Virus record (IMG/VR): IMGVR_UViG_3300047667_000742 | Coordinates: 1-39,599 of that record | Reading direction: 5' to 3' (one strand) | Origin: a virus | DNA: 39,599 nt | In this document: one piece after another, positions 1 through 39,599 of the stretch | How the letters are laid out: every line of letters begins with the position of its first letter | How positions within the stretch are numbered: the stretch's first letter is position 1 | Translations under genes and position numbers: made by a program | Notes under the pieces: model-generated | Databases searched by the model: none | Seen by the model: the letters and a program-made list of their open reading frames with translations, nothing else | What the model was told of the DNA's origin: nothing

Positions 1-424
1 TGACAAAAGCAACTTGCTGACGACGAACCCAATAGTCTGCGACGCGAGATTGGATAGCAGCGGCAGGGTCATCACCTGACATCAACTTTGCAAGCTGAGT
101 TGCGGTCCAAGAGTTGTTACGCTCAAGACGAACAGCGACTTCTGTGAGAGTACCGATTTTGTTTGGATCGGGATCAACCACGCCACCGGTGAAGGTGTTG
201 CGAACGCTTTCGTTAGATACGCGCTCTTCGTCGTTGTCGAGGTCGTCGTAAGACGGCATATTGAAAGTGAGACCGCCACCGTTGAGCAGAGCCGCCATGT
301 CACTATCAGAGACTACGGCACCAGAACGAATGAGGCGAGATTTTTCTTCAGTTTCCTGCAAAGCATAGGGAGTGAAGATTTCGGGGACAATGATGTCCGA
401 GATTGAAGTGTGTCCAGAGGCCAT
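1..424 (-). CDS. Major capsid protein, N-terminal part (runs off the left edge)
   Basis: The first 141 codons of a minus-strand gene are visible; no stop is reached before base 1. The start ATG at 424 follows GGAAAGGATCC. The protein opens with MASGHTSISDIIVPEIFTPY and later has an LLNGGGLTFNMPSYDDL stretch and a segment rich in NNSWTATQLAKLMSGDDP. This matches, from memory, the N-terminus of phage major capsid proteins of the gp13-like family. It lies directly downstream of scaffold, portal and large terminase, the usual head-gene order. It would form the HK97-fold shell. Only the N-terminus can be judged. Confidence 0.8.
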   Translation of the reverse strand, partial: MASGHTSISDIIVPEIFTPYALQETEEKSRLIRSGAVVSDSDMAALLNGGGLTFNMPSYDDLDNDEERVSNESVRNTFTGGVVDPDPNKIGTLTEVAVRLERNNSWTATQLAKLMSGDDPAAAIQSRVADYWVRRQQVAFV

Positions 425-494
425 TGAAGAGGATCCTTTCCTAAGATGTTCATGGCTAGATAAATTGCTAGTCCCATGACCAGCCGAAGAGAGT

Positions 495-527
495 TTGTCA
501 AGCACCTCCCATGGAAGCACTTGACAA
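495..527 (-). promoter_or_regulatory. 33-base palindrome upstream of the capsid gene, possible promoter or RNA hairpin
   Basis: The arms TTGTCAAGCACCTCC and GGAAGCACTTGACAA surround a 3-base loop. Eight outer pairs are perfect and the inner ones pair with G-U wobbles in the minus transcript. On the minus strand the inner half supplies TTGACA, with CATGGG 17 bases downstream (473-478), resembling the weaker promoter copies at 12.1 and 12.3 kb. The 138-base gap between scaffold and capsid holds nothing else. It could be a capsid promoter with operator, or a stability hairpin that raises capsid mRNA level. Confidence 0.45.
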
Positions 528-562
528 TATATTTACATCACGCTGCAGAAGATTGCAACAGG

Positions 563-1387
563 TTATTTGCTCGGAGCCGGACGAGCACCACCAATAGATG
601 TTCCAGCAGCCGTTGCGAGTTGAACAGCTACTTCTCGGTCTGAATTGATGAGTTGGCCCTGTTGAGTAACGTTCCAGTTATCACCAGAGAATGGATTCTT
701 ACCACCGTTGACGCCACCCATACCGCCGCCAGCACCACCACCTGTAGATGTAGGCCACCAGTGAGGACGCTGTTTCTGCATCTCTTGCATGAACTGCTTT
801 ACGTCTACTCCAGGAGTAACCCCGTCAGCGTCAGTCTTAACAATCCATTTGCCAGTAGTCTCATCTTTCTCGAGGTAGTCTGCAGCCACGAGTTCAATAT
901 CACGAAGGGCTGTGCCATGGACTTTCATCTCAGATGCAATCTTACGAACAACTTCGTTGCGAGAGCCTGTGGTGATAGTTCCGTTCAGCTTGTCGTTGTT
1001 TGAAGTCAGCTCACCATTCGCTGTTGTGAGTTCTTCGATCTGCCGTTCCAGAGGTGCAGTTTTCTGCTTCATGCGAGACTCAACGATCTTGTTGATTGCC
1101 TCATCATCCAGCTTGCCACCACTCGCAGCTTCCAATTCTTCGACCCGATCCAAGGTAGCTTGAACTTCTGTAGCGTTCATACCTTTGAACGGTTTGAAAT
1201 CAGCTTTCGTTTTGGCGTGGTCTTCACGCTCTTTACGAAGACCTTCTTGAACACGGTCTATGTCCACTTGGGTTTTCATACCCACTACGCCTGTCAACAC
1301 GGCTCTGCCATCTTGCTCAGTGTACAGAAATTTAGCATTCGCAGGAACTTCTGCCATTGTTTCGTAGAATAGTTCGATCGGATCCAT
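563..1387 (-). CDS. Capsid assembly scaffold protein
   Basis: A 274-residue protein between portal and capsid genes. The middle (about residues 40-140) is charged and heptad-rich, with KEREDHAKTKADFKPF and a later ERQIEELTTANGELTSNNDKL segment, typical of a coiled-coil scaffold. The C-terminal third contains a Gly-rich GGGAGGGMGGVNGG linker and ends in basic residues, where scaffolds usually contact capsid subunits. Scaffolds of this type accompany gp13-like capsid proteins. Start ATG at 1387 follows AAAGGAGACCGGAC. It would be expelled or degraded during head maturation. Confidence 0.75.
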   Translation of the reverse strand: MDPIELFYETMAEVPANAKFLYTEQDGRAVLTGVVGMKTQVDIDRVQEGLRKEREDHAKTKADFKPFKGMNATEVQATLDRVEELEAASGGKLDDEAINKIVESRMKQKTAPLERQIEELTTANGELTSNNDKLNGTITTGSRNEVVRKIASEMKVHGTALRDIELVAADYLEKDETTGKWIVKTDADGVTPGVDVKQFMQEMQKQRPHWWPTSTGGGAGGGMGGVNGGKNPFSGDNWNVTQQGQLINSDREVAVQLATAAGTSIGGARPAPSK

Positions 1388-1434
1388 GTCCGGTCTCCTT
1401 TATAGAACGGCTCCATGGCCGCTGTTATTGGGGA

Positions 1435-2943
1435 TCATTCCCCTGTCTTAGCTTTGTTGCGGGCAGACTTTTTATCGCCTGTGTCGTCTCCGGCTGAGTT
1501 CTGGCTAGGTCCAGCCCTATCTCCAGTCTCTGGTGTCTTGAAAGGATGATCTTCAGCTTCCTCTAGTTTAGAAGCTGCCATTTCTTCTTCAAAGGTGAGA
1601 GCAGTGATTTTGCGCTTGCGAGCAATAGCATGTAGTGAAGAAGCGCTGATTGGGAAGCCCAAGGTGCGAGCAGTTGCCATCTCTACCATCGTCTGACCTG
1701 TGAGTGGTGTCTCGCCGAATTCTTTGTTCGGTGTGACTTTTACTTCTTCTGGGTTTAGACCCATCCATTCAGCACACGTCTTAAGGATATCTTCAAGCGC
1801 CATAGCGCCAGCGTCTGCGACTTGATTGAGGTCTGCTGTGCGGCTGGCAACACGGATACGCATACTGTCACCGCTCTCACGCTCGCGGCTGGTGCTGTCT
1901 AGAGTCTGCGCACCCATAGTACCAGCACGGCTCTCTAGTTTATCAATCGCCTCACGTTGCTCTGTGAGACCTTTACCTTCTACTCCAACAAATTCCGCTG
2001 TTGCTCCTAACGGAAGATCTAAGCGAGCACCTGTACCAGTCCGGACAGCCTCTCCTTCGTCTAGTTGAGCTCCAGTAGTAACGAAAGTATCTTGCCCCTG
2101 CATGAACAAATTTTGGCGATAATCTGCATCTGACCTAAACAGGGTTAGACAAAGGTTGCTCAAGTCCAAAAGAACTGGATCATCAGGCTCAGCAGTGACA
2201 TCAACGGAGTTTACAATCACAAACGGAATTTTATTGAGTTCTCTACCTTTGTAGGAAGGTCTCTTCAACTCACTCTCATTAAATGCGCTGTCGCGGAACA
2301 ATGCTTGGCTGTATGTTCCGATTTGTTGGTTATCGTCAGGTTCACCGAGAATAAGGACTCTGTGTTGGGTTGTGAGATCCCACATGAAGTTATCTTTGCG
2401 AATGTAAGTAGTCTCGTCTAAGATCACCATGTTTAGTGAGTCTTTATTGAGATCAGTAGTACCAACGTCCCAATTGATGATACGTTCTGCTCCATATAGA
2501 GACAAAATCGGTAAATCTGGTCCAGTGCCAGGAACAAGAGGCAAATCTGCCATAATACCAGTGCGACCAACAAGAAGTTGCTCTGAGTTGATTCGACGGA
2601 GGAAGTCTTCAAGTTTTTCACCCTTACTAGAGCGAATGTCTTCCATTCCTTCGGGTAGCTCTATTTTCGGAGGTTGATTGTGCATCATACCAACCGCCAT
2701 CTGCACAGCTTCGCGAACAAAGTTGTGATAACGAGCTCTTTTCAAATAAGCGGCGTAAGCAGTAGCTCCTGTAGAGTTTGCGTCTTTTCCATAGCCATCC
2801 AAAATGTGAGATGAAGTAGCAGGAAGGTATTGAGTATTTCGAGACTTAACTCGCTTCTCACCTTTGTACGTATCACGCATTTGCTTCCAGTCTGGAAGGT
2901 GTTCCGAGTAAGAAGGGTGATTTTGAGTGAGAGAATTATCCAT
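1435..2943 (-). CDS. Portal protein, DUF4055-like
   Basis: About 502 residues. The N-terminus (HPSYSEHLPDWKQMRDTYKG, then AYLKRARYHNFVREAVQMAVG) and a later GRTGIMADLP fit the DUF4055 portal family; usual length is 450-550. It forms the dodecameric DNA gate at the head vertex. The position between large terminase and scaffold agrees. The open frame extends to a TTG at 2979, but that codon lies inside the -35 region of the promoter at 2951-2991. I therefore prefer the ATG at 2943; an ATG at 2955 lies in the -10 hexamer. No good ribosome-binding site precedes 2943. Confidence 0.85.
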   Translation of the reverse strand: MDNSLTQNHPSYSEHLPDWKQMRDTYKGEKRVKSRNTQYLPATSSHILDGYGKDANSTGATAYAAYLKRARYHNFVREAVQMAVGMMHNQPPKIELPEGMEDIRSSKGEKLEDFLRRINSEQLLVGRTGIMADLPLVPGTGPDLPILSLYGAERIINWDVGTTDLNKDSLNMVILDETTYIRKDNFMWDLTTQHRVLILGEPDDNQQIGTYSQALFRDSAFNESELKRPSYKGRELNKIPFVIVNSVDVTAEPDDPVLLDLSNLCLTLFRSDADYRQNLFMQGQDTFVTTGAQLDEGEAVRTGTGARLDLPLGATAEFVGVEGKGLTEQREAIDKLESRAGTMGAQTLDSTSRERESGDSMRIRVASRTADLNQVADAGAMALEDILKTCAEWMGLNPEEVKVTPNKEFGETPLTGQTMVEMATARTLGFPISASSLHAIARKRKITALTFEEEMAASKLEEAEDHPFKTPETGDRAGPSQNSAGDDTGDKKSARNKAKTGE

Positions 2944-2950
2944 AAAGAAG

Positions 2951-2991
2951 AGCATACCTATATCTAATTGGTTTGACAATCACTTTTTGTC
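2951..2991 (-). promoter_or_regulatory. Promoter module in front of the portal gene
   Basis: Palindrome GACAATCACTTTTTGTC (plus strand, 2975-2991) has perfect GACAA/TTGTC arms. On the minus strand TTGTCA is followed after 17 bases by TATGCT (2951-2956). The predicted transcript start, seven bases further on, coincides with the ATG at 2943. The palindrome overlaps the last codon and stop of the terminase gene. Confidence 0.65.
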
Positions 2992-4522
2992 AATGAGCGC
3001 CTGTCGTTGTTCCAGAACTTCCGGTTTGCCCAACAGAGCGGATAAAATAGCGAACCTCGTCAGCGACGTGGTCTTCTGCATCAGTGTTTATGTCGTCTGG
3101 GTTCTTTTCATCACGAGGGAGCACTGGTAAAGTCTCAATAAAAGCTGTGCAGTTAGTAAAAACGAATAAAGCTGGCTTCTCCCGAGGGAAAATAGCGATA
3201 ACTTCACCTTTTTCATCTTTCTTCACGTTGGGTCCAGCGTTTCTGATACGCTGTCTCAGCTGAGACCAACCTGTAACACGAGATCCAGGACGTTTATCGG
3301 CTGCGTTCCACATAATTCCAGGATAAATGTTCCCATCATCCAATCTTACTTTGGCTTTCATGTCCGTGGCGATACAATTTCCGTTTTCAGCCGCAAATAT
3401 CTGCGAATCAGCAACACCTGCTTTGACGCGACACCAAGTTGTTCCTCTTTCTCTCCAACCACATTCCATTTCTTTCTTAACGATACCTTCGGAGATCTCT
3501 GATGCCAGAATATTAAGCCCTTCGTTCGGACGGTTGTCGTGGCATCCATACCATTCTCGAATACGAAATACATCTCCCCGAATGGTGCTTCGCCAATTTC
3601 CATCCCGTAGCTGTACGTCTTCTCCATTGCTGATTGCCCACCAGCCCACAGAGAAAGGCTTGCTCGCACCCCAGTCAAAGCTCCTAGTGATCTTCCAGTT
3701 ATATGGAATATCAAACGGTAAGACAACATTGTACTTAGGATCCCATACATCGTCAAACATTCCTCCAGACACGATATCCCATGAACCATCTAACCAAGCC
3801 TTCTTCTGGGCTTCGTTATCAGCCGATGCAGCAATCTTCTGTTTGTATTCTGGATCTGCTTCAAGTAGTATGAGGTTCTCATCAATGTGTGATTTTATGC
3901 TGAGACGTGGAGGTTCTTTCTCACCATCTTCATCCATAATGTCACGACGAACTATCATGTTTAGGCTCTGCGGTTTGAAACGGTTCTTTACCCAATTATG
4001 ACCAGGACCCGAGGGGTTCGTGGTTGCCCGACACATGCGTGGCATACCCTTCACAGAGGAACGGCAGGTAGACATCATTTTCTTGTAGCCTTTGGCGTTA
4101 GGCCAGTTACAGAGTTCTTCCCAGCCAATCCATGGATATTCGTGACCGTGATAGTTATCATAGTCATTTTCTTTTGCGAATTGTCGCAGAAGAAGCTGCT
4201 CACCAGTGGGCCAAGTCCACGTATGTTCGGAGTGGTTGAATTTCGCAGTAGGCCAAATCTGCGGTATCCACTTTTTTGTCTTCGAGATAACGTCGGTCAA
4301 TTGCTTGTAGGTCTGACGAAACAGAATTCCTTTCCACCCAGCACCATGTCCTTTACCAACGTGCATACAATAAGACATGAGGAGAGAATCAGTTTTCCCA
4401 CCTCCACGTGTCCCCTCAAACAATACCTCAAAGACAGGGGTTGAAGACAAGAACGCTTCTTGCGATCCAGGCATAGGTCTCCAGACTACATTCTTTGGAT
4501 ATGATTTCGTTTCAGTTTGCAT
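2990..4522 (-). CDS. terL: Terminase large subunit
   Basis: A 510-residue packaging motor. An ATPase domain lies at the N-terminus: Walker A GTRGGGKTDS at about residues 37-46, a Walker B-like WIGWEEL with catalytic acid, and the coupling motif TTNPSGPGHNW. The C-terminal RNase H-like nuclease has acidic residues in SFDWGASKPF (about 282), VADSQIF and EDHVADEVRYF. The length is normal. It cuts concatemers and pumps DNA through the portal encoded just downstream. The start at 4522 has AAGGAAAG upstream. The small subunit is not adjacent but about 8 kb upstream at 12437-13093. Confidence 0.93.
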   Translation of the reverse strand: MQTETKSYPKNVVWRPMPGSQEAFLSSTPVFEVLFEGTRGGGKTDSLLMSYCMHVGKGHGAGWKGILFRQTYKQLTDVISKTKKWIPQIWPTAKFNHSEHTWTWPTGEQLLLRQFAKENDYDNYHGHEYPWIGWEELCNWPNAKGYKKMMSTCRSSVKGMPRMCRATTNPSGPGHNWVKNRFKPQSLNMIVRRDIMDEDGEKEPPRLSIKSHIDENLILLEADPEYKQKIAASADNEAQKKAWLDGSWDIVSGGMFDDVWDPKYNVVLPFDIPYNWKITRSFDWGASKPFSVGWWAISNGEDVQLRDGNWRSTIRGDVFRIREWYGCHDNRPNEGLNILASEISEGIVKKEMECGWRERGTTWCRVKAGVADSQIFAAENGNCIATDMKAKVRLDDGNIYPGIMWNAADKRPGSRVTGWSQLRQRIRNAGPNVKKDEKGEVIAIFPREKPALFVFTNCTAFIETLPVLPRDEKNPDDINTDAEDHVADEVRYFIRSVGQTGSSGTTTGAH

Positions 4523-4538
4523 GGTGAATGTTCTTTCC

Positions 4539-5150
4539 TTAGCTTAGGCCAAACCCTGCACGAACATCGACAGCCTGTAATTCGGTCAGTGTGGTTGCGT
4601 TTGCAATTTGCAGATAAAGCCCGCGACGTGCGGCGGTTAGCCCCCCATACATCACTCGGTATTGCGCCCGCAGCCGAAGGATTTTCTCGGCCATTTCTAA
4701 GGCAGTCTCTCCTGTAGGTTCGCGTAGCGTGTCGATCAAATCATTCTGACCGCCTGCAATCACCTCTTTGGAGGCTTCCACCTGCTCAGCCCAACCTTCG
4801 CGTTCTTCAAGAGGGTAGGCTTTGCTTAGAGGTTCCATCGCCTCGGAATAGGTACGGTTGACTTCGTGGTTCAAGGCGGCACGGATATCCTCAATAGTCA
4901 TGTCCGAGATGGTCACAGTGCGCAGAACGCGGTCAGCCTCTACCGTGTCAACGCTGGTCGATGTAGTGCGTGCGGTTGTTGAGTTGTCCACCGTTACTAC
5001 AACGATAGGAACAAGCTGTTCATCACCATAGACACCAGCGGTAGGGGGTGAAACCGTTTGGCCGTTCCCAAACGTCACGCGACCTTTCCCGTCGTGGTAA
5101 GTGCCGATCACTTGACCGCCTCTGATGTGTGCAAGCATTTGTCGCGGCAT
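4539..5150 (-). CDS. Tail-fibre-associated protein (possible assembly chaperone)
   Basis: 203 residues. The first 60 residues are beta-rich with an HIRGGQVIGTYHDGKGRVTFGNG segment. The C-terminal 110 residues are helical, with YPLEEREGWAEQVEASKEV followed by TGETALEMAEKILRLRAQYR. That helical pattern (aromatic and Pro near EQ-W-x-x-Q-x-E-A, then KI-x-x-x-A-x-x-Y) occurs in proteins beside phage tail fibres, often annotated as tail-fibre assembly proteins. It follows two fibre-like genes. Start at 5150 follows AAAGGAACGACAA. The function is an inference from pattern and context. Confidence 0.6.
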   Translation of the reverse strand: MPRQMLAHIRGGQVIGTYHDGKGRVTFGNGQTVSPPTAGVYGDEQLVPIVVVTVDNSTTARTTSTSVDTVEADRVLRTVTISDMTIEDIRAALNHEVNRTYSEAMEPLSKAYPLEEREGWAEQVEASKEVIAGGQNDLIDTLREPTGETALEMAEKILRLRAQYRVMYGGLTAARRGLYLQIANATTLTELQAVDVRAGFGLS

Positions 5151-5184
5151 TTGTCGTTCCTTTATGTAACATTTGTTATGCGGT

Positions 5185-5871
5185 TTAGCCTAAAAGAACA
5201 GCTACTTGTGGGGCTTGGGATAAACGGTTGTAACTTGTGGTTATTTTCCCCGATGTGGTCTGACCGTTTTGAACCGCTTGGTACGCTACTCCTAGTCTGT
5301 TGCTGCCCAAAATTTCCGTGGTTGTTTGATTCCAAAACGGTAAGGAGGTGTTGTATGCCTCAACAGTAATTGTGGTGGACGAGGAAGACTCAGCATAAAT
5401 AAACGAACCAGCAACAACCGCCATTTGATCGTCTGCTGTCCCTGTAACTACTGCAAGATCGTGAGCGGTGGGGCTTGTCTGTAGACTTGTTGCAGCTGAT
5501 AAAACTGACGGTGATCCCGTGGACTTTCTAAAGGATAGCATTTGACCGAGAAAGCGATTGCTTGATACCTGTCTAAAGTTAATTGAAGACCCTAAATCCC
5601 CAGCGTCAGCTACTTTTGTGAAAATAATAGTTCTTTGGCTGGTGGAACTAGATTCCTGCCTCTCGACTTGCTTGGTCCATCCCGTAGGGGTAAGTGTGGT
5701 GGATCGTGACATGGTGCTGGCAACAAGTAAATCACCGACAACCGTTCCTGTTGGAACTGAAAGCGCGCAAAATATTGATACGTCGATACGGTAATTGCCC
5801 GCAGCCACAAAAGAAACTGTGCCACCCGCAGCGGCGTACCTTCCGCCTCTCATTGGTAAAATCAGGCTCAC
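5185..5871 (-). CDS. Tail-fibre or receptor-binding structural protein
   Basis: 228 residues, rich in Ser, Thr, Gly and Ala with few Cys, giving a predominantly beta composition. A VGDLLVASTMSRSTTLTPTGW segment near residues 45-65 resembles a jelly-roll-like domain seen in phage fibre and tip proteins (a VGDLL then W pattern). Its ATG overlaps the stop of the 759-residue fibre gene upstream (ATGA), indicating translational coupling. It probably sits at the tail tip or decorates the fibre. No enzyme motif is visible. Confidence 0.6.
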   Translation of the reverse strand: MSLILPMRGGRYAAAGGTVSFVAAGNYRIDVSIFCALSVPTGTVVGDLLVASTMSRSTTLTPTGWTKQVERQESSSTSQRTIIFTKVADAGDLGSSINFRQVSSNRFLGQMLSFRKSTGSPSVLSAATSLQTSPTAHDLAVVTGTADDQMAVVAGSFIYAESSSSTTITVEAYNTSLPFWNQTTTEILGSNRLGVAYQAVQNGQTTSGKITTSYNRLSQAPQVAVLLG

Positions 5872-8147
5872 GGTAACGCTTCCACATTAACCGTAGAATA
5901 GTCCGTTCCACCAATGTTCAAGATCGTCATTCGTAAAATGAATTTATCACCGTCAGTGGTTGTTAGAGAATCGCCAGAAACGTTATCAATTGCCGTTGTC
6001 GTGACTGGCCCCGCGCTGGCGTTGTTTGTCATGAAAATTAAAATGTCTGTTGCAGTGTTTGTCGCTAGTGTAGGGGCCGAAAGTGGAAACGCTCCACCGT
6101 TGACGATCTGTTTATAGTTTGAATCAGTTGGTGTTGCTGTGACGCTTGGTGTGTAGGTTGTGCCACCGCTTTGAGTACCATCATCAGGCACAGACGCAGT
6201 GAAACCCGCTGTGAGGTTGTCAGGCACGTCAGCTTTCAAAGTGTCCGCGTCATATGCTTGCACGTTAACACCGATTTCAAGACCTACGTTTGCCCTAAAC
6301 AGAACAAAATTCAGAAAATCAGAGCCGTTGTTGCCACGAAGGACACAGCCGGACAATGCACCGTTACTACCACCGGAGAGGCCGATTGTGTATTCAACAA
6401 AGTCGGTCAGGGTGTTGCCACTAGTGTTTGAAGCTGTACTGCTAACGAACCACCACCCAAAGAACGTTGCTTCCTTCAGGACGGGGTTCAGAACGTATTC
6501 TTCTAACTCAACGCCAGCTTTCGCCAGAGTTAAATCAGCATAGTTGCCTTGACCGTACTGCAAAACGAAGTTGCCACTGGTGAAACGGTAAAGCCTGTGA
6601 CCTACAAAAGTTCCTGAACCTAAAGATATCAGGCTTCCGGCATTATCCCAGACCAGAGGAAGGTCAGTGTTTCCCCCTGCATCAGTAGCATCCCGCAAGG
6701 CCAAGAAAAATTCAGCATTCGTCACTTGGTTAAAAGGAACTGTGTTTGCGTTAAACACGTTACCTGTTGCGCCAATCTTGACTATCGATCCTTCTGTAGC
6801 ATCAAAACCCATGTCACCAGCGCGACCGGTAATTATTTGACCTTCTTTTAGCGGTACACCGTTAGCCACAAGAACTCGAACGATATCTCTTATCGTGTTC
6901 GCGTAGTGGCCGATTGTATTACTGGTGTATTCAAAGCTGACAATGGTGGAAGTTGACGTGTCCACAGCGATCCGCATAACGAACAGTTTACTCTCCCAGT
7001 CTAGGTGGGTCGGAAGGGTAGTCTGTTGCTGCAAGGTGCCTGTGTTATCGACATAAACCCAAGTGGATTCCTTCGTTAAATCTGCAACGGTAACACCTAC
7101 AGCACCCGCATAATCTATCCTGAAATAACCTGTAGATGTGTAAATTTCACCTTCAATCACTGGTATAGTGAAAGTTGTCCCACCAACCACTACTGATGCC
7201 GTGTCAAAATCTTTAGATATCCCTGTACTTCGCGCCTTCAATAATGCGCCATCAACATCATCAAAAAACGTTTGCACATCAGTGCTGACAGCAACCTTCA
7301 GGTTAGTGTCGTCAAGTGTCATGTTTGCAACGTCGAAAGTTGGCGTTGCCCCACTCACTAGGCTTTGGTCCAGCGCCTTCACGTCAATAATTGACACCAG
7401 TTCCGAATCCATCAACGCACCAGCCGCTTCAACGGTTGTGGCGTTAGTCACGTTCGCACCGTCTGCCACATTCAGGGCGGTTAGAAGTGAACTTTTACTG
7501 ATAGAACCTGTCAGCCCTACAACAGCTTGAACAGCGTCTGTCTGATCATGCTTAGACCAATTTCCGGTGAACGTGGTGGCTGAAGCATCGTCTGTTGTCG
7601 CAACGATGTTGTCACCGATTGCAAACGCCACACCGTCGACAATGCCAGCAACGGAAACGTAATAGAACCAACCTGTTTGAGCCAATCCGCTGCCAGCAAA
7701 ACTTCCTGAAGACGCGTCCCAATCACCCTTGTAGACCATGCCGTTCGCAAGTGCAGCAATGTCAATTTCCATTTGGTCAAGGTCGACCGCTTGTGAAACA
7801 GTGATATAATCTAGCTTAGTTTCATCGCCCAACGTGAAACTTGCTGTCGTATTATCTAAAACGGTTGACCACGCCTGAACGGTTGACCCAATATCAGCAC
7901 TTTGCAACGCGCTGTCAGCAAGGGAACCTTGTGAGCTTGAGGCAATGCCAGACAAACCTGAACCGTCACCGTCTATTGCCAGACCGCCGATTGTAGCTAG
8001 GGCAGTTTCAGGTAAAGGCACGTCAGAAAAGTTGTTGGTGGCAAGTAACGCACCAGCAACACTACCAGAAGGGCCTTGAATTCCTACTTGAGAAACTACA
8101 ATAGTAACTGATTCTGGAGAAGTGACAACTATTGTTTTATCTGACAT
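5868..8147 (-). CDS. Large tail-fibre protein
   Basis: 759 residues, dominated by Ser, Thr, Ala, Val, Asp and Asn with almost no Cys. The N-terminus carries a QGPSGS collagen-like turn, then repeating helical or linker segments (ALQSADIGSTVQAWSTVLD; MVYKGDWDASSGSFAGSG). The C-terminal half is beta-rich. This is the usual build of trimeric side-tail fibres. The frame extends to a GTG at 8165, but ATG 8147 has GAGG four bases upstream and overlaps the preceding gene by only 11 bases, so I use it. It probably recognises the host surface. Confidence 0.75.
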   Translation of the reverse strand: MSDKTIVVTSPESVTIVVSQVGIQGPSGSVAGALLATNNFSDVPLPETALATIGGLAIDGDGSGLSGIASSSQGSLADSALQSADIGSTVQAWSTVLDNTTASFTLGDETKLDYITVSQAVDLDQMEIDIAALANGMVYKGDWDASSGSFAGSGLAQTGWFYYVSVAGIVDGVAFAIGDNIVATTDDASATTFTGNWSKHDQTDAVQAVVGLTGSISKSSLLTALNVADGANVTNATTVEAAGALMDSELVSIIDVKALDQSLVSGATPTFDVANMTLDDTNLKVAVSTDVQTFFDDVDGALLKARSTGISKDFDTASVVVGGTTFTIPVIEGEIYTSTGYFRIDYAGAVGVTVADLTKESTWVYVDNTGTLQQQTTLPTHLDWESKLFVMRIAVDTSTSTIVSFEYTSNTIGHYANTIRDIVRVLVANGVPLKEGQIITGRAGDMGFDATEGSIVKIGATGNVFNANTVPFNQVTNAEFFLALRDATDAGGNTDLPLVWDNAGSLISLGSGTFVGHRLYRFTSGNFVLQYGQGNYADLTLAKAGVELEEYVLNPVLKEATFFGWWFVSSTASNTSGNTLTDFVEYTIGLSGGSNGALSGCVLRGNNGSDFLNFVLFRANVGLEIGVNVQAYDADTLKADVPDNLTAGFTASVPDDGTQSGGTTYTPSVTATPTDSNYKQIVNGGAFPLSAPTLATNTATDILIFMTNNASAGPVTTTAIDNVSGDSLTTTDGDKFILRMTILNIGGTDYSTVNVEALP

Positions 8148-8424
8148 GTACCTCGACCCTTTCACTTGCTAAAGAGGTTCCATCTGAAAGCTCCACCTGT
8201 AATCGTAGATAATACTTCCCGACAGTAACCATAGAAGTACCTTCAATAGTTATTGAGGCTAATCCGTTTGGGCCATCTACGAGTGTCGTTGTGCATTTTC
8301 CGTTGAGATCACCAGAGGCTTCAACTACCACAGGAGAAGTGATTGGAATAGCAGCCTCTGCTTCGTCTTGAAACAAGAATTGCAGAGTTGCATCTGATCC
8401 ACTAGTGATAGAAATAATGTCCAT
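8137..8424 (-). CDS. Small BppU-N-like baseplate or fibre-attachment protein
   Basis: 95 residues with an all-beta, Ig-like pattern: ATLQFLFQDEAEAAIPITS, then SITIEGTSMVTVGKYYLRLQV and a final SERVEVHVR. This resembles the N-terminal domain of BppU/DUF2479 baseplate proteins, which dock fibres to the tail. It is first in the fibre operon, and its last codons overlap the start of the 759-residue fibre. Start ATG at 8424 has GAGGATAAA upstream. Assignment is by pattern only. Confidence 0.55.
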   Translation of the reverse strand: MDIISITSGSDATLQFLFQDEAEAAIPITSPVVVEASGDLNGKCTTTLVDGPNGLASITIEGTSMVTVGKYYLRLQVELSDGTSLASERVEVHVR

Positions 8425-8486
8425 TTTATCCTCGTTCTGATAAAATTTAACTTAGCATTTCTTGTTCGCACTAGCAAGCCTAAAAC

Positions 8487-8765
8487 TTATCGAGACCTAT
8501 CCGTGTTGCAGCCCTGACAGATAATTCTTAGATTGTCAAGATTGTTAGTTCCTCCCTTGGACTTTTCTAAGATATGATCGAGACTAGCCATTCTTCTCGC
8601 TTGGGCTTTTCTTCCCTCTGGATCTTTGTTCCTCTTTATCTTTTCTTCATGAATTGGAAAGTACATTCTTTCCCCACAGCAAGGACAGAAGAATTCTTTA
8701 TGAGCCCAAGCGCGAGCCTTCATGCGGCTTCCCGCTCTCATCGCTGTTTTATGAAAGTCTTTCAT
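8487..8765 (-). CDS. HNH homing-type endonuclease
   Basis: 92 residues. A CPCCGERM knuckle near residue 27 and an LDHILEKSKGG...NLRIICQGCN core give the HNH motif, with the second Cys pair CQGCN completing a zinc site. The basic flanks suit DNA binding. ATG 8765 overlaps the upstream TGA as ATGA and has GGGAG before it, so it is preferred over a start at 8792. HNH genes in phages are often selfish or assist terminase; here it lies between small genes and the fibre operon, not beside terL. Confidence 0.85.
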   Translation of the reverse strand: MKDFHKTAMRAGSRMKARAWAHKEFFCPCCGERMYFPIHEEKIKRNKDPEGRKAQARRMASLDHILEKSKGGTNNLDNLRIICQGCNTDRSR

Positions 8766-9091
8766 AATACGCTCCCATCGTTGCCGTCCCAATCGTAGTA
8801 GACCATACGACCGTTTTCTCGTTCTACATGTGTAGATACGTGATGCCAGTGTGATTTCATTTCGTTTGTGACCACGGTATCGTATTTCACCGGTTCATAG
8901 ATAATCTTAACCTTAAACAAACCTCGAAAATATTGTCTGTGTCCTGAAACGGTGATGTCGGACACAACTCGTTCACTTTGCATCAGTGTTCGATAATCAT
9001 AAGAGCTCAGCTCGAGAACGTGTTTACCTCCTGTCTTCATGTCTTCTGTTTGCATTGCTTTGTGATATAGATCGTTGATTACTTGGATCAT
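8762..9091 (-). CDS. Hypothetical phage protein
   Basis: 109 residues. It starts at ATG 9091, eight bases after AGGTGG; the longer frame begins with the GTG inside that ribosome-binding site. The protein has a mixed helical N-terminus (IQVINDLYHKAMQTED) and a beta C-terminus ending in YYDWDGNDG. Its stop overlaps the HNH start. I do not recognise the family. Confidence 0.65.
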   Translation of the reverse strand: MIQVINDLYHKAMQTEDMKTGGKHVLELSSYDYRTLMQSERVVSDITVSGHRQYFRGLFKVKIIYEPVKYDTVVTNEMKSHWHHVSTHVERENGRMVYYDWDGNDGSVL

Positions 9092-9093
9092 TT

Positions 9094-9318
9094 TTATTTC
9101 CACCTAAAAAATTCAGTTAAAACATCTGGGTGTGATGGCAATGGAGCAAAAGGTCGTTCAACTCCCCACGGACCCAAGAACGCTTTACCATAGCCAAGCG
9201 ACCACCCATTGTGTGCTTGTGACCACTTCACGTGAACCCACTTGCCGCGATGAAACGCTAAACACTCGACACCATCTTCACGATCAGTAAGAGGGACTTC
9301 CCAAGGTTTGTCAGTCAT
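9094..9318 (-). CDS. Hypothetical phage protein
   Basis: 74 residues, rich in Trp (five) and Pro: KPWEVPLTDREDGVEC, then GKWVHVKWSQ and GPWGVERPFAPLP. It looks like a compact beta protein. Its start overlaps the preceding stop (ATGA) and GGAGCAGAG serves as ribosome-binding site. It belongs to the small operon read from 9785 towards 8487. Family unknown. Confidence 0.65.
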   Translation of the reverse strand: MTDKPWEVPLTDREDGVECLAFHRGKWVHVKWSQAHNGWSLGYGKAFLGPWGVERPFAPLPSHPDVLTEFFRWK

Positions 9319-9581
9319 CTCTCTGCTCCCTTCATATTTATTTCGGTAATCTCAGCAACGACGCACTGAGCTGCACCCTGCATAGAGTATCCACCAACCA
9401 ACCCGACAACCGAGTAAGCTGCGTCCCAGTTTTTGTCTACGTAAGTACACCCGATACCCTGAACTTCTCCGTTTCGAGCTTCTTGCAGCATCCTTTCTAA
9501 AAACTTGATGACTACTTCGTTCGGTTCAGTTACGACAGGTAAACTGTGATATCCCGGTCCTGATATTACGTTGTCACTCAT
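9315..9581 (-). CDS. Small conserved phage protein of unknown function
   Basis: 88 residues. The VVIKFLERMLQEARNGEVQG core followed by an Ile/Val-rich segment resembles a short protein often seen in phages: a helix followed by a beta hairpin, with a LERML-x-EA-x-x-GE-x-x-G signature. Start ATG 9581 follows AGAGGATATTAA and lies immediately after the upstream stop. No enzymatic residues are apparent. Confidence 0.65.
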   Translation of the reverse strand: MSDNVISGPGYHSLPVVTEPNEVVIKFLERMLQEARNGEVQGIGCTYVDKNWDAAYSVVGLVGGYSMQGAAQCVVAEITEINMKGAER

Positions 9582-9785
9582 TTAATATCCTCTATTTAGA
9601 GCAGTGACAGCTGAAGGTTTCCTCAACTGCCCTGACAAAGCTTCCAAAATCGGTGCTTGCAGATCCATGAAGACAGATCGCATCAGTGAGTGAAGATCTG
9701 TCTGGAACTCAGCAGCATCTCTCGGATCGGAGGGTGTCCATCGTTCTTGGAATCTCTTCATCTTGTGATTTAATGCGTCGCTCAT
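9582..9785 (-). CDS. Hypothetical phage protein
   Basis: 67 residues, mainly helical with a basic start (NHKMKRFQERW) and a TPSDPRDAAEFQTDLHSLMR helix. AAAGGAATACC precedes ATG 9785. A TACAAT hexamer lies about 26 bases upstream, but no copy of the shared palindrome and no clear -35 are present in the 66-base gap. It is the first gene of the operon ending with the HNH gene. Family unknown. Confidence 0.65.
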   Translation of the reverse strand: MSDALNHKMKRFQERWTPSDPRDAAEFQTDLHSLMRSVFMDLQAPILEALSGQLRKPSAVTALNRGY

Positions 9786-9851
9786 GGTATTCCTTTCAAT
9801 ATTGTACCCAAGAGGGCAGGCGCGTGCCTTGGTCTAAAAATCCGAAAATGG

Positions 9852-10331
9852 TTATCTAAAGGGACCAGTTCCTAGATCATCTAACTGATCTACTTTGTCT
9901 GTATGGCGACTGTTTCCCATTAGTTCTCCACAGCGATGGCATTGTCCAGTGTGGACATCAAAGTCTTTGCTCTCGCATTTTGACTTGTAGGCGAAAGTGT
10001 CTTTTGCGACTTGTGTTGGGTCGCACGAATCGAAAGTAAACATGTCACCTTCTATTTTGGTTATTTCACATGGTCTTCCCTTGTTGGAGAAAACGAAGTC
10101 ACCAACTCGCAACTCACTGGCAGGATAGAACTTGGCTTGAGTTATTTTGCTCATACTTTCAGCCTCAGTGAGGTCTATTTGGTTGTTTACCATTTCTGAG
10201 TGGTAGATCAGGTCTTCGCAGAGTTTGTTTCCTAGCTCATTCAGGGGCGGGTTGGCATACTTTTTCCGATCTATCATGGCTCCGGCTAGGATCTTGAGTT
10301 GTGTCGAGCTCATCTTTACGATTATGTTCAT
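9852..10331 (-). CDS. Hypothetical protein with C-terminal zinc-binding-like cysteines
   Basis: 159 residues. The N-terminal 60 residues are helical. A middle beta segment (ASELRVGDFVFSNKGRPCEI) resembles a small SH3-like barrel. The C-terminus has GQCHRCGELMG with nearby His, a possible zinc knuckle. A strong promoter module at 10390-10430 lies 60 bases upstream, so this is probably its own unit or the start of one. Start 10331 has AAGAGAC upstream. Function unknown. Confidence 0.7.
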   Translation of the reverse strand: MNIIVKMSSTQLKILAGAMIDRKKYANPPLNELGNKLCEDLIYHSEMVNNQIDLTEAESMSKITQAKFYPASELRVGDFVFSNKGRPCEITKIEGDMFTFDSCDPTQVAKDTFAYKSKCESKDFDVHTGQCHRCGELMGNSRHTDKVDQLDDLGTGPFR

Positions 10332-10389
10332 GGTTTGTCTCTTTTTTATTTTGGTATTTTAATCGGTGTTTGCTAAGTCATGCTTTATA

Positions 10390-10430
10390 ATGTTAAGGGG
10401 GTGGGGTTGGTGTGACAAGTGGTTTGTGTC
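10390..10430 (-). promoter_or_regulatory. Promoter module for the gene at 9852-10331
   Basis: Plus-strand palindrome GACAAGTGGTTTGTGTC at 10414-10430. On the minus strand TTGTCA, 17 bases, TAACAT (10390-10395). Same architecture as the other modules. Confidence 0.65.
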
Positions 10431-10525
10431 GCTTGGGATGAGGGGATTACGGAGGATGGGGTCCAGCTCTGGGTACGCGAGAGCCTGTACCAAAAATGCC
10501 ACACCCTGCCCGTTGGTGGGGGCGG

Positions 10526-10581
10526 GTTGCATAATTGCAACAGTAGGGCAAGGCTTGCGCCCTGCCCCTTGTGCCTTGCCC
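10526..10581 (-). terminator. Strong hairpins downstream of the GC-rich gene
   Basis: GGGCAAGGC at 10546-10554 pairs perfectly with GCCTTGCCC at 10573-10581 (18-base loop). GTTGCA at 10526-10531 pairs with TGCAAC at 10536-10541. Both follow the stop of the minus gene at 10588. There is no long U-tract until an ATTTTTGG about 30 bases further on, so intrinsic termination is only plausible. Confidence 0.4.
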
Positions 10582-10587
10582 GTTGCC

Positions 10588-10986
10588 TTACTTGCTAGGT
10601 GCCACCAACCAGCTTTGCGCCACGTTGCTAGCCCACGTGGGCATATTGTGCGCGGCCCAACCACCGCGCGGGGGTGCTATGCTGCTAGCCGCTGCACCCG
10701 CTACCAGCGCGGCGCGGTATGCTGCCAAGGTAAAGCCCTTGGGGTGCGCAGTGGTAAGCGTACGGGCAACGGCCTGTGCATAGCTGCGGTGTGTGCCACC
10801 GCGCACAGGTGGCATTGTGCCAGCTACAAAAAGCGGTGCCTGTGGCGCTGCCGCTTGTGCCGCCTTAGTACCTGTGGCGGCTTTGGTGGTTGCAACTGTG
10901 GCGCTGCCCGTTGCTGCCGTTGCTTTTGGTGCGGTGCGCTTTGCTACGGTTGCTTTTGGTGCGGTGTTTGTTTTGTTGGTAGCCAT
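10588..10986 (-). CDS. Ala/Thr/Lys-rich protein of foreign composition
   Basis: 132 residues starting at ATG 10986 after AAAGGGG. The first 55 residues are simple-sequence (Ala, Thr and Lys in patterns such as APKATVAKRTAPKATAATG), like histone H1-type tails. A more complex C-terminal half follows with RSYAQAVARTLTTAHPKGF and AAYRAALVAGAA. The DNA is much more GC-rich than its neighbours. It could be a basic DNA-binding or structural protein. The function is unknown. Long plus-strand frames over the same bases are GC-driven shadows. Confidence 0.6.
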   Translation of the reverse strand: MATNKTNTAPKATVAKRTAPKATAATGSATVATTKAATGTKAAQAAAPQAPLFVAGTMPPVRGGTHRSYAQAVARTLTTAHPKGFTLAAYRAALVAGAAASSIAPPRGGWAAHNMPTWASNVAQSWLVAPSK

Positions 10987-11096
10987 TGTTAAACCCCTTT
11001 AAGGTTTGGCGGGCAGTTGCGCCCTAGGCCGTGTGCGTTATTGCTTGGCCTTGCATACACCTTACATATGCGGCCCGCATAAGCCAAGTAAAAACG

Positions 11097-11181
11097 GAGC
11101 AACATTATTGCGTTGTTTACCCTGTTGGCGCAACATTAATACGCGCAACATTGTTACCCGTTTGCGCAACATTATTGCGGG
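11097..11181. repeat. Iteron-like array, four copies of GCAACATT
   Basis: GCAACATTA/G begins at 11099, 11130, 11145 and 11166. Three copies are preceded by GC (GCGCAACATT), and two are followed by ATTGCG, making GCAACATTATTGCG partly palindromic. The array lies in a 386-base gap between 10987 and 11372. Direct repeats of this kind serve as initiator-protein sites at phage or plasmid origins, or as operator arrays. No initiator is identified. Confidence 0.5.
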
Positions 11182-11183
11182 AC

Positions 11184-11330
11184 CGTGTGGAGACCGAGAC
11201 CGAGAGAAAGAGAGACGGTTGGAGAGATGGAGATTCCGATGGACGGACTCGGCGAAAACGACGGACTCGCCGAAAAGAGGAGGAGGATGAAGAATGTATA
11301 AGAAGAAAAAGAAGAAGAAATCTAAATAGA
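11184..11330. other. Purine-rich tract with duplicated GGACTCGSCGAAAA words
   Basis: The plus strand is almost entirely A/G (runs of GAGA, GAGGAGGA, AAGAAGAAA). It contains two copies of a GACTCGSCGAAAA word at about 11236 and 11252, related to the 3' hairpin at 11333. On the minus transcript this is a long C/U-rich, G-poor stretch downstream of a hairpin, resembling a Rho-utilisation region. No gene is supported here. Confidence 0.4.
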
Positions 11331-11332
11331 GA

Positions 11333-11359
11333 CGCCGAATCAGACTAGCTGACTCGGCG
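11333..11359 (-). terminator. 3' hairpin copy 1 after the gene at 11373
   Basis: Arms CGCCGAATCAG and CTGACTCGGCG with a 5-base loop. In the minus transcript every position pairs (one G-U); in the plus transcript the same position is an A-C mismatch, so the minus strand is the functional one. UCUCUAUUUAGAUUUCUU follows the hairpin. Related copies are at 11764 and 12406. Confidence 0.6.
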
Positions 11360-11372
11360 AAAATCTTTCGTA

Positions 11373-11609
11373 TTAGGTGCCGTGTTGCACACAGATTTCT
11401 GTAAAGAGATCTGGCTCTCCACAAATGCCGCTGAGCACGTCTTCGTAAATGCCAAGCGCATCTTTTTCACTCATGGTCCACCGGTCCCAGTCAGTCATGG
11501 CCCCTTCGTTAAAGTACCAAGTGATATCGAAGGTTCCTTCTTCATTCTTGGCAACTTCTATAACGTCTTTCCCGTGGTTTGGCACTGGGCTTGTTTTGAT
11601 AATCTGCAT
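11373..11609 (-). CDS. Hypothetical protein of cassette 1
   Basis: 78 residues, acidic: HGKDVIEVAKNEEGTFDITW, then AMTDWDRWTMSEKDALGIYE. The pattern suggests an alpha/beta fold of 70-80 residues. It has its own promoter module (11644-11684), a leader shared base-for-base with the gene at 12216, ribosome site GGAGAAATAAA, and a 3' hairpin. It is thus a single-gene cassette. Family unknown. Confidence 0.7.
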   Translation of the reverse strand: MQIIKTSPVPNHGKDVIEVAKNEEGTFDITWYFNEGAMTDWDRWTMSEKDALGIYEDVLSGICGEPDLFTEICVQHGT

Positions 11610-11615
11610 TTTATT

Positions 11616-11638
11616 TCTCCAAGTTGTGTGGTAGCTAT
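11616..11638 (-). repeat. Shared 23-base leader, copy 1
   Basis: TCTCCAAGTTGTGTGG plus TAGCTAT (plus strand) is identical to 12224-12246. It spans the 5' untranslated region and the ribosome-binding GGAGA of two separate genes, showing that promoter-leader units have been duplicated. Confidence 0.75.
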
Positions 11639-11643
11639 ACCCT

Positions 11644-11684
11644 ACATTAACTTAAAGACAACGCTGTGACAACATCTGCTTGTC
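11644..11684 (-). promoter_or_regulatory. Promoter module for the gene at 11373-11609
   Basis: Palindrome GACAACATCTGCTTGTC at 11668-11684 with perfect GACAA/TTGTC arms. On the minus strand TTGTCA, 17 bases, TAATGT. Confidence 0.65.
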
Positions 11685-11763
11685 TTGGGCTTACGACTGA
11701 TCTCAGAGATCTCAAATGGCAGGTAGGAAGAGGAGGATGAAGATGAAGACATCCTTATTTCGA

Positions 11764-11790
11764 CACCGAATCAGACTAGCTGACTCGGCG
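11764..11790 (-). terminator. 3' hairpin copy 2 after the gene at 11802
   Basis: CACCGAATCAG, ACTAG loop, CTGACTCGGCG. Compared with copy 1 one arm has changed G to A, which still pairs as G-U only in the minus transcript. It is followed downstream by a purine-rich plus-strand tract (11716-11758), as in the other copies. Confidence 0.6.
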
Positions 11791-11801
11791 AAATTTGAAG
11801 A

Positions 11802-12029
11802 TCAGCTCGCTGTATCTCGGGCGCTGAGAAGCCCAGCAAAGAGGATGACCGCTTCTTCTACGGTCTGCATATGTTCGTTGAGTTGGATTTTCTCACCATT
11901 GACGGATTGGATCTTGACATATCCATCTTCTACGTCTAAGACATAGTCTGGGGCGTAATCTTTCATGTCTGCCTTTGGTTTCACCAGCGCCACGTTTGTA
12001 GTAGAATCGTACCATGCGAAGAATGTCAT
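11802..12029 (-). CDS. Hypothetical protein of cassette 2
   Basis: 75 residues: MTFFAWYDSTTNVALVKPKA, an acidic beta segment YVLDVEDGYVKIQSVNGEKIQ, then a helix (TVEEAVILFAGLLSAR). AAAGGCTACCAA precedes the ATG. Driven by the promoter module at 12068-12108 and ended by hairpin copy 2. Family unknown, but the coding pattern and signals are convincing. Confidence 0.7.
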   Translation of the reverse strand: MTFFAWYDSTTNVALVKPKADMKDYAPDYVLDVEDGYVKIQSVNGEKIQLNEHMQTVEEAVILFAGLLSARDTAS

Positions 12030-12067
12030 TTGGTAGCCTTTCGGTTTGGGTTAACGGGTTATGCCCC

Positions 12068-12108
12068 ACCATGCCACGCACGGTAGGGTGTGACTAACTC
12101 TATTTGTC
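12068..12108 (-). promoter_or_regulatory. Promoter module for the gene at 11802-12029
   Basis: Palindrome-like GACTAACTCTATTTGTC at 12092-12108. On the minus strand TAGTCA, 17 bases, CATGGT (12068-12073). A weaker copy. The module contains the TAG stop of the upstream 38-residue gene. Confidence 0.5.
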
Positions 12109-12216
12109 TGCTAGGATACGGATCATCCATCTGTAAAAACCAACTCGTTCTTTCAAGGAAACAGATTTCCCTTGGGCAAGCACAAAGTTTCTTGTGGCAA
12201 AATCAATTCTAGGCAT
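12100..12216 (-). CDS. 38-residue hypothetical protein of cassette 3
   Basis: A short gene: ATG 12216, eight bases or so after GGAGATACC, to TAG at 12100-12102. The protein begins MPRIDFATRNFVLAQGKSVS and has a KERVGFYRWMIRILADK helix. It has its own promoter module (12252-12292) and a leader identical to the one at 11616. The stop codon is embedded in the next promoter palindrome, so gene end and promoter are fused. The function is unknown. Confidence 0.6.
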   Translation of the reverse strand: MPRIDFATRNFVLAQGKSVSLKERVGFYRWMIRILADK

Positions 12217-12223
12217 GTTGGTA

Positions 12224-12246
12224 TCTCCAAGTTGTGTGGTAGCTAT
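12224..12246 (-). repeat. Shared 23-base leader, copy 2
   Basis: Identical to 11616-11638; covers the ribosome-binding region of the 38-residue gene. Confidence 0.75.
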
Positions 12247-12251
12247 GCTTT

Positions 12252-12292
12252 ACCATGCAACAGGCAGTGCGTTGTGACCAGTTCTATTTGTC
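12252..12292 (-). promoter_or_regulatory. Promoter module for the gene at 12100-12216
   Basis: GACCAGTTCTATTTGTC at 12276-12292; on the minus strand TGGTCA, 17 bases, CATGGT. Confidence 0.5.
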
Positions 12293-12405
12293 TGGGTCAT
12301 ACGACGATCTACGAGATCTCAATGATCTTATGGAAGATGAGGAAGATGAGGAAGATGACGATGAAGACATGGAGATCGAGGAGGATGAGGACATACTCCT
12401 GCAGA

Positions 12406-12432
12406 CACCGAATCCGACAGACCCACTCGGCG
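12406..12432 (-). terminator. 3' hairpin copy 3 after the small terminase gene
   Basis: CACCGAAT at 12406-12413 and ACTCGGCG at 12425-12432 pair over eight positions in the minus transcript (two G-U). The loop has diverged from the other copies. A long GAAGATGAG-type purine tract (12328-12395) follows on its downstream side. Confidence 0.5.
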
Positions 12433-12436
12433 AAAA

Positions 12437-13093
12437 TTAATCTTCGCTGTCTTCATCGGGAAGCCCAAGAGGAGCAGGAGTTATGTCTGTCGCCGCTCCA
12501 AATCTTGTCTCCCAGTCATCGATGCTCGCTGTTTCAGCTGGAGCAACTAGAACTCCACCAGTGTGGCTCACCGCGATCTCTTGTTTGTCACGGTATCCCT
12601 TGTCGTGCTTCTTGAGTTCCAGTTCGATGAGGCGGATAGGATAGATCGTCTCTTTGCCGACCAGTCCACCGTTCCTGTCGTACGTCTCTTTAATCGTACC
12701 ATTGAAGAGGAGGTTCTGGTGATGCCCAATCAGTTTGTCTTTATACTCTTCTTCCTGCATGTAGAAAGCCTCGGCGAATTCTTCATCTTCTTCCATGTGT
12801 CGGCGAACTGTGAGAGTCGATACTCCGGCGGCTGCTGCGCTCTCTCCCATCCGTCCCCATTTCGCATACTCTAGCAAGAACACTTCTTTCGCCTTCTCAT
12901 CAAACTTGGTGCGGGACATACGGATCGCTGTTCGCCACTCGCCTGTGACTTGATCTTGAACGTCGTACTTGACGACCTTGGATCCTCGGCTGACGAGGGA
13001 GCGTGGGCGACGTCTCATCGCAAAGCTCTCGTCGTACTTCTGAGCGTAGTCTGTTTCGTCGTTGTCTTGATTATCATTGTTCATCTTGTTCAT
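12437..13093 (-). CDS. terS: Terminase small subunit
   Basis: 218 residues. A helix-turn-helix-like region (FDEKAKEVFLLEYAKWGRMG, then SAAAAGVSTLTVRRHMEE) near residues 65-100 is followed by a long helix (EEYKDKLIGHHQNLLFNGT). This is the usual form of small terminase subunits that recognise the packaging site and load the large subunit. ATG 13093 lies just after GTGAGG; the frame extends to a GTG at 13105 inside that site. The C-terminus is acidic. A possible promoter (TTGCTC, 17 bases, TATAAA) lies upstream at about 13150-13180. Confidence 0.75.
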   Translation of the reverse strand: MNKMNNDNQDNDETDYAQKYDESFAMRRRPRSLVSRGSKVVKYDVQDQVTGEWRTAIRMSRTKFDEKAKEVFLLEYAKWGRMGESAAAAGVSTLTVRRHMEEDEEFAEAFYMQEEEYKDKLIGHHQNLLFNGTIKETYDRNGGLVGKETIYPIRLIELELKKHDKGYRDKQEIAVSHTGGVLVAPAETASIDDWETRFGAATDITPAPLGLPDEDSED

Positions 13094-13478
13094 CTTGTTC
13101 CTCACCAGCCTGCGTACGAGAAAAGATCATGAAGATCTCCCACTTAATTTATAGCTCCCCAACCCAAGAAGAGCAAGCACAAACCTCTCAGTAGAGTCAA
13201 GTAGAGTCAGCCCCGTCCTCCTCACTAACCTCCAAGCTGTTGTTTTTATTAGTATAATCTATATTTTTTATATATATAATAATATAATAATAGGTACTCC
13301 CCTAACTTCCTAGCAAGCTACAGCCGCCGCAGCCCACGGCTTCCTTTTGGGCTCACCCCCTCTATTATGCGTTAAGACGTTAATCTGGCTTTTTAAGTGT
13401 TGCATAACAGACCCTTAACTTATATCGTTTAACACAAGGCAACTCGCCTGACTCCCCTAACTACAAAGGACTATTTAT
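13094..13478. other. Divergent intergenic region with an AT-only stretch
   Basis: 385 bases between the small terminase (minus) and the plus-strand pair. It holds a GTAGAGTCA direct repeat near 13192-13205 and an almost pure A/T stretch at about 13238-13299 with TATAAT at 13252. There is also an AGCCCA/TGGGCT hairpin near 13331-13354, and TTAAC-type words at 13370-13435. It must carry the plus-strand promoter. The AT stretch could also be a DNA-unwinding element. Confidence 0.5.
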
Positions 13479-14099
13479 ATGGAACGTTTTCACATCTGGA
13501 AGCACCAGCCAATAAGAGACAAAGCAAATCAATTTCAATATCGTACTTGGCCCAAAGAAGGTAGATACATAGTCAGTGCCGTGCCGAACGTTATAGTTCA
13601 AACGGGATTATATCGATATTCTTTCACATCAGACTGGTCACCGATGGTTGGAGTAGCTGATCTGCATGATTGTTTGTTTGGAGATATTTTCGAGATTTCT
13701 AAACGTCATGTCGGAGGCACCATTATAAGATCAGTAGGTTACAATGCTAGAAAGTTGAAAGGTGCGTTAAAAGACGGGACTAAGGCTGTGCAGACTTATT
13801 GCATTACGAACCCTGAAGACCTAAGATATGGACTGGAATGGATGATCTGCGCATGGCTACCTACATTTTTAAGAGCCACTGTCGCGCAAGAAGAGTTACC
13901 TGTTGGGCCTGAAGGATATGCTGAAGAACTAGAGATGATGGTTAATCTTAGCCACGAAGAATGGTATGAGAATTTTGTGGAACCCTTGCTCTTGGGCAAA
14001 GTAAAGTTGAAAGAACCAGCTTGGGATAAAGTTGATTACCCAAAAGAAGGAATGGGACGATCGGTTCCGAAATCACGTTTGCCGAAAGATCTGTCATGA
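13479..14099 (+). CDS. Plus-strand hypothetical protein
   Basis: 206 residues, one of only two convincing plus-strand genes. Start ATG 13479 follows AAAGGACTATTT. The protein is alpha/beta, with VPNVIVQTGLYRYSFTSDWS, SKRHVGGTIIRSVGYNARK and a Trp-rich LRYGLEWMICAWLPTFLRA helix, and an acidic segment near residue 150. The stop overlaps the next ATG. Its opposite orientation suggests separate timing or a regulatory or accessory role. Family not recognised. Confidence 0.7.
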   Translation: MERFHIWKHQPIRDKANQFQYRTWPKEGRYIVSAVPNVIVQTGLYRYSFTSDWSPMVGVADLHDCLFGDIFEISKRHVGGTIIRSVGYNARKLKGALKDGTKAVQTYCITNPEDLRYGLEWMICAWLPTFLRATVAQEELPVGPEGYAEELEMMVNLSHEEWYENFVEPLLLGKVKLKEPAWDKVDYPKEGMGRSVPKSRLPKDLS

Positions 14100-14269
14100 A
14101 TAAAGATCGTAAATCATTGGAACTCGCTGTGGATGCTTTGAATCGTGAGTTGGCGAAATGGAATCAGCCTCCAACTGTGACTGTTGGTATAGATAAAGAA
14201 AGTGGAATACCAAGAGTTTTCGCTTCTAGATTTATTCCACCAGAACCTGAAACTGATGGTCCTTTCTAA
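14096..14269 (+). CDS. Small plus-strand hypothetical protein
   Basis: 57 residues starting with the ATGA that ends the upstream gene, so translationally coupled. A helix (KSLELAVDALNRELAKW) is followed by a TVTVGIDKESGIPRVFA hairpin and a Pro-rich tail. The last 38 bases overlap, tail to tail, the minus gene at 14232-14447. Function unknown. Confidence 0.6.
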   Translation: MNKDRKSLELAVDALNRELAKWNQPPTVTVGIDKESGIPRVFASRFIPPEPETDGPF

Positions 14270-14447
14270 CCCTCGGCCTTAAAGGATTAGACCTCTCCTC
14301 CGTTATGTGACAATGGAAACTCCACCCTTCCGATACATCGTACTCTGCTATCTTAGCGCCACATTCATAGGCGCTGGGGTAGTATCCCAAAGGAACAGCG
14401 TAATCACTTTGAGGAAAGAGCGCATAGAGGAGAGTCCAGAACTTCAT
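14232..14447 (-). CDS. Small hypothetical protein
   Basis: 71 residues: MKFWTLLYALFPQSDYAVPL, then PSAYECGAKIAEYDVSEGWS and a basic C-terminus. The hydrophobic start could be a weak signal or membrane segment. ATG overlaps the upstream stop (ATGA). The 3' end runs convergently into the plus gene; an earlier end would not remove this because the frame stays open. Confidence 0.5.
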   Translation of the reverse strand: MKFWTLLYALFPQSDYAVPLGYYPSAYECGAKIAEYDVSEGWSFHCHITEERSNPLRPRVRKDHQFQVLVE

Positions 14448-14788
14448 TCTATCGGACCCACAAGTTCAGCCCAATGAGTAGGTTCTTGCGTGGGGCGAGA
14501 AGCCCACCATTTGCCATGTCCTGATTGCCCCTCACCAGGACGCTCGTTGATTTTGAAAACAGGGTTTTTCTTTTTATCTCCTGGCCAATATGTTTGAACA
14601 GATTTGTTATAAGGTGGCATTTCGTCAGCACACTTAATCCAATTGTCTTCTACAATCTCGACATCACAGATAGCCTGTGTGTATCCACTGATATAACTAG
14701 TCGGACTACCAGATTCAATCACCAGTCTGTTCACGAGAAGCAGTTTCAACCGCTCTTTCAGTTTTTCTGACAGTTTCAATTCAGACAT
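14444..14788 (-). CDS. DUF551-like protein
   Basis: 114 residues. After a helical N-terminus (SEKLKERLKLLLVNRLVIE), the C-terminal half has WIKCADEMPPYNKSVQTYW and ends with THWAELVGPIE. That matches the DUF551 pattern (W-I-x-x-x-D-x-x-P at the start of the domain and P-x-x-H-W near the end), a small domain common in phages and of unknown function. It overlaps both neighbours by a few bases. Confidence 0.7.
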   Translation of the reverse strand: MSELKLSEKLKERLKLLLVNRLVIESGSPTSYISGYTQAICDVEIVEDNWIKCADEMPPYNKSVQTYWPGDKKKNPVFKINERPGEGQSGHGKWWASRPTQEPTHWAELVGPIE

Positions 14789-15029
14789 CCAACACCGCCT
14801 TCAACTTCACGCGCAACAATTGATCTTTATGCAGCGCTTCCGCTTGGGTCATATACAAAGGAGCGGGTTTGAAATCACCTGTTTTAGCCAATCGCCGCTC
14901 AGTAAGAAAAGCAGCCTGTTGCAGAATACGAGCCAGAGAAAGCGTCTTGGCCTGAGCATTCAGTAACGAAGCTTCGTACCGAGCTTTTTCACGCGGTGAC
15001 AGACTTGCGTTTAATACAATTTTGATCAT
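14781..15029 (-). CDS. Hypothetical helical protein
   Basis: 82 residues, helical and basic: SPREKARYEASLLNAQAKTL, LARILQQAAFLTERRLAK, ALHKDQLLRVKLKAVLDV. It starts on a TGATG overlap after AAAGGAAGAC. It could be a small nucleic-acid-binding or adaptor protein; no family recognised. Confidence 0.65.
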   Translation of the reverse strand: MIKIVLNASLSPREKARYEASLLNAQAKTLSLARILQQAAFLTERRLAKTGDFKPAPLYMTQAEALHKDQLLRVKLKAVLDV

Positions 15030-15298
15030 CAGTCTTCCTTTATTTTAATGAAACGAGGTTTTCCATCTTCATACTTGCCGTTGAAATTTGTCAAAGTGCG
15101 AACAAATAAGGTGGGTGTTCCAGAACGATTGTGAAGTACAGACCATTCATCGGTATCACCAAACCACACTAACTCAGAAACTACGAATAGTCTTTGTGTT
15201 TTGGTATGCATGAAAGTACGACCAATCATGCTTTCTAGATTGTCGCTAGCTCGCACCTTTTTACTGTCTAATTGGCTTTTACGGAAGTTATCTTGCAT
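15029..15298 (-). CDS. Small DUF1653-like protein
   Basis: 89 residues. The core GRTFMHTKTQRLFVVSELVW then DEWSVLHNRSGTPTLFVRTL resembles the small beta barrel DUF1653 domain (H-x-K, then a WxxxY-like strand and WVRP-like strand), less clearly than the gene at 20991. ATG 15298 follows GAAAGGTCC. First gene of its run after a short GC-rich gap at 15299-15360. Confidence 0.55.
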   Translation of the reverse strand: MQDNFRKSQLDSKKVRASDNLESMIGRTFMHTKTQRLFVVSELVWFGDTDEWSVLHNRSGTPTLFVRTLTNFNGKYEDGKPRFIKIKED

Positions 15299-15360
15299 TG
15301 TTAGGACCTTTCTGGTTAGGTTTAAGGTAGGGCAGGGCGTGCCACGGTAAGCAGCGCGTC

Positions 15361-15597
15361 CTAAGAGCCGTCTGAGGCGTCCCCGTTTAGCTCAGCAGTT
15401 ATTTTGTGCACCAAACCAGTGCAAAACATGCGCAGATCTTCCCGCTCGCGCAGTAACTTTTCATTTCGAACAACCAACTCATCAATATACCGGATTGCTG
15501 CTGTGAGAATATCACTTGGTTCTAATATCCCAGTAATGACGAACTCACCATCTCGGATTTTAGCCAGACCTGCACAGATTATATTATTTTTCTCCAT
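15361..15597 (-). CDS. Hypothetical protein
   Basis: 78 residues. A beta start (ICAGLAKIRDGEFVITGI) is followed by a long helix (ILTAAIRYIDELVVRNEKLL) that looks like a short coiled coil, then FCTGLVHKITAELNG. It starts on the TGATG overlap with the upstream gene. Unknown function. Confidence 0.65.
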   Translation of the reverse strand: MEKNNIICAGLAKIRDGEFVITGILEPSDILTAAIRYIDELVVRNEKLLREREDLRMFCTGLVHKITAELNGDASDGS

Positions 15598-15833
15598 CAG
15601 CTCTTCCTCTCAACAAACGCCAGCACGTCACCGCGACGAACCTTGCCAAGATATTGAAACTTCTTGCGAGAAGGCCAGTAATCCAGCTTTTTACCGGCGA
15701 CGATACGTGACCAATGAAACTCGGTATGTTTTTCCCAGCCTCCATCATCGTTCTCGATCGCATCGTTCAAGAACCTTATACAATCAGCTTTGAACTTGCC
15801 TTTCGTGTACACTTTGATATCATCGAATTCCAT
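15597..15833 (-). CDS. Hypothetical protein
   Basis: 78 residues from ATG 15833, which has AAGGAGAAGTTA directly upstream; the frame stays open 99 bases further but those overlap the previous gene. The protein is basic and alpha/beta: VYTKGKFKADCIRFLNDAIE, then a KKFQYLGKVRRGDVLAFVER strand pair. Function unknown. Confidence 0.65.
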   Translation of the reverse strand: MEFDDIKVYTKGKFKADCIRFLNDAIENDDGGWEKHTEFHWSRIVAGKKLDYWPSRKKFQYLGKVRRGDVLAFVERKS

Positions 15834-16143
15834 TAACTTCTCCTTCCAATCTAAGACACAGAAACAGAACTTCTGCATCAGTTGAGTAAGCAACAGCCGG
15901 ACCCAAGTGGATACGCTCTGCATCTGCTGCACCTATTTTCATGTTCAAGCTTTCACTACGACCATAAACTGATTTGTACTCTGGGTCGTAGAAACCAGCA
16001 TTAACCACAGTCCAAAATTCAGTCGGTGTTTGGCTGCGATACTCACGGCAGATACCATGAGCAACAACACTGTGAACCAACTTTTCATGGAAGAGAACAG
16101 GATGCTTCCCTTTCATCTCATCTTCAAGCATTACATATTTCAT
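15820..16143 (-). CDS. Hypothetical protein
   Basis: 107 residues from ATG 16143 (ATGA overlap with the upstream stop, GGAACGT before it). The text HPVLFHEKLVHSVVAHGICR, then FWTVVNAGFYDPEYKSVYGR and SLNMKIGAADAERIHL, suggests an alpha/beta protein with a possible conserved His pair. Family not recognised, although this architecture recurs in phages. Confidence 0.65.
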   Translation of the reverse strand: MKYVMLEDEMKGKHPVLFHEKLVHSVVAHGICREYRSQTPTEFWTVVNAGFYDPEYKSVYGRSESLNMKIGAADAERIHLGPAVAYSTDAEVLFLCLRLEGEVNGIR

Positions 16144-16406
16144 ACGTTCCAACTTTCAATTACGATTGGTTTCTGACCTTCTGCAATTATCAACTCGTGC
16201 ATCAACTCTGCACAAATATAAGACATAGCTGCTGATTGCTCTTTGAAAGTTGGAACCTCTTGGCTTCTTTCTTCCACGGATCTCTCATCTAGCACGATCC
16301 ATTTTCCGGGACCTCCACGAAGACGGAACAGTCTTCCTTCCTCACTTCTACCTATATCCCAATGACCGGTGTTCCGGTAACGAACTGTGAATCCCATACT
16401 ACGCAT
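16140..16406 (-). CDS. Hypothetical protein
   Basis: 88 residues, beta start (GFTVRYRNTGHWDIGRSEEG, GKWIVLDERSVEER) and helical end (AAMSYICAELMHELIIAEGQ). TAATG overlap with the upstream gene and GGTGG ribosome site. No family recognised. Confidence 0.65.
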   Translation of the reverse strand: MRSMGFTVRYRNTGHWDIGRSEEGRLFRLRGGPGKWIVLDERSVEERSQEVPTFKEQSAAMSYICAELMHELIIAEGQKPIVIESWNV

Positions 16407-16777
16407 TAATCCACCTCATGAGGAAAGCGTTCAGTATCAACATCACCAGTACTCACCAACGTAGTCCACGAAGCGTAAGCCCGAACGTCAGCCAATGAGA
16501 TCTTAGCACTAAACCAATCAACATGATCTGACCCAAGGAACAGACCCATCCCAACGAAAGCCATTCCGTTCAGCTTCCAGACAGGGCGTCCAGGCTTGAG
16601 AGCTCCCTCTTCATCCACCAGCATGTTGTCGCCGTTGGGCAAAATCAAACCAACCTGCACGATACTAACCTCGTGGGCCAACCACGTCATCGTTTTGTAG
16701 ACTGTGTTGATGTCACCTTTCTTGATGATCACATCTTCAATAGTCTTCATGTACGGATTAACTAAGATACCTCTCAT
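16406..16777 (-). CDS. DUF3846-like phage protein
   Basis: 123 residues. ILVNPYMKTIEDVIIKKGDI, then VGLILPNGDNMLVDEEGALK and GMGLFLGSDHVDW form a pattern I associate with a common phage protein of the DUF3846 type (I-x-I-D-P, then L-x-N-G-D-x-x-x-V-D-D-E-G, then G-x-G-x-x-L-G). It is widespread in phages and has no assigned function. ATGA overlap with the preceding gene. Confidence 0.65.
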   Translation of the reverse strand: MRGILVNPYMKTIEDVIIKKGDINTVYKTMTWLAHEVSIVQVGLILPNGDNMLVDEEGALKPGRPVWKLNGMAFVGMGLFLGSDHVDWFSAKISLADVRAYASWTTLVSTGDVDTERFPHEVD

Positions 16778-17109
16778 GATGTTCTCTCCAATCTATTCAT
16801 ATCGCCGTTGTTCATGTATTCGCAAGCAATAACAGCAGCGCGATCTGCCAAAGCTACGATCTGATCTGGTGTTAAATCAGTGCAAGAAATAGAGTAGGTT
16901 CCACGGCGGTGAAACCAGCAAGTCGCTTGGCAATGAATTACATCATTGACTTTCCAAACGATGAACCAGTTAGTTCCGTCTTGGGCTGAAGGTGAGTCAA
17001 AAAACACATCTCCATCAATAGCCCACATAACTTTGTTCTTTTCAGCATCATAAGCGCCTAACAACTGTGGAGTTTCTGTTGCTGAAGTCGGTAGCCTGTC
17101 AATATTCAT
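16774..17109 (-). CDS. Hypothetical protein
   Basis: 111 residues starting after AAAGGCTACCGAC and the promoter module at 17140-17180, so it heads the operon running down to 14232. A beta region (YDAEKNKVMWAIDGDVFF, WFIVWKVNDVIHCQATCWF) precedes a helix (TPDQIVALADRAAVIACEY). Unknown. Confidence 0.65.
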   Translation of the reverse strand: MNIDRLPTSATETPQLLGAYDAEKNKVMWAIDGDVFFDSPSAQDGTNWFIVWKVNDVIHCQATCWFHRRGTYSISCTDLTPDQIVALADRAAVIACEYMNNGDMNRLERTS

Positions 17110-17139
17110 GTCGGTAGCCTTTTTGTTAACCGTACTCAG

Positions 17140-17180
17140 AGTATAGTATAACTGGTAGGGCGAGACAAACTCTATTTATC
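17140..17180 (-). promoter_or_regulatory. Promoter module for the operon starting at 17109
   Basis: GACAAACTCTATTTATC at 17164-17180; on the minus strand TTGTCT, 17 bases, TATACT (17140-17145). One of the best matches to a sigma-70-like promoter in the window. Confidence 0.7.
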
Positions 17181-17192
17181 CCGCCCAGATAG

Positions 17193-17666
17193 TTAGCTGG
17201 CGAGACTCACTGGACTCATTCCATACATTTTGGCAAAGTCTTCTTCTTTCTTCTGAATACGACTCATCATCACAAGATCGATTGCTTCGCTTTTGCCATG
17301 CTGACGACCAGTCAAGACGCGATTTTCAATATTAGACCAATCCATAGTAACCCATCGAGTTTCAAGTTTAGCACTCACAGCATTATCTGGAACACCACCC
17401 TTGAAAAGATCAGCTAGTACCATCGGCTCCATCTTATCGAAATCAGCCATCAAGTTCGTGATCTTTTTGTACCGATGTTTGAAATTGCGTTTCGCCGACT
17501 TCAGTTCATTCCGATGGCGAATCTTGATCGCCTCGTAAGATTCGGTTCGCTCAACTTCCAGCCTTGCCATTGCCATGTCGGCTTGATCTACCAATGCATC
17601 TTTGATCACGTCGTTGTAACTCGTGAGCAAAGCCAGTCCATTTTTAGCATCTGGTTTATAAGTCAT
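17193..17666 (-). CDS. Hypothetical basic helical protein
   Basis: 157 residues. The middle is strongly helical and basic (RHRNELKSAKRNFKHRYKKI), suggesting a coiled coil or nucleic-acid contact. The C-terminus has WSNIENRVLTGRQHGKSEAI and KKEEDFAKMYG. ATGA overlap with the gene upstream. Family unknown. Confidence 0.65.
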   Translation of the reverse strand: MTYKPDAKNGLALLTSYNDVIKDALVDQADMAMARLEVERTESYEAIKIRHRNELKSAKRNFKHRYKKITNLMADFDKMEPMVLADLFKGGVPDNAVSAKLETRWVTMDWSNIENRVLTGRQHGKSEAIDLVMMSRIQKKEEDFAKMYGMSPVSLAS

Positions 17667-17920
17667 TTCTTTCTGTCTCCTGGGTTGCGAAATCTATCCA
17701 TGATTCCTTCTTCGTGTTGATCTTTCAATCGTTTCATTTCCAATTGCAAATCAAGTTGATCATCAATTAGTTGGTGGATTTCGGTGCGAAGCTCTTCTTG
17801 CTTTTTAGGATCTTCAGATTGGATCGCCACAGCAAACCCATCAAGGGCAAGTTTCGTACGATCTGATATCAATGAAGTCAGTTTGATTTTTTTGTAAAGA
17901 GCTTCTAAGTGCGGGGCCAT
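17663..17920 (-). CDS. Hypothetical coiled-coil protein
   Basis: 85 residues, almost wholly helical: HLEALYKKIKLTSLISDRTK, then a Gln/Leu/Glu-rich stretch LIDDQLDLQLEMKRLKDQ. AAGGAAATAAC precedes ATG 17920. It probably works with the next gene, to which it is coupled. No copy of the promoter module lies in the 124-base gap upstream. Confidence 0.65.
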   Translation of the reverse strand: MAPHLEALYKKIKLTSLISDRTKLALDGFAVAIQSEDPKKQEELRTEIHQLIDDQLDLQLEMKRLKDQHEEGIMDRFRNPGDRKK

Positions 17921-17988
17921 GTTATTTCCTTGCGGTAGCTGCTGTTAAAATTGGTAGGGGGACGCAAAAACGCCCCGCCAGACTGTCA

Positions 17989-18028
17989 CCTTGCCGCTGC
18001 CGTAGGCTACCACACCAGCCAGCGGCAA
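17989..18028 (-). terminator. GC-rich hairpin between operons
   Basis: CTTGCCGCTG (17989-17998) and CAGCGGCAAG (18019-18028) pair perfectly over ten bases with a 20-base loop. A second weak inverted pair flanks ACGCAAAAACG (about 17956-17975), giving a short T-run in the minus transcript. It follows the gene at 18045 and probably ends that transcript. Confidence 0.5.
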
Positions 18029-18044
18029 GGGACGTCCCAGACCG

Positions 18045-18227
18045 CTAGTATGCGGTCCGCACTAACCGCGTCTCATAACCCATAGGGCATGGTCGCGGCT
18101 GTTTCGTAGGCGATAACGTAAAACAATCCACTGTTTTCCAGATCACTGTTTTACCGTTTCGCAAATACTTCCTCTGTACTTCTCCAGAGGTGAGCAGTCT
18201 AACCGTTTTGGTACGGTTATGTCTCAA
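18045..18227 (-). CDS. Possible small basic protein
   Basis: 60 codons open from a TTG at 18227 that overlaps the upstream stop. The protein is basic (RTKTVRLLTSGEVQRKYLRN) and its C-terminal codons run into a GC-rich hairpin region. There is no strong ribosome-binding site and the start is non-ATG, so this could be a chance frame. It is kept because it would otherwise leave a gap of about 300 bases. Confidence 0.35.
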   Translation of the reverse strand: MRHNRTKTVRLLTSGEVQRKYLRNGKTVIWKTVDCFTLSPTKQPRPCPMGYETRLVRTAY

Positions 18228-18466
18228 ATCATCGCCGCCAAATCAAGGCAAGAGCGAACAGTACCCGTACCACATTCACTACACCAGTTAGCCCGAGCGT
18301 CAGGCTCACATTCTTGGGTTCCTTTGCAAGAAATACAAATCCCAGGAACAACACTGTCATGAACGTTTTCTTCTATCATTTCAAGTGGATCGCTGTGCCC
18401 CTCAGATGAAGCAAGCTCTTGCAACAAATTATAATCTGTATCTGGTATTCCAAATTCGTTTAGCAT
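18224..18466 (-). CDS. Small zinc-ribbon-like protein
   Basis: 80 residues from ATG 18466, directly after AGGAGGCTACC; upstream codons of the same frame would run through the promoter. The C-terminal half has CISCKGTQECEPDARANWC then CGTGTV, four Cys in two pairs around an EPDA-x-x-x-WC signature. That pattern recurs in short phage proteins and is probably a zinc ribbon. Partner unknown. Confidence 0.7.
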   Translation of the reverse strand: MLNEFGIPDTDYNLLQELASSEGHSDPLEMIEENVHDSVVPGICISCKGTQECEPDARANWCSECGTGTVRSCLDLAAMI

Positions 18467-18493
18467 GGTAGCCTCCTTGTTTAACCTGTAACC

Positions 18494-18534
18494 ACTATGC
18501 CCTAAAGACACAGCTACGACCAACTCTATTTATC
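18494..18534 (-). promoter_or_regulatory. Promoter module for the gene starting at 18466
   Basis: GACCAACTCTATTTATC at 18518-18534; on the minus strand TGGTCG, 17 bases, CATAGT. Confidence 0.55.
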
Positions 18535-18538
18535 TGGT

Positions 18539-18934
18539 TCAATAATCTTCAAAGTAATCAAACATGTACGGATCCATAAAATCAAAATCGTCATACCCAT
18601 GATAATCATGTTCGAAGAACATTTCATTTTCATATGCCTTGATGCGATCTTCTTCCTCATTTTGGCACCAACCATTGTAATCATCATAAAATAATTCAGC
18701 CATATCTTCATCTTGAGACTGGCAGTATGATGCGTCACACATCTGACCACAGTACCAACAAGGATCATCATCACCTCGTTGATATTCTAGCAAAGATTGA
18801 GCTGTGATCTTGTCTTGCTGGCGACGGTTGATCTTGCGATCACGGCTTTTCCAGTATTTGTTTTTGGTCAATGATATATGACCACCATTGCGATCACGAG
18901 TTGCACGATTGATAATAAAATCTGATTTCTGCAT
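18539..18934 (-). CDS. Acidic and aromatic-rich hypothetical protein
   Basis: 131 residues. The basic N-terminal half (INRATRDRNGGHISLTKNKY) is followed by CWYCGQMCDASYC, a possible zinc site, and a very acidic Tyr/Phe/Asp-rich tail (HDYHGYDDFDFMDPYMFDYF). The split of charge suggests an interaction protein or DNA mimic in the tail. Unknown family. The ATG lies three bases after the upstream stop. Confidence 0.65.
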   Translation of the reverse strand: MQKSDFIINRATRDRNGGHISLTKNKYWKSRDRKINRRQQDKITAQSLLEYQRGDDDPCWYCGQMCDASYCQSQDEDMAELFYDDYNGWCQNEEEDRIKAYENEMFFEHDYHGYDDFDFMDPYMFDYFEDY

Positions 18935-18936
18935 TG

Positions 18937-19341
18937 TTACTGCTTTCTATCTGGCTCTGGGTTATGCGCCCAGTGAAGCAAACCTTGACGCTGACGTAAT
19001 CTTTTAGTCATATCGCCGTTGCCGTTTTTCAGTACCTGAGCACCGTGACGAGCTCCGAACGAAGACCATCGTCCTATTTGCCAGTGATCGTATTCAGGTA
19101 ATCTTCTGCCATTAAAATAACGCATGTACCACTGAAACCAACCGAGCGGATCTCGTTCATCAATCCAGCCACGAGATTGCCATTCCCAGCGTGAGGCTCC
19201 TACTTTAGGAGCATAGAAATTCTCGCCAGCAACGATCATACCTTTCATGTCTTCTGGGCTTTCGTTGAAATATCCACCGTCAAAGACGCCTATTTCTAGC
19301 ATCTGCTGAGGTGTGAAAAATGGAGTAAAGGGAGCAGTCAT
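18937..19341 (-). CDS. Conserved phage protein of unknown function
   Basis: 134 residues. The pattern FTPQQMLEIGVFDGGYF, then WEWQSRGWIDERDPLGWFQW, RRLPEYDHWQIGRW and MTKRLRQRQGLLHWA matches a Trp-rich protein I recall from many phages (also found in some cellular genomes). No role is assigned. Start ATG 19341 follows AAAGGCTACCATT and the promoter at 19372-19412. Confidence 0.7.
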   Translation of the reverse strand: MTAPFTPFFTPQQMLEIGVFDGGYFNESPEDMKGMIVAGENFYAPKVGASRWEWQSRGWIDERDPLGWFQWYMRYFNGRRLPEYDHWQIGRWSSFGARHGAQVLKNGNGDMTKRLRQRQGLLHWAHNPEPDRKQ

Positions 19342-19371
19342 AATGGTAGCCTTTTTTGTTTAACTAAGACT

Positions 19372-19412
19372 AGCATAAAACAAAGACACAGCCGTGACCA
19401 ACTCTATTTATC
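19372..19412 (-). promoter_or_regulatory. Promoter module for the operon starting at 19341
   Basis: GACCAACTCTATTTATC at 19396-19412, identical to the copy at 18518; on the minus strand TGGTCA, 17 bases, TATGCT. Confidence 0.65.
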
Positions 19413-19701
19413 CGGTAGCTTCCCAGTCTTCGTACTCAAACATCTCTTCGATGTGATTCTCTAGGATGATAATTGTTTCAAGACGATTGTATTTACCCAA
19501 GTCAGGGCGAAAGAGAACTCCCACCCTAAACTTAAGAGTTCCTTCCATGAGCTCTTGCTGACCTCGCCATCCAGGAAGTCTATCACCCAAGGTAGGCCCG
19601 TTGTAGTGACCGACACAAGTGAAAGGCTTCCTGAACTCTTCTGGGTATTGACTCCAAAAACCTACACGAAGTCCAGCTGATATGTTCATGGTGTTAGCCA
19701 T
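19408..19701 (-). CDS. Hypothetical protein
   Basis: 97 residues from ATG 19701 (GAGG nine bases upstream); an ATG at 19689 forms an ATGA overlap with the previous stop and is the alternative. Segments: RVGFWSQYPEEFRKPFTCVG, TLKFRVGVLFRPDLGKYN, an acidic C-terminus. Probably a small beta protein. Unknown. Confidence 0.6.
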   Translation of the reverse strand: MANTMNISAGLRVGFWSQYPEEFRKPFTCVGHYNGPTLGDRLPGWRGQQELMEGTLKFRVGVLFRPDLGKYNRLETIIILENHIEEMFEYEDWEATG

Positions 19702-20201
19702 TCCGGTTCGCCTCTGTTGGTCCAACGAACAGGCATTTTGTCAGTTTCCCACCGTTCACGTAGATATTCTCGATAGGACACTGGCACTAGAAGATGAGAG
19801 CAATCAACTCCTTTACCTGCGTTTCTTGCGCTATTTTGAAACGGTAGCAGTTCACCTGATGGAAGACAACTTCTCTTTGAAGCGATGTATGGTATTCTAT
19901 GCCCAGATGCGTGTTCTTTATCAAAACGTAGAACAAACTCTGCAAACAATTCTAGTGCGTGATTAAGACACCATTCAAAATTGCTGATGTTTTCACGAAC
20001 CCAGATAGATACAGGGTGGTTGATGTGAGGTTGACCAGCAGTGAGTAGAGTTGGACCACATTCCCAATCTCCGAAAGGATCATGTACTTTAATAGCTAGA
20101 CTCATCATCTGGTTGCATTCCATGAGAAGTTTACCCACGCGCTTATCATCTAGCGCGTGAGCTGATTTCACTGGGCATTGATCTGTGACAAACAAATTCA
20201 T
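19686..20201 (-). CDS. Conserved phage protein, MNLFV-D-x-x-P family
   Basis: 171 residues from ATG 20201 (AGGAGATAG upstream, ATGA overlap). MNLFVTDQCPVKSAHALDDK, RVGKLLMECNQMMSLAIKVH and a later HPVSIWVRENISNFEWCLNH form a signature I recall from a conserved phage family: a short start strand with D and P, D-D-K-R/H, E-x-x-Q-M, then N-H-P-x-x-x-W and a C-terminal P-V-x-Y-R-x-Y. The function is unknown; the conserved His, Asp and Trp hint at an enzyme. Confidence 0.7.
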   Translation of the reverse strand: MNLFVTDQCPVKSAHALDDKRVGKLLMECNQMMSLAIKVHDPFGDWECGPTLLTAGQPHINHPVSIWVRENISNFEWCLNHALELFAEFVLRFDKEHASGHRIPYIASKRSCLPSGELLPFQNSARNAGKGVDCSHLLVPVSYREYLRERWETDKMPVRWTNRGEPEWLTP

Positions 20202-20521
20202 TCGCGTTCTATCTCCTGCTCTGAAGCCCATTCGTAGGCGCTGTTCATCACGTCTTGGCCATTCTCAAAGAACGTGGCAAATTCTGTTTCTGAAAGTGTC
20301 AGAGCAGGATGCATCAAACTGCGTTCTCTGTCGTAAGGAACATCAATAAGACGCACCTCATGAATCTCAAACACTGCTGGCTCTCCTGGCTCACCTGGAT
20401 CATTCAAAGAAGGCATTATGTCATCTGTCGGTGGTTCAGTCATAACCAAATCTACCTCACAGAAAACTGATTTGTTCGGCTCTGTGATCCAGAACTCCTC
20501 TAACTCAAAAGTTAAATTCAA
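20198..20521 (-). CDS. Acidic hypothetical protein
   Basis: 107 residues, acidic, with a beta start (LTFELEEFWITEPNKSVFCE) and the segment DPGEPGEPAVFEIHEVRLID followed by a helical end (NSAYEWASEQEIERE). Overlaps both neighbours (ATGA). Unknown. Confidence 0.65.
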   Translation of the reverse strand: MNLTFELEEFWITEPNKSVFCEVDLVMTEPPTDDIMPSLNDPGEPGEPAVFEIHEVRLIDVPYDRERSLMHPALTLSETEFATFFENGQDVMNSAYEWASEQEIERE

Positions 20522-20730
20522 TGGTAATGCTCCTTCAAATGAGCGGTGATGTCTTCAGCTGCTTGATGTAGATCACTGGTCTTATATTTCTTACCAGTGA
20601 CATTACCCGCAGCATTAGCAAGAGCTCGCTTGGTGGTGCCACGAATGGTCATGCCCGCGCTCGCTATTCTGCATTGCCCTCGCAGTTGGGCGATTCCGAA
20701 ATGCTTGAATTGTGCTTCTGTGGTAATCAT
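20518..20730 (-). CDS. Hypothetical basic protein
   Basis: 70 residues from ATG 20730 on a TGATG overlap, with GGGAG upstream. QFKHFGIAQLRGQCRIASAG then GTTKRALANAAGNVTGKKYK reads like a short SAP- or HTH-like helical DNA-binding module, but this is only a resemblance. Confidence 0.6.
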   Translation of the reverse strand: MITTEAQFKHFGIAQLRGQCRIASAGMTIRGTTKRALANAAGNVTGKKYKTSDLHQAAEDITAHLKEHYH

Positions 20731-20930
20731 CAATACTCTCCCAACATAACTTCGTTGTAAATAGCTTTCTCGCGACGAGCAGTATCGTCAGGGCTTTCAA
20801 GCTGCACAACACGGCTTTCTGGATAGTCTTCGTCAAGCATAGCGTATGCTTCCATACGGGTATTTGCTGTAACATCTGCACCGAATTCGCTTCCGCATTC
20901 GTCGGTAAGAACTGCGTGAAATTTAATCAT
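20730..20930 (-). CDS. Hypothetical acidic protein
   Basis: 66 residues, ATG 20930 directly after AGGAGGCTACC. A beta-alpha-beta pattern: KFHAVLTDECGSEFGADVTA, RMEAYAMLDEDYPESRVVQL. It heads the operon whose promoter is at 20958-20999. Unknown family. Confidence 0.65.
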   Translation of the reverse strand: MIKFHAVLTDECGSEFGADVTANTRMEAYAMLDEDYPESRVVQLESPDDTARREKAIYNEVMLGEY

Positions 20931-20957
20931 GGTAGCCTCCTAATTTGCTGTACCCCT

Positions 20958-20999
20958 AGTGTAACCCAAGGACACAGCAAATGACAAGTATTACTTGTC
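20958..20999 (-). promoter_or_regulatory. Promoter module for the operon starting at 20930
   Basis: Perfect palindrome GACAAGTATTACTTGTC at 20983-20999; on the minus strand TTGTCA, 18 bases, TACACT. It overlaps the last codons of the gene at 20991. Confidence 0.7.
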
Positions 21000-21209
21000 C
21001 TGTATAAAACGGGCTATCTCGAAGAACTCGCTGCATGGGCGAGTCCACGTAGTAGTAGACATCGGTCCCTCACCTTTGTAAACAACGACAGGGATCATAG
21101 TGCGTTCTTCAATAGCGAACGCTAAGATCTCATAACGATTTTTGGTTTTCACGTGCTGCCAGTAACCGAACTTCGGCACGTATTGTGAACTTGGATCACG
21201 AATTGTCAT
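20991..21209 (-). CDS. DUF1653 protein
   Basis: 72 residues. YWQHVKTKNRYEILAFAIEE, VVVYKGEGPMSTTTWTRPCS and EFFEIARF match the DUF1653 pattern: Y-x-H-x-K, Y-E-x-L, V-V-Y-K, W-x-R-P and F-F near the end. It is a small beta-barrel domain of unknown function, common in phages and bacteria. AAGGGATAAC precedes the ATG. Confidence 0.85.
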   Translation of the reverse strand: MTIRDPSSQYVPKFGYWQHVKTKNRYEILAFAIEERTMIPVVVYKGEGPMSTTTWTRPCSEFFEIARFIQDK

Positions 21210-21453
21210 TGTTATCCCTTAACATTTTTGCTCTTTCAGTTATGAAGTCACGGTGTAGTTTCCGTTCATTGCATCCACAACTTTGTGATCTGCATTCCAT
21301 AAAACCTTCTCGGCATCCTGGATAATCAGCGTTCTTCTGATCTATCTTGGCTTGTTCGATGAAAGGATCATCTAAGTCATTTCTTTTTCTAGCAGGCAAG
21401 AAAACCAGAATACCGATGATCACTAGCGGACCGTAGAATACAAACCATTCCAT
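21196..21453 (-). CDS. Small membrane protein with Cys-rich tail
   Basis: 85 residues from ATG 21453 on a TGATG overlap. One transmembrane helix at residues 4-20 (FVFYGPLVIIGILVFLPARK), with positive residues after it, giving an N-out orientation. The soluble part has four Cys in a CREGFMECRSQSCGC stretch. It could be an inner-membrane accessory protein. Unknown family. Confidence 0.65.
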   Translation of the reverse strand: MEWFVFYGPLVIIGILVFLPARKRNDLDDPFIEQAKIDQKNADYPGCREGFMECRSQSCGCNERKLHRDFITERAKMLRDNNDNS

Positions 21454-22475
21454 CAAAAAGGCACCTCCACATCAGGAAGCTGTACGAAAATACTTTTATC
21501 AATATCCTCTGTATCTGCATCCATCAATACTTTCGTGAGCCTTGCAATCATAGGCTCAGTCAACTTCACATCAAGGAACTTCTCTTGGGCATCCTCTTCA
21601 ACCCGACTTTCATAAAATGACTTCATTCTTTTTGGTAGGTTAGCACCAGAGTGGAACCGATAGCCTACCATAGCAACCCAAGTGGATCCTTCATCACCGT
21701 ATCCTATGTCCCAAGGAAGGTCTCCTTCATAAGTCTCTTCATCAACCCTATCCATGATCATATTTAGTTTATCGATGTCTGTTATAGACTGAAGAGCCTT
21801 CATGATATAAATCTGGTCTGAGTAAGTGTACTTAGAAGTCCTATCTTCTGTAAGTGTTACACCACCTGTGAGATTGTAAGTGAACATCGTTGGTTTACAA
21901 TCAGTGACTCTAAGTCCACGGAAAAAGATGTGTTCGGCTGGCTGATTGAAAATTTGAACGTATTCATTCTCGCAGATCAACTCCATGTTATCTGGCATGA
22001 AGATGACTTGCTCGTTGTAGGCGTTTTCCATTTCTTCACACTCGATGACAATTCTGGTATGATCTTTATATCCAACAAAACCAAATTCTACATTATCTTG
22101 AACTGTAGACCATCCATCTTCATCTCGTGTGTTGCTCTCCAACTCGCGGACAGCCATCCATGGCTCCCAATGTTTGCCGAGCTCTGTCGTGAAAGCCAGC
22201 TTCTCATATGACCAGCGTTTTAGCGGGGAGTTCCGCTTTCGCATACGGATCATCCCGAACTCTTTGCCACGGAAGTCTTCCGCTTTGACATAGAATTCAT
22301 ATTCAACCGTACCCAAGAAAAGGCGAAAGGTGCCACCTAAACGCAGTGTCACTGCAATCGCATATTTGAGACCAGTACCAAAGAAACCAATCGGGTTCTG
22401 CCCTAGCTTTACATTGATACCAAAAGTAGTCGCGGCTTCTAACGGCATGAGTCCTTCGTTTTCAAAGATAATCAT
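21453..22475 (-). CDS. Conserved phage protein with GHKL-like ATP-binding signature
   Basis: 340 residues. An early NPIGFFGTGLKYAIAVTLRL motif (about residues 27-46) resembles the G-x-G-L lid motif of GHKL ATPases (gyrase, Hsp90, MutL, histidine kinase), and ENEGLMPLEAATTFGINVK could hold the preceding helix. LAFTTELGKHWEPWMAVREL is a strongly conserved-looking segment. I recall this protein from several phages without assigned function. It is coupled to a 20-residue peptide upstream and a membrane protein downstream. ATPase activity is a guess. Confidence 0.6.
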   Translation of the reverse strand: MIIFENEGLMPLEAATTFGINVKLGQNPIGFFGTGLKYAIAVTLRLGGTFRLFLGTVEYEFYVKAEDFRGKEFGMIRMRKRNSPLKRWSYEKLAFTTELGKHWEPWMAVRELESNTRDEDGWSTVQDNVEFGFVGYKDHTRIVIECEEMENAYNEQVIFMPDNMELICENEYVQIFNQPAEHIFFRGLRVTDCKPTMFTYNLTGGVTLTEDRTSKYTYSDQIYIMKALQSITDIDKLNMIMDRVDEETYEGDLPWDIGYGDEGSTWVAMVGYRFHSGANLPKRMKSFYESRVEEDAQEKFLDVKLTEPMIARLTKVLMDADTEDIDKSIFVQLPDVEVPF

Positions 22476-22534
22476 TTATCTTTCCTTCTGATCCTGCTTT
22501 TAAGCAGTCTTAGGTTTTTAGTTTTCACGCTCAT
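22472..22534 (-). CDS. 20-residue basic peptide
   Basis: A 63-base frame with ATG 22534 on an ATGA overlap and TGA at 22472 forming another ATGA with the 340-residue gene. GGGGAAAACAAA precedes the ATG. The peptide has nine Lys/Arg (MSVKTKNLRLLKSR start). It fills an otherwise empty 56-base gap exactly and follows the overlap habit of this genome, which is why I list it. It may act only to couple translation. Confidence 0.4.
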   Translation of the reverse strand: MSVKTKNLRLLKSRIRRKDK

Positions 22535-22710
22535 TTTGTTTTCCCCAAATTTATAATAATCACTATTGCCACTACGATTGCTGCGGGCCAGAAAAACAAC
22601 AGACAGAAGCCAAACAAGATCCAAAGTAAAACTGTCGGATCGTTAACTTTCTTCTTGTTAGGATTTACTCTAATCCTATTGCGAAGCTCTTCTCTGTGTT
22701 TATCTTTCAT
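22531..22710 (-). CDS. Small membrane protein
   Basis: 59 residues with a basic N-terminus (KDKHREELRNRIRVNPNKKK) and one long hydrophobic stretch (VLLWILFGFCLLFFWPAAIV and beyond), probably a helical hairpin or a single long membrane helix. ATG 22710 overlaps the previous stop and follows AGGAG. Possibly a holin-like or membrane-remodelling protein, but no evidence beyond topology. Confidence 0.65.
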   Translation of the reverse strand: MKDKHREELRNRIRVNPNKKKVNDPTVLLWILFGFCLLFFWPAAIVVAIVIIINLGKTK

Positions 22711-22967
22711 ACCGGAACTCCTACGTATCCATGTTCTACAAAACCATCAGCGAATAATGTAGAGTTAACTTCACCAGAAGTTTTAATTTCGTCGAACCAC
22801 ACGTTAAAGTTCATTATGCTGAAGTGTTTCACAGGTATGATGGGTGTGAACTCTCGAGCACAGACTCTCATAACAAGATCTCCACCATTAGTCTTAAACA
22901 CATCACCATAAAGCCATTCGTTATTGCATATAAGGTGAACATGCGCTCCGGTTTTCAAACAATTCAT
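22707..22967 (-). CDS. Hypothetical protein
   Basis: 86 residues, beta-rich: GAHVHLICNNEWLYGDVFKT, then DLVMRVCAREFTPIIPVKHF. It resembles a small barrel. ATG 22967 follows GGAGGCTACCAAA and the promoter at 22993-23034; it heads the run to 20991. Unknown. Confidence 0.65.
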   Translation of the reverse strand: MNCLKTGAHVHLICNNEWLYGDVFKTNGGDLVMRVCAREFTPIIPVKHFSIMNFNVWFDEIKTSGEVNSTLFADGFVEHGYVGVPV

Positions 22968-22992
22968 TTTGGTAGCCTCCTTAGCTGTAATT

Positions 22993-23034
22993 AGTATGCG
23001 CCATGGAGGCTACCTGTGACAAGTTCTACTTATC
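22993..23034 (-). promoter_or_regulatory. Promoter module for the operon starting at 22967
   Basis: GACAAGTTCTACTTATC at 23018-23034; on the minus strand TTGTCA, 18 bases, CATACT. The spacer contains GGTAGCCTCC, the exact inverse of the GGAGGCTACC leader downstream. Confidence 0.65.
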
Positions 23035-23344
23035 GCGTATGTTTCACGGTCTCGAGCATCCGGTGCTGTTTCACCTTGCGGCGGGCCATGTGACGGAATA
23101 CCTGACGAGTAGGCTCAATCTCTGGATATTTGATCTTGGCGTTCGCTTTGCGTTTTGCAGTCAAGCGGTCGATCGCTCGATACAGACCGTTCCGTTCCGG
23201 CTCTGGAGAGTTGTTCGAGATGTTCCAGTTGTTCTGAATCAAAATTTCAGCCTCAGTAAACCCAGACCGAGAGGTTCCAAAGAAAGTTCCTTTCGTACGG
23301 AAACGACGTGCGATTTTCTTTGCGATGCGTGACATCAATGACAT
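23030..23344 (-). CDS. Basic hypothetical protein
   Basis: 104 residues, strongly basic: SRIAKKIARRFRTKG at the start and HMARRKVKQHRMLETVKHTR at the end, with a DRLTAKRKANAKIKYPEIEP middle. It probably binds nucleic acid. AAAAGGATATCCTA precedes ATG 23344. It is coupled to the DUF2786 gene and shares its operon. Confidence 0.65.
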   Translation of the reverse strand: MSLMSRIAKKIARRFRTKGTFFGTSRSGFTEAEILIQNNWNISNNSPEPERNGLYRAIDRLTAKRKANAKIKYPEIEPTRQVFRHMARRKVKQHRMLETVKHTR

Positions 23345-24066
23345 TAGGATATCCTTTTCGTATTTGATTGTTGACGTGAGATTGGTCGTTGAAGGTTGAC
23401 TTTACCACCTGCGGCTTGACCTTGACCATAGGCATCCATGTTCGCTTTCATGCTACGAGAGTTACTTTTGCGAAGTTTAATGTCTGGCAGCATGGATTCC
23501 ATTCCTTGCTCTACAAGTGCCATTTTGATTTCCACGAGATCGTTGCCAGTGCTGTCTGATTGAACCACTCTGCTGTCAATGATTTCTTTGATTTTATCAT
23601 TAACCCGCTCAGCAAAGCCCATCATGAAGGACCAGTATTGTGTGTGACGGCTCGCGCTTCCCTTTGGGTTCGTCGCAAGGAACTCTTTCCAGCCCCTATC
23701 CATGCTGTCGTGGATAAGCCCAAGAAGGAACTCAGCCATCTCGACATCATTTATCATACCAAACATCTTGAGATGCTTCTTGGAGTTTGTGGAAGATGTC
23801 CAAGGTTTGACATTGCAAAAACGACCGATGGTCACAGCGCAGTATTTCTGAGAAGGGTGAATTATCTTCTGCTTCTGGGTAAAAGACCCTTCACGCATAT
23901 CACGTGAGAATTCTACAGACTTGAGATCAGCCTCGGTAATACCGTGCTTCTCCATCAGCTTTTCAGCAATGGCCAGCGCAGCTATGGCTTCATCTTCTGT
24001 CGCGCCGCGCTCAGGGATTTTAGCCTTGAGCGCGGCAATCTTTGCGATCATGTCGTCATTTTTCAT
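23344..24066 (-). CDS. DUF2786-type protein
   Basis: 240 residues. The N-terminal KIAALKAKIPERGATEDEAI, AALAIAEKLMEKHGIT is the DUF2786 signature (a K-I-x-x-L-x-x-K helix, then A-x-x-x-A-x-x-L-x-x-x-H-x-I/L). The middle (KYCAVTIGRFCNVKPWTSS, VEMAEFLLGLIHDSMDRG, SFMMGFAERVNDKI) fits the accompanying phage domain. The C-terminus is basic and Gly/Gln-rich. The function is unknown. AGGCTACC precedes the ATG. Confidence 0.8.
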   Translation of the reverse strand: MKNDDMIAKIAALKAKIPERGATEDEAIAALAIAEKLMEKHGITEADLKSVEFSRDMREGSFTQKQKIIHPSQKYCAVTIGRFCNVKPWTSSTNSKKHLKMFGMINDVEMAEFLLGLIHDSMDRGWKEFLATNPKGSASRHTQYWSFMMGFAERVNDKIKEIIDSRVVQSDSTGNDLVEIKMALVEQGMESMLPDIKLRKSNSRSMKANMDAYGQGQAAGGKVNLQRPISRQQSNTKRIS

Positions 24067-24072
24067 GGTAGC

Positions 24073-24228
24073 CTACTCTTCGTCGGTTGGTGTGAACATG
24101 CCCTCTAGGTAGTGATCAGGGGCAATGGTGTATCCAAGTTGGATGAAAGAATCTGCGGCCCACGCCCGCAAAAGGTTTAGAAAGTGCGAATCTGCGACCC
24201 ACGCCCGCAAAAGGTTTAGAAAGTGCAT
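24073..24228 (-). CDS. 51-residue protein with an in-frame duplication
   Basis: ATG 24228 is seven bases after AAAGGA, and a strong promoter module lies at 24255-24295. The protein begins M then HFLNLLRAWVADS followed by HFLNLLRAWAADS, two 13-residue copies encoded by a 39-base tandem repeat, then SFIQLGYTIAPDHYLEG. It ends at TAG 24073. The repeat looks like an amphipathic helix. Unknown function, likely real given its promoter, ribosome site and exact fit before the next gene. Confidence 0.6.
   Translation of the reverse strand: MHFLNLLRAWVADSHFLNLLRAWAADSFIQLGYTIAPDHYLEGMFTPTDEE
24149..24226. repeat. 39-base tandem duplication
   Basis: 24149-24187 and 24188-24226 are identical except for one G/A difference. 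The unit length is a multiple of three, so the frame of the 51-residue gene is kept. Confidence 0.9.
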
Positions 24229-24254
24229 TGATTAATCCTTTGTTTATACTACTT

Positions 24255-24295
24255 AATATAACCTTAGGACTACCCAATGACAAGTATTACTTATC
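24255..24295 (-). promoter_or_regulatory. Promoter module for the operon starting at 24228
   Basis: GACAAGTATTACTTATC at 24279-24295; on the minus strand TTGTCA, 17 bases, TATATT. Strong match. Confidence 0.7.
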
Positions 24296-24527
24296 CTGTC
24301 GGAAACAGGTACTTGTCAACAGAGTACGGAGTCAACGCGATCCGCACTTTGTTTGTCTTGTTTGGACTTTCAGCGTAGGCCACGAATCCACCTGTTGCGA
24401 TGTTATCAAACGGCCATTCCATATTGATACGGCTCAAAATGAAGCTCTCAGAACATTTTCCAGGATTGATGATTTTAAGAATTTTCACAACTTGCTGTAG
24501 TTCATGTTCGTAAATTTCTGGCAGCAT
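24291..24527 (-). CDS. Hypothetical protein
   Basis: 78 residues: a helix (EIYEHELQQVVKILKI), then PGKCSESFILSRINMEWPF and a beta end (RIALTPYSVDKYLFPTG). AGGAGACTACC precedes ATG 24527; promoter at 24553-24593. The last codons lie in the next promoter palindrome. Unknown. Confidence 0.65.
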   Translation of the reverse strand: MLPEIYEHELQQVVKILKIINPGKCSESFILSRINMEWPFDNIATGGFVAYAESPNKTNKVRIALTPYSVDKYLFPTG

Positions 24528-24552
24528 GGTAGTCTCCTAATTGCTATAATTT

Positions 24553-24593
24553 ATAGTAACTCGGGAATTGGCAAAAGACAAGTGCTATTTATC
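24553..24593 (-). promoter_or_regulatory. Promoter module for the gene at 24291-24527
   Basis: GACAAGTGCTATTTATC at 24577-24593; on the minus strand TTGTCT, 17 bases, TACTAT. Confidence 0.65.
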
Positions 24594-24955
24594 GCAAAGC
24601 GGCGGGGCCGACCCAACTACCTATGGATCGACCCCTATTGCTTTGATTAAAAATCAAGTGCTCATTCAAGAGCAGCACCTATGACTTTCTGACCACTGAG
24701 GTTCCGTCAATCTTACCAAATGCGCTCTACCACTGAGCTACCCGCCAGCAGTCCAACGAAAGGGTGTTGGATGGCGGGGCTGGATTCGAACCAACGACTT
24801 CATTGTTTAAGAAACCTCTTGTCTCCAGTCACTTTGTTTCTCACATTGAGGGGCATAAGTCTCTCAAATATGAGTCACGGGAATTGATTTCCTCCTTAGA
24901 GTTTTCCACCCGCATAGTTCAGTCTCAGTCTCAGTCTATCCCCTATGGGATGAGT
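24594..24955 (-). ncRNA. Structured non-coding RNA locus, possibly an intron-like RNA around a permuted tRNA
   Basis: No gene fits these 362 bases. On the minus strand a tRNA-like core is flanked on both sides by sequence that can fold. GTGCTGCTC pairs with its partner at 24658-24678, and TTGATT/AATCAA sits at 24643-24657. GAGGTT (from 24813-24818) pairs with AACCTC (from 24698-24703) across the core. The upstream flank carries GCGGGTGGAAAACTC (24899-24913), AATTCCCGTGACTC (24872-24885), a CTCA/TGAG hairpin (24863-24874) and GAGAGACTTATG (24854-24865). That order and wording resemble the P, Q and R core elements of a group I intron. A permuted intron-exon arrangement is a hypothesis. Confidence 0.35.
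24719..24805 (-). tRNA. Circularly permuted tRNA-like domain (3' half precedes 5' half)
   Basis: On the minus strand the 3' half comes first. It has variable AAGTC (24796-24800), T-stem GTTGG/CCAGC around TTCGAAT (24779-24795), acceptor CCCGCCA (24772-24778), then T and an encoded CCA (24768-24771). After 20 bases the 5' half follows: acceptor TGGCGGG (24741-24747), TA, D-stem GCTC/GAGC around AGTGGTA, G, then CATT (24719-24722), which pairs with AATG (24801-24804). All seven acceptor pairs form. The joint folds as TCCAAC/GTTGGA. Beyond CATT/AATG no normal anticodon loop is seen, so amino acid identity is unknown and the anticodon arm may be replaced or interrupted. Confidence 0.55.
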
Positions 24956-25699
24956 TTAGCCTTGGATATATCCGAAGATTTCCTTAGCAATGCTTAGATC
25001 TTTGACGTCAACAGTGTTCGCTCGTTGGCGAGCCTTCTTGACAGCCGAGATCATTTTGTCACACCGAAGCATCATAGCCGATTTCTCATGCGGCGTGATC
25101 ATGCTCGAAGTGTGCGTTGTTTCAATACGAGCAACGGAAACGTCTTCGTTCCATTTCTCCACTTGGGCTGGGTGCTCTTTCGTTGGCTCCACCAGGATTC
25201 GTGACTTAAGAGACTTTTCAGTCTTCATTGACACAGTGGCTTCCGAACGATAGGTTCCTTCACCAAGATTGGCGTCTGGTGTCCATTTTATAGACATTTC
25301 CAGAGTTGGAATGTTAAGGATCATTTCCCGAACAGCTTTGAGGCGGCTCTCCATACCCAAAAGGAAGGTCGCTGGGACATCTTTGAGGATGATCGCACCA
25401 TCCACAACGAGGTCTGCTCGAGCACGACCATTGGCTTCTTCAAGTTGCAACAGAGCATCATAGTGGCGACCCACGCTTTTGAAAGCGTGATCAAGCTTGT
25501 CGGCGACTGTGGTCACCATCTGCTTGTTTTCTACAGTGTTTTCACCTTCGCGGCTGCTTTCAAAGAAATTCACTGTTTTAGACTGACCACGAAAATGGTC
25601 AGGTTTTTTCGCAAACACAGTACTAGTCTCAGTGGTCACAGCTTGGGCTGCGTTGGTGGTGTCAGCCATTACTGCCAACAACTCATGAAGTTTCGCCAT
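24956..25699 (-). CDS. DUF7873-like phage protein
   Basis: 247 residues. MAKLHELLAVMADTT at the start, then FAKKPDHFRGQSKTV, DVPATFLLGMESRLKAVREM, KWTPDANLGEGTYRSEATVS, EHPAQVEKWNEDVSVARIET and VKKARQRAN form the ordered pattern I associate with DUF7873, a family found in phages and actinobacterial or proteobacterial prophages. The function is unknown. GGAGATAGTAATA precedes the ATG, with the promoter at 25736-25776. The structured RNA lies directly downstream and is probably co-transcribed. Confidence 0.75.
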   Translation of the reverse strand: MAKLHELLAVMADTTNAAQAVTTETSTVFAKKPDHFRGQSKTVNFFESSREGENTVENKQMVTTVADKLDHAFKSVGRHYDALLQLEEANGRARADLVVDGAIILKDVPATFLLGMESRLKAVREMILNIPTLEMSIKWTPDANLGEGTYRSEATVSMKTEKSLKSRILVEPTKEHPAQVEKWNEDVSVARIETTHTSSMITPHEKSAMMLRCDKMISAVKKARQRANTVDVKDLSIAKEIFGYIQG

Positions 25700-25735
25700 T
25701 ATTACTATCTCCGTTATGTTTAATTCTGATAAGGT

Positions 25736-25776
25736 ATATTAACTTTGTGTATTGCCAGTGACAAATTCTTTTTGTC
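25736..25776 (-). promoter_or_regulatory. Promoter module for the gene at 24956-25699
   Basis: GACAAATTCTTTTTGTC at 25760-25776 (perfect GACAAA/TTTGTC arms); on the minus strand TTGTCA, 17 bases, TAATAT. It lies inside the 3' end of the gene at 25739. Confidence 0.7.
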
Positions 25777-26008
25777 TTCCAAAATTCATTATTTTAATGG
25801 TAGTTCCTTGAGATCCACCAAGACCGTTATCTACGTCTGGGCAGTCGTACGCCCAAGCGTGGAACTGTGGAACTTTTATCCAATCATAGTTATACCACCA
25901 CTCTGTCGCTCGTTCTCTTTGAAATTTACCCCACGACTCCCGAGCAGTTATAGGAGGTTTCCCGCCCATGCCTTTGAGAAGCTTCTCTTTGAGCTGTTCA
26001 TGGTTCAT
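25739..26008 (-). CDS. Hypothetical protein
   Basis: 89 residues: HEQLKEKLLKGMGGKPPITA, then a Trp/Tyr-rich segment RERATEWWYNYDWIKVPQFH and a Gly-rich stretch. ATGA overlap with the gene upstream. The last 12 codons contain the promoter module of the next gene. Unknown. Confidence 0.6.
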   Translation of the reverse strand: MNHEQLKEKLLKGMGGKPPITARESWGKFQRERATEWWYNYDWIKVPQFHAWAYDCPDVDNGLGGSQGTTIKIMNFGRQKEFVTGNTQS

Positions 26009-26253
26009 GCGTCTACCAGAGCCTTTCTTGTCACTTCAACACCCTCGGCTAAGGCTTTCTTCGCCCATCTGGTTGCAATATATTTGTGATCGTCGTATGG
26101 TCTCGGACAAATCTCTACTATCCAATCTTCGGTTATTTCAATTACCATTCCTTCAAAGATACGTCGTCTTGAGGTATCCTCAAACTCACAATCTACTTTA
26201 ACCCAATCACCAATTTCAGGACAACCTTTATACCGCCAAGGACCCCAACTCAT
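26005..26253 (-). CDS. Hypothetical small barrel protein
   Basis: 82 residues: CPEIGDWVKVDCEFEDTSRR, IFEGMVIEITEDWIVEICPR, then a helical end (KKALAEGVEVTRKALVDA). The D-W-V-K-V then G-x-V-I-E-I strands suggest an SH3- or Tudor-like barrel. ATGA overlap with ligase; same operon. Unknown. Confidence 0.6.
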   Translation of the reverse strand: MSWGPWRYKGCPEIGDWVKVDCEFEDTSRRRIFEGMVIEITEDWIVEICPRPYDDHKYIATRWAKKALAEGVEVTRKALVDA

Positions 26254-27209
26254 TTGAACATATCCAATTGCTCTTCATCCATGTCTAGGTGATCACGAAT
26301 CCCAAGGAACTGAGGAAAACGTGGCTTATCTTTCACACCGATCTTAAAGTATTTGATCTTTGCAATTTTACCGACCAACTCATTTCGCCGATCCCAGTAA
26401 CCTTGTCTGCTTCTTTGGGTAAATCCCTCCCCACCACCAACGCGGCCATCAAAGTCACGACCATCCCACAGTTTCCCTGATATCTCAAAGCCACCAAGAG
26501 TTCCTTTGCCGAGCAAGTTCTCTTTGTGTCCAGACCGTTGAGTATTCCCAAGAGCATTTGTCTTAGCTTCGTTGGTATTCTCATTCTCTTCGTAGAAACC
26601 TGTGATGAGAACTTCTGTATCTATCCAGCCTCCCTCTTTCATCTTGATGCACTCACACTGCACCGGAGAACCTCGGCCAAATTTATAGTAGGAGTCTGGT
26701 CTACGTAGAATAATTCCTTCATGCCCAAGAAGGGTCTGCTCTTCATAGAATTCCCACACCTCCTCCATAGTGTGAAACAGAGTTGTCTCAGCGGGCAAGA
26801 CTTTGACTTGTCCAACCTTGTTATCAATCCAGAAATTACCACAGATCTCTTCAAAGACTTCCATTCGTTCTTCGAAGGTTCCTGGTTCATCCCATTTATC
26901 AAACACATAAAACCGCATGTCTTCATGAGGTTTATTAAACGACATGACAGCAGAGTCTGTGCGAGAATAGCATCCTGAAGCATGTGGATCACCGCAGATG
27001 ATCTCACCATCTAAGCCTCGCAGCATATCTTTGTTATGGGCAAAGAACGATTGAAGCTGCTCTGATCTGGCAGCTTTCAAAGATCTGGTAGAAGCAATTC
27101 CAGAATGGTTCTCGAAAATACGAATTCCATCGTACTTAATCTGTCCGTAAATAGGAAGCTGCTTTGCAACTTTCTCTTCAAAGAATTTTCCTGCTAATAG
27201 TGGTTTCAT
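26250..27209 (-). CDS. ATP-dependent DNA ligase
   Basis: 319 residues. Adenylation motif I KYDGIR with lysine near residue 25, then the TRSLK motif, DGEI (motif III), YVFDKWD, EGIILRRP (motif IV) and IKMKEGGW (motif V), in the right order. The C-terminal third is an OB-fold with KYFKIGVKDKPRFPQFLGIR. The size matches T7-type phage ligases, which seal nicks during replication and recombination. Start ATG 27209 (GGAAAAC upstream) overlaps the previous gene by 32 bases. Confidence 0.92.
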   Translation of the reverse strand: MKPLLAGKFFEEKVAKQLPIYGQIKYDGIRIFENHSGIASTRSLKAARSEQLQSFFAHNKDMLRGLDGEIICGDPHASGCYSRTDSAVMSFNKPHEDMRFYVFDKWDEPGTFEERMEVFEEICGNFWIDNKVGQVKVLPAETTLFHTMEEVWEFYEEQTLLGHEGIILRRPDSYYKFGRGSPVQCECIKMKEGGWIDTEVLITGFYEENENTNEAKTNALGNTQRSGHKENLLGKGTLGGFEISGKLWDGRDFDGRVGGGEGFTQRSRQGYWDRRNELVGKIAKIKYFKIGVKDKPRFPQFLGIRDHLDMDEEQLDMFK

Positions 27210-27378
27210 TATGAAGTTTTCCTTCTTTACAAATTAGAATTTTATCAGGTGACACCCACCCGCTAGGAAAAGTGGTATTTCGGAAAATAGCATTTTCTGC
27301 TATTGAAAGTAAGCCTTTATCGTTTTCATCGACAGGCTCCCAACATTCACCTTCTGACCATACAGCTAAATGTTTCAT
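27178..27378 (-). CDS. Hypothetical protein
   Basis: 66 residues with Trp and acidic residues: LAVWSEGECWEPVDENDKGL, FPSGWVSPDKILICKEGKLH. It starts on the ATGA of the preceding gene with GGGCGAGGG before it, and its stop lies 32 bases inside the ligase. Unknown. Confidence 0.6.
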   Translation of the reverse strand: MKHLAVWSEGECWEPVDENDKGLLSIAENAIFRNTTFPSGWVSPDKILICKEGKLHNETTISRKIL

Positions 27379-27572
27379 TCAACCCTCGCCCATGTTAGAG
27401 GTCCATCGTAGTTAAAATCGTCGCCGTTTGCCAACAGCTTGTCTTGGGTTTCATACCAATCATTCCTGTGCTCTTTGAACGTAATGTCAGGAACTGGCTC
27501 GTGAAACACATTATTAAACTCGTTAACAAGTGGCAGCAAGGAACATTCTTTGTGGTTTTTGCAGTTTAGCAT
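27375..27572 (-). CDS. Hypothetical protein
   Basis: 65 residues from ATG 27572, directly after GGAGGCTACC. The frame stays open a further 129 bases, but that stretch is the promoter and GC-rich hairpin region. MLNCKNHKECSLLPLVNEFN at the start holds two Cys and a His; the rest is acidic (ITFKEHRNDWYETQDKLL). Heads the ligase operon. Confidence 0.65.
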   Translation of the reverse strand: MLNCKNHKECSLLPLVNEFNNVFHEPVPDITFKEHRNDWYETQDKLLANGDDFNYDGPLTWARVE

Positions 27573-27596
27573 GGTAGCCTCCAATAAATGAACCTT

Positions 27597-27638
27597 ATTG
27601 TAGCACGGTGGCCACCAAGTTGACCAAACCTTTGTATC
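27597..27638 (-). promoter_or_regulatory. Promoter module for the ligase operon
   Basis: GACCAAACCTTTGTATC at 27622-27638, a divergent copy; on the minus strand TGGTCA, 18 bases, TACAAT (27597-27602). Confidence 0.55.
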
Positions 27639-27662
27639 CCTGCCCCATATGGCGGGGCAGGG
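27638..27662 (-). terminator. GC-rich hairpin upstream of the ligase-operon promoter
   Basis: CCCTGCCCC and GGGGCAGGG pair perfectly over nine bases with a 7-base loop. It lies between the end of the gene at 27732 and the promoter, so it may end the upstream transcript; no U-run follows. It sits in a GC-rich patch (27600-27720). Confidence 0.45.
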
Positions 27663-27731
27663 AGGGCCTTGAACGCTGTAAGGGTAGGGTAGGTAGGGCA
27701 ACAGCCACCAGCACGCCCCTAGAGGTCCTAA

Positions 27732-27935
27732 CTAACGTCCGCCACAATATTCACATGGTTCATTTTTGTCAGTTTTAACAAGATCTCCTCCAACCATATC
27801 ACCTTTGCAATTTACACCACTTTGATTAACATAGTTATTAGTTCTAGAGACAGAAGCGAACATAGTTTTTGAAGTTATTTTTCGTACATACCAACCGATA
27901 GCAAATCCTAAGATAAACAACGCTAATTCATTCAT
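27732..27935 (-). CDS. Small membrane-anchored protein with Cys tail
   Basis: 67 residues. One N-terminal membrane helix (LALFILGFAIGWYVRKI), then NQSGVNCKGDMVGGDLV and a C-terminal CEYCGG pair. It is coupled by ATGA to the DUF6283-like gene. Unknown function. Confidence 0.6.
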   Translation of the reverse strand: MNELALFILGFAIGWYVRKITSKTMFASVSRTNNYVNQSGVNCKGDMVGGDLVKTDKNEPCEYCGGR

Positions 27936-28243
27936 TTATTTTTATCCTCATGATGTTCTATAAATTCCCAAGAACCGCTAAAATACTCCTTGATATTAGA
28001 GGGAGTTTCTTCAACGGCTTCTCCGATCTCAGAAAACGGATCTAGTCCAGTCTTGTATCCATTCGCTAACATTTGTATCTGCCCAAAACAGAGATCTTCC
28101 TGCTCTGGGCAAATGTGAGGTTCGTGTCCACCGTCCATCGTGTGATGTTTGAATACGAAATCGAATATTACAGTGTCGGCGATTTTTAGTTTCTCAGAGT
28201 CTCTTAAATAAGGACAATCAAAACATGGTGATGTACAAGCCAT
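27932..28243 (-). CDS. DUF6283-like small Cys protein
   Basis: 103 residues. CTSPCFDCPYLRD at the start (C-x-x-C-P-Y/W with basic and acidic residues following), then a central HEPHICPEQEDLCFGQIQML (C-P-E and C-x-G) matches the DUF6283 pattern, probably binding zinc. The rest is acidic. TAATG overlap with the primase-helicase and GGAGG ribosome site. Confidence 0.6.
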   Translation of the reverse strand: MACTSPCFDCPYLRDSEKLKIADTVIFDFVFKHHTMDGGHEPHICPEQEDLCFGQIQMLANGYKTGLDPFSEIGEAVEETPSNIKEYFSGSWEFIEHHEDKNK

Positions 28244-30669
28244 TAGAACGGAACCTCCATATCTTCTAAATCAAGTTCAACAGGAGAAGGCCAATCACGA
28301 ACACCATAGACTTTGTCCCATGATATTCGGCATTGTTCTAAACTCCCGAGATCGTAATGGTATAGTCTTTTCTTAGTTCTTTGGGTTCCACCTGTCCCTT
28401 GATCGTACTCCTCTACAGTAACCCGCTTTTGCATTTTGTTTATGTGAGGAATAACACTTTTCAGGAAACGACCCAAGAGAGTGGCGTTGCCTCTTCTCGC
28501 AAATTTCCATTTGTCAGCGTAATTAGTGTAGTCTTTTTCAAGCAGCTCTGTCTGAACATCACGCATCCAGCTATCGTGACCTTCTAACACGTAACCGTCC
28601 CAGAGTTTGTGATACCACCATTCTTCTTCAACACCCATGGACATCAGCTTCTGTTCATTAAGAGCCTCAGTTTGAGGTACGTTACGAACTTCAAAGTCAG
28701 TCATGTCTACATTTTGCAGATGGTAGAGTAAAGCTTCATATCCGCCATTGTCCATTTGGTGGGTTAATGATTTAAAGAATCCTGAGTCTTGTTTACGACC
28801 GTCACCCATGTCTAGTACGAAGTAACGGCGCTCGTCCCCTGTGGCCCTGATAACGTGAGGGTCATTCGAAGCCATGATGAGGTGAACGTAATTAGGATAG
28901 GGTTCAGTGTCTATGCCTTTGGCTTCAATTGGAATACTATCTTCTGTGATGAGCATTTTGAGAACAGATTCATGTCGCTTATCACCTGCGAAAAAGGCTT
29001 CGTCTGCGAACAAGCTAATGACGTCTCGAAGGTGAGCGTTGAAATTGCCAACGAGGTGGGACGGATTTGCGACATGCAGATGGTGTCTACCGAATAATCG
29101 ACCAAAGGTTCTTGCGAAATAGCCTTTACCTGTACCTTTTCCTCCCCTGAGAACAATCGCAACTTCTCCTGGGCTTGCAGGTGTTTGAACAACTCTTGCC
29201 ATCCATTTAATGAGGTAATCATAATATCCTTCGTTTCCACTGCATACGTTTTGTTTCAGATGCTCCAAATATATAGAACAGTCGCCGGGAATCGGCTCTA
29301 CATTAAATCCTCTCCACAAATTGTAAACTCCAGGCTGATCACCCTGAGGCATGAATTTCATGGTGTCATACTGGCGACGCATCCGGTGATTTATCCAATA
29401 CTTACCCAAGGGAATATGAACAGGATCACCCTTGTCAGTAGAACCGATTTGAATTTGAATGTTACCATATCTGTTACGGACATCTTCGAAGCTGGACATT
29501 GTGATACGGCTGCGGTGTAGAACATCATCCTCGATCTCCTCGATGACGCGACACTTGCCTCCAATGTTGCCGATAATTGCGTGTCGGTCGTTCATCATGG
29601 TTAGATGAGGATCTTCACTGTACTCTTTAGCCCGCTTGATCTGGCGAATTGCATACTTCTCAGCGCCACCTTTGAGCTCAACAATGCTGCTCGCAATCCC
29701 CCACTCGGGGTCGGTCAAAATTGCAAATATGACACCGTCGGGGACATTACATCTGGCCAGCGAACATACACAATCAAACAGCCAAGCAGACCGAGAATTA
29801 TCACCTTCTTTTGGCTGGTCTGGGTGCTGCCCTTGGGCGATAATAACTTTAACCCTATCAGGAACGTCCCATACGTCCAACTCGCTGAGGTCGGCAATTT
29901 TCTCAACATTTCCAGGAATATCAACTTTGATACCGTACTCGCCACCATCATGGCGTCCAGGACCTGATGTCTGGACTGCCTGTGCTTTCTTAAAATCTTC
30001 TATTGAATAGGAGTTTTTCTTGTCAAATTCTAGCAACTTTGCAAGTTGCTCGGTGCGGCCTTTTTTGCGTTTCTTTGCATCAGGAACGTTGACTGTCCCA
30101 GGAAGACGCATGATCCGGTCTACGTTGTGGCAGTGGTCGCCACCGAACACCTGTTCTAGACGTTTGTTGTAGAGTTCAAATTCACTCCATGCTGTTTCAG
30201 TTCCATCTATTCGGAAAGGCTTATCTAATTTCCAGAAAGCTTGATATCCGCCACCAGAGAATATGATCACTGTCGGTTTTTCTATACCTTTTGGTAAACG
30301 ATCAGTCAATACACTGAGGATACGCTCTCGTTCCATTTTAATGAAACCGTCCATATCTTTTTCGTCAGCTGAGGCTTCTGCTGGGTCTATGTCGACATGC
30401 AGCCAGTGAGCTTCAAACATATCTTCTTTGTTAGGTTTTTTGACCCCACTTGACTTCAGAAAAGCGATGTTTGGCTGGTTGACTGTGAAATATATATTGC
30501 GATCACCATTGTATTTTTCAAGCCAAAACATGCACTCTTCAATTGACTTTGGCCCAAAAGGTTTTGTGTCAATAGCTTTGCGGTCTGTTTGAATTGAGGT
30601 GAGAAGCCAAGGTCCTTTTGGGTAGAACTTCTGTAGGAAATCTATAGCACGTTGCGACTCACCCTTCAT
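28243..30669 (-). CDS. Primase-helicase (AEP primase fused to DUF5906/SF3-like helicase)
   Basis: 808 residues. The N-terminal third is an archaeo-eukaryotic primase: LHVDIDPAEA near residue 93 supplies the catalytic D-x-D, PTVIIFSGGGYQAFW follows, and RIMRLPGTVNVP is the conserved third motif. The C-terminal half is an ATPase of the phage DUF5906/D5 type: Walker A GGKGTGKGYFAR near 507, SLFADEAF as Walker B, an ASND sensor and an arginine-rich DERRYFVLD. It would prime and unwind at the fork with the PolA-type polymerase. Start ATG 30669 overlaps the HTH gene by 11 bases. Confidence 0.88.
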   Translation of the reverse strand: MKGESQRAIDFLQKFYPKGPWLLTSIQTDRKAIDTKPFGPKSIEECMFWLEKYNGDRNIYFTVNQPNIAFLKSSGVKKPNKEDMFEAHWLHVDIDPAEASADEKDMDGFIKMERERILSVLTDRLPKGIEKPTVIIFSGGGYQAFWKLDKPFRIDGTETAWSEFELYNKRLEQVFGGDHCHNVDRIMRLPGTVNVPDAKKRKKGRTEQLAKLLEFDKKNSYSIEDFKKAQAVQTSGPGRHDGGEYGIKVDIPGNVEKIADLSELDVWDVPDRVKVIIAQGQHPDQPKEGDNSRSAWLFDCVCSLARCNVPDGVIFAILTDPEWGIASSIVELKGGAEKYAIRQIKRAKEYSEDPHLTMMNDRHAIIGNIGGKCRVIEEIEDDVLHRSRITMSSFEDVRNRYGNIQIQIGSTDKGDPVHIPLGKYWINHRMRRQYDTMKFMPQGDQPGVYNLWRGFNVEPIPGDCSIYLEHLKQNVCSGNEGYYDYLIKWMARVVQTPASPGEVAIVLRGGKGTGKGYFARTFGRLFGRHHLHVANPSHLVGNFNAHLRDVISLFADEAFFAGDKRHESVLKMLITEDSIPIEAKGIDTEPYPNYVHLIMASNDPHVIRATGDERRYFVLDMGDGRKQDSGFFKSLTHQMDNGGYEALLYHLQNVDMTDFEVRNVPQTEALNEQKLMSMGVEEEWWYHKLWDGYVLEGHDSWMRDVQTELLEKDYTNYADKWKFARRGNATLLGRFLKSVIPHINKMQKRVTVEEYDQGTGGTQRTKKRLYHYDLGSLEQCRISWDKVYGVRDWPSPVELDLEDMEVPF

Positions 30670-31054
30670 TCCAGAAAGCCTCCAGATTTATGGAAGGGGC
30701 TTTGCCGTTTTCCATAAGGTTGTACCAGTATCGAGTAATCCCCATTGAATCAGCACAATACTGCTGTGTGCATCCAGAGCGACGACGCATTATGAGGCAC
30801 TCTTCAGCTTTAGTTAACGGATGAACAGAAGCTACGATAGCTAAACTATGTGCACCTTGTTTTTCCATCTCGCTATATTTGCGGCGCTTAACCCCAGAAA
30901 TAGCTGCCATTTGTTTTTGACTGAAGCCCATACGACGTCGGTAAATTAAGCTGCATTCTCCTTCAGAAAGTTCAAGAGGCTTTCTGTCTGTAGACCGTTC
31001 GGGTAATAGAGCAGGGCTTTTGATATCATTTCTGGTCTCGTCATGTTGTCCCAT
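30659..31054 (-). CDS. Double helix-turn-helix protein, candidate transcription regulator
   Basis: 131 residues with two similar Xre-like HTH units: LIYRRRMGFSQKQMAAISGV then KRRKYSEME, and LIMRRRSGCTQQYCADSMGI then TRYWYNLME. Both begin with L-I-x-R-R-R and end with Y-x-x-M-E, so they arose by duplication. The product could bind a palindrome, such as the GACAA/TTGTC operators of this genome. ATG 31054 has AAGGAAG upstream, and the first 36 codons overlap the nuclease gene out of frame. A role as primase-loading or origin-binding protein is the alternative. Confidence 0.7.
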   Translation of the reverse strand: MGQHDETRNDIKSPALLPERSTDRKPLELSEGECSLIYRRRMGFSQKQMAAISGVKRRKYSEMEKQGAHSLAIVASVHPLTKAEECLIMRRRSGCTQQYCADSMGITRYWYNLMENGKAPSINLEAFWNEG

Positions 31055-31368
31055 AGTTTTTCTTCCTTAATCTGCTTTCCTGACCAAAAGAACCAAGATT
31101 TCTGAACTTGCGCACATACTAGCGCCAGTCCTCCGCGATGTTCTCTTCGCCAAAGCCAGACTTGCTGCTCTTTGGATAAAGGGTGACCGAATTTCACTGG
31201 TTTTGTATCTGCCGTCTTGGGCCAATATCTCAACCATTTACACTCGATCACCCCACCGATAAAAAATACGTCCGGAATTCCTAGTCCTGTAGAAGGGCTC
31301 TCGATTGACACAGCGTCAAGCGTTTTAAGCCTTTTAACTAAGTTTGAACGTGAGGTAGCTTCCGACAT
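30946..31368 (-). CDS. VRR-NUC-like nuclease / Holliday-junction resolvase-like
   Basis: 140 residues from ATG 31368 (AAAGG eight bases before). The frame runs to 31410, but that stretch lies in the promoter. SIESPSTGLGIPDVFFIGGV and IECKWLRYWP form the G-x-P-D then E-x-K core of the PD-(D/E)xK fold. HPLSKEQQVWLWRREHRGGL is the conserved helix that follows. Such nucleases resolve branched DNA before packaging. The C-terminal 36 codons overlap the HTH gene. Confidence 0.75.
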   Translation of the reverse strand: MSEATSRSNLVKRLKTLDAVSIESPSTGLGIPDVFFIGGVIECKWLRYWPKTADTKPVKFGHPLSKEQQVWLWRREHRGGLALVCAQVQKSWFFWSGKQIKEEKLWDNMTRPEMISKALLYYPNGLQTESLLNFLKENAA

Positions 31369-31381
31369 ATCATGAACCTTT

Positions 31382-31422
31382 ATACTAGCTGTTGAGGCGG
31401 CAATTGACAACCTCTAGTTATC
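31382..31422 (-). promoter_or_regulatory. Promoter module for the nuclease/HTH/primase operon
   Basis: GACAACCTCTAGTTATC at 31406-31422; on the minus strand TTGTCA, 17 bases, TAGTAT. The TAA stop of dCMP deaminase is inside the palindrome. Transcription should start only about 5-10 bases before the nuclease ATG ribosome site. Confidence 0.65.
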
Positions 31423-31876
31423 GGGGAATTGTTACCAGTTCTACACCGGATTCACTGAACATAGACTTAGATATTTCAATCTGTTCTGCCCATCTTTCAG
31501 CGTAATCACTGCTTAGATCTTGAGACACAACTCGCTTGATACCATGCTGAATAATCAACCCGCAACAGGAACAACAGGGGAATTCAGTGGTGTAGAGAGT
31601 GGCATCCTCGAACCCAAGAAGAGGTCGGTTTCGATGCATCATTCTCGCTGCTGCGATCAAAGCGTCTGCTTCTGCATGGATCACCCTTGGGTATTTTTGG
31701 GCACGATCGTTCAGTCGTTCATCGCTTTCTATTACTCCACTAGGAAATTGGTTCCAACCTATAGAGAACACAGCACCTTCAAGAACAACCACTGACCCTA
31801 CTTTAGTAGAAGGATCAGGACTTAATTTACTTGCATAGACAGCGTGATTCATAAACATTTTATCATCGATACTCAT
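31418..31876 (-). CDS. dCMP deaminase
   Basis: 152 residues. Zinc-dependent deaminase core: HAEA with catalytic H67 and E69, and PCCSC supplying C101 and C104, preceded by STKVGSVVVLEG and SIGWNQFPSGV. It converts dCMP to dUMP, the substrate of the ThyA-family enzyme at 36183. Start ATGA overlap with the exonuclease. Length normal for phage enzymes. High dUMP supply fits either dTMP synthesis or hydroxymethyl-dUMP synthesis. Confidence 0.92.
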   Translation of the reverse strand: MSIDDKMFMNHAVYASKLSPDPSTKVGSVVVLEGAVFSIGWNQFPSGVIESDERLNDRAQKYPRVIHAEADALIAAARMMHRNRPLLGFEDATLYTTEFPCCSCCGLIIQHGIKRVVSQDLSSDYAERWAEQIEISKSMFSESGVELVTIPR

Positions 31877-32412
31877 CGTTCAGTTACTCCATCTCTCATC
31901 ATGTAGGATTTGTAAACACACCGGACCTGATGTTTGCAGTCATCCAGAGCATAGTGGTAAATTCCTTTGCGGGGAATAGTCTTGGTGTTGAGACCAGCCA
32001 TGTCGTAGACAGTTCGCGTGTCGCGGGTATTATAGAACTGCCAAGGTGGTTTGACACCGACAAACTTACAAGACGCTTCCCACAAAACGCTATCAAAATT
32101 AGATCCTTGAGACCAAACAAACTTGAAGCGGTTTTCTTTCCAGAAATTGTTGAAACCATTGACAACAGTTTTCAGGTCCATTTGATTTGGTTCAAGAATT
32201 TCTTTAGCGGAGTCACCTTGAGAAGCCCACCATTTGATAGTAGCGGGATCTTTGAAAGCACCACAAGCAATCTGATCTTCTTCAGTAATGTTCTTGTAGA
32301 ACTCTGCGCCCAAACGAGGAGTTCTAGGATCAAAAGCGACAGCACCAATTGAACGGATGACGCACCCTGCTGAGGTGCCGTAGGTTTCGAGGTCTATCAT
32401 TACATGTTTCAA
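31873..32412 (-). CDS. DEDD-family 3'-5' exonuclease (Rv2179c-like)
   Basis: About 179 residues. MIDLETYGTSAGCVIRSIGA gives the first D-x-E, a Trp-rich KWWASQGDSA and SQGSNFDSVLWEASC the second Asp, and YHYALDDCKHQVRCV the third motif with D and H. This is the Rv2179c-like/DUF5051 branch. I take TTG 32412 as start because AAGGA lies seven bases before it and the previous stop is adjacent; ATG 32445 would overlap 32 bases. It may trim RNA or DNA ends during replication. Confidence 0.8.
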   Translation of the reverse strand: MKHVMIDLETYGTSAGCVIRSIGAVAFDPRTPRLGAEFYKNITEEDQIACGAFKDPATIKWWASQGDSAKEILEPNQMDLKTVVNGFNNFWKENRFKFVWSQGSNFDSVLWEASCKFVGVKPPWQFYNTRDTRTVYDMAGLNTKTIPRKGIYHYALDDCKHQVRCVYKSYMMRDGVTER

Positions 32413-32413
32413 G

Positions 32414-32713
32414 TTATGTTCCTTCGATATGTTGGTGGGAACCATCGGAGGCGATACCCCATTCCCGTTTGCGATTTATCACGAGTTTAGCTTCAACCTC
32501 TTTCATTAGGTCAAAGCCGTTCTTTTCGCAAATTTGAATTAGGAAAAAAGCCACGTCAGCACATTCTTCCCCAATAGATTTCTTTCCCATTCCATTAGAA
32601 ATAGTTGAAACAAGTTCAGCCATCTCTTTGTTACCGCGGATTGCGATTTTCAATTCAGGATTTACTCCGAATTGTTCTTCAGCCCAACCAAGGACCTGTT
32701 TCTGTAATGTCAT
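32414..32713 (-). CDS. MazG-like nucleotide pyrophosphohydrolase
   Basis: 99 residues from ATG 32713 (AAAGGGAAAGTT upstream). EMAELVSTISNGMGKKSIGE then ECADVAFFLIQICEKNGFDL and KLVINRKREWG match all-alpha NTP pyrophosphohydrolases: E-x-x-E-L, then E-E-C-A-D-V and K-x-x-x-N-x-x-R. They hydrolyse (d)NTPs to monophosphates. In phages they adjust nucleotide pools or reduce (p)ppGpp. It sits in the replication operon next to the polymerase. Confidence 0.85.
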   Translation of the reverse strand: MTLQKQVLGWAEEQFGVNPELKIAIRGNKEMAELVSTISNGMGKKSIGEECADVAFFLIQICEKNGFDLMKEVEAKLVINRKREWGIASDGSHQHIEGT

Positions 32714-32776
32714 AACTTTCCCTTTTTGATTCACTAATCCAGATCTAACATGACGCGAGCGCCGCAAAATTTTGGA

Positions 32777-32974
32777 TTATTGGTATTTATGTTTTAGATC
32801 GTGATATTTCTCGAGACCTTGGGAAATTCTCACGTGTTCATCGTATATTTTCTTAGCGGGAACAAATACATTTTCATATTCTTCCTGATCTTTAGCTGAT
32901 CTACAAAAAAGCCAAGCTCTTTTCTCCAGCTCTCTTTTTTCATGTTCTTCTCGCTGTTCATCATAATGTCCCAT
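32777..32974 (-). CDS. Small charged hypothetical protein
   Basis: 65 residues, highly charged and helical: HYDEQREEHEKRELEKRAWL, then FVPAKKIYDEHVRISQGLEK. Its ATG overlaps the polymerase stop (TAATG). A possible polymerase accessory, based only on position. Confidence 0.6.
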   Translation of the reverse strand: MGHYDEQREEHEKRELEKRAWLFCRSAKDQEEYENVFVPAKKIYDEHVRISQGLEKYHDLKHKYQ

Positions 32975-35049
32975 TATTTAATGCTTCCCCAGTTTGGTCC
33001 AGTTTCTGTGTCTACTTTGAATGGTACGAGAGGTCTGCACCGTTTCAACACACAATCCCTCATTATGTCACCGACAACTACAGCTTCTGCAACTGATCCG
33101 TAGCTACCGTCGGTCTCATCGTGAACCTGTAGTTGTAGATAGGCGTCAGTCTTGTCAATCTCTACCAAGGCAAGTTTAGTTTGATCTGCAGAGGAACCTT
33201 GAATAACTCTGTTCAAGGCTTTGTGAGTGTAGTCGTAGGAACCATCGTCTCGTTGTTCAAAATGAAGGTGCCTGTTAAATATCGTCTTGACGAAGCCCTT
33301 GGCTTCAGCCCTCGCTGACGCAGCTTTAGCCAATGCTCCAACAAAAGGGGCTTCCCTATCGAACTTATCCAATATCTCTTGTCCCTCTTCACCTGCCATC
33401 TCCTTATAATAACCCGTTCCCATATCCATGCGAGCTGACATCGCATCTTCTTTGCTATCGTGGTATTCAATGCGGCGTTTTTTACCCCATCCTGAGATAT
33501 GCGCCCAACGAGTAGGTTTGCCGATGTCCATGCAGAGTTTAGCTCCTCCTTCTCCGTAGCATAACCCAAGGTAAATAGCCTTAGAGAACCCTCGCTCTAG
33601 TTTGAATTGCTTTGGGCTTTGTGACATCCATTTATCGACAATGCTATCACCGTTAACGATACGAGTCATCATCTCGTGGTTGTCTGTGCTTGGGTCTTCA
33701 CGATAACGCTTTGCTGCATCTCTTGCTTTTGGGAAATCCATAAGCGCCGCAAAATGTGTCGTCCATCTGGGTTCTTGCTGGGAATAGTCATTACAACCCC
33801 AAATCGCTCCTTCTTCTGGTATGAAAATCTTCCTCCATTCTCCAGCGATTACAGGGTCTCGATCAGGGCTTGGTTGCTGTTGCAAGTTAGGATCGATCGC
33901 TGACAATCTACCATACCGAACTCCTTTTTGCTCACCGTTTTCTGTTTCGGCTGCAATCTGCTTAAACGAACAGTGGATTTTACCTTTCACAGCATACCTA
34001 CGAATGGATGCAGCGAAAGTTGTCCTGATCTTATTTACTTTGCGGGCATGAAGGATAGCGTTAGGGACAGGGTGGTCTGAACCTCCGAGCAGAGCTTTAT
34101 CAATCTGTGGTGCTCCGGTCGTAGTTTTATTGAGACGCATACCAATATCTTCAAGAGCAGGAGCGATGAGGTTTGGTTTCCAGATGTTGTCCAACCCAAT
34201 AGAAATACCTGTCTCTCTTTTGACAAGGTCTAACGCTTTCTTCTCTTCATCTAAGGCCCATTTCTCAATGGACTCTAGTTTTTCAAAATCAATCCGTACA
34301 CCACGACGTCGCATTCTTACGAGTACGGGGAGAACGTCTGTCTCAAGGTCCCATATCTCACGCAATCCCGCCGCCTCAATCTTCTTTTCTTGCATTCGTA
34401 GGATCTCAAGTGGTGAGGTAACATCTTGCTCACCATACGCTCCGACGAAACGGGCGGGTAAGCGCCATAGCCCTTTCTTTGCGTCAAGTCCGTGGGCTTT
34501 CGCAGCTTCAATAAGCAGAGTCTCATCTTTAGCATCGATGCCGTGACGTTTGCCAATGTTAGCGAGAGAATATGACCACTCAAGTTCATTGATGAGAGGA
34601 TCTGCGATTTGCACGTCTCTGAATTTAGCATCTCGATGCCATTCAAATCCGTCGTTGTATCCGTAGTCCACGTCGTATGCCAGATTTGCTCCAACGAATT
34701 CCCCTCGGTAATTTTTGATGTTATCTCTAAGGTATCGAAGGACTTCTGTTTCGTCCAGGTTATCACCGCCTTCATGTCGGAAAGGGAGATAATGTTTAGG
34801 TCCTCCATCAATAGCAAAGGCCCAGCCCACAGTATAACCGTCTCGCATCTGTCCGGTTCCCAGTCCAGCACTGATTGATGGGTCTCTTGTTTCAGCATCA
34901 ATAGCTATCCTTTTTGCACCAGCCCAAGAAGGAAGGTCAGAAATGGAAGGAGGTCTCCAGTCTGCCTTGGGCATAAACATTGACATCTGCAGCGGGGACT
35001 CTCCGCTATTCCTAGCTTTGGCTTCTTGTTGTTTAGTCTGTTTTGCCAT
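32974..35049 (-). CDS. Family A DNA polymerase with proofreading domain
   Basis: 691 residues. The 3'-5' exonuclease has AIDAETRDP (D51, E53), FVGANLAYDVDYG (about 118-130) and YGEQDVTSP. The polymerase has motif A NDYSQQEPRWTTHF (about 416), motif B RGFSKAIYLGLCYGEG (about 490), and motif C QVHDETD (about 643). No 5'-3' exonuclease domain is present, as in T7. The residue equivalent to E. coli Phe762 is Leu (K-A-I-Y-L), a replacement described in viral polymerases. It replicates the phage genome with the primase-helicase. Confidence 0.95.
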   Translation of the reverse strand: MAKQTKQQEAKARNSGESPLQMSMFMPKADWRPPSISDLPSWAGAKRIAIDAETRDPSISAGLGTGQMRDGYTVGWAFAIDGGPKHYLPFRHEGGDNLDETEVLRYLRDNIKNYRGEFVGANLAYDVDYGYNDGFEWHRDAKFRDVQIADPLINELEWSYSLANIGKRHGIDAKDETLLIEAAKAHGLDAKKGLWRLPARFVGAYGEQDVTSPLEILRMQEKKIEAAGLREIWDLETDVLPVLVRMRRRGVRIDFEKLESIEKWALDEEKKALDLVKRETGISIGLDNIWKPNLIAPALEDIGMRLNKTTTGAPQIDKALLGGSDHPVPNAILHARKVNKIRTTFAASIRRYAVKGKIHCSFKQIAAETENGEQKGVRYGRLSAIDPNLQQQPSPDRDPVIAGEWRKIFIPEEGAIWGCNDYSQQEPRWTTHFAALMDFPKARDAAKRYREDPSTDNHEMMTRIVNGDSIVDKWMSQSPKQFKLERGFSKAIYLGLCYGEGGAKLCMDIGKPTRWAHISGWGKKRRIEYHDSKEDAMSARMDMGTGYYKEMAGEEGQEILDKFDREAPFVGALAKAASARAEAKGFVKTIFNRHLHFEQRDDGSYDYTHKALNRVIQGSSADQTKLALVEIDKTDAYLQLQVHDETDGSYGSVAEAVVVGDIMRDCVLKRCRPLVPFKVDTETGPNWGSIK

Positions 35050-35630
35050 TAAAGATCACCTGGACAATAACCAAATAGGAACGGATGGTTAATACCGACG
35101 TCTGAGGACGTGCCAGATGCGGTGGGTTGGGTAGTGGTGCCACCAGCACGTCCGCTACCCCCTGTTTTTTGCCGCTGGGTGGCTGTTAGCGGTGCAAGGG
35201 GGCCAAGGGTGCTACCAGCATCTAACCTGCTCTGTACGGCGTCCATATGTGCACTGATTAAGCCAATCAAAACACTGAGGTCAGTATCTGTTCTCCATTG
35301 AGCAATACTTAGGCAGAGTTCGGCTTCTACATCTGGTACTTTTGCACTGTTCACGAAATCACAATACATTTCTTCAGCTTTGTCACAAGAGTTTTTGTAA
35401 GAATCAACATGAAGACATGTGTTAAGCCATCGACCATTCACATATCCTTCCTTAGCTTTGATCAAATAAGACCGAGCCTTATCTAAGTCTTCAAGGCCAT
35501 TTTTCTTGTACCAGCGAAAAGCATACTTAGAAGCCGCTGCCTCGAAATAACCGAGGTTGACGTCCATCGCCCAATCCCAGTGCTGATAAGCTGCGGCGTA
35601 GTGATTTCCACCTACTTGTGTAGAGTCCAT
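35049..35630 (-). CDS. DUF3310 protein with GC-rich low-complexity tail
   Basis: 193 residues. Residues 5-70 (GGNHYAAAYQHWDWAMDVNL, then YFEAAASKYAFRWYKKNG and LEDLDKARSYLIKA) match DUF3310, often labelled nucleotide-kinase-like without proof. From about residue 135 the sequence turns Gly/Thr/Pro-rich (TLGPLAPLTATQRQKTGGSG), encoded by DNA of high GC that shares words with other GC patches here. That tail looks inserted. It lies between HD hydrolase and polymerase. Confidence 0.8.
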   Translation of the reverse strand: MDSTQVGGNHYAAAYQHWDWAMDVNLGYFEAAASKYAFRWYKKNGLEDLDKARSYLIKAKEGYVNGRWLNTCLHVDSYKNSCDKAEEMYCDFVNSAKVPDVEAELCLSIAQWRTDTDLSVLIGLISAHMDAVQSRLDAGSTLGPLAPLTATQRQKTGGSGRAGGTTTQPTASGTSSDVGINHPFLFGYCPGDL

Positions 35631-35631
35631 C

Positions 35632-36183
35632 TTAAGCTCCTTCCATATCTGGCATTGAAAACCAGTTATCTTCTTTGATCAAGTAAAATGCGTTCACAAC
35701 TTCAACAGCATACAAGTGAGAGCTCTTCAGTATTGACTCTTCAACTCGTTTCAGCTTAGGAGAAATTGCCATGTTACCAGACATAACCTCATCTTTGAGA
35801 TAGCAGTAGTATTCCAGCGTATCTAAGCCTTTGAACCACTTGTAATCTTCATCACTTAGAGAAACTTCTTCATGAGAACCAAACATCTCTACATTGATTT
35901 GGAGTTCAGTGTCTTCTTGAGCGGCGTTGTGCTGGATACCTCTTTTCTTCGCTGGGCTTGGCATGTCGCCTGTGATGCGCTCTGCAAGGTCGTGCTTGAT
36001 GCAAGCTAGAATAAGATCACGGGAAGCTTTCGGGTGAAGGATCAACAACATAGTAACCATGTTGAAGCTGTGAAGCCCAACAGAGTCACAGATATTACCA
36101 GAGCTTGAATGTGATCTCACGACGTTAGCTGCTTCCCGAGCAAACTTAATTCGCTTGACGTTGTCTGAGAAATAGTAATCCAT
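35632..36183 (-). CDS. HD-domain phosphohydrolase (YfbR-like)
   Basis: 183 residues from ATG 36183, which overlaps the ThyA stop as TAATG with GGAGG upstream. VGLHSFNMVTMLLILHP gives the first His, LACIKHDLAERITGDMPSP the H-D pair, and LDTLEYYCYLK the last Asp, the HD fold of 5'-deoxynucleotidases such as YfbR. It could dephosphorylate unwanted dNMPs. Its tight coupling to ThyA suggests removal of competing nucleotides such as dTMP if hmdUMP is used. Confidence 0.85.
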   Translation of the reverse strand: MDYYFSDNVKRIKFAREAANVVRSHSSSGNICDSVGLHSFNMVTMLLILHPKASRDLILACIKHDLAERITGDMPSPAKKRGIQHNAAQEDTELQINVEMFGSHEEVSLSDEDYKWFKGLDTLEYYCYLKDEVMSGNMAISPKLKRVEESILKSSHLYAVEVVNAFYLIKEDNWFSMPDMEGA

Positions 36184-37211
36184 TATGCCCTCCGCCCCAG
36201 CCACTCGATACAAGCCTTCTGCCAATCAGTAGCGGCGATGTTCTCCGCTGATGCGATTGCCATTTCAATACGATCAGGATTGCTTTTATCTTTCCACTTC
36301 TCCCACGATAGCATCATAGGAACTGCAACTCGCTTGAAGAATGGATCAGTGTAGCCCATCACATTTGCCCCATCATCCATGAACATAGATAGTTCACTGA
36401 ACCATGTATCAATAGGAGAGTTAACAATGTTGAATGGTTTCACGTTATCGAGCTCGTAATCAGTGAACCCAGCAGACTGAGACAACAAAGGCTCTACTTT
36501 TTTCAGTGTTTCGAGATAGGCGTGGAAGTTGGTGCTGATCTGCCAGTAACGCCCAACAGGAACACCAATCCAAGAAGCCATAACTTCTTGCATGAACGAC
36601 ATGTGAACAGCGTTGGCCCCATAGGCTCCCCAGATCATATCGTTACTGCGATTGAACACAGTCATATCAAGATGACCAGCCACGTTGATACGAAACGTGA
36701 TGATCAAGTTGCAGGGAAAGTCTTTGCCATCAAGACCAAGATCTGCGTGAGCATCCCACATTTGCAGAACAGTGCGACGGTCGTCAGGGTTTTTCTTGAG
36801 AAGATCAGCGATGGTAGATAGTTGATCCAAAACACCAATTTCTCTGCTGATACCATCAGGCATTTGTTCGTATTCCGCAAAATGGTTCCGCCAGCGATAA
36901 CCGTAGGCTCCATGGAAGTTGACTCCATCGTCAGTATAGTTAGCCATGCCATTGTTGAAGCGACTGATCCATTCAACGTCGCGACGACCCGCCATCATCC
37001 AGAGGCATTCCATGAAGTGGAAGAACGGATTGCAGTCACGTTCAGGAAGGAACATAACTCTTTCTCTTGGGCGTTCATAGACAGTTGTCACTGGCTCGGG
37101 CATCACTTTCACTGGGCCATTACGGCTGTCTCGCTGAACACCAGTTTCATTGATCATATCAACGCCCAACAGAAGGGCCTCTTCTACGTTTCTCGCTCTA
37201 ACAATATGCAT
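36183..37211 (-). CDS. ThyA-family enzyme: thymidylate synthase or dUMP hydroxymethylase
   Basis: 342 residues. DRRTVLQMWD precedes the catalytic DFPCNLIITF (Cys about 168); VFNRSNDMIWGAYGANAVHM binds dUMP with the Asn that selects uracil over cytosine; YWQISTNFHAYLE holds the ribose/phosphate contacts. The N-terminal 50 residues contain VYERPRERVMFLPERDCNPF, a phage-type extension. In ThyA the Cys is followed by His (PCH); here it is PCN, a change seen in hydroxymethylase-type relatives, though not proof. Neighbours suggest hmdU synthesis. Confidence 0.85.
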   Translation of the reverse strand: MHIVRARNVEEALLLGVDMINETGVQRDSRNGPVKVMPEPVTTVYERPRERVMFLPERDCNPFFHFMECLWMMAGRRDVEWISRFNNGMANYTDDGVNFHGAYGYRWRNHFAEYEQMPDGISREIGVLDQLSTIADLLKKNPDDRRTVLQMWDAHADLGLDGKDFPCNLIITFRINVAGHLDMTVFNRSNDMIWGAYGANAVHMSFMQEVMASWIGVPVGRYWQISTNFHAYLETLKKVEPLLSQSAGFTDYELDNVKPFNIVNSPIDTWFSELSMFMDDGANVMGYTDPFFKRVAVPMMLSWEKWKDKSNPDRIEMAIASAENIAATDWQKACIEWLGRRA

Positions 37212-38482
37212 TATAGTAGTACTCCAAAGTGGTTAAACAGTTGATCTTCAACTTTTGTTTTCATTGCTTGCGTCGCAGTTCCCTGGACTGCTTCTGTCTC
37301 GCAATTCCCATTTGCAAGATCGATCACACGTTGAGCCACCGTTTTCCGTTCAAACAATGGCAGAAGTTCTTGGTTCGCCTCTATCATAGGTTGGGCTGTC
37401 TTGATAGATTGGTTTCCAGTTTCCAGAACGATTTCAGCATACTCTTGGGCATCAGCATTTTCTGGAATGGCGATGTAGTGTTCACCAGCTTGGAACAACT
37501 CAGAACCCATGCCTTTTTGACGAGCGACAACCACGCAGCCTCGAATCATCGCATCTACAACTACGCGGTTAAAGTGACCGCCAACCTTAGAATAATTGTT
37601 TGACCAGGATGGATCAACAAGCACTCGAGATTCACCGAGATAATTGTCAACTTCAGTTTTGTCCCAGTAATCATGGTGGGTCATACCATTGTCGACAGCG
37701 GAGTCCCAGAACTTTGTTCCATTATCGTGGAAATAAGCGTCTTTGCACTTTTCCTCGCTGGTCATGTAGCGATACTCGATGCCCAAGCCAGCGACTTCAC
37801 GCATCTCATCCGCTTCTTTGCTGGGCATATAGCGGATAGCTTCAACTAGCTCATGAGCATGTTTCCACGCTTTGAAAGTTTGCATGTTTACAAAACCACG
37901 AGATTTCCAATCCCATCTAGCATAAGGACGAACAGGATTTTCTTGTGGGTTTAAGATCAATGCTCGTGGGACGTCCGCAAAGGCTGCACCGTTGAGGGCG
38001 CAAGGATGAACACAGGCAAGGCCAGAAAGTTTATCCTGAATAGCCAGCAGATGTCCTGCCCCTTTCACTGCGTTACCGTCGTGAACAAACGCAATTTGTT
38101 TGGTGGTAGATGGAAGATCATACAATTCAGGCCAGTCATCGTTACCTAGATTGTCTTGGTTTTTGCTTGGAACAGGCATGGTCCAGATGATGAGGTCATA
38201 CCCACTAAGAATTTGTTTCGCACCACTAAGGTGAGCTCCACCGCGATAAGGGATGCGATTTGTTTTTGAAAAGTTCCAGCCTTTACCTTGATGATGAGGG
38301 ATACCGCTTGGTCCGAAAGACCAGTCTGCAGTTTTGCGTTGGTCTGGTGCTTGGAACGACCATACGAGTTCTTTAAGCTGAACTGTGTGACCTAGTTCTT
38401 TAAGACCACCAATCAATTGTTCGGTGTGATCGATAATACCACCGAGGTCCATGCACTTGTGAAGTGCGACTAATATCTTCAT
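37211..38482 (-). CDS. GT-B glycosyltransferase (GT4-like)
   Basis: 423 residues from ATG 38482 (GGAG upstream); the longer frame starts inside the promoter. The N-terminal KILVALHKCMDLGGIIDHTE is the first Rossmann strand and Gly loop. C-terminal SRVLVDPSWSNNYSKVGGHF, VVVDAMIRGCVVVARQKGMG and SELFQAGEHYIAI form the sugar-nucleotide site of GT-B enzymes. It shares a transcription unit with ThyA and the HD enzyme. It could glycosylate a modified base or a virion component; base modification is favoured by context. Confidence 0.82.
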   Translation of the reverse strand: MKILVALHKCMDLGGIIDHTEQLIGGLKELGHTVQLKELVWSFQAPDQRKTADWSFGPSGIPHHQGKGWNFSKTNRIPYRGGAHLSGAKQILSGYDLIIWTMPVPSKNQDNLGNDDWPELYDLPSTTKQIAFVHDGNAVKGAGHLLAIQDKLSGLACVHPCALNGAAFADVPRALILNPQENPVRPYARWDWKSRGFVNMQTFKAWKHAHELVEAIRYMPSKEADEMREVAGLGIEYRYMTSEEKCKDAYFHDNGTKFWDSAVDNGMTHHDYWDKTEVDNYLGESRVLVDPSWSNNYSKVGGHFNRVVVDAMIRGCVVVARQKGMGSELFQAGEHYIAIPENADAQEYAEIVLETGNQSIKTAQPMIEANQELLPLFERKTVAQRVIDLANGNCETEAVQGTATQAMKTKVEDQLFNHFGVLL

Positions 38483-38513
38483 TTGGGTTGTCTCCAACAG
38501 GTTATGTTTAACC

Positions 38514-38554
38514 ACCATAGCGGCAGAGGGCGCAAAAGACAAGTGCTAGTTGTC
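38514..38554 (-). promoter_or_regulatory. Promoter module for the glycosyltransferase-ThyA-HD operon
   Basis: GACAAGTGCTAGTTGTC at 38538-38554; on the minus strand TTGTCT, 17 bases, TATGGT. Confidence 0.65.
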
Positions 38555-38567
38555 GCCCTCTTCCAGA

Positions 38568-39473
38568 TTATTTAGGTGCTTTGTACCGAGACCTTGGTCG
38601 TCCTTGGCCCAAACGGACACGCTCATACTTGTCAAACTCACAAAGTTGGAACTGCACATCGTGAAGGCACATCTCGATATCTGGAATGAATTTGTCACGC
38701 TCAAACCATAGCTTCCAGATAACAGAGAACGCTTGATCTTCTTTCAGAGGTTTAGCAGTTTCGTCCCCGAGTGCACGAGCCGCACCACGTCTTGCTCCTG
38801 GACCAATAGGCGTCCAATCATTCCAGTCAGTTGGGAAAGAGAAACTTCCGTCGGGACCACCAACATCAGGTTCATTCCAGAAATTAGTGTAAGTAGTATC
38901 TAGTAAGATCTCTTTGGTCATGAAGCCAGAGCCACCGAAGCCATTGATCTTCCGCATCTCAGTGGCAACTTTCTCCCAGCTTTGAGTTTCCTTAGCTATC
39001 TGGCACAGGAAAACAGTTTTCTTTTGAAGAGCCTTGAGGAAATAATCAACTACTACTTCTTGTTTTGGAGCAGAGATACCTTGGTTCGTGATAACATAGG
39101 CACCGGTGAAGACTCGCTGTTTGTTTGCTAGCCGGTCTTGAGCAAGTTCTTTGACTTTATCCCAATGACCTTCGTGCATATCATCGAAGTTTGTCCACCC
39201 TACACACTCTGCAAATTCGTATGTTCCAAAATAACGGAACGTCGCAGCATTCATAAGAATAGTTGCAGGATCAGCATCGAATTTGGAAGTGTAGAACAAC
39301 CCACGGAGGACGTTGCTGGTTCGGTCATGATGTCTATGAACATTGGTGAATTTGTAATCCCTCAAGATCTGGTCTTCAGTCCAGGGAAATGGCAAATCCG
39401 CCAGCTTTCGCAGGCGGATCTGTTCGCGTTCCTCAACAAAGCTGAAGAACGCTTGTGTCTGAAATTCAGACAT
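38568..39473 (-). CDS. Putative thymine hypermodification enzyme (HMUDK_hel / aGPT-Pplase-like)
   Basis: 301 residues. EEREQIRLRKLADLPFPWTE then DQILRDYKFTNVHRHHDRTS (residues 14-53) is the signature I recall for the helical HMUDK_hel/alpha-glutamyl-putrescinyl-thymine-pyrophosphorylase clade: E-R-x-x-I-x-x-R-K, P-x-P-W-T-x-D-x-I-L, F-x-N-V-x-R, D-R-T. The C-terminal third has GPGARRGAARALGD and a basic end. In known phages these proteins replace activated hydroxymethyl on 5-hmdU in DNA. It neighbours ThyA and a glycosyltransferase. It has no visible P-loop kinase. Confidence 0.7.
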   Translation of the reverse strand: MSEFQTQAFFSFVEEREQIRLRKLADLPFPWTEDQILRDYKFTNVHRHHDRTSNVLRGLFYTSKFDADPATILMNAATFRYFGTYEFAECVGWTNFDDMHEGHWDKVKELAQDRLANKQRVFTGAYVITNQGISAPKQEVVVDYFLKALQKKTVFLCQIAKETQSWEKVATEMRKINGFGGSGFMTKEILLDTTYTNFWNEPDVGGPDGSFSFPTDWNDWTPIGPGARRGAARALGDETAKPLKEDQAFSVIWKLWFERDKFIPDIEMCLHDVQFQLCEFDKYERVRLGQGRPRSRYKAPK

Positions 39474-39599
39474 TATTCAGCAGCAGCTTTCGCAGCTTCT
39501 TTTTCAGCTTTCGCATCAGCCTTGGCTTTGACAGCAGCTTCACGCTCGGCGATTTTCGCAAGTTTCGCAGCTTCGCGTTCTGTTTTCTTGACAGCAGCA
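39473..39599 (-). CDS. C-terminal end of an Ala/Lys/Glu-rich protein
   Basis: The final 41 codons of a gene entering from the right edge, ending TAA at 39473-39475 with a TAATG overlap. The visible part is a charged Ala-rich helix (KKTEREAAKLAKIAEREAAV then KAKADAKAEKEAAKAAAE). It could be the flexible basic tail of a DNA-binding or structural protein. The main domain is outside the window. Confidence 0.6.
   Translation of the reverse strand, partial: AAVKKTEREAAKLAKIAEREAAVKAKADAKAEKEAAKAAAE

What the first reader, a model, noticed from the sequence alone, without database searches (positions are those of the whole stretch)
24719..24805. Circularly permuted tRNA gene in a phage
A near-complete tRNA core is encoded with the 3' half (T-arm, acceptor strand, encoded TCCA) upstream of the 5' half (acceptor strand, D-arm). 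All seven acceptor pairs, the T- and D-stems, and four pairs at the base of the anticodon stem form across the permutation. The junction folds into an extra TCCAAC/GTTGGA helix. Permuted tRNAs are known in some algae and archaea, and permuted tmRNA in alphaproteobacteria; I know of few in phages. Beyond CATT/AATG no 7-base anticodon loop appears.
Basis: seen in the sequence. Interest (0 to 1): 0.85.

Follow-up and report, generated by a model that had tools for sequence, protein, structure and literature searches.

The report
Permuted tRNA-mimic RNA beside DUF7873
The "backwards tRNA" in this phage is real, but it is one module of a larger, previously uncatalogued structured RNA that sits right behind a protein gene of unknown function (DUF7873) in many phages and in chromosomes of Streptomyces and other bacteria; it probably forms an RNA-protein particle that imitates a tRNA rather than making a working tRNA.

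Summary
On the minus strand at 24805-24719, a T-arm, acceptor strand and encoded TCCA precede the matching acceptor strand and D-arm. The reading "permuted tRNA gene" is only half right.

The tRNA core is capped by a long, covarying stem where an anticodon loop should be. Rfam's nearest family is YrlA (tRNA-mimicking Y RNA), hit below its cut-off. No Ro gene lies in this record or its 62-68 kb relatives. Instead, the same permuted domain lies just behind a DUF7873 gene (window 24956-25699): 79 hits in 46 kb downstream of viral copies, against 2 in 802 kb elsewhere. In bacterial chromosomes (Streptomyces, Actinomadura, Nostoc, Planctomycetes) it is 124 in 40 kb against 0 in 967 kb, usually two domains in tandem. 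The core covaries strongly; 60 of 61 nonredundant phage units have all 7 acceptor pairs and 56 of 61 encode CCA. A second module holds hexanucleotide repeats (GACUGA x3 in the window).

Best reading: a new RNP family built like Ro-Y RNA, with a DUF7873-binding hexamer module plus a tRNA-mimic effector module. Linkage and RNA structure are shown; protein binding, processing and function are inferred. The RNA is not in Rfam 15.

The parts
24956..25699 (-). DUF7873 gene (247 aa, PF25283), directly upstream of the RNA; proposed protein partner
   Evidence: Pfam E 2e-71; AlphaFold2 pLDDT 88; only protein conserved at 80 chromosomal loci
24698..24944 (-). Conserved core of the RNA, 5' hexamer module plus tRNA-mimic module; true 5' and 3' ends unknown
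   Evidence: Conservation and covariation across loci
24940..24944 (-). P1 stem, 5' strand AGGGG
   Evidence: Helix search over homologs; sequence differs but pairing is kept; coordinates
24849..24853 (-). P1 stem, 3' strand CCCCT
24919..24936 (-). Three GACUGA hexamers, strand A of the repeat array
   Evidence: Sequence; lag-6 periodicity z 10.5 in viral and 22.7 in chromosomal homologs
24877..24913 (-). Variable apical hairpin (GCGGG/CCCGU) where chromosomal homologs carry a first permuted tRNA-like unit
   Evidence: Sequence and fold; comparison with A4
24854..24876 (-). Strand B of the repeat module (GACUCAUAUUUGAGAGACUUAUG); hexamer register weak in the window itself
   Evidence: Alignment; register clear in chromosomal homologs
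24811..24818 (-). P2 (Y-like) stem, 5' strand GAGGUUUC
   Evidence: Covarying helix at fixed position in homologs
24698..24705 (-). P2 stem, 3' strand GGAACCUC
24801..24804 (-). 3' strand (AAUG) of the anticodon-stem equivalent
   Evidence: 4 pairs here; pairs 27-30 kept in 53-60 of 61 homologs
24719..24722 (-). 5' strand (CAUU) of the anticodon-stem equivalent
24779..24795 (-). T-arm GUUGG-UUCGAAU-CCAGC
   Evidence: covariation
24772..24778 (-). Acceptor stem, 3' strand CCCGCCA
   Evidence: 7/7 pairs; 55 distinct acceptors in 61 homologs
24768..24771 (-). Encoded discriminator + CCA (UCCA)
   Evidence: CCA in 56 of 61 nonredundant phage homologs
24748..24767 (-). Junction segment; with the UCCA it forms the UCCAAC/GUUGGA hairpin; 2 to 60 nt in scanned homologs, longer in a few
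24741..24747 (-). Acceptor stem, 5' strand UGGCGGG
24724..24738 (-). D-arm GCUC-AGUGGUA-GAGC, preceded by U8-A9
24706..24717 (-). Conserved 3' internal-loop segment GGUAAGAUUGAC (compare YrlA AAAACUUGUCG)
   Evidence: Seen in homologs and in the Rfam alignment

Best explanation
It is the tRNA-mimic module of a structured non-coding RNA of about 250-350 nt that forms a two-part system with DUF7873. Proposed working: (1) the DUF7873 gene and the RNA are expressed together, or the RNA from its own promoter (inferred). (2) DUF7873 protomers bind the hexanucleotide-repeat module (UNANNN register, GACUGA in the window) enclosed by stem P1, one protomer per 6 nt (inferred from the 6-nt periodicity and exclusive linkage). 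(3) The P2 stem presents a permuted acceptor/T/D elbow that folds like the upper half of a tRNA (secondary structure shown by covariation; the three-dimensional fold is inferred from the kept T-loop, D-loop GG and U8). (4) That module recruits or competes for tRNA-recognising enzymes, as Y RNAs of the YrlA class are thought to do for the Ro protein (inferred by analogy). In phages the mimic carries an encoded CCA, so it can also present, or be cleaved to, a tRNA-like 3' end. For a phage the likeliest use is to occupy host tRNA-processing or tRNA-cleaving enzymes during infection. The identification as a DUF7873-linked tRNA-mimic RNA I hold at about 0.95; the mechanism at about 0.45.
For: Rfam: the only strong hit is YrlA, full length, 40.8 bits, E 1.6e-7, same strand and extent; homologous loci also hit YrlA at 26-42 bits. 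Linkage to DUF7873: 79 hits in 46 kb downstream of viral copies vs 2 in 802 kb elsewhere; 124 in 40 kb vs 0 in 967 kb in genomes; none antisense, none in shuffles. 81 of 94 viral/phage and 73 of 80 chromosomal loci carry it, and at least five of the rest have variants with a long insert or altered T-loop. No other protein is conserved at the 80 chromosomal loci. Covariation; RNAalifold recovers two permuted tRNA-like units and the P2 stem without being told, 41 of 52 pairs with two-sided changes. Hexamer periodicity: z 10.5, 22.7 and 18.6. Precedent for the mechanism: Rsr/Y RNA tethered to PNPase, and the suggestion that YrlA's tRNA-like domain competitively inhibits an anticodon nuclease (PMC7790460).
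Against: No transcript, binding or phenotype data exist here. DUF7873 has no solved relative and no confident structural match, so RNA binding is not supported by fold. In the window the second repeat strand does not keep a clean hexamer register. The mimic's target is unknown. The folding energy alone is ordinary.
Confidence: 0.6

Rival explanations
1. Processed two-piece version. RNase P and a 3' endonuclease (or trimming) cut the loop between CCA and the 5' acceptor strand, leaving a nicked tRNA-like RNA with a free CCA end, as in two-piece permuted tmRNA, possibly aminoacylated or bound by CCA-recognising enzymes. This refines the best explanation rather than opposing it.
For: CCA directly after a 7-bp acceptor in 56 of 61 phage units although acceptors and discriminators differ; far rarer in Ro-linked phage YrlAs (4 of 14, hand-counted, p 2.7e-6) and in chromosomal second units (11 of 50). 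Junction length runs from 2 to 60 nt, longer in a few, as expected of a discarded spacer.
Against: In the window the CCA is paired inside the junction hairpin. Chromosomal homologs have 6-8 nt closed loops. The discriminator (T24 G16 A13 C8) and pair 3:70 vary, so no single amino-acid identity and no Ala G3-U70.
Confidence: 0.25
2. A YrlA-type Y RNA proper that works with a Ro (TROVE) protein supplied by the host or by an unsequenced part of the phage.
For: YrlA hit; same permuted tRNA-like topology as phage YrlAs next to Ro genes; Rhizobium phage RHph_Y65 carries both a Ro gene and this element.
Against: Score below Rfam's cut-off. No TROVE in the window, in 10 relatives (up to 100 kb) or in complete RHph_Y1_11 and TM16; 1 of 35 further DUF7873 viral contigs has one. 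In RHph_Y65 the Ro-linked RNAs form a separate array with a GUUGCGA...CG motif that this element lacks, while this element sits by DUF7873.
Confidence: 0.1
3. A genuine permuted tRNA gene whose transcript is circularised and matured to a decoding tRNA.
For: Full acceptor, T-arm, D-arm and CCA; ARAGORN accepts the rejoined halves; a few second units in tandem carry their own anticodon-like arm (L060, L105).
Against: No anticodon loop; the closing P2 stem covaries; acceptor identity varies freely between relatives; linkage to DUF7873 and the hexamer module is unexplained.
Confidence: 0.04
4. A decayed remnant of two tRNA genes.
For: A degenerate tRNA-Lys-like sequence lies just downstream.
Against: Compensatory changes over many phage and bacterial lineages.
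Confidence: 0.01

Closest known systems
YrlA / bacterial Y RNA with Ro60-Rsr (Rfam RF02553)
   Same: Single RNA whose own termini pair in a stem, with T-arm, acceptor hairpin and D-arm in permuted order mimicking a tRNA; also found in phages
   Different: Partner gene is DUF7873, not TROVE; hexamer-repeat module instead of the Ro motif; 7-bp acceptor with encoded CCA in phages; often two tRNA-like units; scores below Rfam's cut-off
Two-piece (permuted) tmRNA (RF01849-RF01851, RF04321)
   Same: 3' tRNA half encoded before 5' half, CCA at the junction, long stem in place of the anticodon arm
   Different: D-stem present, no G3-U70, no tag reading frame recognised, no Rfam or ARAGORN tmRNA call
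Circularly permuted tRNA genes of algae and archaea (PMC3978253, PMC3218864)
   Same: Order of the halves; rejoined core scores as a tRNA
   Different: No anticodon loop; the terminal stem is conserved instead of spliced out; bacterial and phage distribution
GOLLD and ROOL RNAs (PMC12286853)
   Same: Large structured phage/prophage RNAs often near tRNA genes, function unknown
   Different: Different sequence and structure, no Rfam hit; this RNA is tied to one protein gene and contains tRNA-mimic domains

Membership tests
YrlA (Rfam RF02553) | Score at or above the curated gathering threshold (69 bits) | tested here: not met
   40.8 bits for the window; 26-42 bits at homologous loci; nothing at gathering in 16 bacterial loci
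YrlA (Rfam RF02553) | Terminal stem + T-arm + acceptor hairpin + D-arm in permuted order | tested here: met
   Full-length alignment to the model, fold, covariation
YrlA (Rfam RF02553) | Encoded near and bound by a Ro/TROVE protein | tested here: not met
   Linkage only: no TROVE in the record, relatives or two complete phages. Binding could not be tested; the window record may be a fragment
Permuted tRNA gene | Anticodon stem-loop restored when the halves are rejoined | tested here: not met
   Only 4 stem pairs and no 7-nt loop; conserved P2 stem instead
Permuted tRNA gene | Circular precursor and mature aminoacylated tRNA | not testable with these tools
   Needs RNA-seq or northern analysis
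Two-piece tmRNA | Tag-encoding region, Ala identity G3-U70, match to tmRNA models | tested here: not met
   No ARAGORN or Rfam tmRNA call in the window; RF04321 not hit at homologous RNAs; 3:70 is G-C or C-G in 50 of 61; reading frames were inspected by eye only
Cas7/RAMP backbone protein (for DUF7873) | Significant structural similarity | tested here: inconclusive
   Cas7-type chains head the Foldseek lists of two independent models, but at E about 0.005, TM 0.11-0.15; they are not among the VIA-align matches

The most novel reading that the evidence does not exclude
DUF7873 is the backbone protein of an unknown class of ribonucleoprotein that polymerises along a hexanucleotide RNA ladder, six nucleotides per protomer as in CRISPR Cas7 filaments, and displays one or two permuted, nicked, CCA-ended tRNA mimics. 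Chromosomes use it to sense or control tRNA metabolism, and phages carry their own version to subvert or neutralise it.
Probability: 0.15. Interest if true: 0.95.

Novelty: new variant of a known kind. Interest (0 to 1): 0.8.

Why it matters
It would add a second protein family, with no detectable relation to Ro, that is partnered with a permuted tRNA-mimic RNA, and it is widespread: DUF7873 is in 32 of 61 sampled genomes of the genus of a Streptomyces isolate and in phages of Vibrio, Klebsiella, Rhizobium, Gordonia and cyanobacteria. The RNA is absent from Rfam 15. Because the system is two-part, stand-alone and present in genetically tractable Streptomyces, its function is directly testable, as is the open question of why bacteria and phages keep making tRNA mimics.

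Tried and rejected
Permuted group I intron circularising a tRNA: considered first, but no group I hit in Rfam and the flanks are the P1 and P2 modules. tmRNA: see membership test. A tag-like reading frame downstream of the D-arm in some actinophages looked suggestive but is the hexamer strand, periodic at 6 and not at 3. Solved relatives of DUF7873: none; PHROGs none; weak YicC-like C-terminal hits in 2 of 17 members were not pursued. Fold comparison: nothing above chance level; the best VIA-align matches (Z up to 6.9, rmsd over 12 A) are TolC-like helical arrangements. Literature: no paper on DUF7873 in the open library, none on a permuted tRNA-like RNA in Streptomyces. A covariance model was not built, because direct pair counts and RNAalifold already settled the structure.

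Full report
What is there. A T-arm, a 7-nt acceptor strand and UCCA are followed, after a 20-nt junction that pairs back onto the UCCA, by the complementary acceptor strand, U8-A9 and a canonical D-arm. ARAGORN and Rfam at gathering thresholds find nothing in the window. With permissive thresholds Rfam gives one strong hit, YrlA, full length, 40.8 bits against a cut-off of 69, E 1.6e-7. YrlA is the tRNA-mimicking Y RNA of the Ro/Rsr system, so the permuted order has a known bacterial precedent. That Chen et al. 2014 (RNA 20:1715, cited in PMC7790460) reported such RNAs as widespread tRNA mimics, in phages too, is partly my recollection; the paper itself is not in the library.

It is not simply a Ro RNA. 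The window, ten relatives and two complete Rhizobium phages with the element have no TROVE gene. In Rhizobium phage RHph_Y65, which does have one, the Ro-linked RNAs form their own array with a repeated GUUGCGA...CG motif, while the window-type element lies about 5 kb away beside another gene. That gene is the homolog of the window's 24956-25699, DUF7873.

The DUF7873 link. DUF7873 occurs in 73 records of the phage collection, in Rhizobium, Vibrio, Klebsiella, Serratia, Gordonia, Rhodococcus, Arthrobacter and cyanobacterial phages. A script requiring a T-arm, an acceptor strand, its complement and a D-arm in permuted order found the element downstream of DUF7873 in 81 of 94 loci; most of the exceptions examined have it with a long junction insert or a variant T-loop, or end at the contig edge. 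A scan of bacterial genomes returned at least 518 DUF7873 relatives, and 73 of the best 80 loci, many on long chromosomal contigs including a complete Streptomyces chromosome, carry it, usually as two tandem units. The motif is almost absent elsewhere in the same loci: 2 in 802 kb and 0 in 967 kb. No protein other than DUF7873 is shared by the chromosomal loci. Within the genus of a Streptomyces isolate 32 of 61 genomes have the gene; of 117 genomes of the phylum of a Nostoc, 7 do.

Structure. Among 61 nonredundant phage units 55 acceptor sequences differ, yet 60 have all seven pairs, and the anticodon-stem pairs 27-30, which were not a search criterion, are kept in 53-60. The acceptor, T and D stems were search criteria, so their pairing fractions are partly by selection; the measured background rate covers this. 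The P2 helix occupies a constant place and beats mispaired controls (16.2 vs 12.8). RNAalifold on 42 mostly chromosomal sequences recovers both permuted units and the P2 stem by itself, with two-sided changes at 41 of 52 pairs. The 5' module is closed by stem P1 and carries hexanucleotide repeats: identity at lag 6 has z 10.5 in viral and 22.7/18.6 in chromosomal loci, with no excess at lag 3. In chromosomes a first permuted unit sits inside this module; in the window its place is taken by a plain hairpin.

CCA. Phage units encode CCA in 56 of 61, Ro-linked phage YrlAs in 4 of 14 (hand-counted, one ambiguous), chromosomal second units in 11 of 50. This may follow the habit of phage tRNA genes to encode CCA. 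It suggests that the 3' end is recognised or matured as in tRNA, but the discriminator and pair 3:70 vary, so no one aminoacyl identity is kept. In 24 of 81 loci an ordinary tRNA gene starts within 150 nt, nearly all 49-69 nt after the D-arm, so RNase P cutting of that tRNA could define the RNA's 3' end (inference).

Protein. Two AlphaFold models, of the window protein and of a distant chromosomal set, agree (pLDDT 88-89): long helices, a long beta-hairpin and a conserved C-terminal helix. No library gives a confident match. Cas7-type CRISPR backbone chains head the Foldseek lists for both models, at E about 0.005 and TM near 0.13. That is not evidence of homology, but since Cas7 also steps in 6 nt (from general knowledge) it is a lead worth a test.

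Judgement. Shown: a conserved, covarying RNA with permuted tRNA-like domains and a hexamer module, locked to DUF7873 in phages and bacteria. Inferred: that DUF7873 binds it, that the mimic acts on tRNA enzymes, that phages use it against the host. By topology and likely logic it works like a Y RNA; by tested features it is not filed as YrlA, a tmRNA or a permuted tRNA.

Noticed in passing
window 24641-24680 (minus strand): Just downstream of the element lies a degenerate tRNA-Lys-like stretch (a GCTC/GAGC hairpin and an anticodon-like arm with loop TTTTTAA); in L010 the same place has the loop CTTTTAA. ARAGORN finds no tRNA there.
   Followed up: partly
window 24150-24227: Two near-identical direct copies of about 39 nt (GAATCTGCGRCCCACGCCCGCAAAAGGTTTAGAAAGTGC) between genes.
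   Followed up: no
window 24571-24595 and 38532-38556: A 25-nt sequence repeated at 92% identity 14 kb apart, perhaps a phage promoter.
   Followed up: no
L003:4900-5830 (Rhizobium phage RHph_Y65): Array of several Ro-type Y RNAs between a TROVE gene and a tRNA gene; one (about L003:5289-5410) appears to carry a tRNA-like core in normal, unpermuted order inside a Y stem.
   Followed up: partly
L060 and L105, second tandem units: Second permuted units with a Leu-type D-arm are followed by what looks like a complete anticodon arm, so permuted tRNA-likes with an anticodon may exist.
   Followed up: no
L037:4018-4097 (Klebsiella phage vB_KpM_FBKp24): The annotated tRNA-Sup(TTA) overlaps the second permuted tRNA-like unit and is probably a mis-call.
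   Followed up: partly
L082:5505-5895: A phage contig with DUF7873 also carries a strong canonical tmRNA (114 bits).
   Followed up: no
Deinobacterium chartae (control genome): The one control genome that has TROVE is also the one that has DUF7873.
   Followed up: no
window 2990-4522 (minus strand): Terminase large subunit is nearest to 55-59 kb siphoviruses of Pseudomonas and Janthinobacterium, so the window is probably a large part of a phage of about 60 kb.
   Followed up: partly

Follow-up and report, generated by a model that had tools for sequence, protein, structure and literature searches.

The window analyzed here, a stretch of 39,599 nucleotides (positions 1 to 39,599 of the IMG/VR virus record IMGVR_UViG_3300047667_000742), is a fragment of a virus genome. 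All the open reading frames named in an initial annotation of this DNA are present on the minus strand; those that matter for the argument below are as follows.

38568 to 39473, minus strand: HMUDK_hel protein (PF18723; aGPT-Pplase1 in the literature), 301 aa; from PF18723, homology to SN1_020 and a structural model
37211 to 38542, minus strand: GT-B glycosyltransferase, 443 aa, proposed 5-hmdU DNA glycosyltransferase; from Pfam and a structural model
36183 to 37211, minus strand: M6-type ThyA-family protein with PCN, proposed dUMP hydroxymethylase; from identity, phrog_5131 and alignment
35632 to 36225, minus strand: HD phosphohydrolase, proposed from its position and family to deplete dTTP/dTMP; HD_3
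35049 to 35630, minus strand: DUF3310-containing protein, not a kinase; PF11753, E=2.1e-4
32974 to 35049, minus strand: M6-type family A DNA polymerase (PolA), predicted to incorporate 5-hmdUTP; DNA_pol_A, 1.2e-35
32414 to 32767, minus strand: MazG-like protein (weak), possible dNTP pyrophosphohydrolase; Pfam 0.023, phrog_9147 1.6e-14
31418 to 31876, minus strand: dCMP deaminase, dUMP supply; PF00383 3.4e-19, phrog_174 5.4e-37

Coordinates and profiles agree with the earlier naming of the HMUDK_hel, GT-B, PCN-containing ThyA, HD and dCMP deaminase genes; the MazG-like gene is also there, but the matches behind that call are weak. The HD gene (HD_3, E 9.3e-7 in Pfam) occupies the same position as SN1_016 and PaMx11_52, and the phage PolA is 47% identical to the SN1 polymerase. 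PHROG 'nucleotide kinase' labels made the product of 35049-35630 a candidate hidden kinase, which we rejected as these matches span the DUF3310 part only and include no Walker A motif. Matches to the DpoZ model and, weakly, to a DatZ-like PHROG raised the idea of a 2-aminoadenine (Z) genome, which was likewise rejected: the DpoZ score of 251 bits lies below the cut-off (500), and the M6 type of the PolA speaks against it.

Full-length comparison of the ThyA homologue with the ThyA proteins of phages M6, YuA and MP1412 gives approximately 51% identity; the homologue matches both Thymidylat_synt (80.7 bits in Pfam) and phrog_5131 (E=7.9e-126). At residues 166-168, PCN replaces PCH, a feature common to SN1 (M6 type), Bhz59 and PaMx11, with the Asn invariant in all 13 aligned sequences, and the closest solved structures are CMP 5-hydroxymethylases. 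The DNA of M6 carries 5-hydroxymethyl-dU (5-hmdU) derivatives (PMC6449724), and sequence alone does not reliably separate hydroxymethylases from thymidylate synthases (PMC5977210). The identity and the shared PCN favor the earlier suggestion of a ThyA homologue serving 5-hmdU synthesis, here one of the M6 type, so far as sequence can tell.

The HMUDK_hel protein falls well inside its family, as the initial annotation had surmised (120.6 bits, E=1.1e-34, residues 6-288, curated cut-off 25), and HMUDK_hel is the sole domain detected in it. Because the protein contains no Walker A (P-loop) motif, it is, on its sequence, not a kinase by itself. The best structural match of its model is gp46 of PaMx11, a weak one (VIA Z 10.1, no significant Foldseek match); gp46, also known as PUGT, is a 5-phosphomethyl-dU glycinyltransferase. 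Many HhH DNA glycosylases match the model at VIA Z 7.7-9.2, again without significant Foldseek matches, and sequence comparison with the PDB yields chance matches only.

The glycosyltransferase matches Glycos_transf_1 (E=1.7e-6, 28.1 bits, cut-off 26.4) and evolves under purifying selection, with dN/dS of 0.07-0.08. Most relatives begin at the ATG at residue 21; this codon (38482), which gives a protein of 423 aa, is probably the start in place of the TTG at 38542. Among the VIA matches of the model, T4 DNA alpha-glucosyltransferase (AGT) takes the top five rows (Z 23.6-24.5), with other GT4 enzymes within about 1-2 Z units of it and GT-B folds being common. Assignment by sequence to the T4 AGT or TAGT families was rejected for want of a profile match: Pfam searches at E up to 1 return general Glycos_transf_1-type models only, and PF20691 (TAGT) does not match. 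No homolog was found in annotated phages (INPHARED, E up to 0.01) or in GTDB genomes and prophages.

In every IMG/VR locus that encodes this glycosyltransferase and is uncut by a contig end, the HMUDK_hel, glycosyltransferase and ThyA genes are adjacent, and this triad persists over 35-97% glycosyltransferase identity and in two gene orders, including distant phages. The conserved adjacency, together with the purifying selection, makes the association of these genes more than chance. The initial annotation allowed for a dedicated 5-hmdU DNA kinase past the right end of the window; none adjoins HMUDK_hel within it, and none turned up in the relatives, namely, four terminal-repeat genomes and the near-complete genome G019 (~90% nucleotide identity), whose contig ends the window bridges. 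BLAST, an unfiltered profile search and inspection of the Walker-A proteins of the complete relatives all failed to detect such a kinase, and at E below 1e-3, no aGPT-Pplase2, PLP, rSAM or FAD gene was detected in these five genomes. The thymine of this phage had been predicted to be either glycosylated or amino-substituted: the glycosyltransferase in the cassette fits the former alternative, whereas the latter is not supported, the relatives lacking the tailoring genes, and the pathway looks glycosyl-only and kinase-free.

A survey of HMUDK_hel loci (174 in total, 134 after removal of near-copies), with partners labeled from profiles within 6 kb, places this arrangement in a broader context. 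Among the non-redundant loci, the partner is a P-loop kinase in 36, the GT-B enzyme described here in 35, a TAGT-type DNA glycosyltransferase in 47 and another glycosyltransferase in 3, whereas no partner was identified in the remaining 13, several of which lie at contig ends. TAGT is a family of DNA glycosyltransferases (PMC13216743) and occupies the same slot beside HMUDK_hel. None of the 174 loci has more than one partner kind, and kinase and glycosyltransferase never occur together; fusions of HMUDK_hel with a transferase in a single ORF are absent from the loci examined. The HMUDK_hel tree implies at least 16 partner changes. In HMUDK_hel, the same 25 residues are conserved to at least 90% whichever of three partner kinds accompanies it, and the kinase-partnered and GT-B-partnered sequences differ consistently at no residue, which suits a single shared role, proposed here to be that of a putative recognition subunit for 5-hmdU in DNA.

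We consider it probable that this locus is a minimal kinase-free cassette for making glycosylated 5-hydroxymethyluracil DNA, with HMUDK_hel as a base-recognition subunit that works with a swappable transferase. In the pathway that we infer, including the catalytic activities, the donor sugar, its linkage, the role of HMUDK_hel and glycosylation itself, dCMP deaminase would supply part of the dUMP, which the M6-type ThyA homologue would convert to 5-hydroxymethyl-dUMP, itself then turned into 5-hmdUTP. The phage PolA would build 5-hmdUTP into DNA, with dTTP being depleted by the HD and MazG-like enzymes. Once the DNA is replicated, HMUDK_hel would recognize 5-hmdU in it and probably flip the base out, and the GT-B glycosyltransferase would move a sugar from a host nucleotide-sugar, most likely UDP-glucose, onto the hydroxymethyl group, yielding a base-J-like glycosyl-5-hmdU. 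No phosphorylated intermediate would be involved, the glycosyltransferase standing in place of the 5-hmdU DNA kinase and downstream enzymes of M6-like phages. The beta-glucosyltransferase of T4 is able to glucosylate 5-hmdU in DNA (PMC4111573). To the broader proposition we give roughly even chances: that HMUDK_hel is a general base-flipping subunit recognizing 5-hmdU in DNA with an interchangeable partner, that glycosyltransferases from unrelated families repeatedly took over from the kinase in phages, and that the present lineage makes its base-J-like product with a two-protein enzyme consisting of HMUDK_hel and GT-B.

Among the other readings of the locus, an unlikely one is that HMUDK_hel is itself a catalytic base modifier, with the glycosyltransferase acting on its product or independently. 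The modeled resemblance to gp46 could suggest as much, but gp46 acts on a base that has been phosphorylated, a kinase is absent here, and the 25 residues maintained across three partner kinds suit one shared role. Phages often carry glycosyltransferases of the surface-polysaccharide type, and the GT4-type fold is common to many such enzymes, so the target could lie outside DNA, in a host surface glycan or a phage structural protein, with the place in the cassette incidental and the DNA containing plain 5-hmdU. This seems quite unlikely given that adjacency to HMUDK_hel and ThyA endures through extensive divergence and a change of gene order, that TAGT replaces the glycosyltransferase in the same slot, and that the model's top VIA match, T4 AGT, glucosylates a DNA base.

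Amino-hypermodification of the classical M6/ViI type would require the kinase and an amino-acid transferase to be encoded outside the window, which is only a fragment, and would make the glycosyltransferase an extra decoration. In its favor, HMUDK_hel takes its name from the 5-hmdU DNA kinase, and in M6-type phages it adjoins a P-loop kinase; yet the relatives encode neither a kinase nor any of the tailoring enzymes, acetyltransferase included, and the mutual exclusion of kinase and glycosyltransferase across the survey renders this scheme highly improbable. PHROG and Pfam label the ThyA homologue a thymidylate synthase, but it is hardly plausible that it works as an ordinary one and leaves normal T in the DNA: its nearest relatives come from the 5-hmdU-using phage M6, the solved structures and PCN point to hydroxymethylases, and it is always paired with HMUDK_hel.

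Turning from these alternatives to the kinase-free cassette, its closest counterparts are found in Pseudomonas phage M6 and Sphaerotilus phage SN1 (Mesyanzhinovviridae, Yuavirus), where the ThyA-type hydroxymethylase, HMUDK_hel, HD, PolA, dCMP deaminase and primase genes follow the same order. The window, however, lacks their P-loop kinase, rSAM, PLP enzyme, aGPT-Pplase2 and Nmad5, and has GT-B between HMUDK_hel and ThyA instead. The Nmad5 gene is also present in the M6-like phages searched. PaMx11 shares the HMUDK_hel-ThyA-HD-PolA-dCMP deaminase-primase backbone but has a kinase-dependent amino modification, and its tailoring enzymes (kinase, gp46/PUGT glycinyltransferase, FAD oxidoreductase and acetyltransferase) are absent here. 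A published cassette combines, as in the window, a hydroxymethylase-like thymidylate synthase, HMUDK_hel and a glycosyltransferase with no reported kinase; by its label, that glycosyltransferase belongs with the TAGT/phrog_842 loci, a family other than the GT-B described here, and HMUDK_hel was not proposed in that paper as a subunit with swappable partners. T4 AGT, like the predicted enzyme, has the GT-B fold and modifies a 5-hydroxymethyl pyrimidine in DNA, but it acts on 5-hmC, needs no HMUDK_hel partner and has no sequence-profile match to the window protein.

Base J of kinetoplastids is beta-glucosyl-5-hmdU, made by a hydroxylase and JGT, with T hydroxylated in DNA after replication. The product predicted here would be the same or a closely similar base, but 5-hmdU would arise at the nucleotide level and then be incorporated, and on present evidence the enzymes are unrelated. 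Bacillus phage SP-15 carries glucosylated dihydroxypentyl-uracil (PMC5977210), a glycosylated modified thymine as predicted here, although the base differs and SP-15 has a teichuronic-acid-like gene cluster with no counterpart in the window.

If the proposed scheme is correct, phages arrive at a base-J-like base without a kinase, and HMUDK_hel would serve for targeting and not as a component of a kinase. The identity of its swappable partner would then make the sugar or amino chemistry of a phage predictable from sequence, new targets would be predicted for modification-dependent defenses, such as the GmrSD/BrxU enzymes and Brig-type glycosylases, and these phages could be a source of new enzymes for labeling 5-hmdU in DNA.

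The window, a linear record of 39,599 bases with a tRNA count of zero, contains all the ORFs named in the initial annotation, each on the minus strand:

38568-39473, minus strand: HMUDK_hel protein (hel), with a PF18723 match spanning the whole protein (120.6 bits)
37211-38542, minus strand: glycosyltransferase (GT), with a Glycos_transf_1 match
36183-37211, minus strand: ThyA-like protein, profile match
35632-36225, minus strand: HD hydrolase, profile match
After the HD gene, in order: DUF3310 protein, family A polymerase (PolA), MazG-like gene (weak), Rv2179c-like exonuclease, dCMP deaminase, primase

There is a one-base overlap between the ORFs of GT and ThyA, and the true GT start is probably ATG 38482, not TTG 38542, because most relatives begin at 'MKI', residue 21 of the window GT. 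For the HD hydrolase, identity reaches 90% with the related virus locus L002 but only 39% with L003 and L020, although the hel, GT, ThyA and polymerase of the latter two are 88-97% identical to those of the window; this contrast reads as a local gene replacement inside the cassette. Elsewhere, at 11031-11424, lies a purine-rich low-complexity stretch whose translation would give charged repeats (EEEDEE, RKRR) from one strand and poly-Phe from the opposite strand.

The grouping of GT with hel and ThyA is conserved. Among the 26 loci obtained by searching IMG/VR with the GT, 25 carry HMUDK_hel and 25 carry ThyA, each exception being at a contig edge, and dN/dS is 0.07-0.08 for GT and 0.12-0.17 for hel. 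Distant GTs (35-41% identity; L181, L183-L187), mostly on contigs of ~40 kb, also adjoin hel and ThyA, and the genes run GT-hel-ThyA in six of the non-redundant GT loci. The ~40-kb contigs L181 and L183-L186 encode a very divergent polymerase together with the same GT, hel and ThyA, in that arrangement, which points to movement of the cassette between phage lineages. A long N-terminal extension brings the hel ORF to a total of 587 and 373 aa in two loci (L012:7981-9744 and L013:5129-6250, respectively).

The window cassette (hel, GT, ThyA, HD, DUF3310, PolA, .., dCMP deaminase, .., primase) has its backbone in common with phages SN1 (aGPT-Pplase2, PLP, rSAM, kinase, aGPT-Pplase1, Nmad5, ThyA, HD, two small genes, PolA, dCMP deaminase, primase) and PaMx11 (46, FAD oxidoreductase, acetyltransferase, 49 (P-loop protein), hel, ThyA, HD, .., PolA, dCMP deaminase, .., primase). 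The SN1 aGPT-Pplase1 is the HMUDK_hel homologue, and the PolAs of SN1 and the window are 47% identical. In contrast to the larger modification blocks of these phages, that of the window is cut down to hel and GT.

The ThyA homologue shows ~51% identity across 341 residues to that of Pseudomonas phages M6, YuA and MP1412; M6 DNA contains 5-NedU, which is derived from 5-hmdU (PMC6449724). The 'PCN' motif pointed out initially recurs in SN1 (M6 type), Bhz59 and PaMx11, and its Asn is present without exception in an alignment of 13 phage sequences, two of them only 27-29% identical. The nearest solved structures are CMP 5-hydroxymethylases, followed by thymidylate synthases, and the NCBIfam thymidylate synthase equivalogs score far under their cut-offs. 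One Asn aligns with the uracil-binding Asn of E. coli thymidylate synthase, a correspondence that favours dUMP over dCMP as the substrate. Sequence alone is no proof of hydroxymethylase activity in ThyA homologues (PMC5977210).

The initial annotation placed a possible 5-hmdU DNA kinase beyond the right edge. The window bridges the contig ends of G019, a ~90% identical relative, which is therefore near-complete and shows the genes that the window lacks: immediately upstream of hel are a 254-aa protein, a ribonucleotide reductase and helicases, as named from sequence. Terminal direct repeats of 91-127 bp are present in G003, G004, G015 and G022. In the window and nine relatives, complete ones included, neither tblastn nor an unfiltered profile search detects homologues of the SN1/PaMx11 kinase, rSAM, PLP, aGPT-Pplase2, Nmad5, FAD or acetyltransferase proteins; the best kinase value in the profile search, 0.008, belongs to a 441-aa, helicase-sized protein. 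Proteins of at least 100 aa with a Walker-A pattern in the window, G019, G015 and G022 are, judging from sequence, terminase, helicase and chance matches. A kinase outside the window is thus unsupported, given the lack of homologues or a kinase-like Walker-A protein in these relatives.

Two profile scans with hel yielded ~160 loci. One set of loci has this GT-B between hel and ThyA; in another set, the intervening gene encodes a ~260-aa PF20691 TAGT/phrog_842 protein, of the DNA glucosyltransferase family of T-even phages (PMC13216743, PMC13390438). Partners, assigned among genes within 6 kb of hel, comprise TAGT in 72 loci, GT-B in 43, kinase in 40, GT4b in 5 and none in 14 (47, 35, 36, 3 and 13, respectively, among the 134 loci left after removal of near-copies at 95% identity). 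Within that distance, no locus has two partner kinds; all partners lie on the hel strand; and aGPT-Pplase2 (29), PLP (13) and FAD (8) occur exclusively in kinase loci. The tree of 122 hel proteins calls for at least 16 partner changes, compared with 58.9 for shuffled labels, and well-supported branches force at least 5 changes for GT-B, 6 for TAGT and 3 for kinase. In each of the three groups of hel proteins, with kinase, GT-B or TAGT as partner, the same 25 residues are at least 90% identical, and no residue separates the kinase-partnered from the GT-B-partnered proteins. Given these swaps and shared residues, one kind of hel protein appears to serve chemically different transferases.

The commonest arrangement among the collected loci is the kinase-free hel-TAGT-ThyA (L140, L142, L154 and ~30 similar), in which the TAGT substrate would be 5-hmdU, not 5-hmC. 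The slot can also hold SPASM radical SAM proteins, FkbM methyltransferases and a nucleotide-sugar epimerase, the latter two fitting sugar chemistry. The presence of such genes in or near the hel cassettes of relatives (L098:8939-9658, L098:9577-10659, L097:8898-9848, G018:40919-41641, G022:20842-21552) suggests that some phages may add further groups to the sugar.

The structural model of GT (pLDDT 84.9; 343 Foldseek matches at E up to 0.001) is that of a clear GT-B enzyme. All five of its highest-ranking VIA matches (Z 23.6-24.5) are structures of T4 DNA alpha-glucosyltransferase, complexes with HMU-containing DNA among them, and score ~1 unit over other GT4 enzymes. The hel model (pLDDT 86.7) best matches PaMx11 gp46, the 5-phosphomethyl-dU glycinyltransferase (Z 10.1, 224 residues, rmsd 4.2), followed by HhH DNA glycosylases (Z up to 9.2); this likeness is only suggestive because Foldseek alone gives no significant match for hel.

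The TAGT branch of this association has already been observed, in pelagiphages, where a GT labelled beta-glucosyl-HMC-alpha-glucosyltransferase was noted near TS and aG/PT-PPlase1 (PMC9599517). Our literature search, with many journals outside its coverage, found no later report and no description of the GT-B branch, the missing kinase, partner exclusion or repeated swapping. We regard the window cassette as a new form of the thymidine hypermodification pathway.

The data directly show the gene content, its synteny and conservation, the lack of enzymes of the kinase pathway from the complete relatives, and a single sort of partner at each locus; the enzymatic steps are inferred. Under the proposed mechanism, the ThyA homologue would convert dUMP to 5-hmdUMP, host kinases would produce 5-hmdUTP, and PolA would build it into DNA, where hel would recognise 5-hmdU and GT would glycosylate it using a host nucleotide sugar. 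There is precedent in the formation of base J when T4 beta-GT glucosylates 5-hmdU in DNA (PMC4111573). AlkA and Mug excise 5-hmdU, but base-J DNA is not their substrate (PMC6449724); the sugar on 5-hmdU would thus likely shield phage DNA from host repair enzymes, as well as from restriction.
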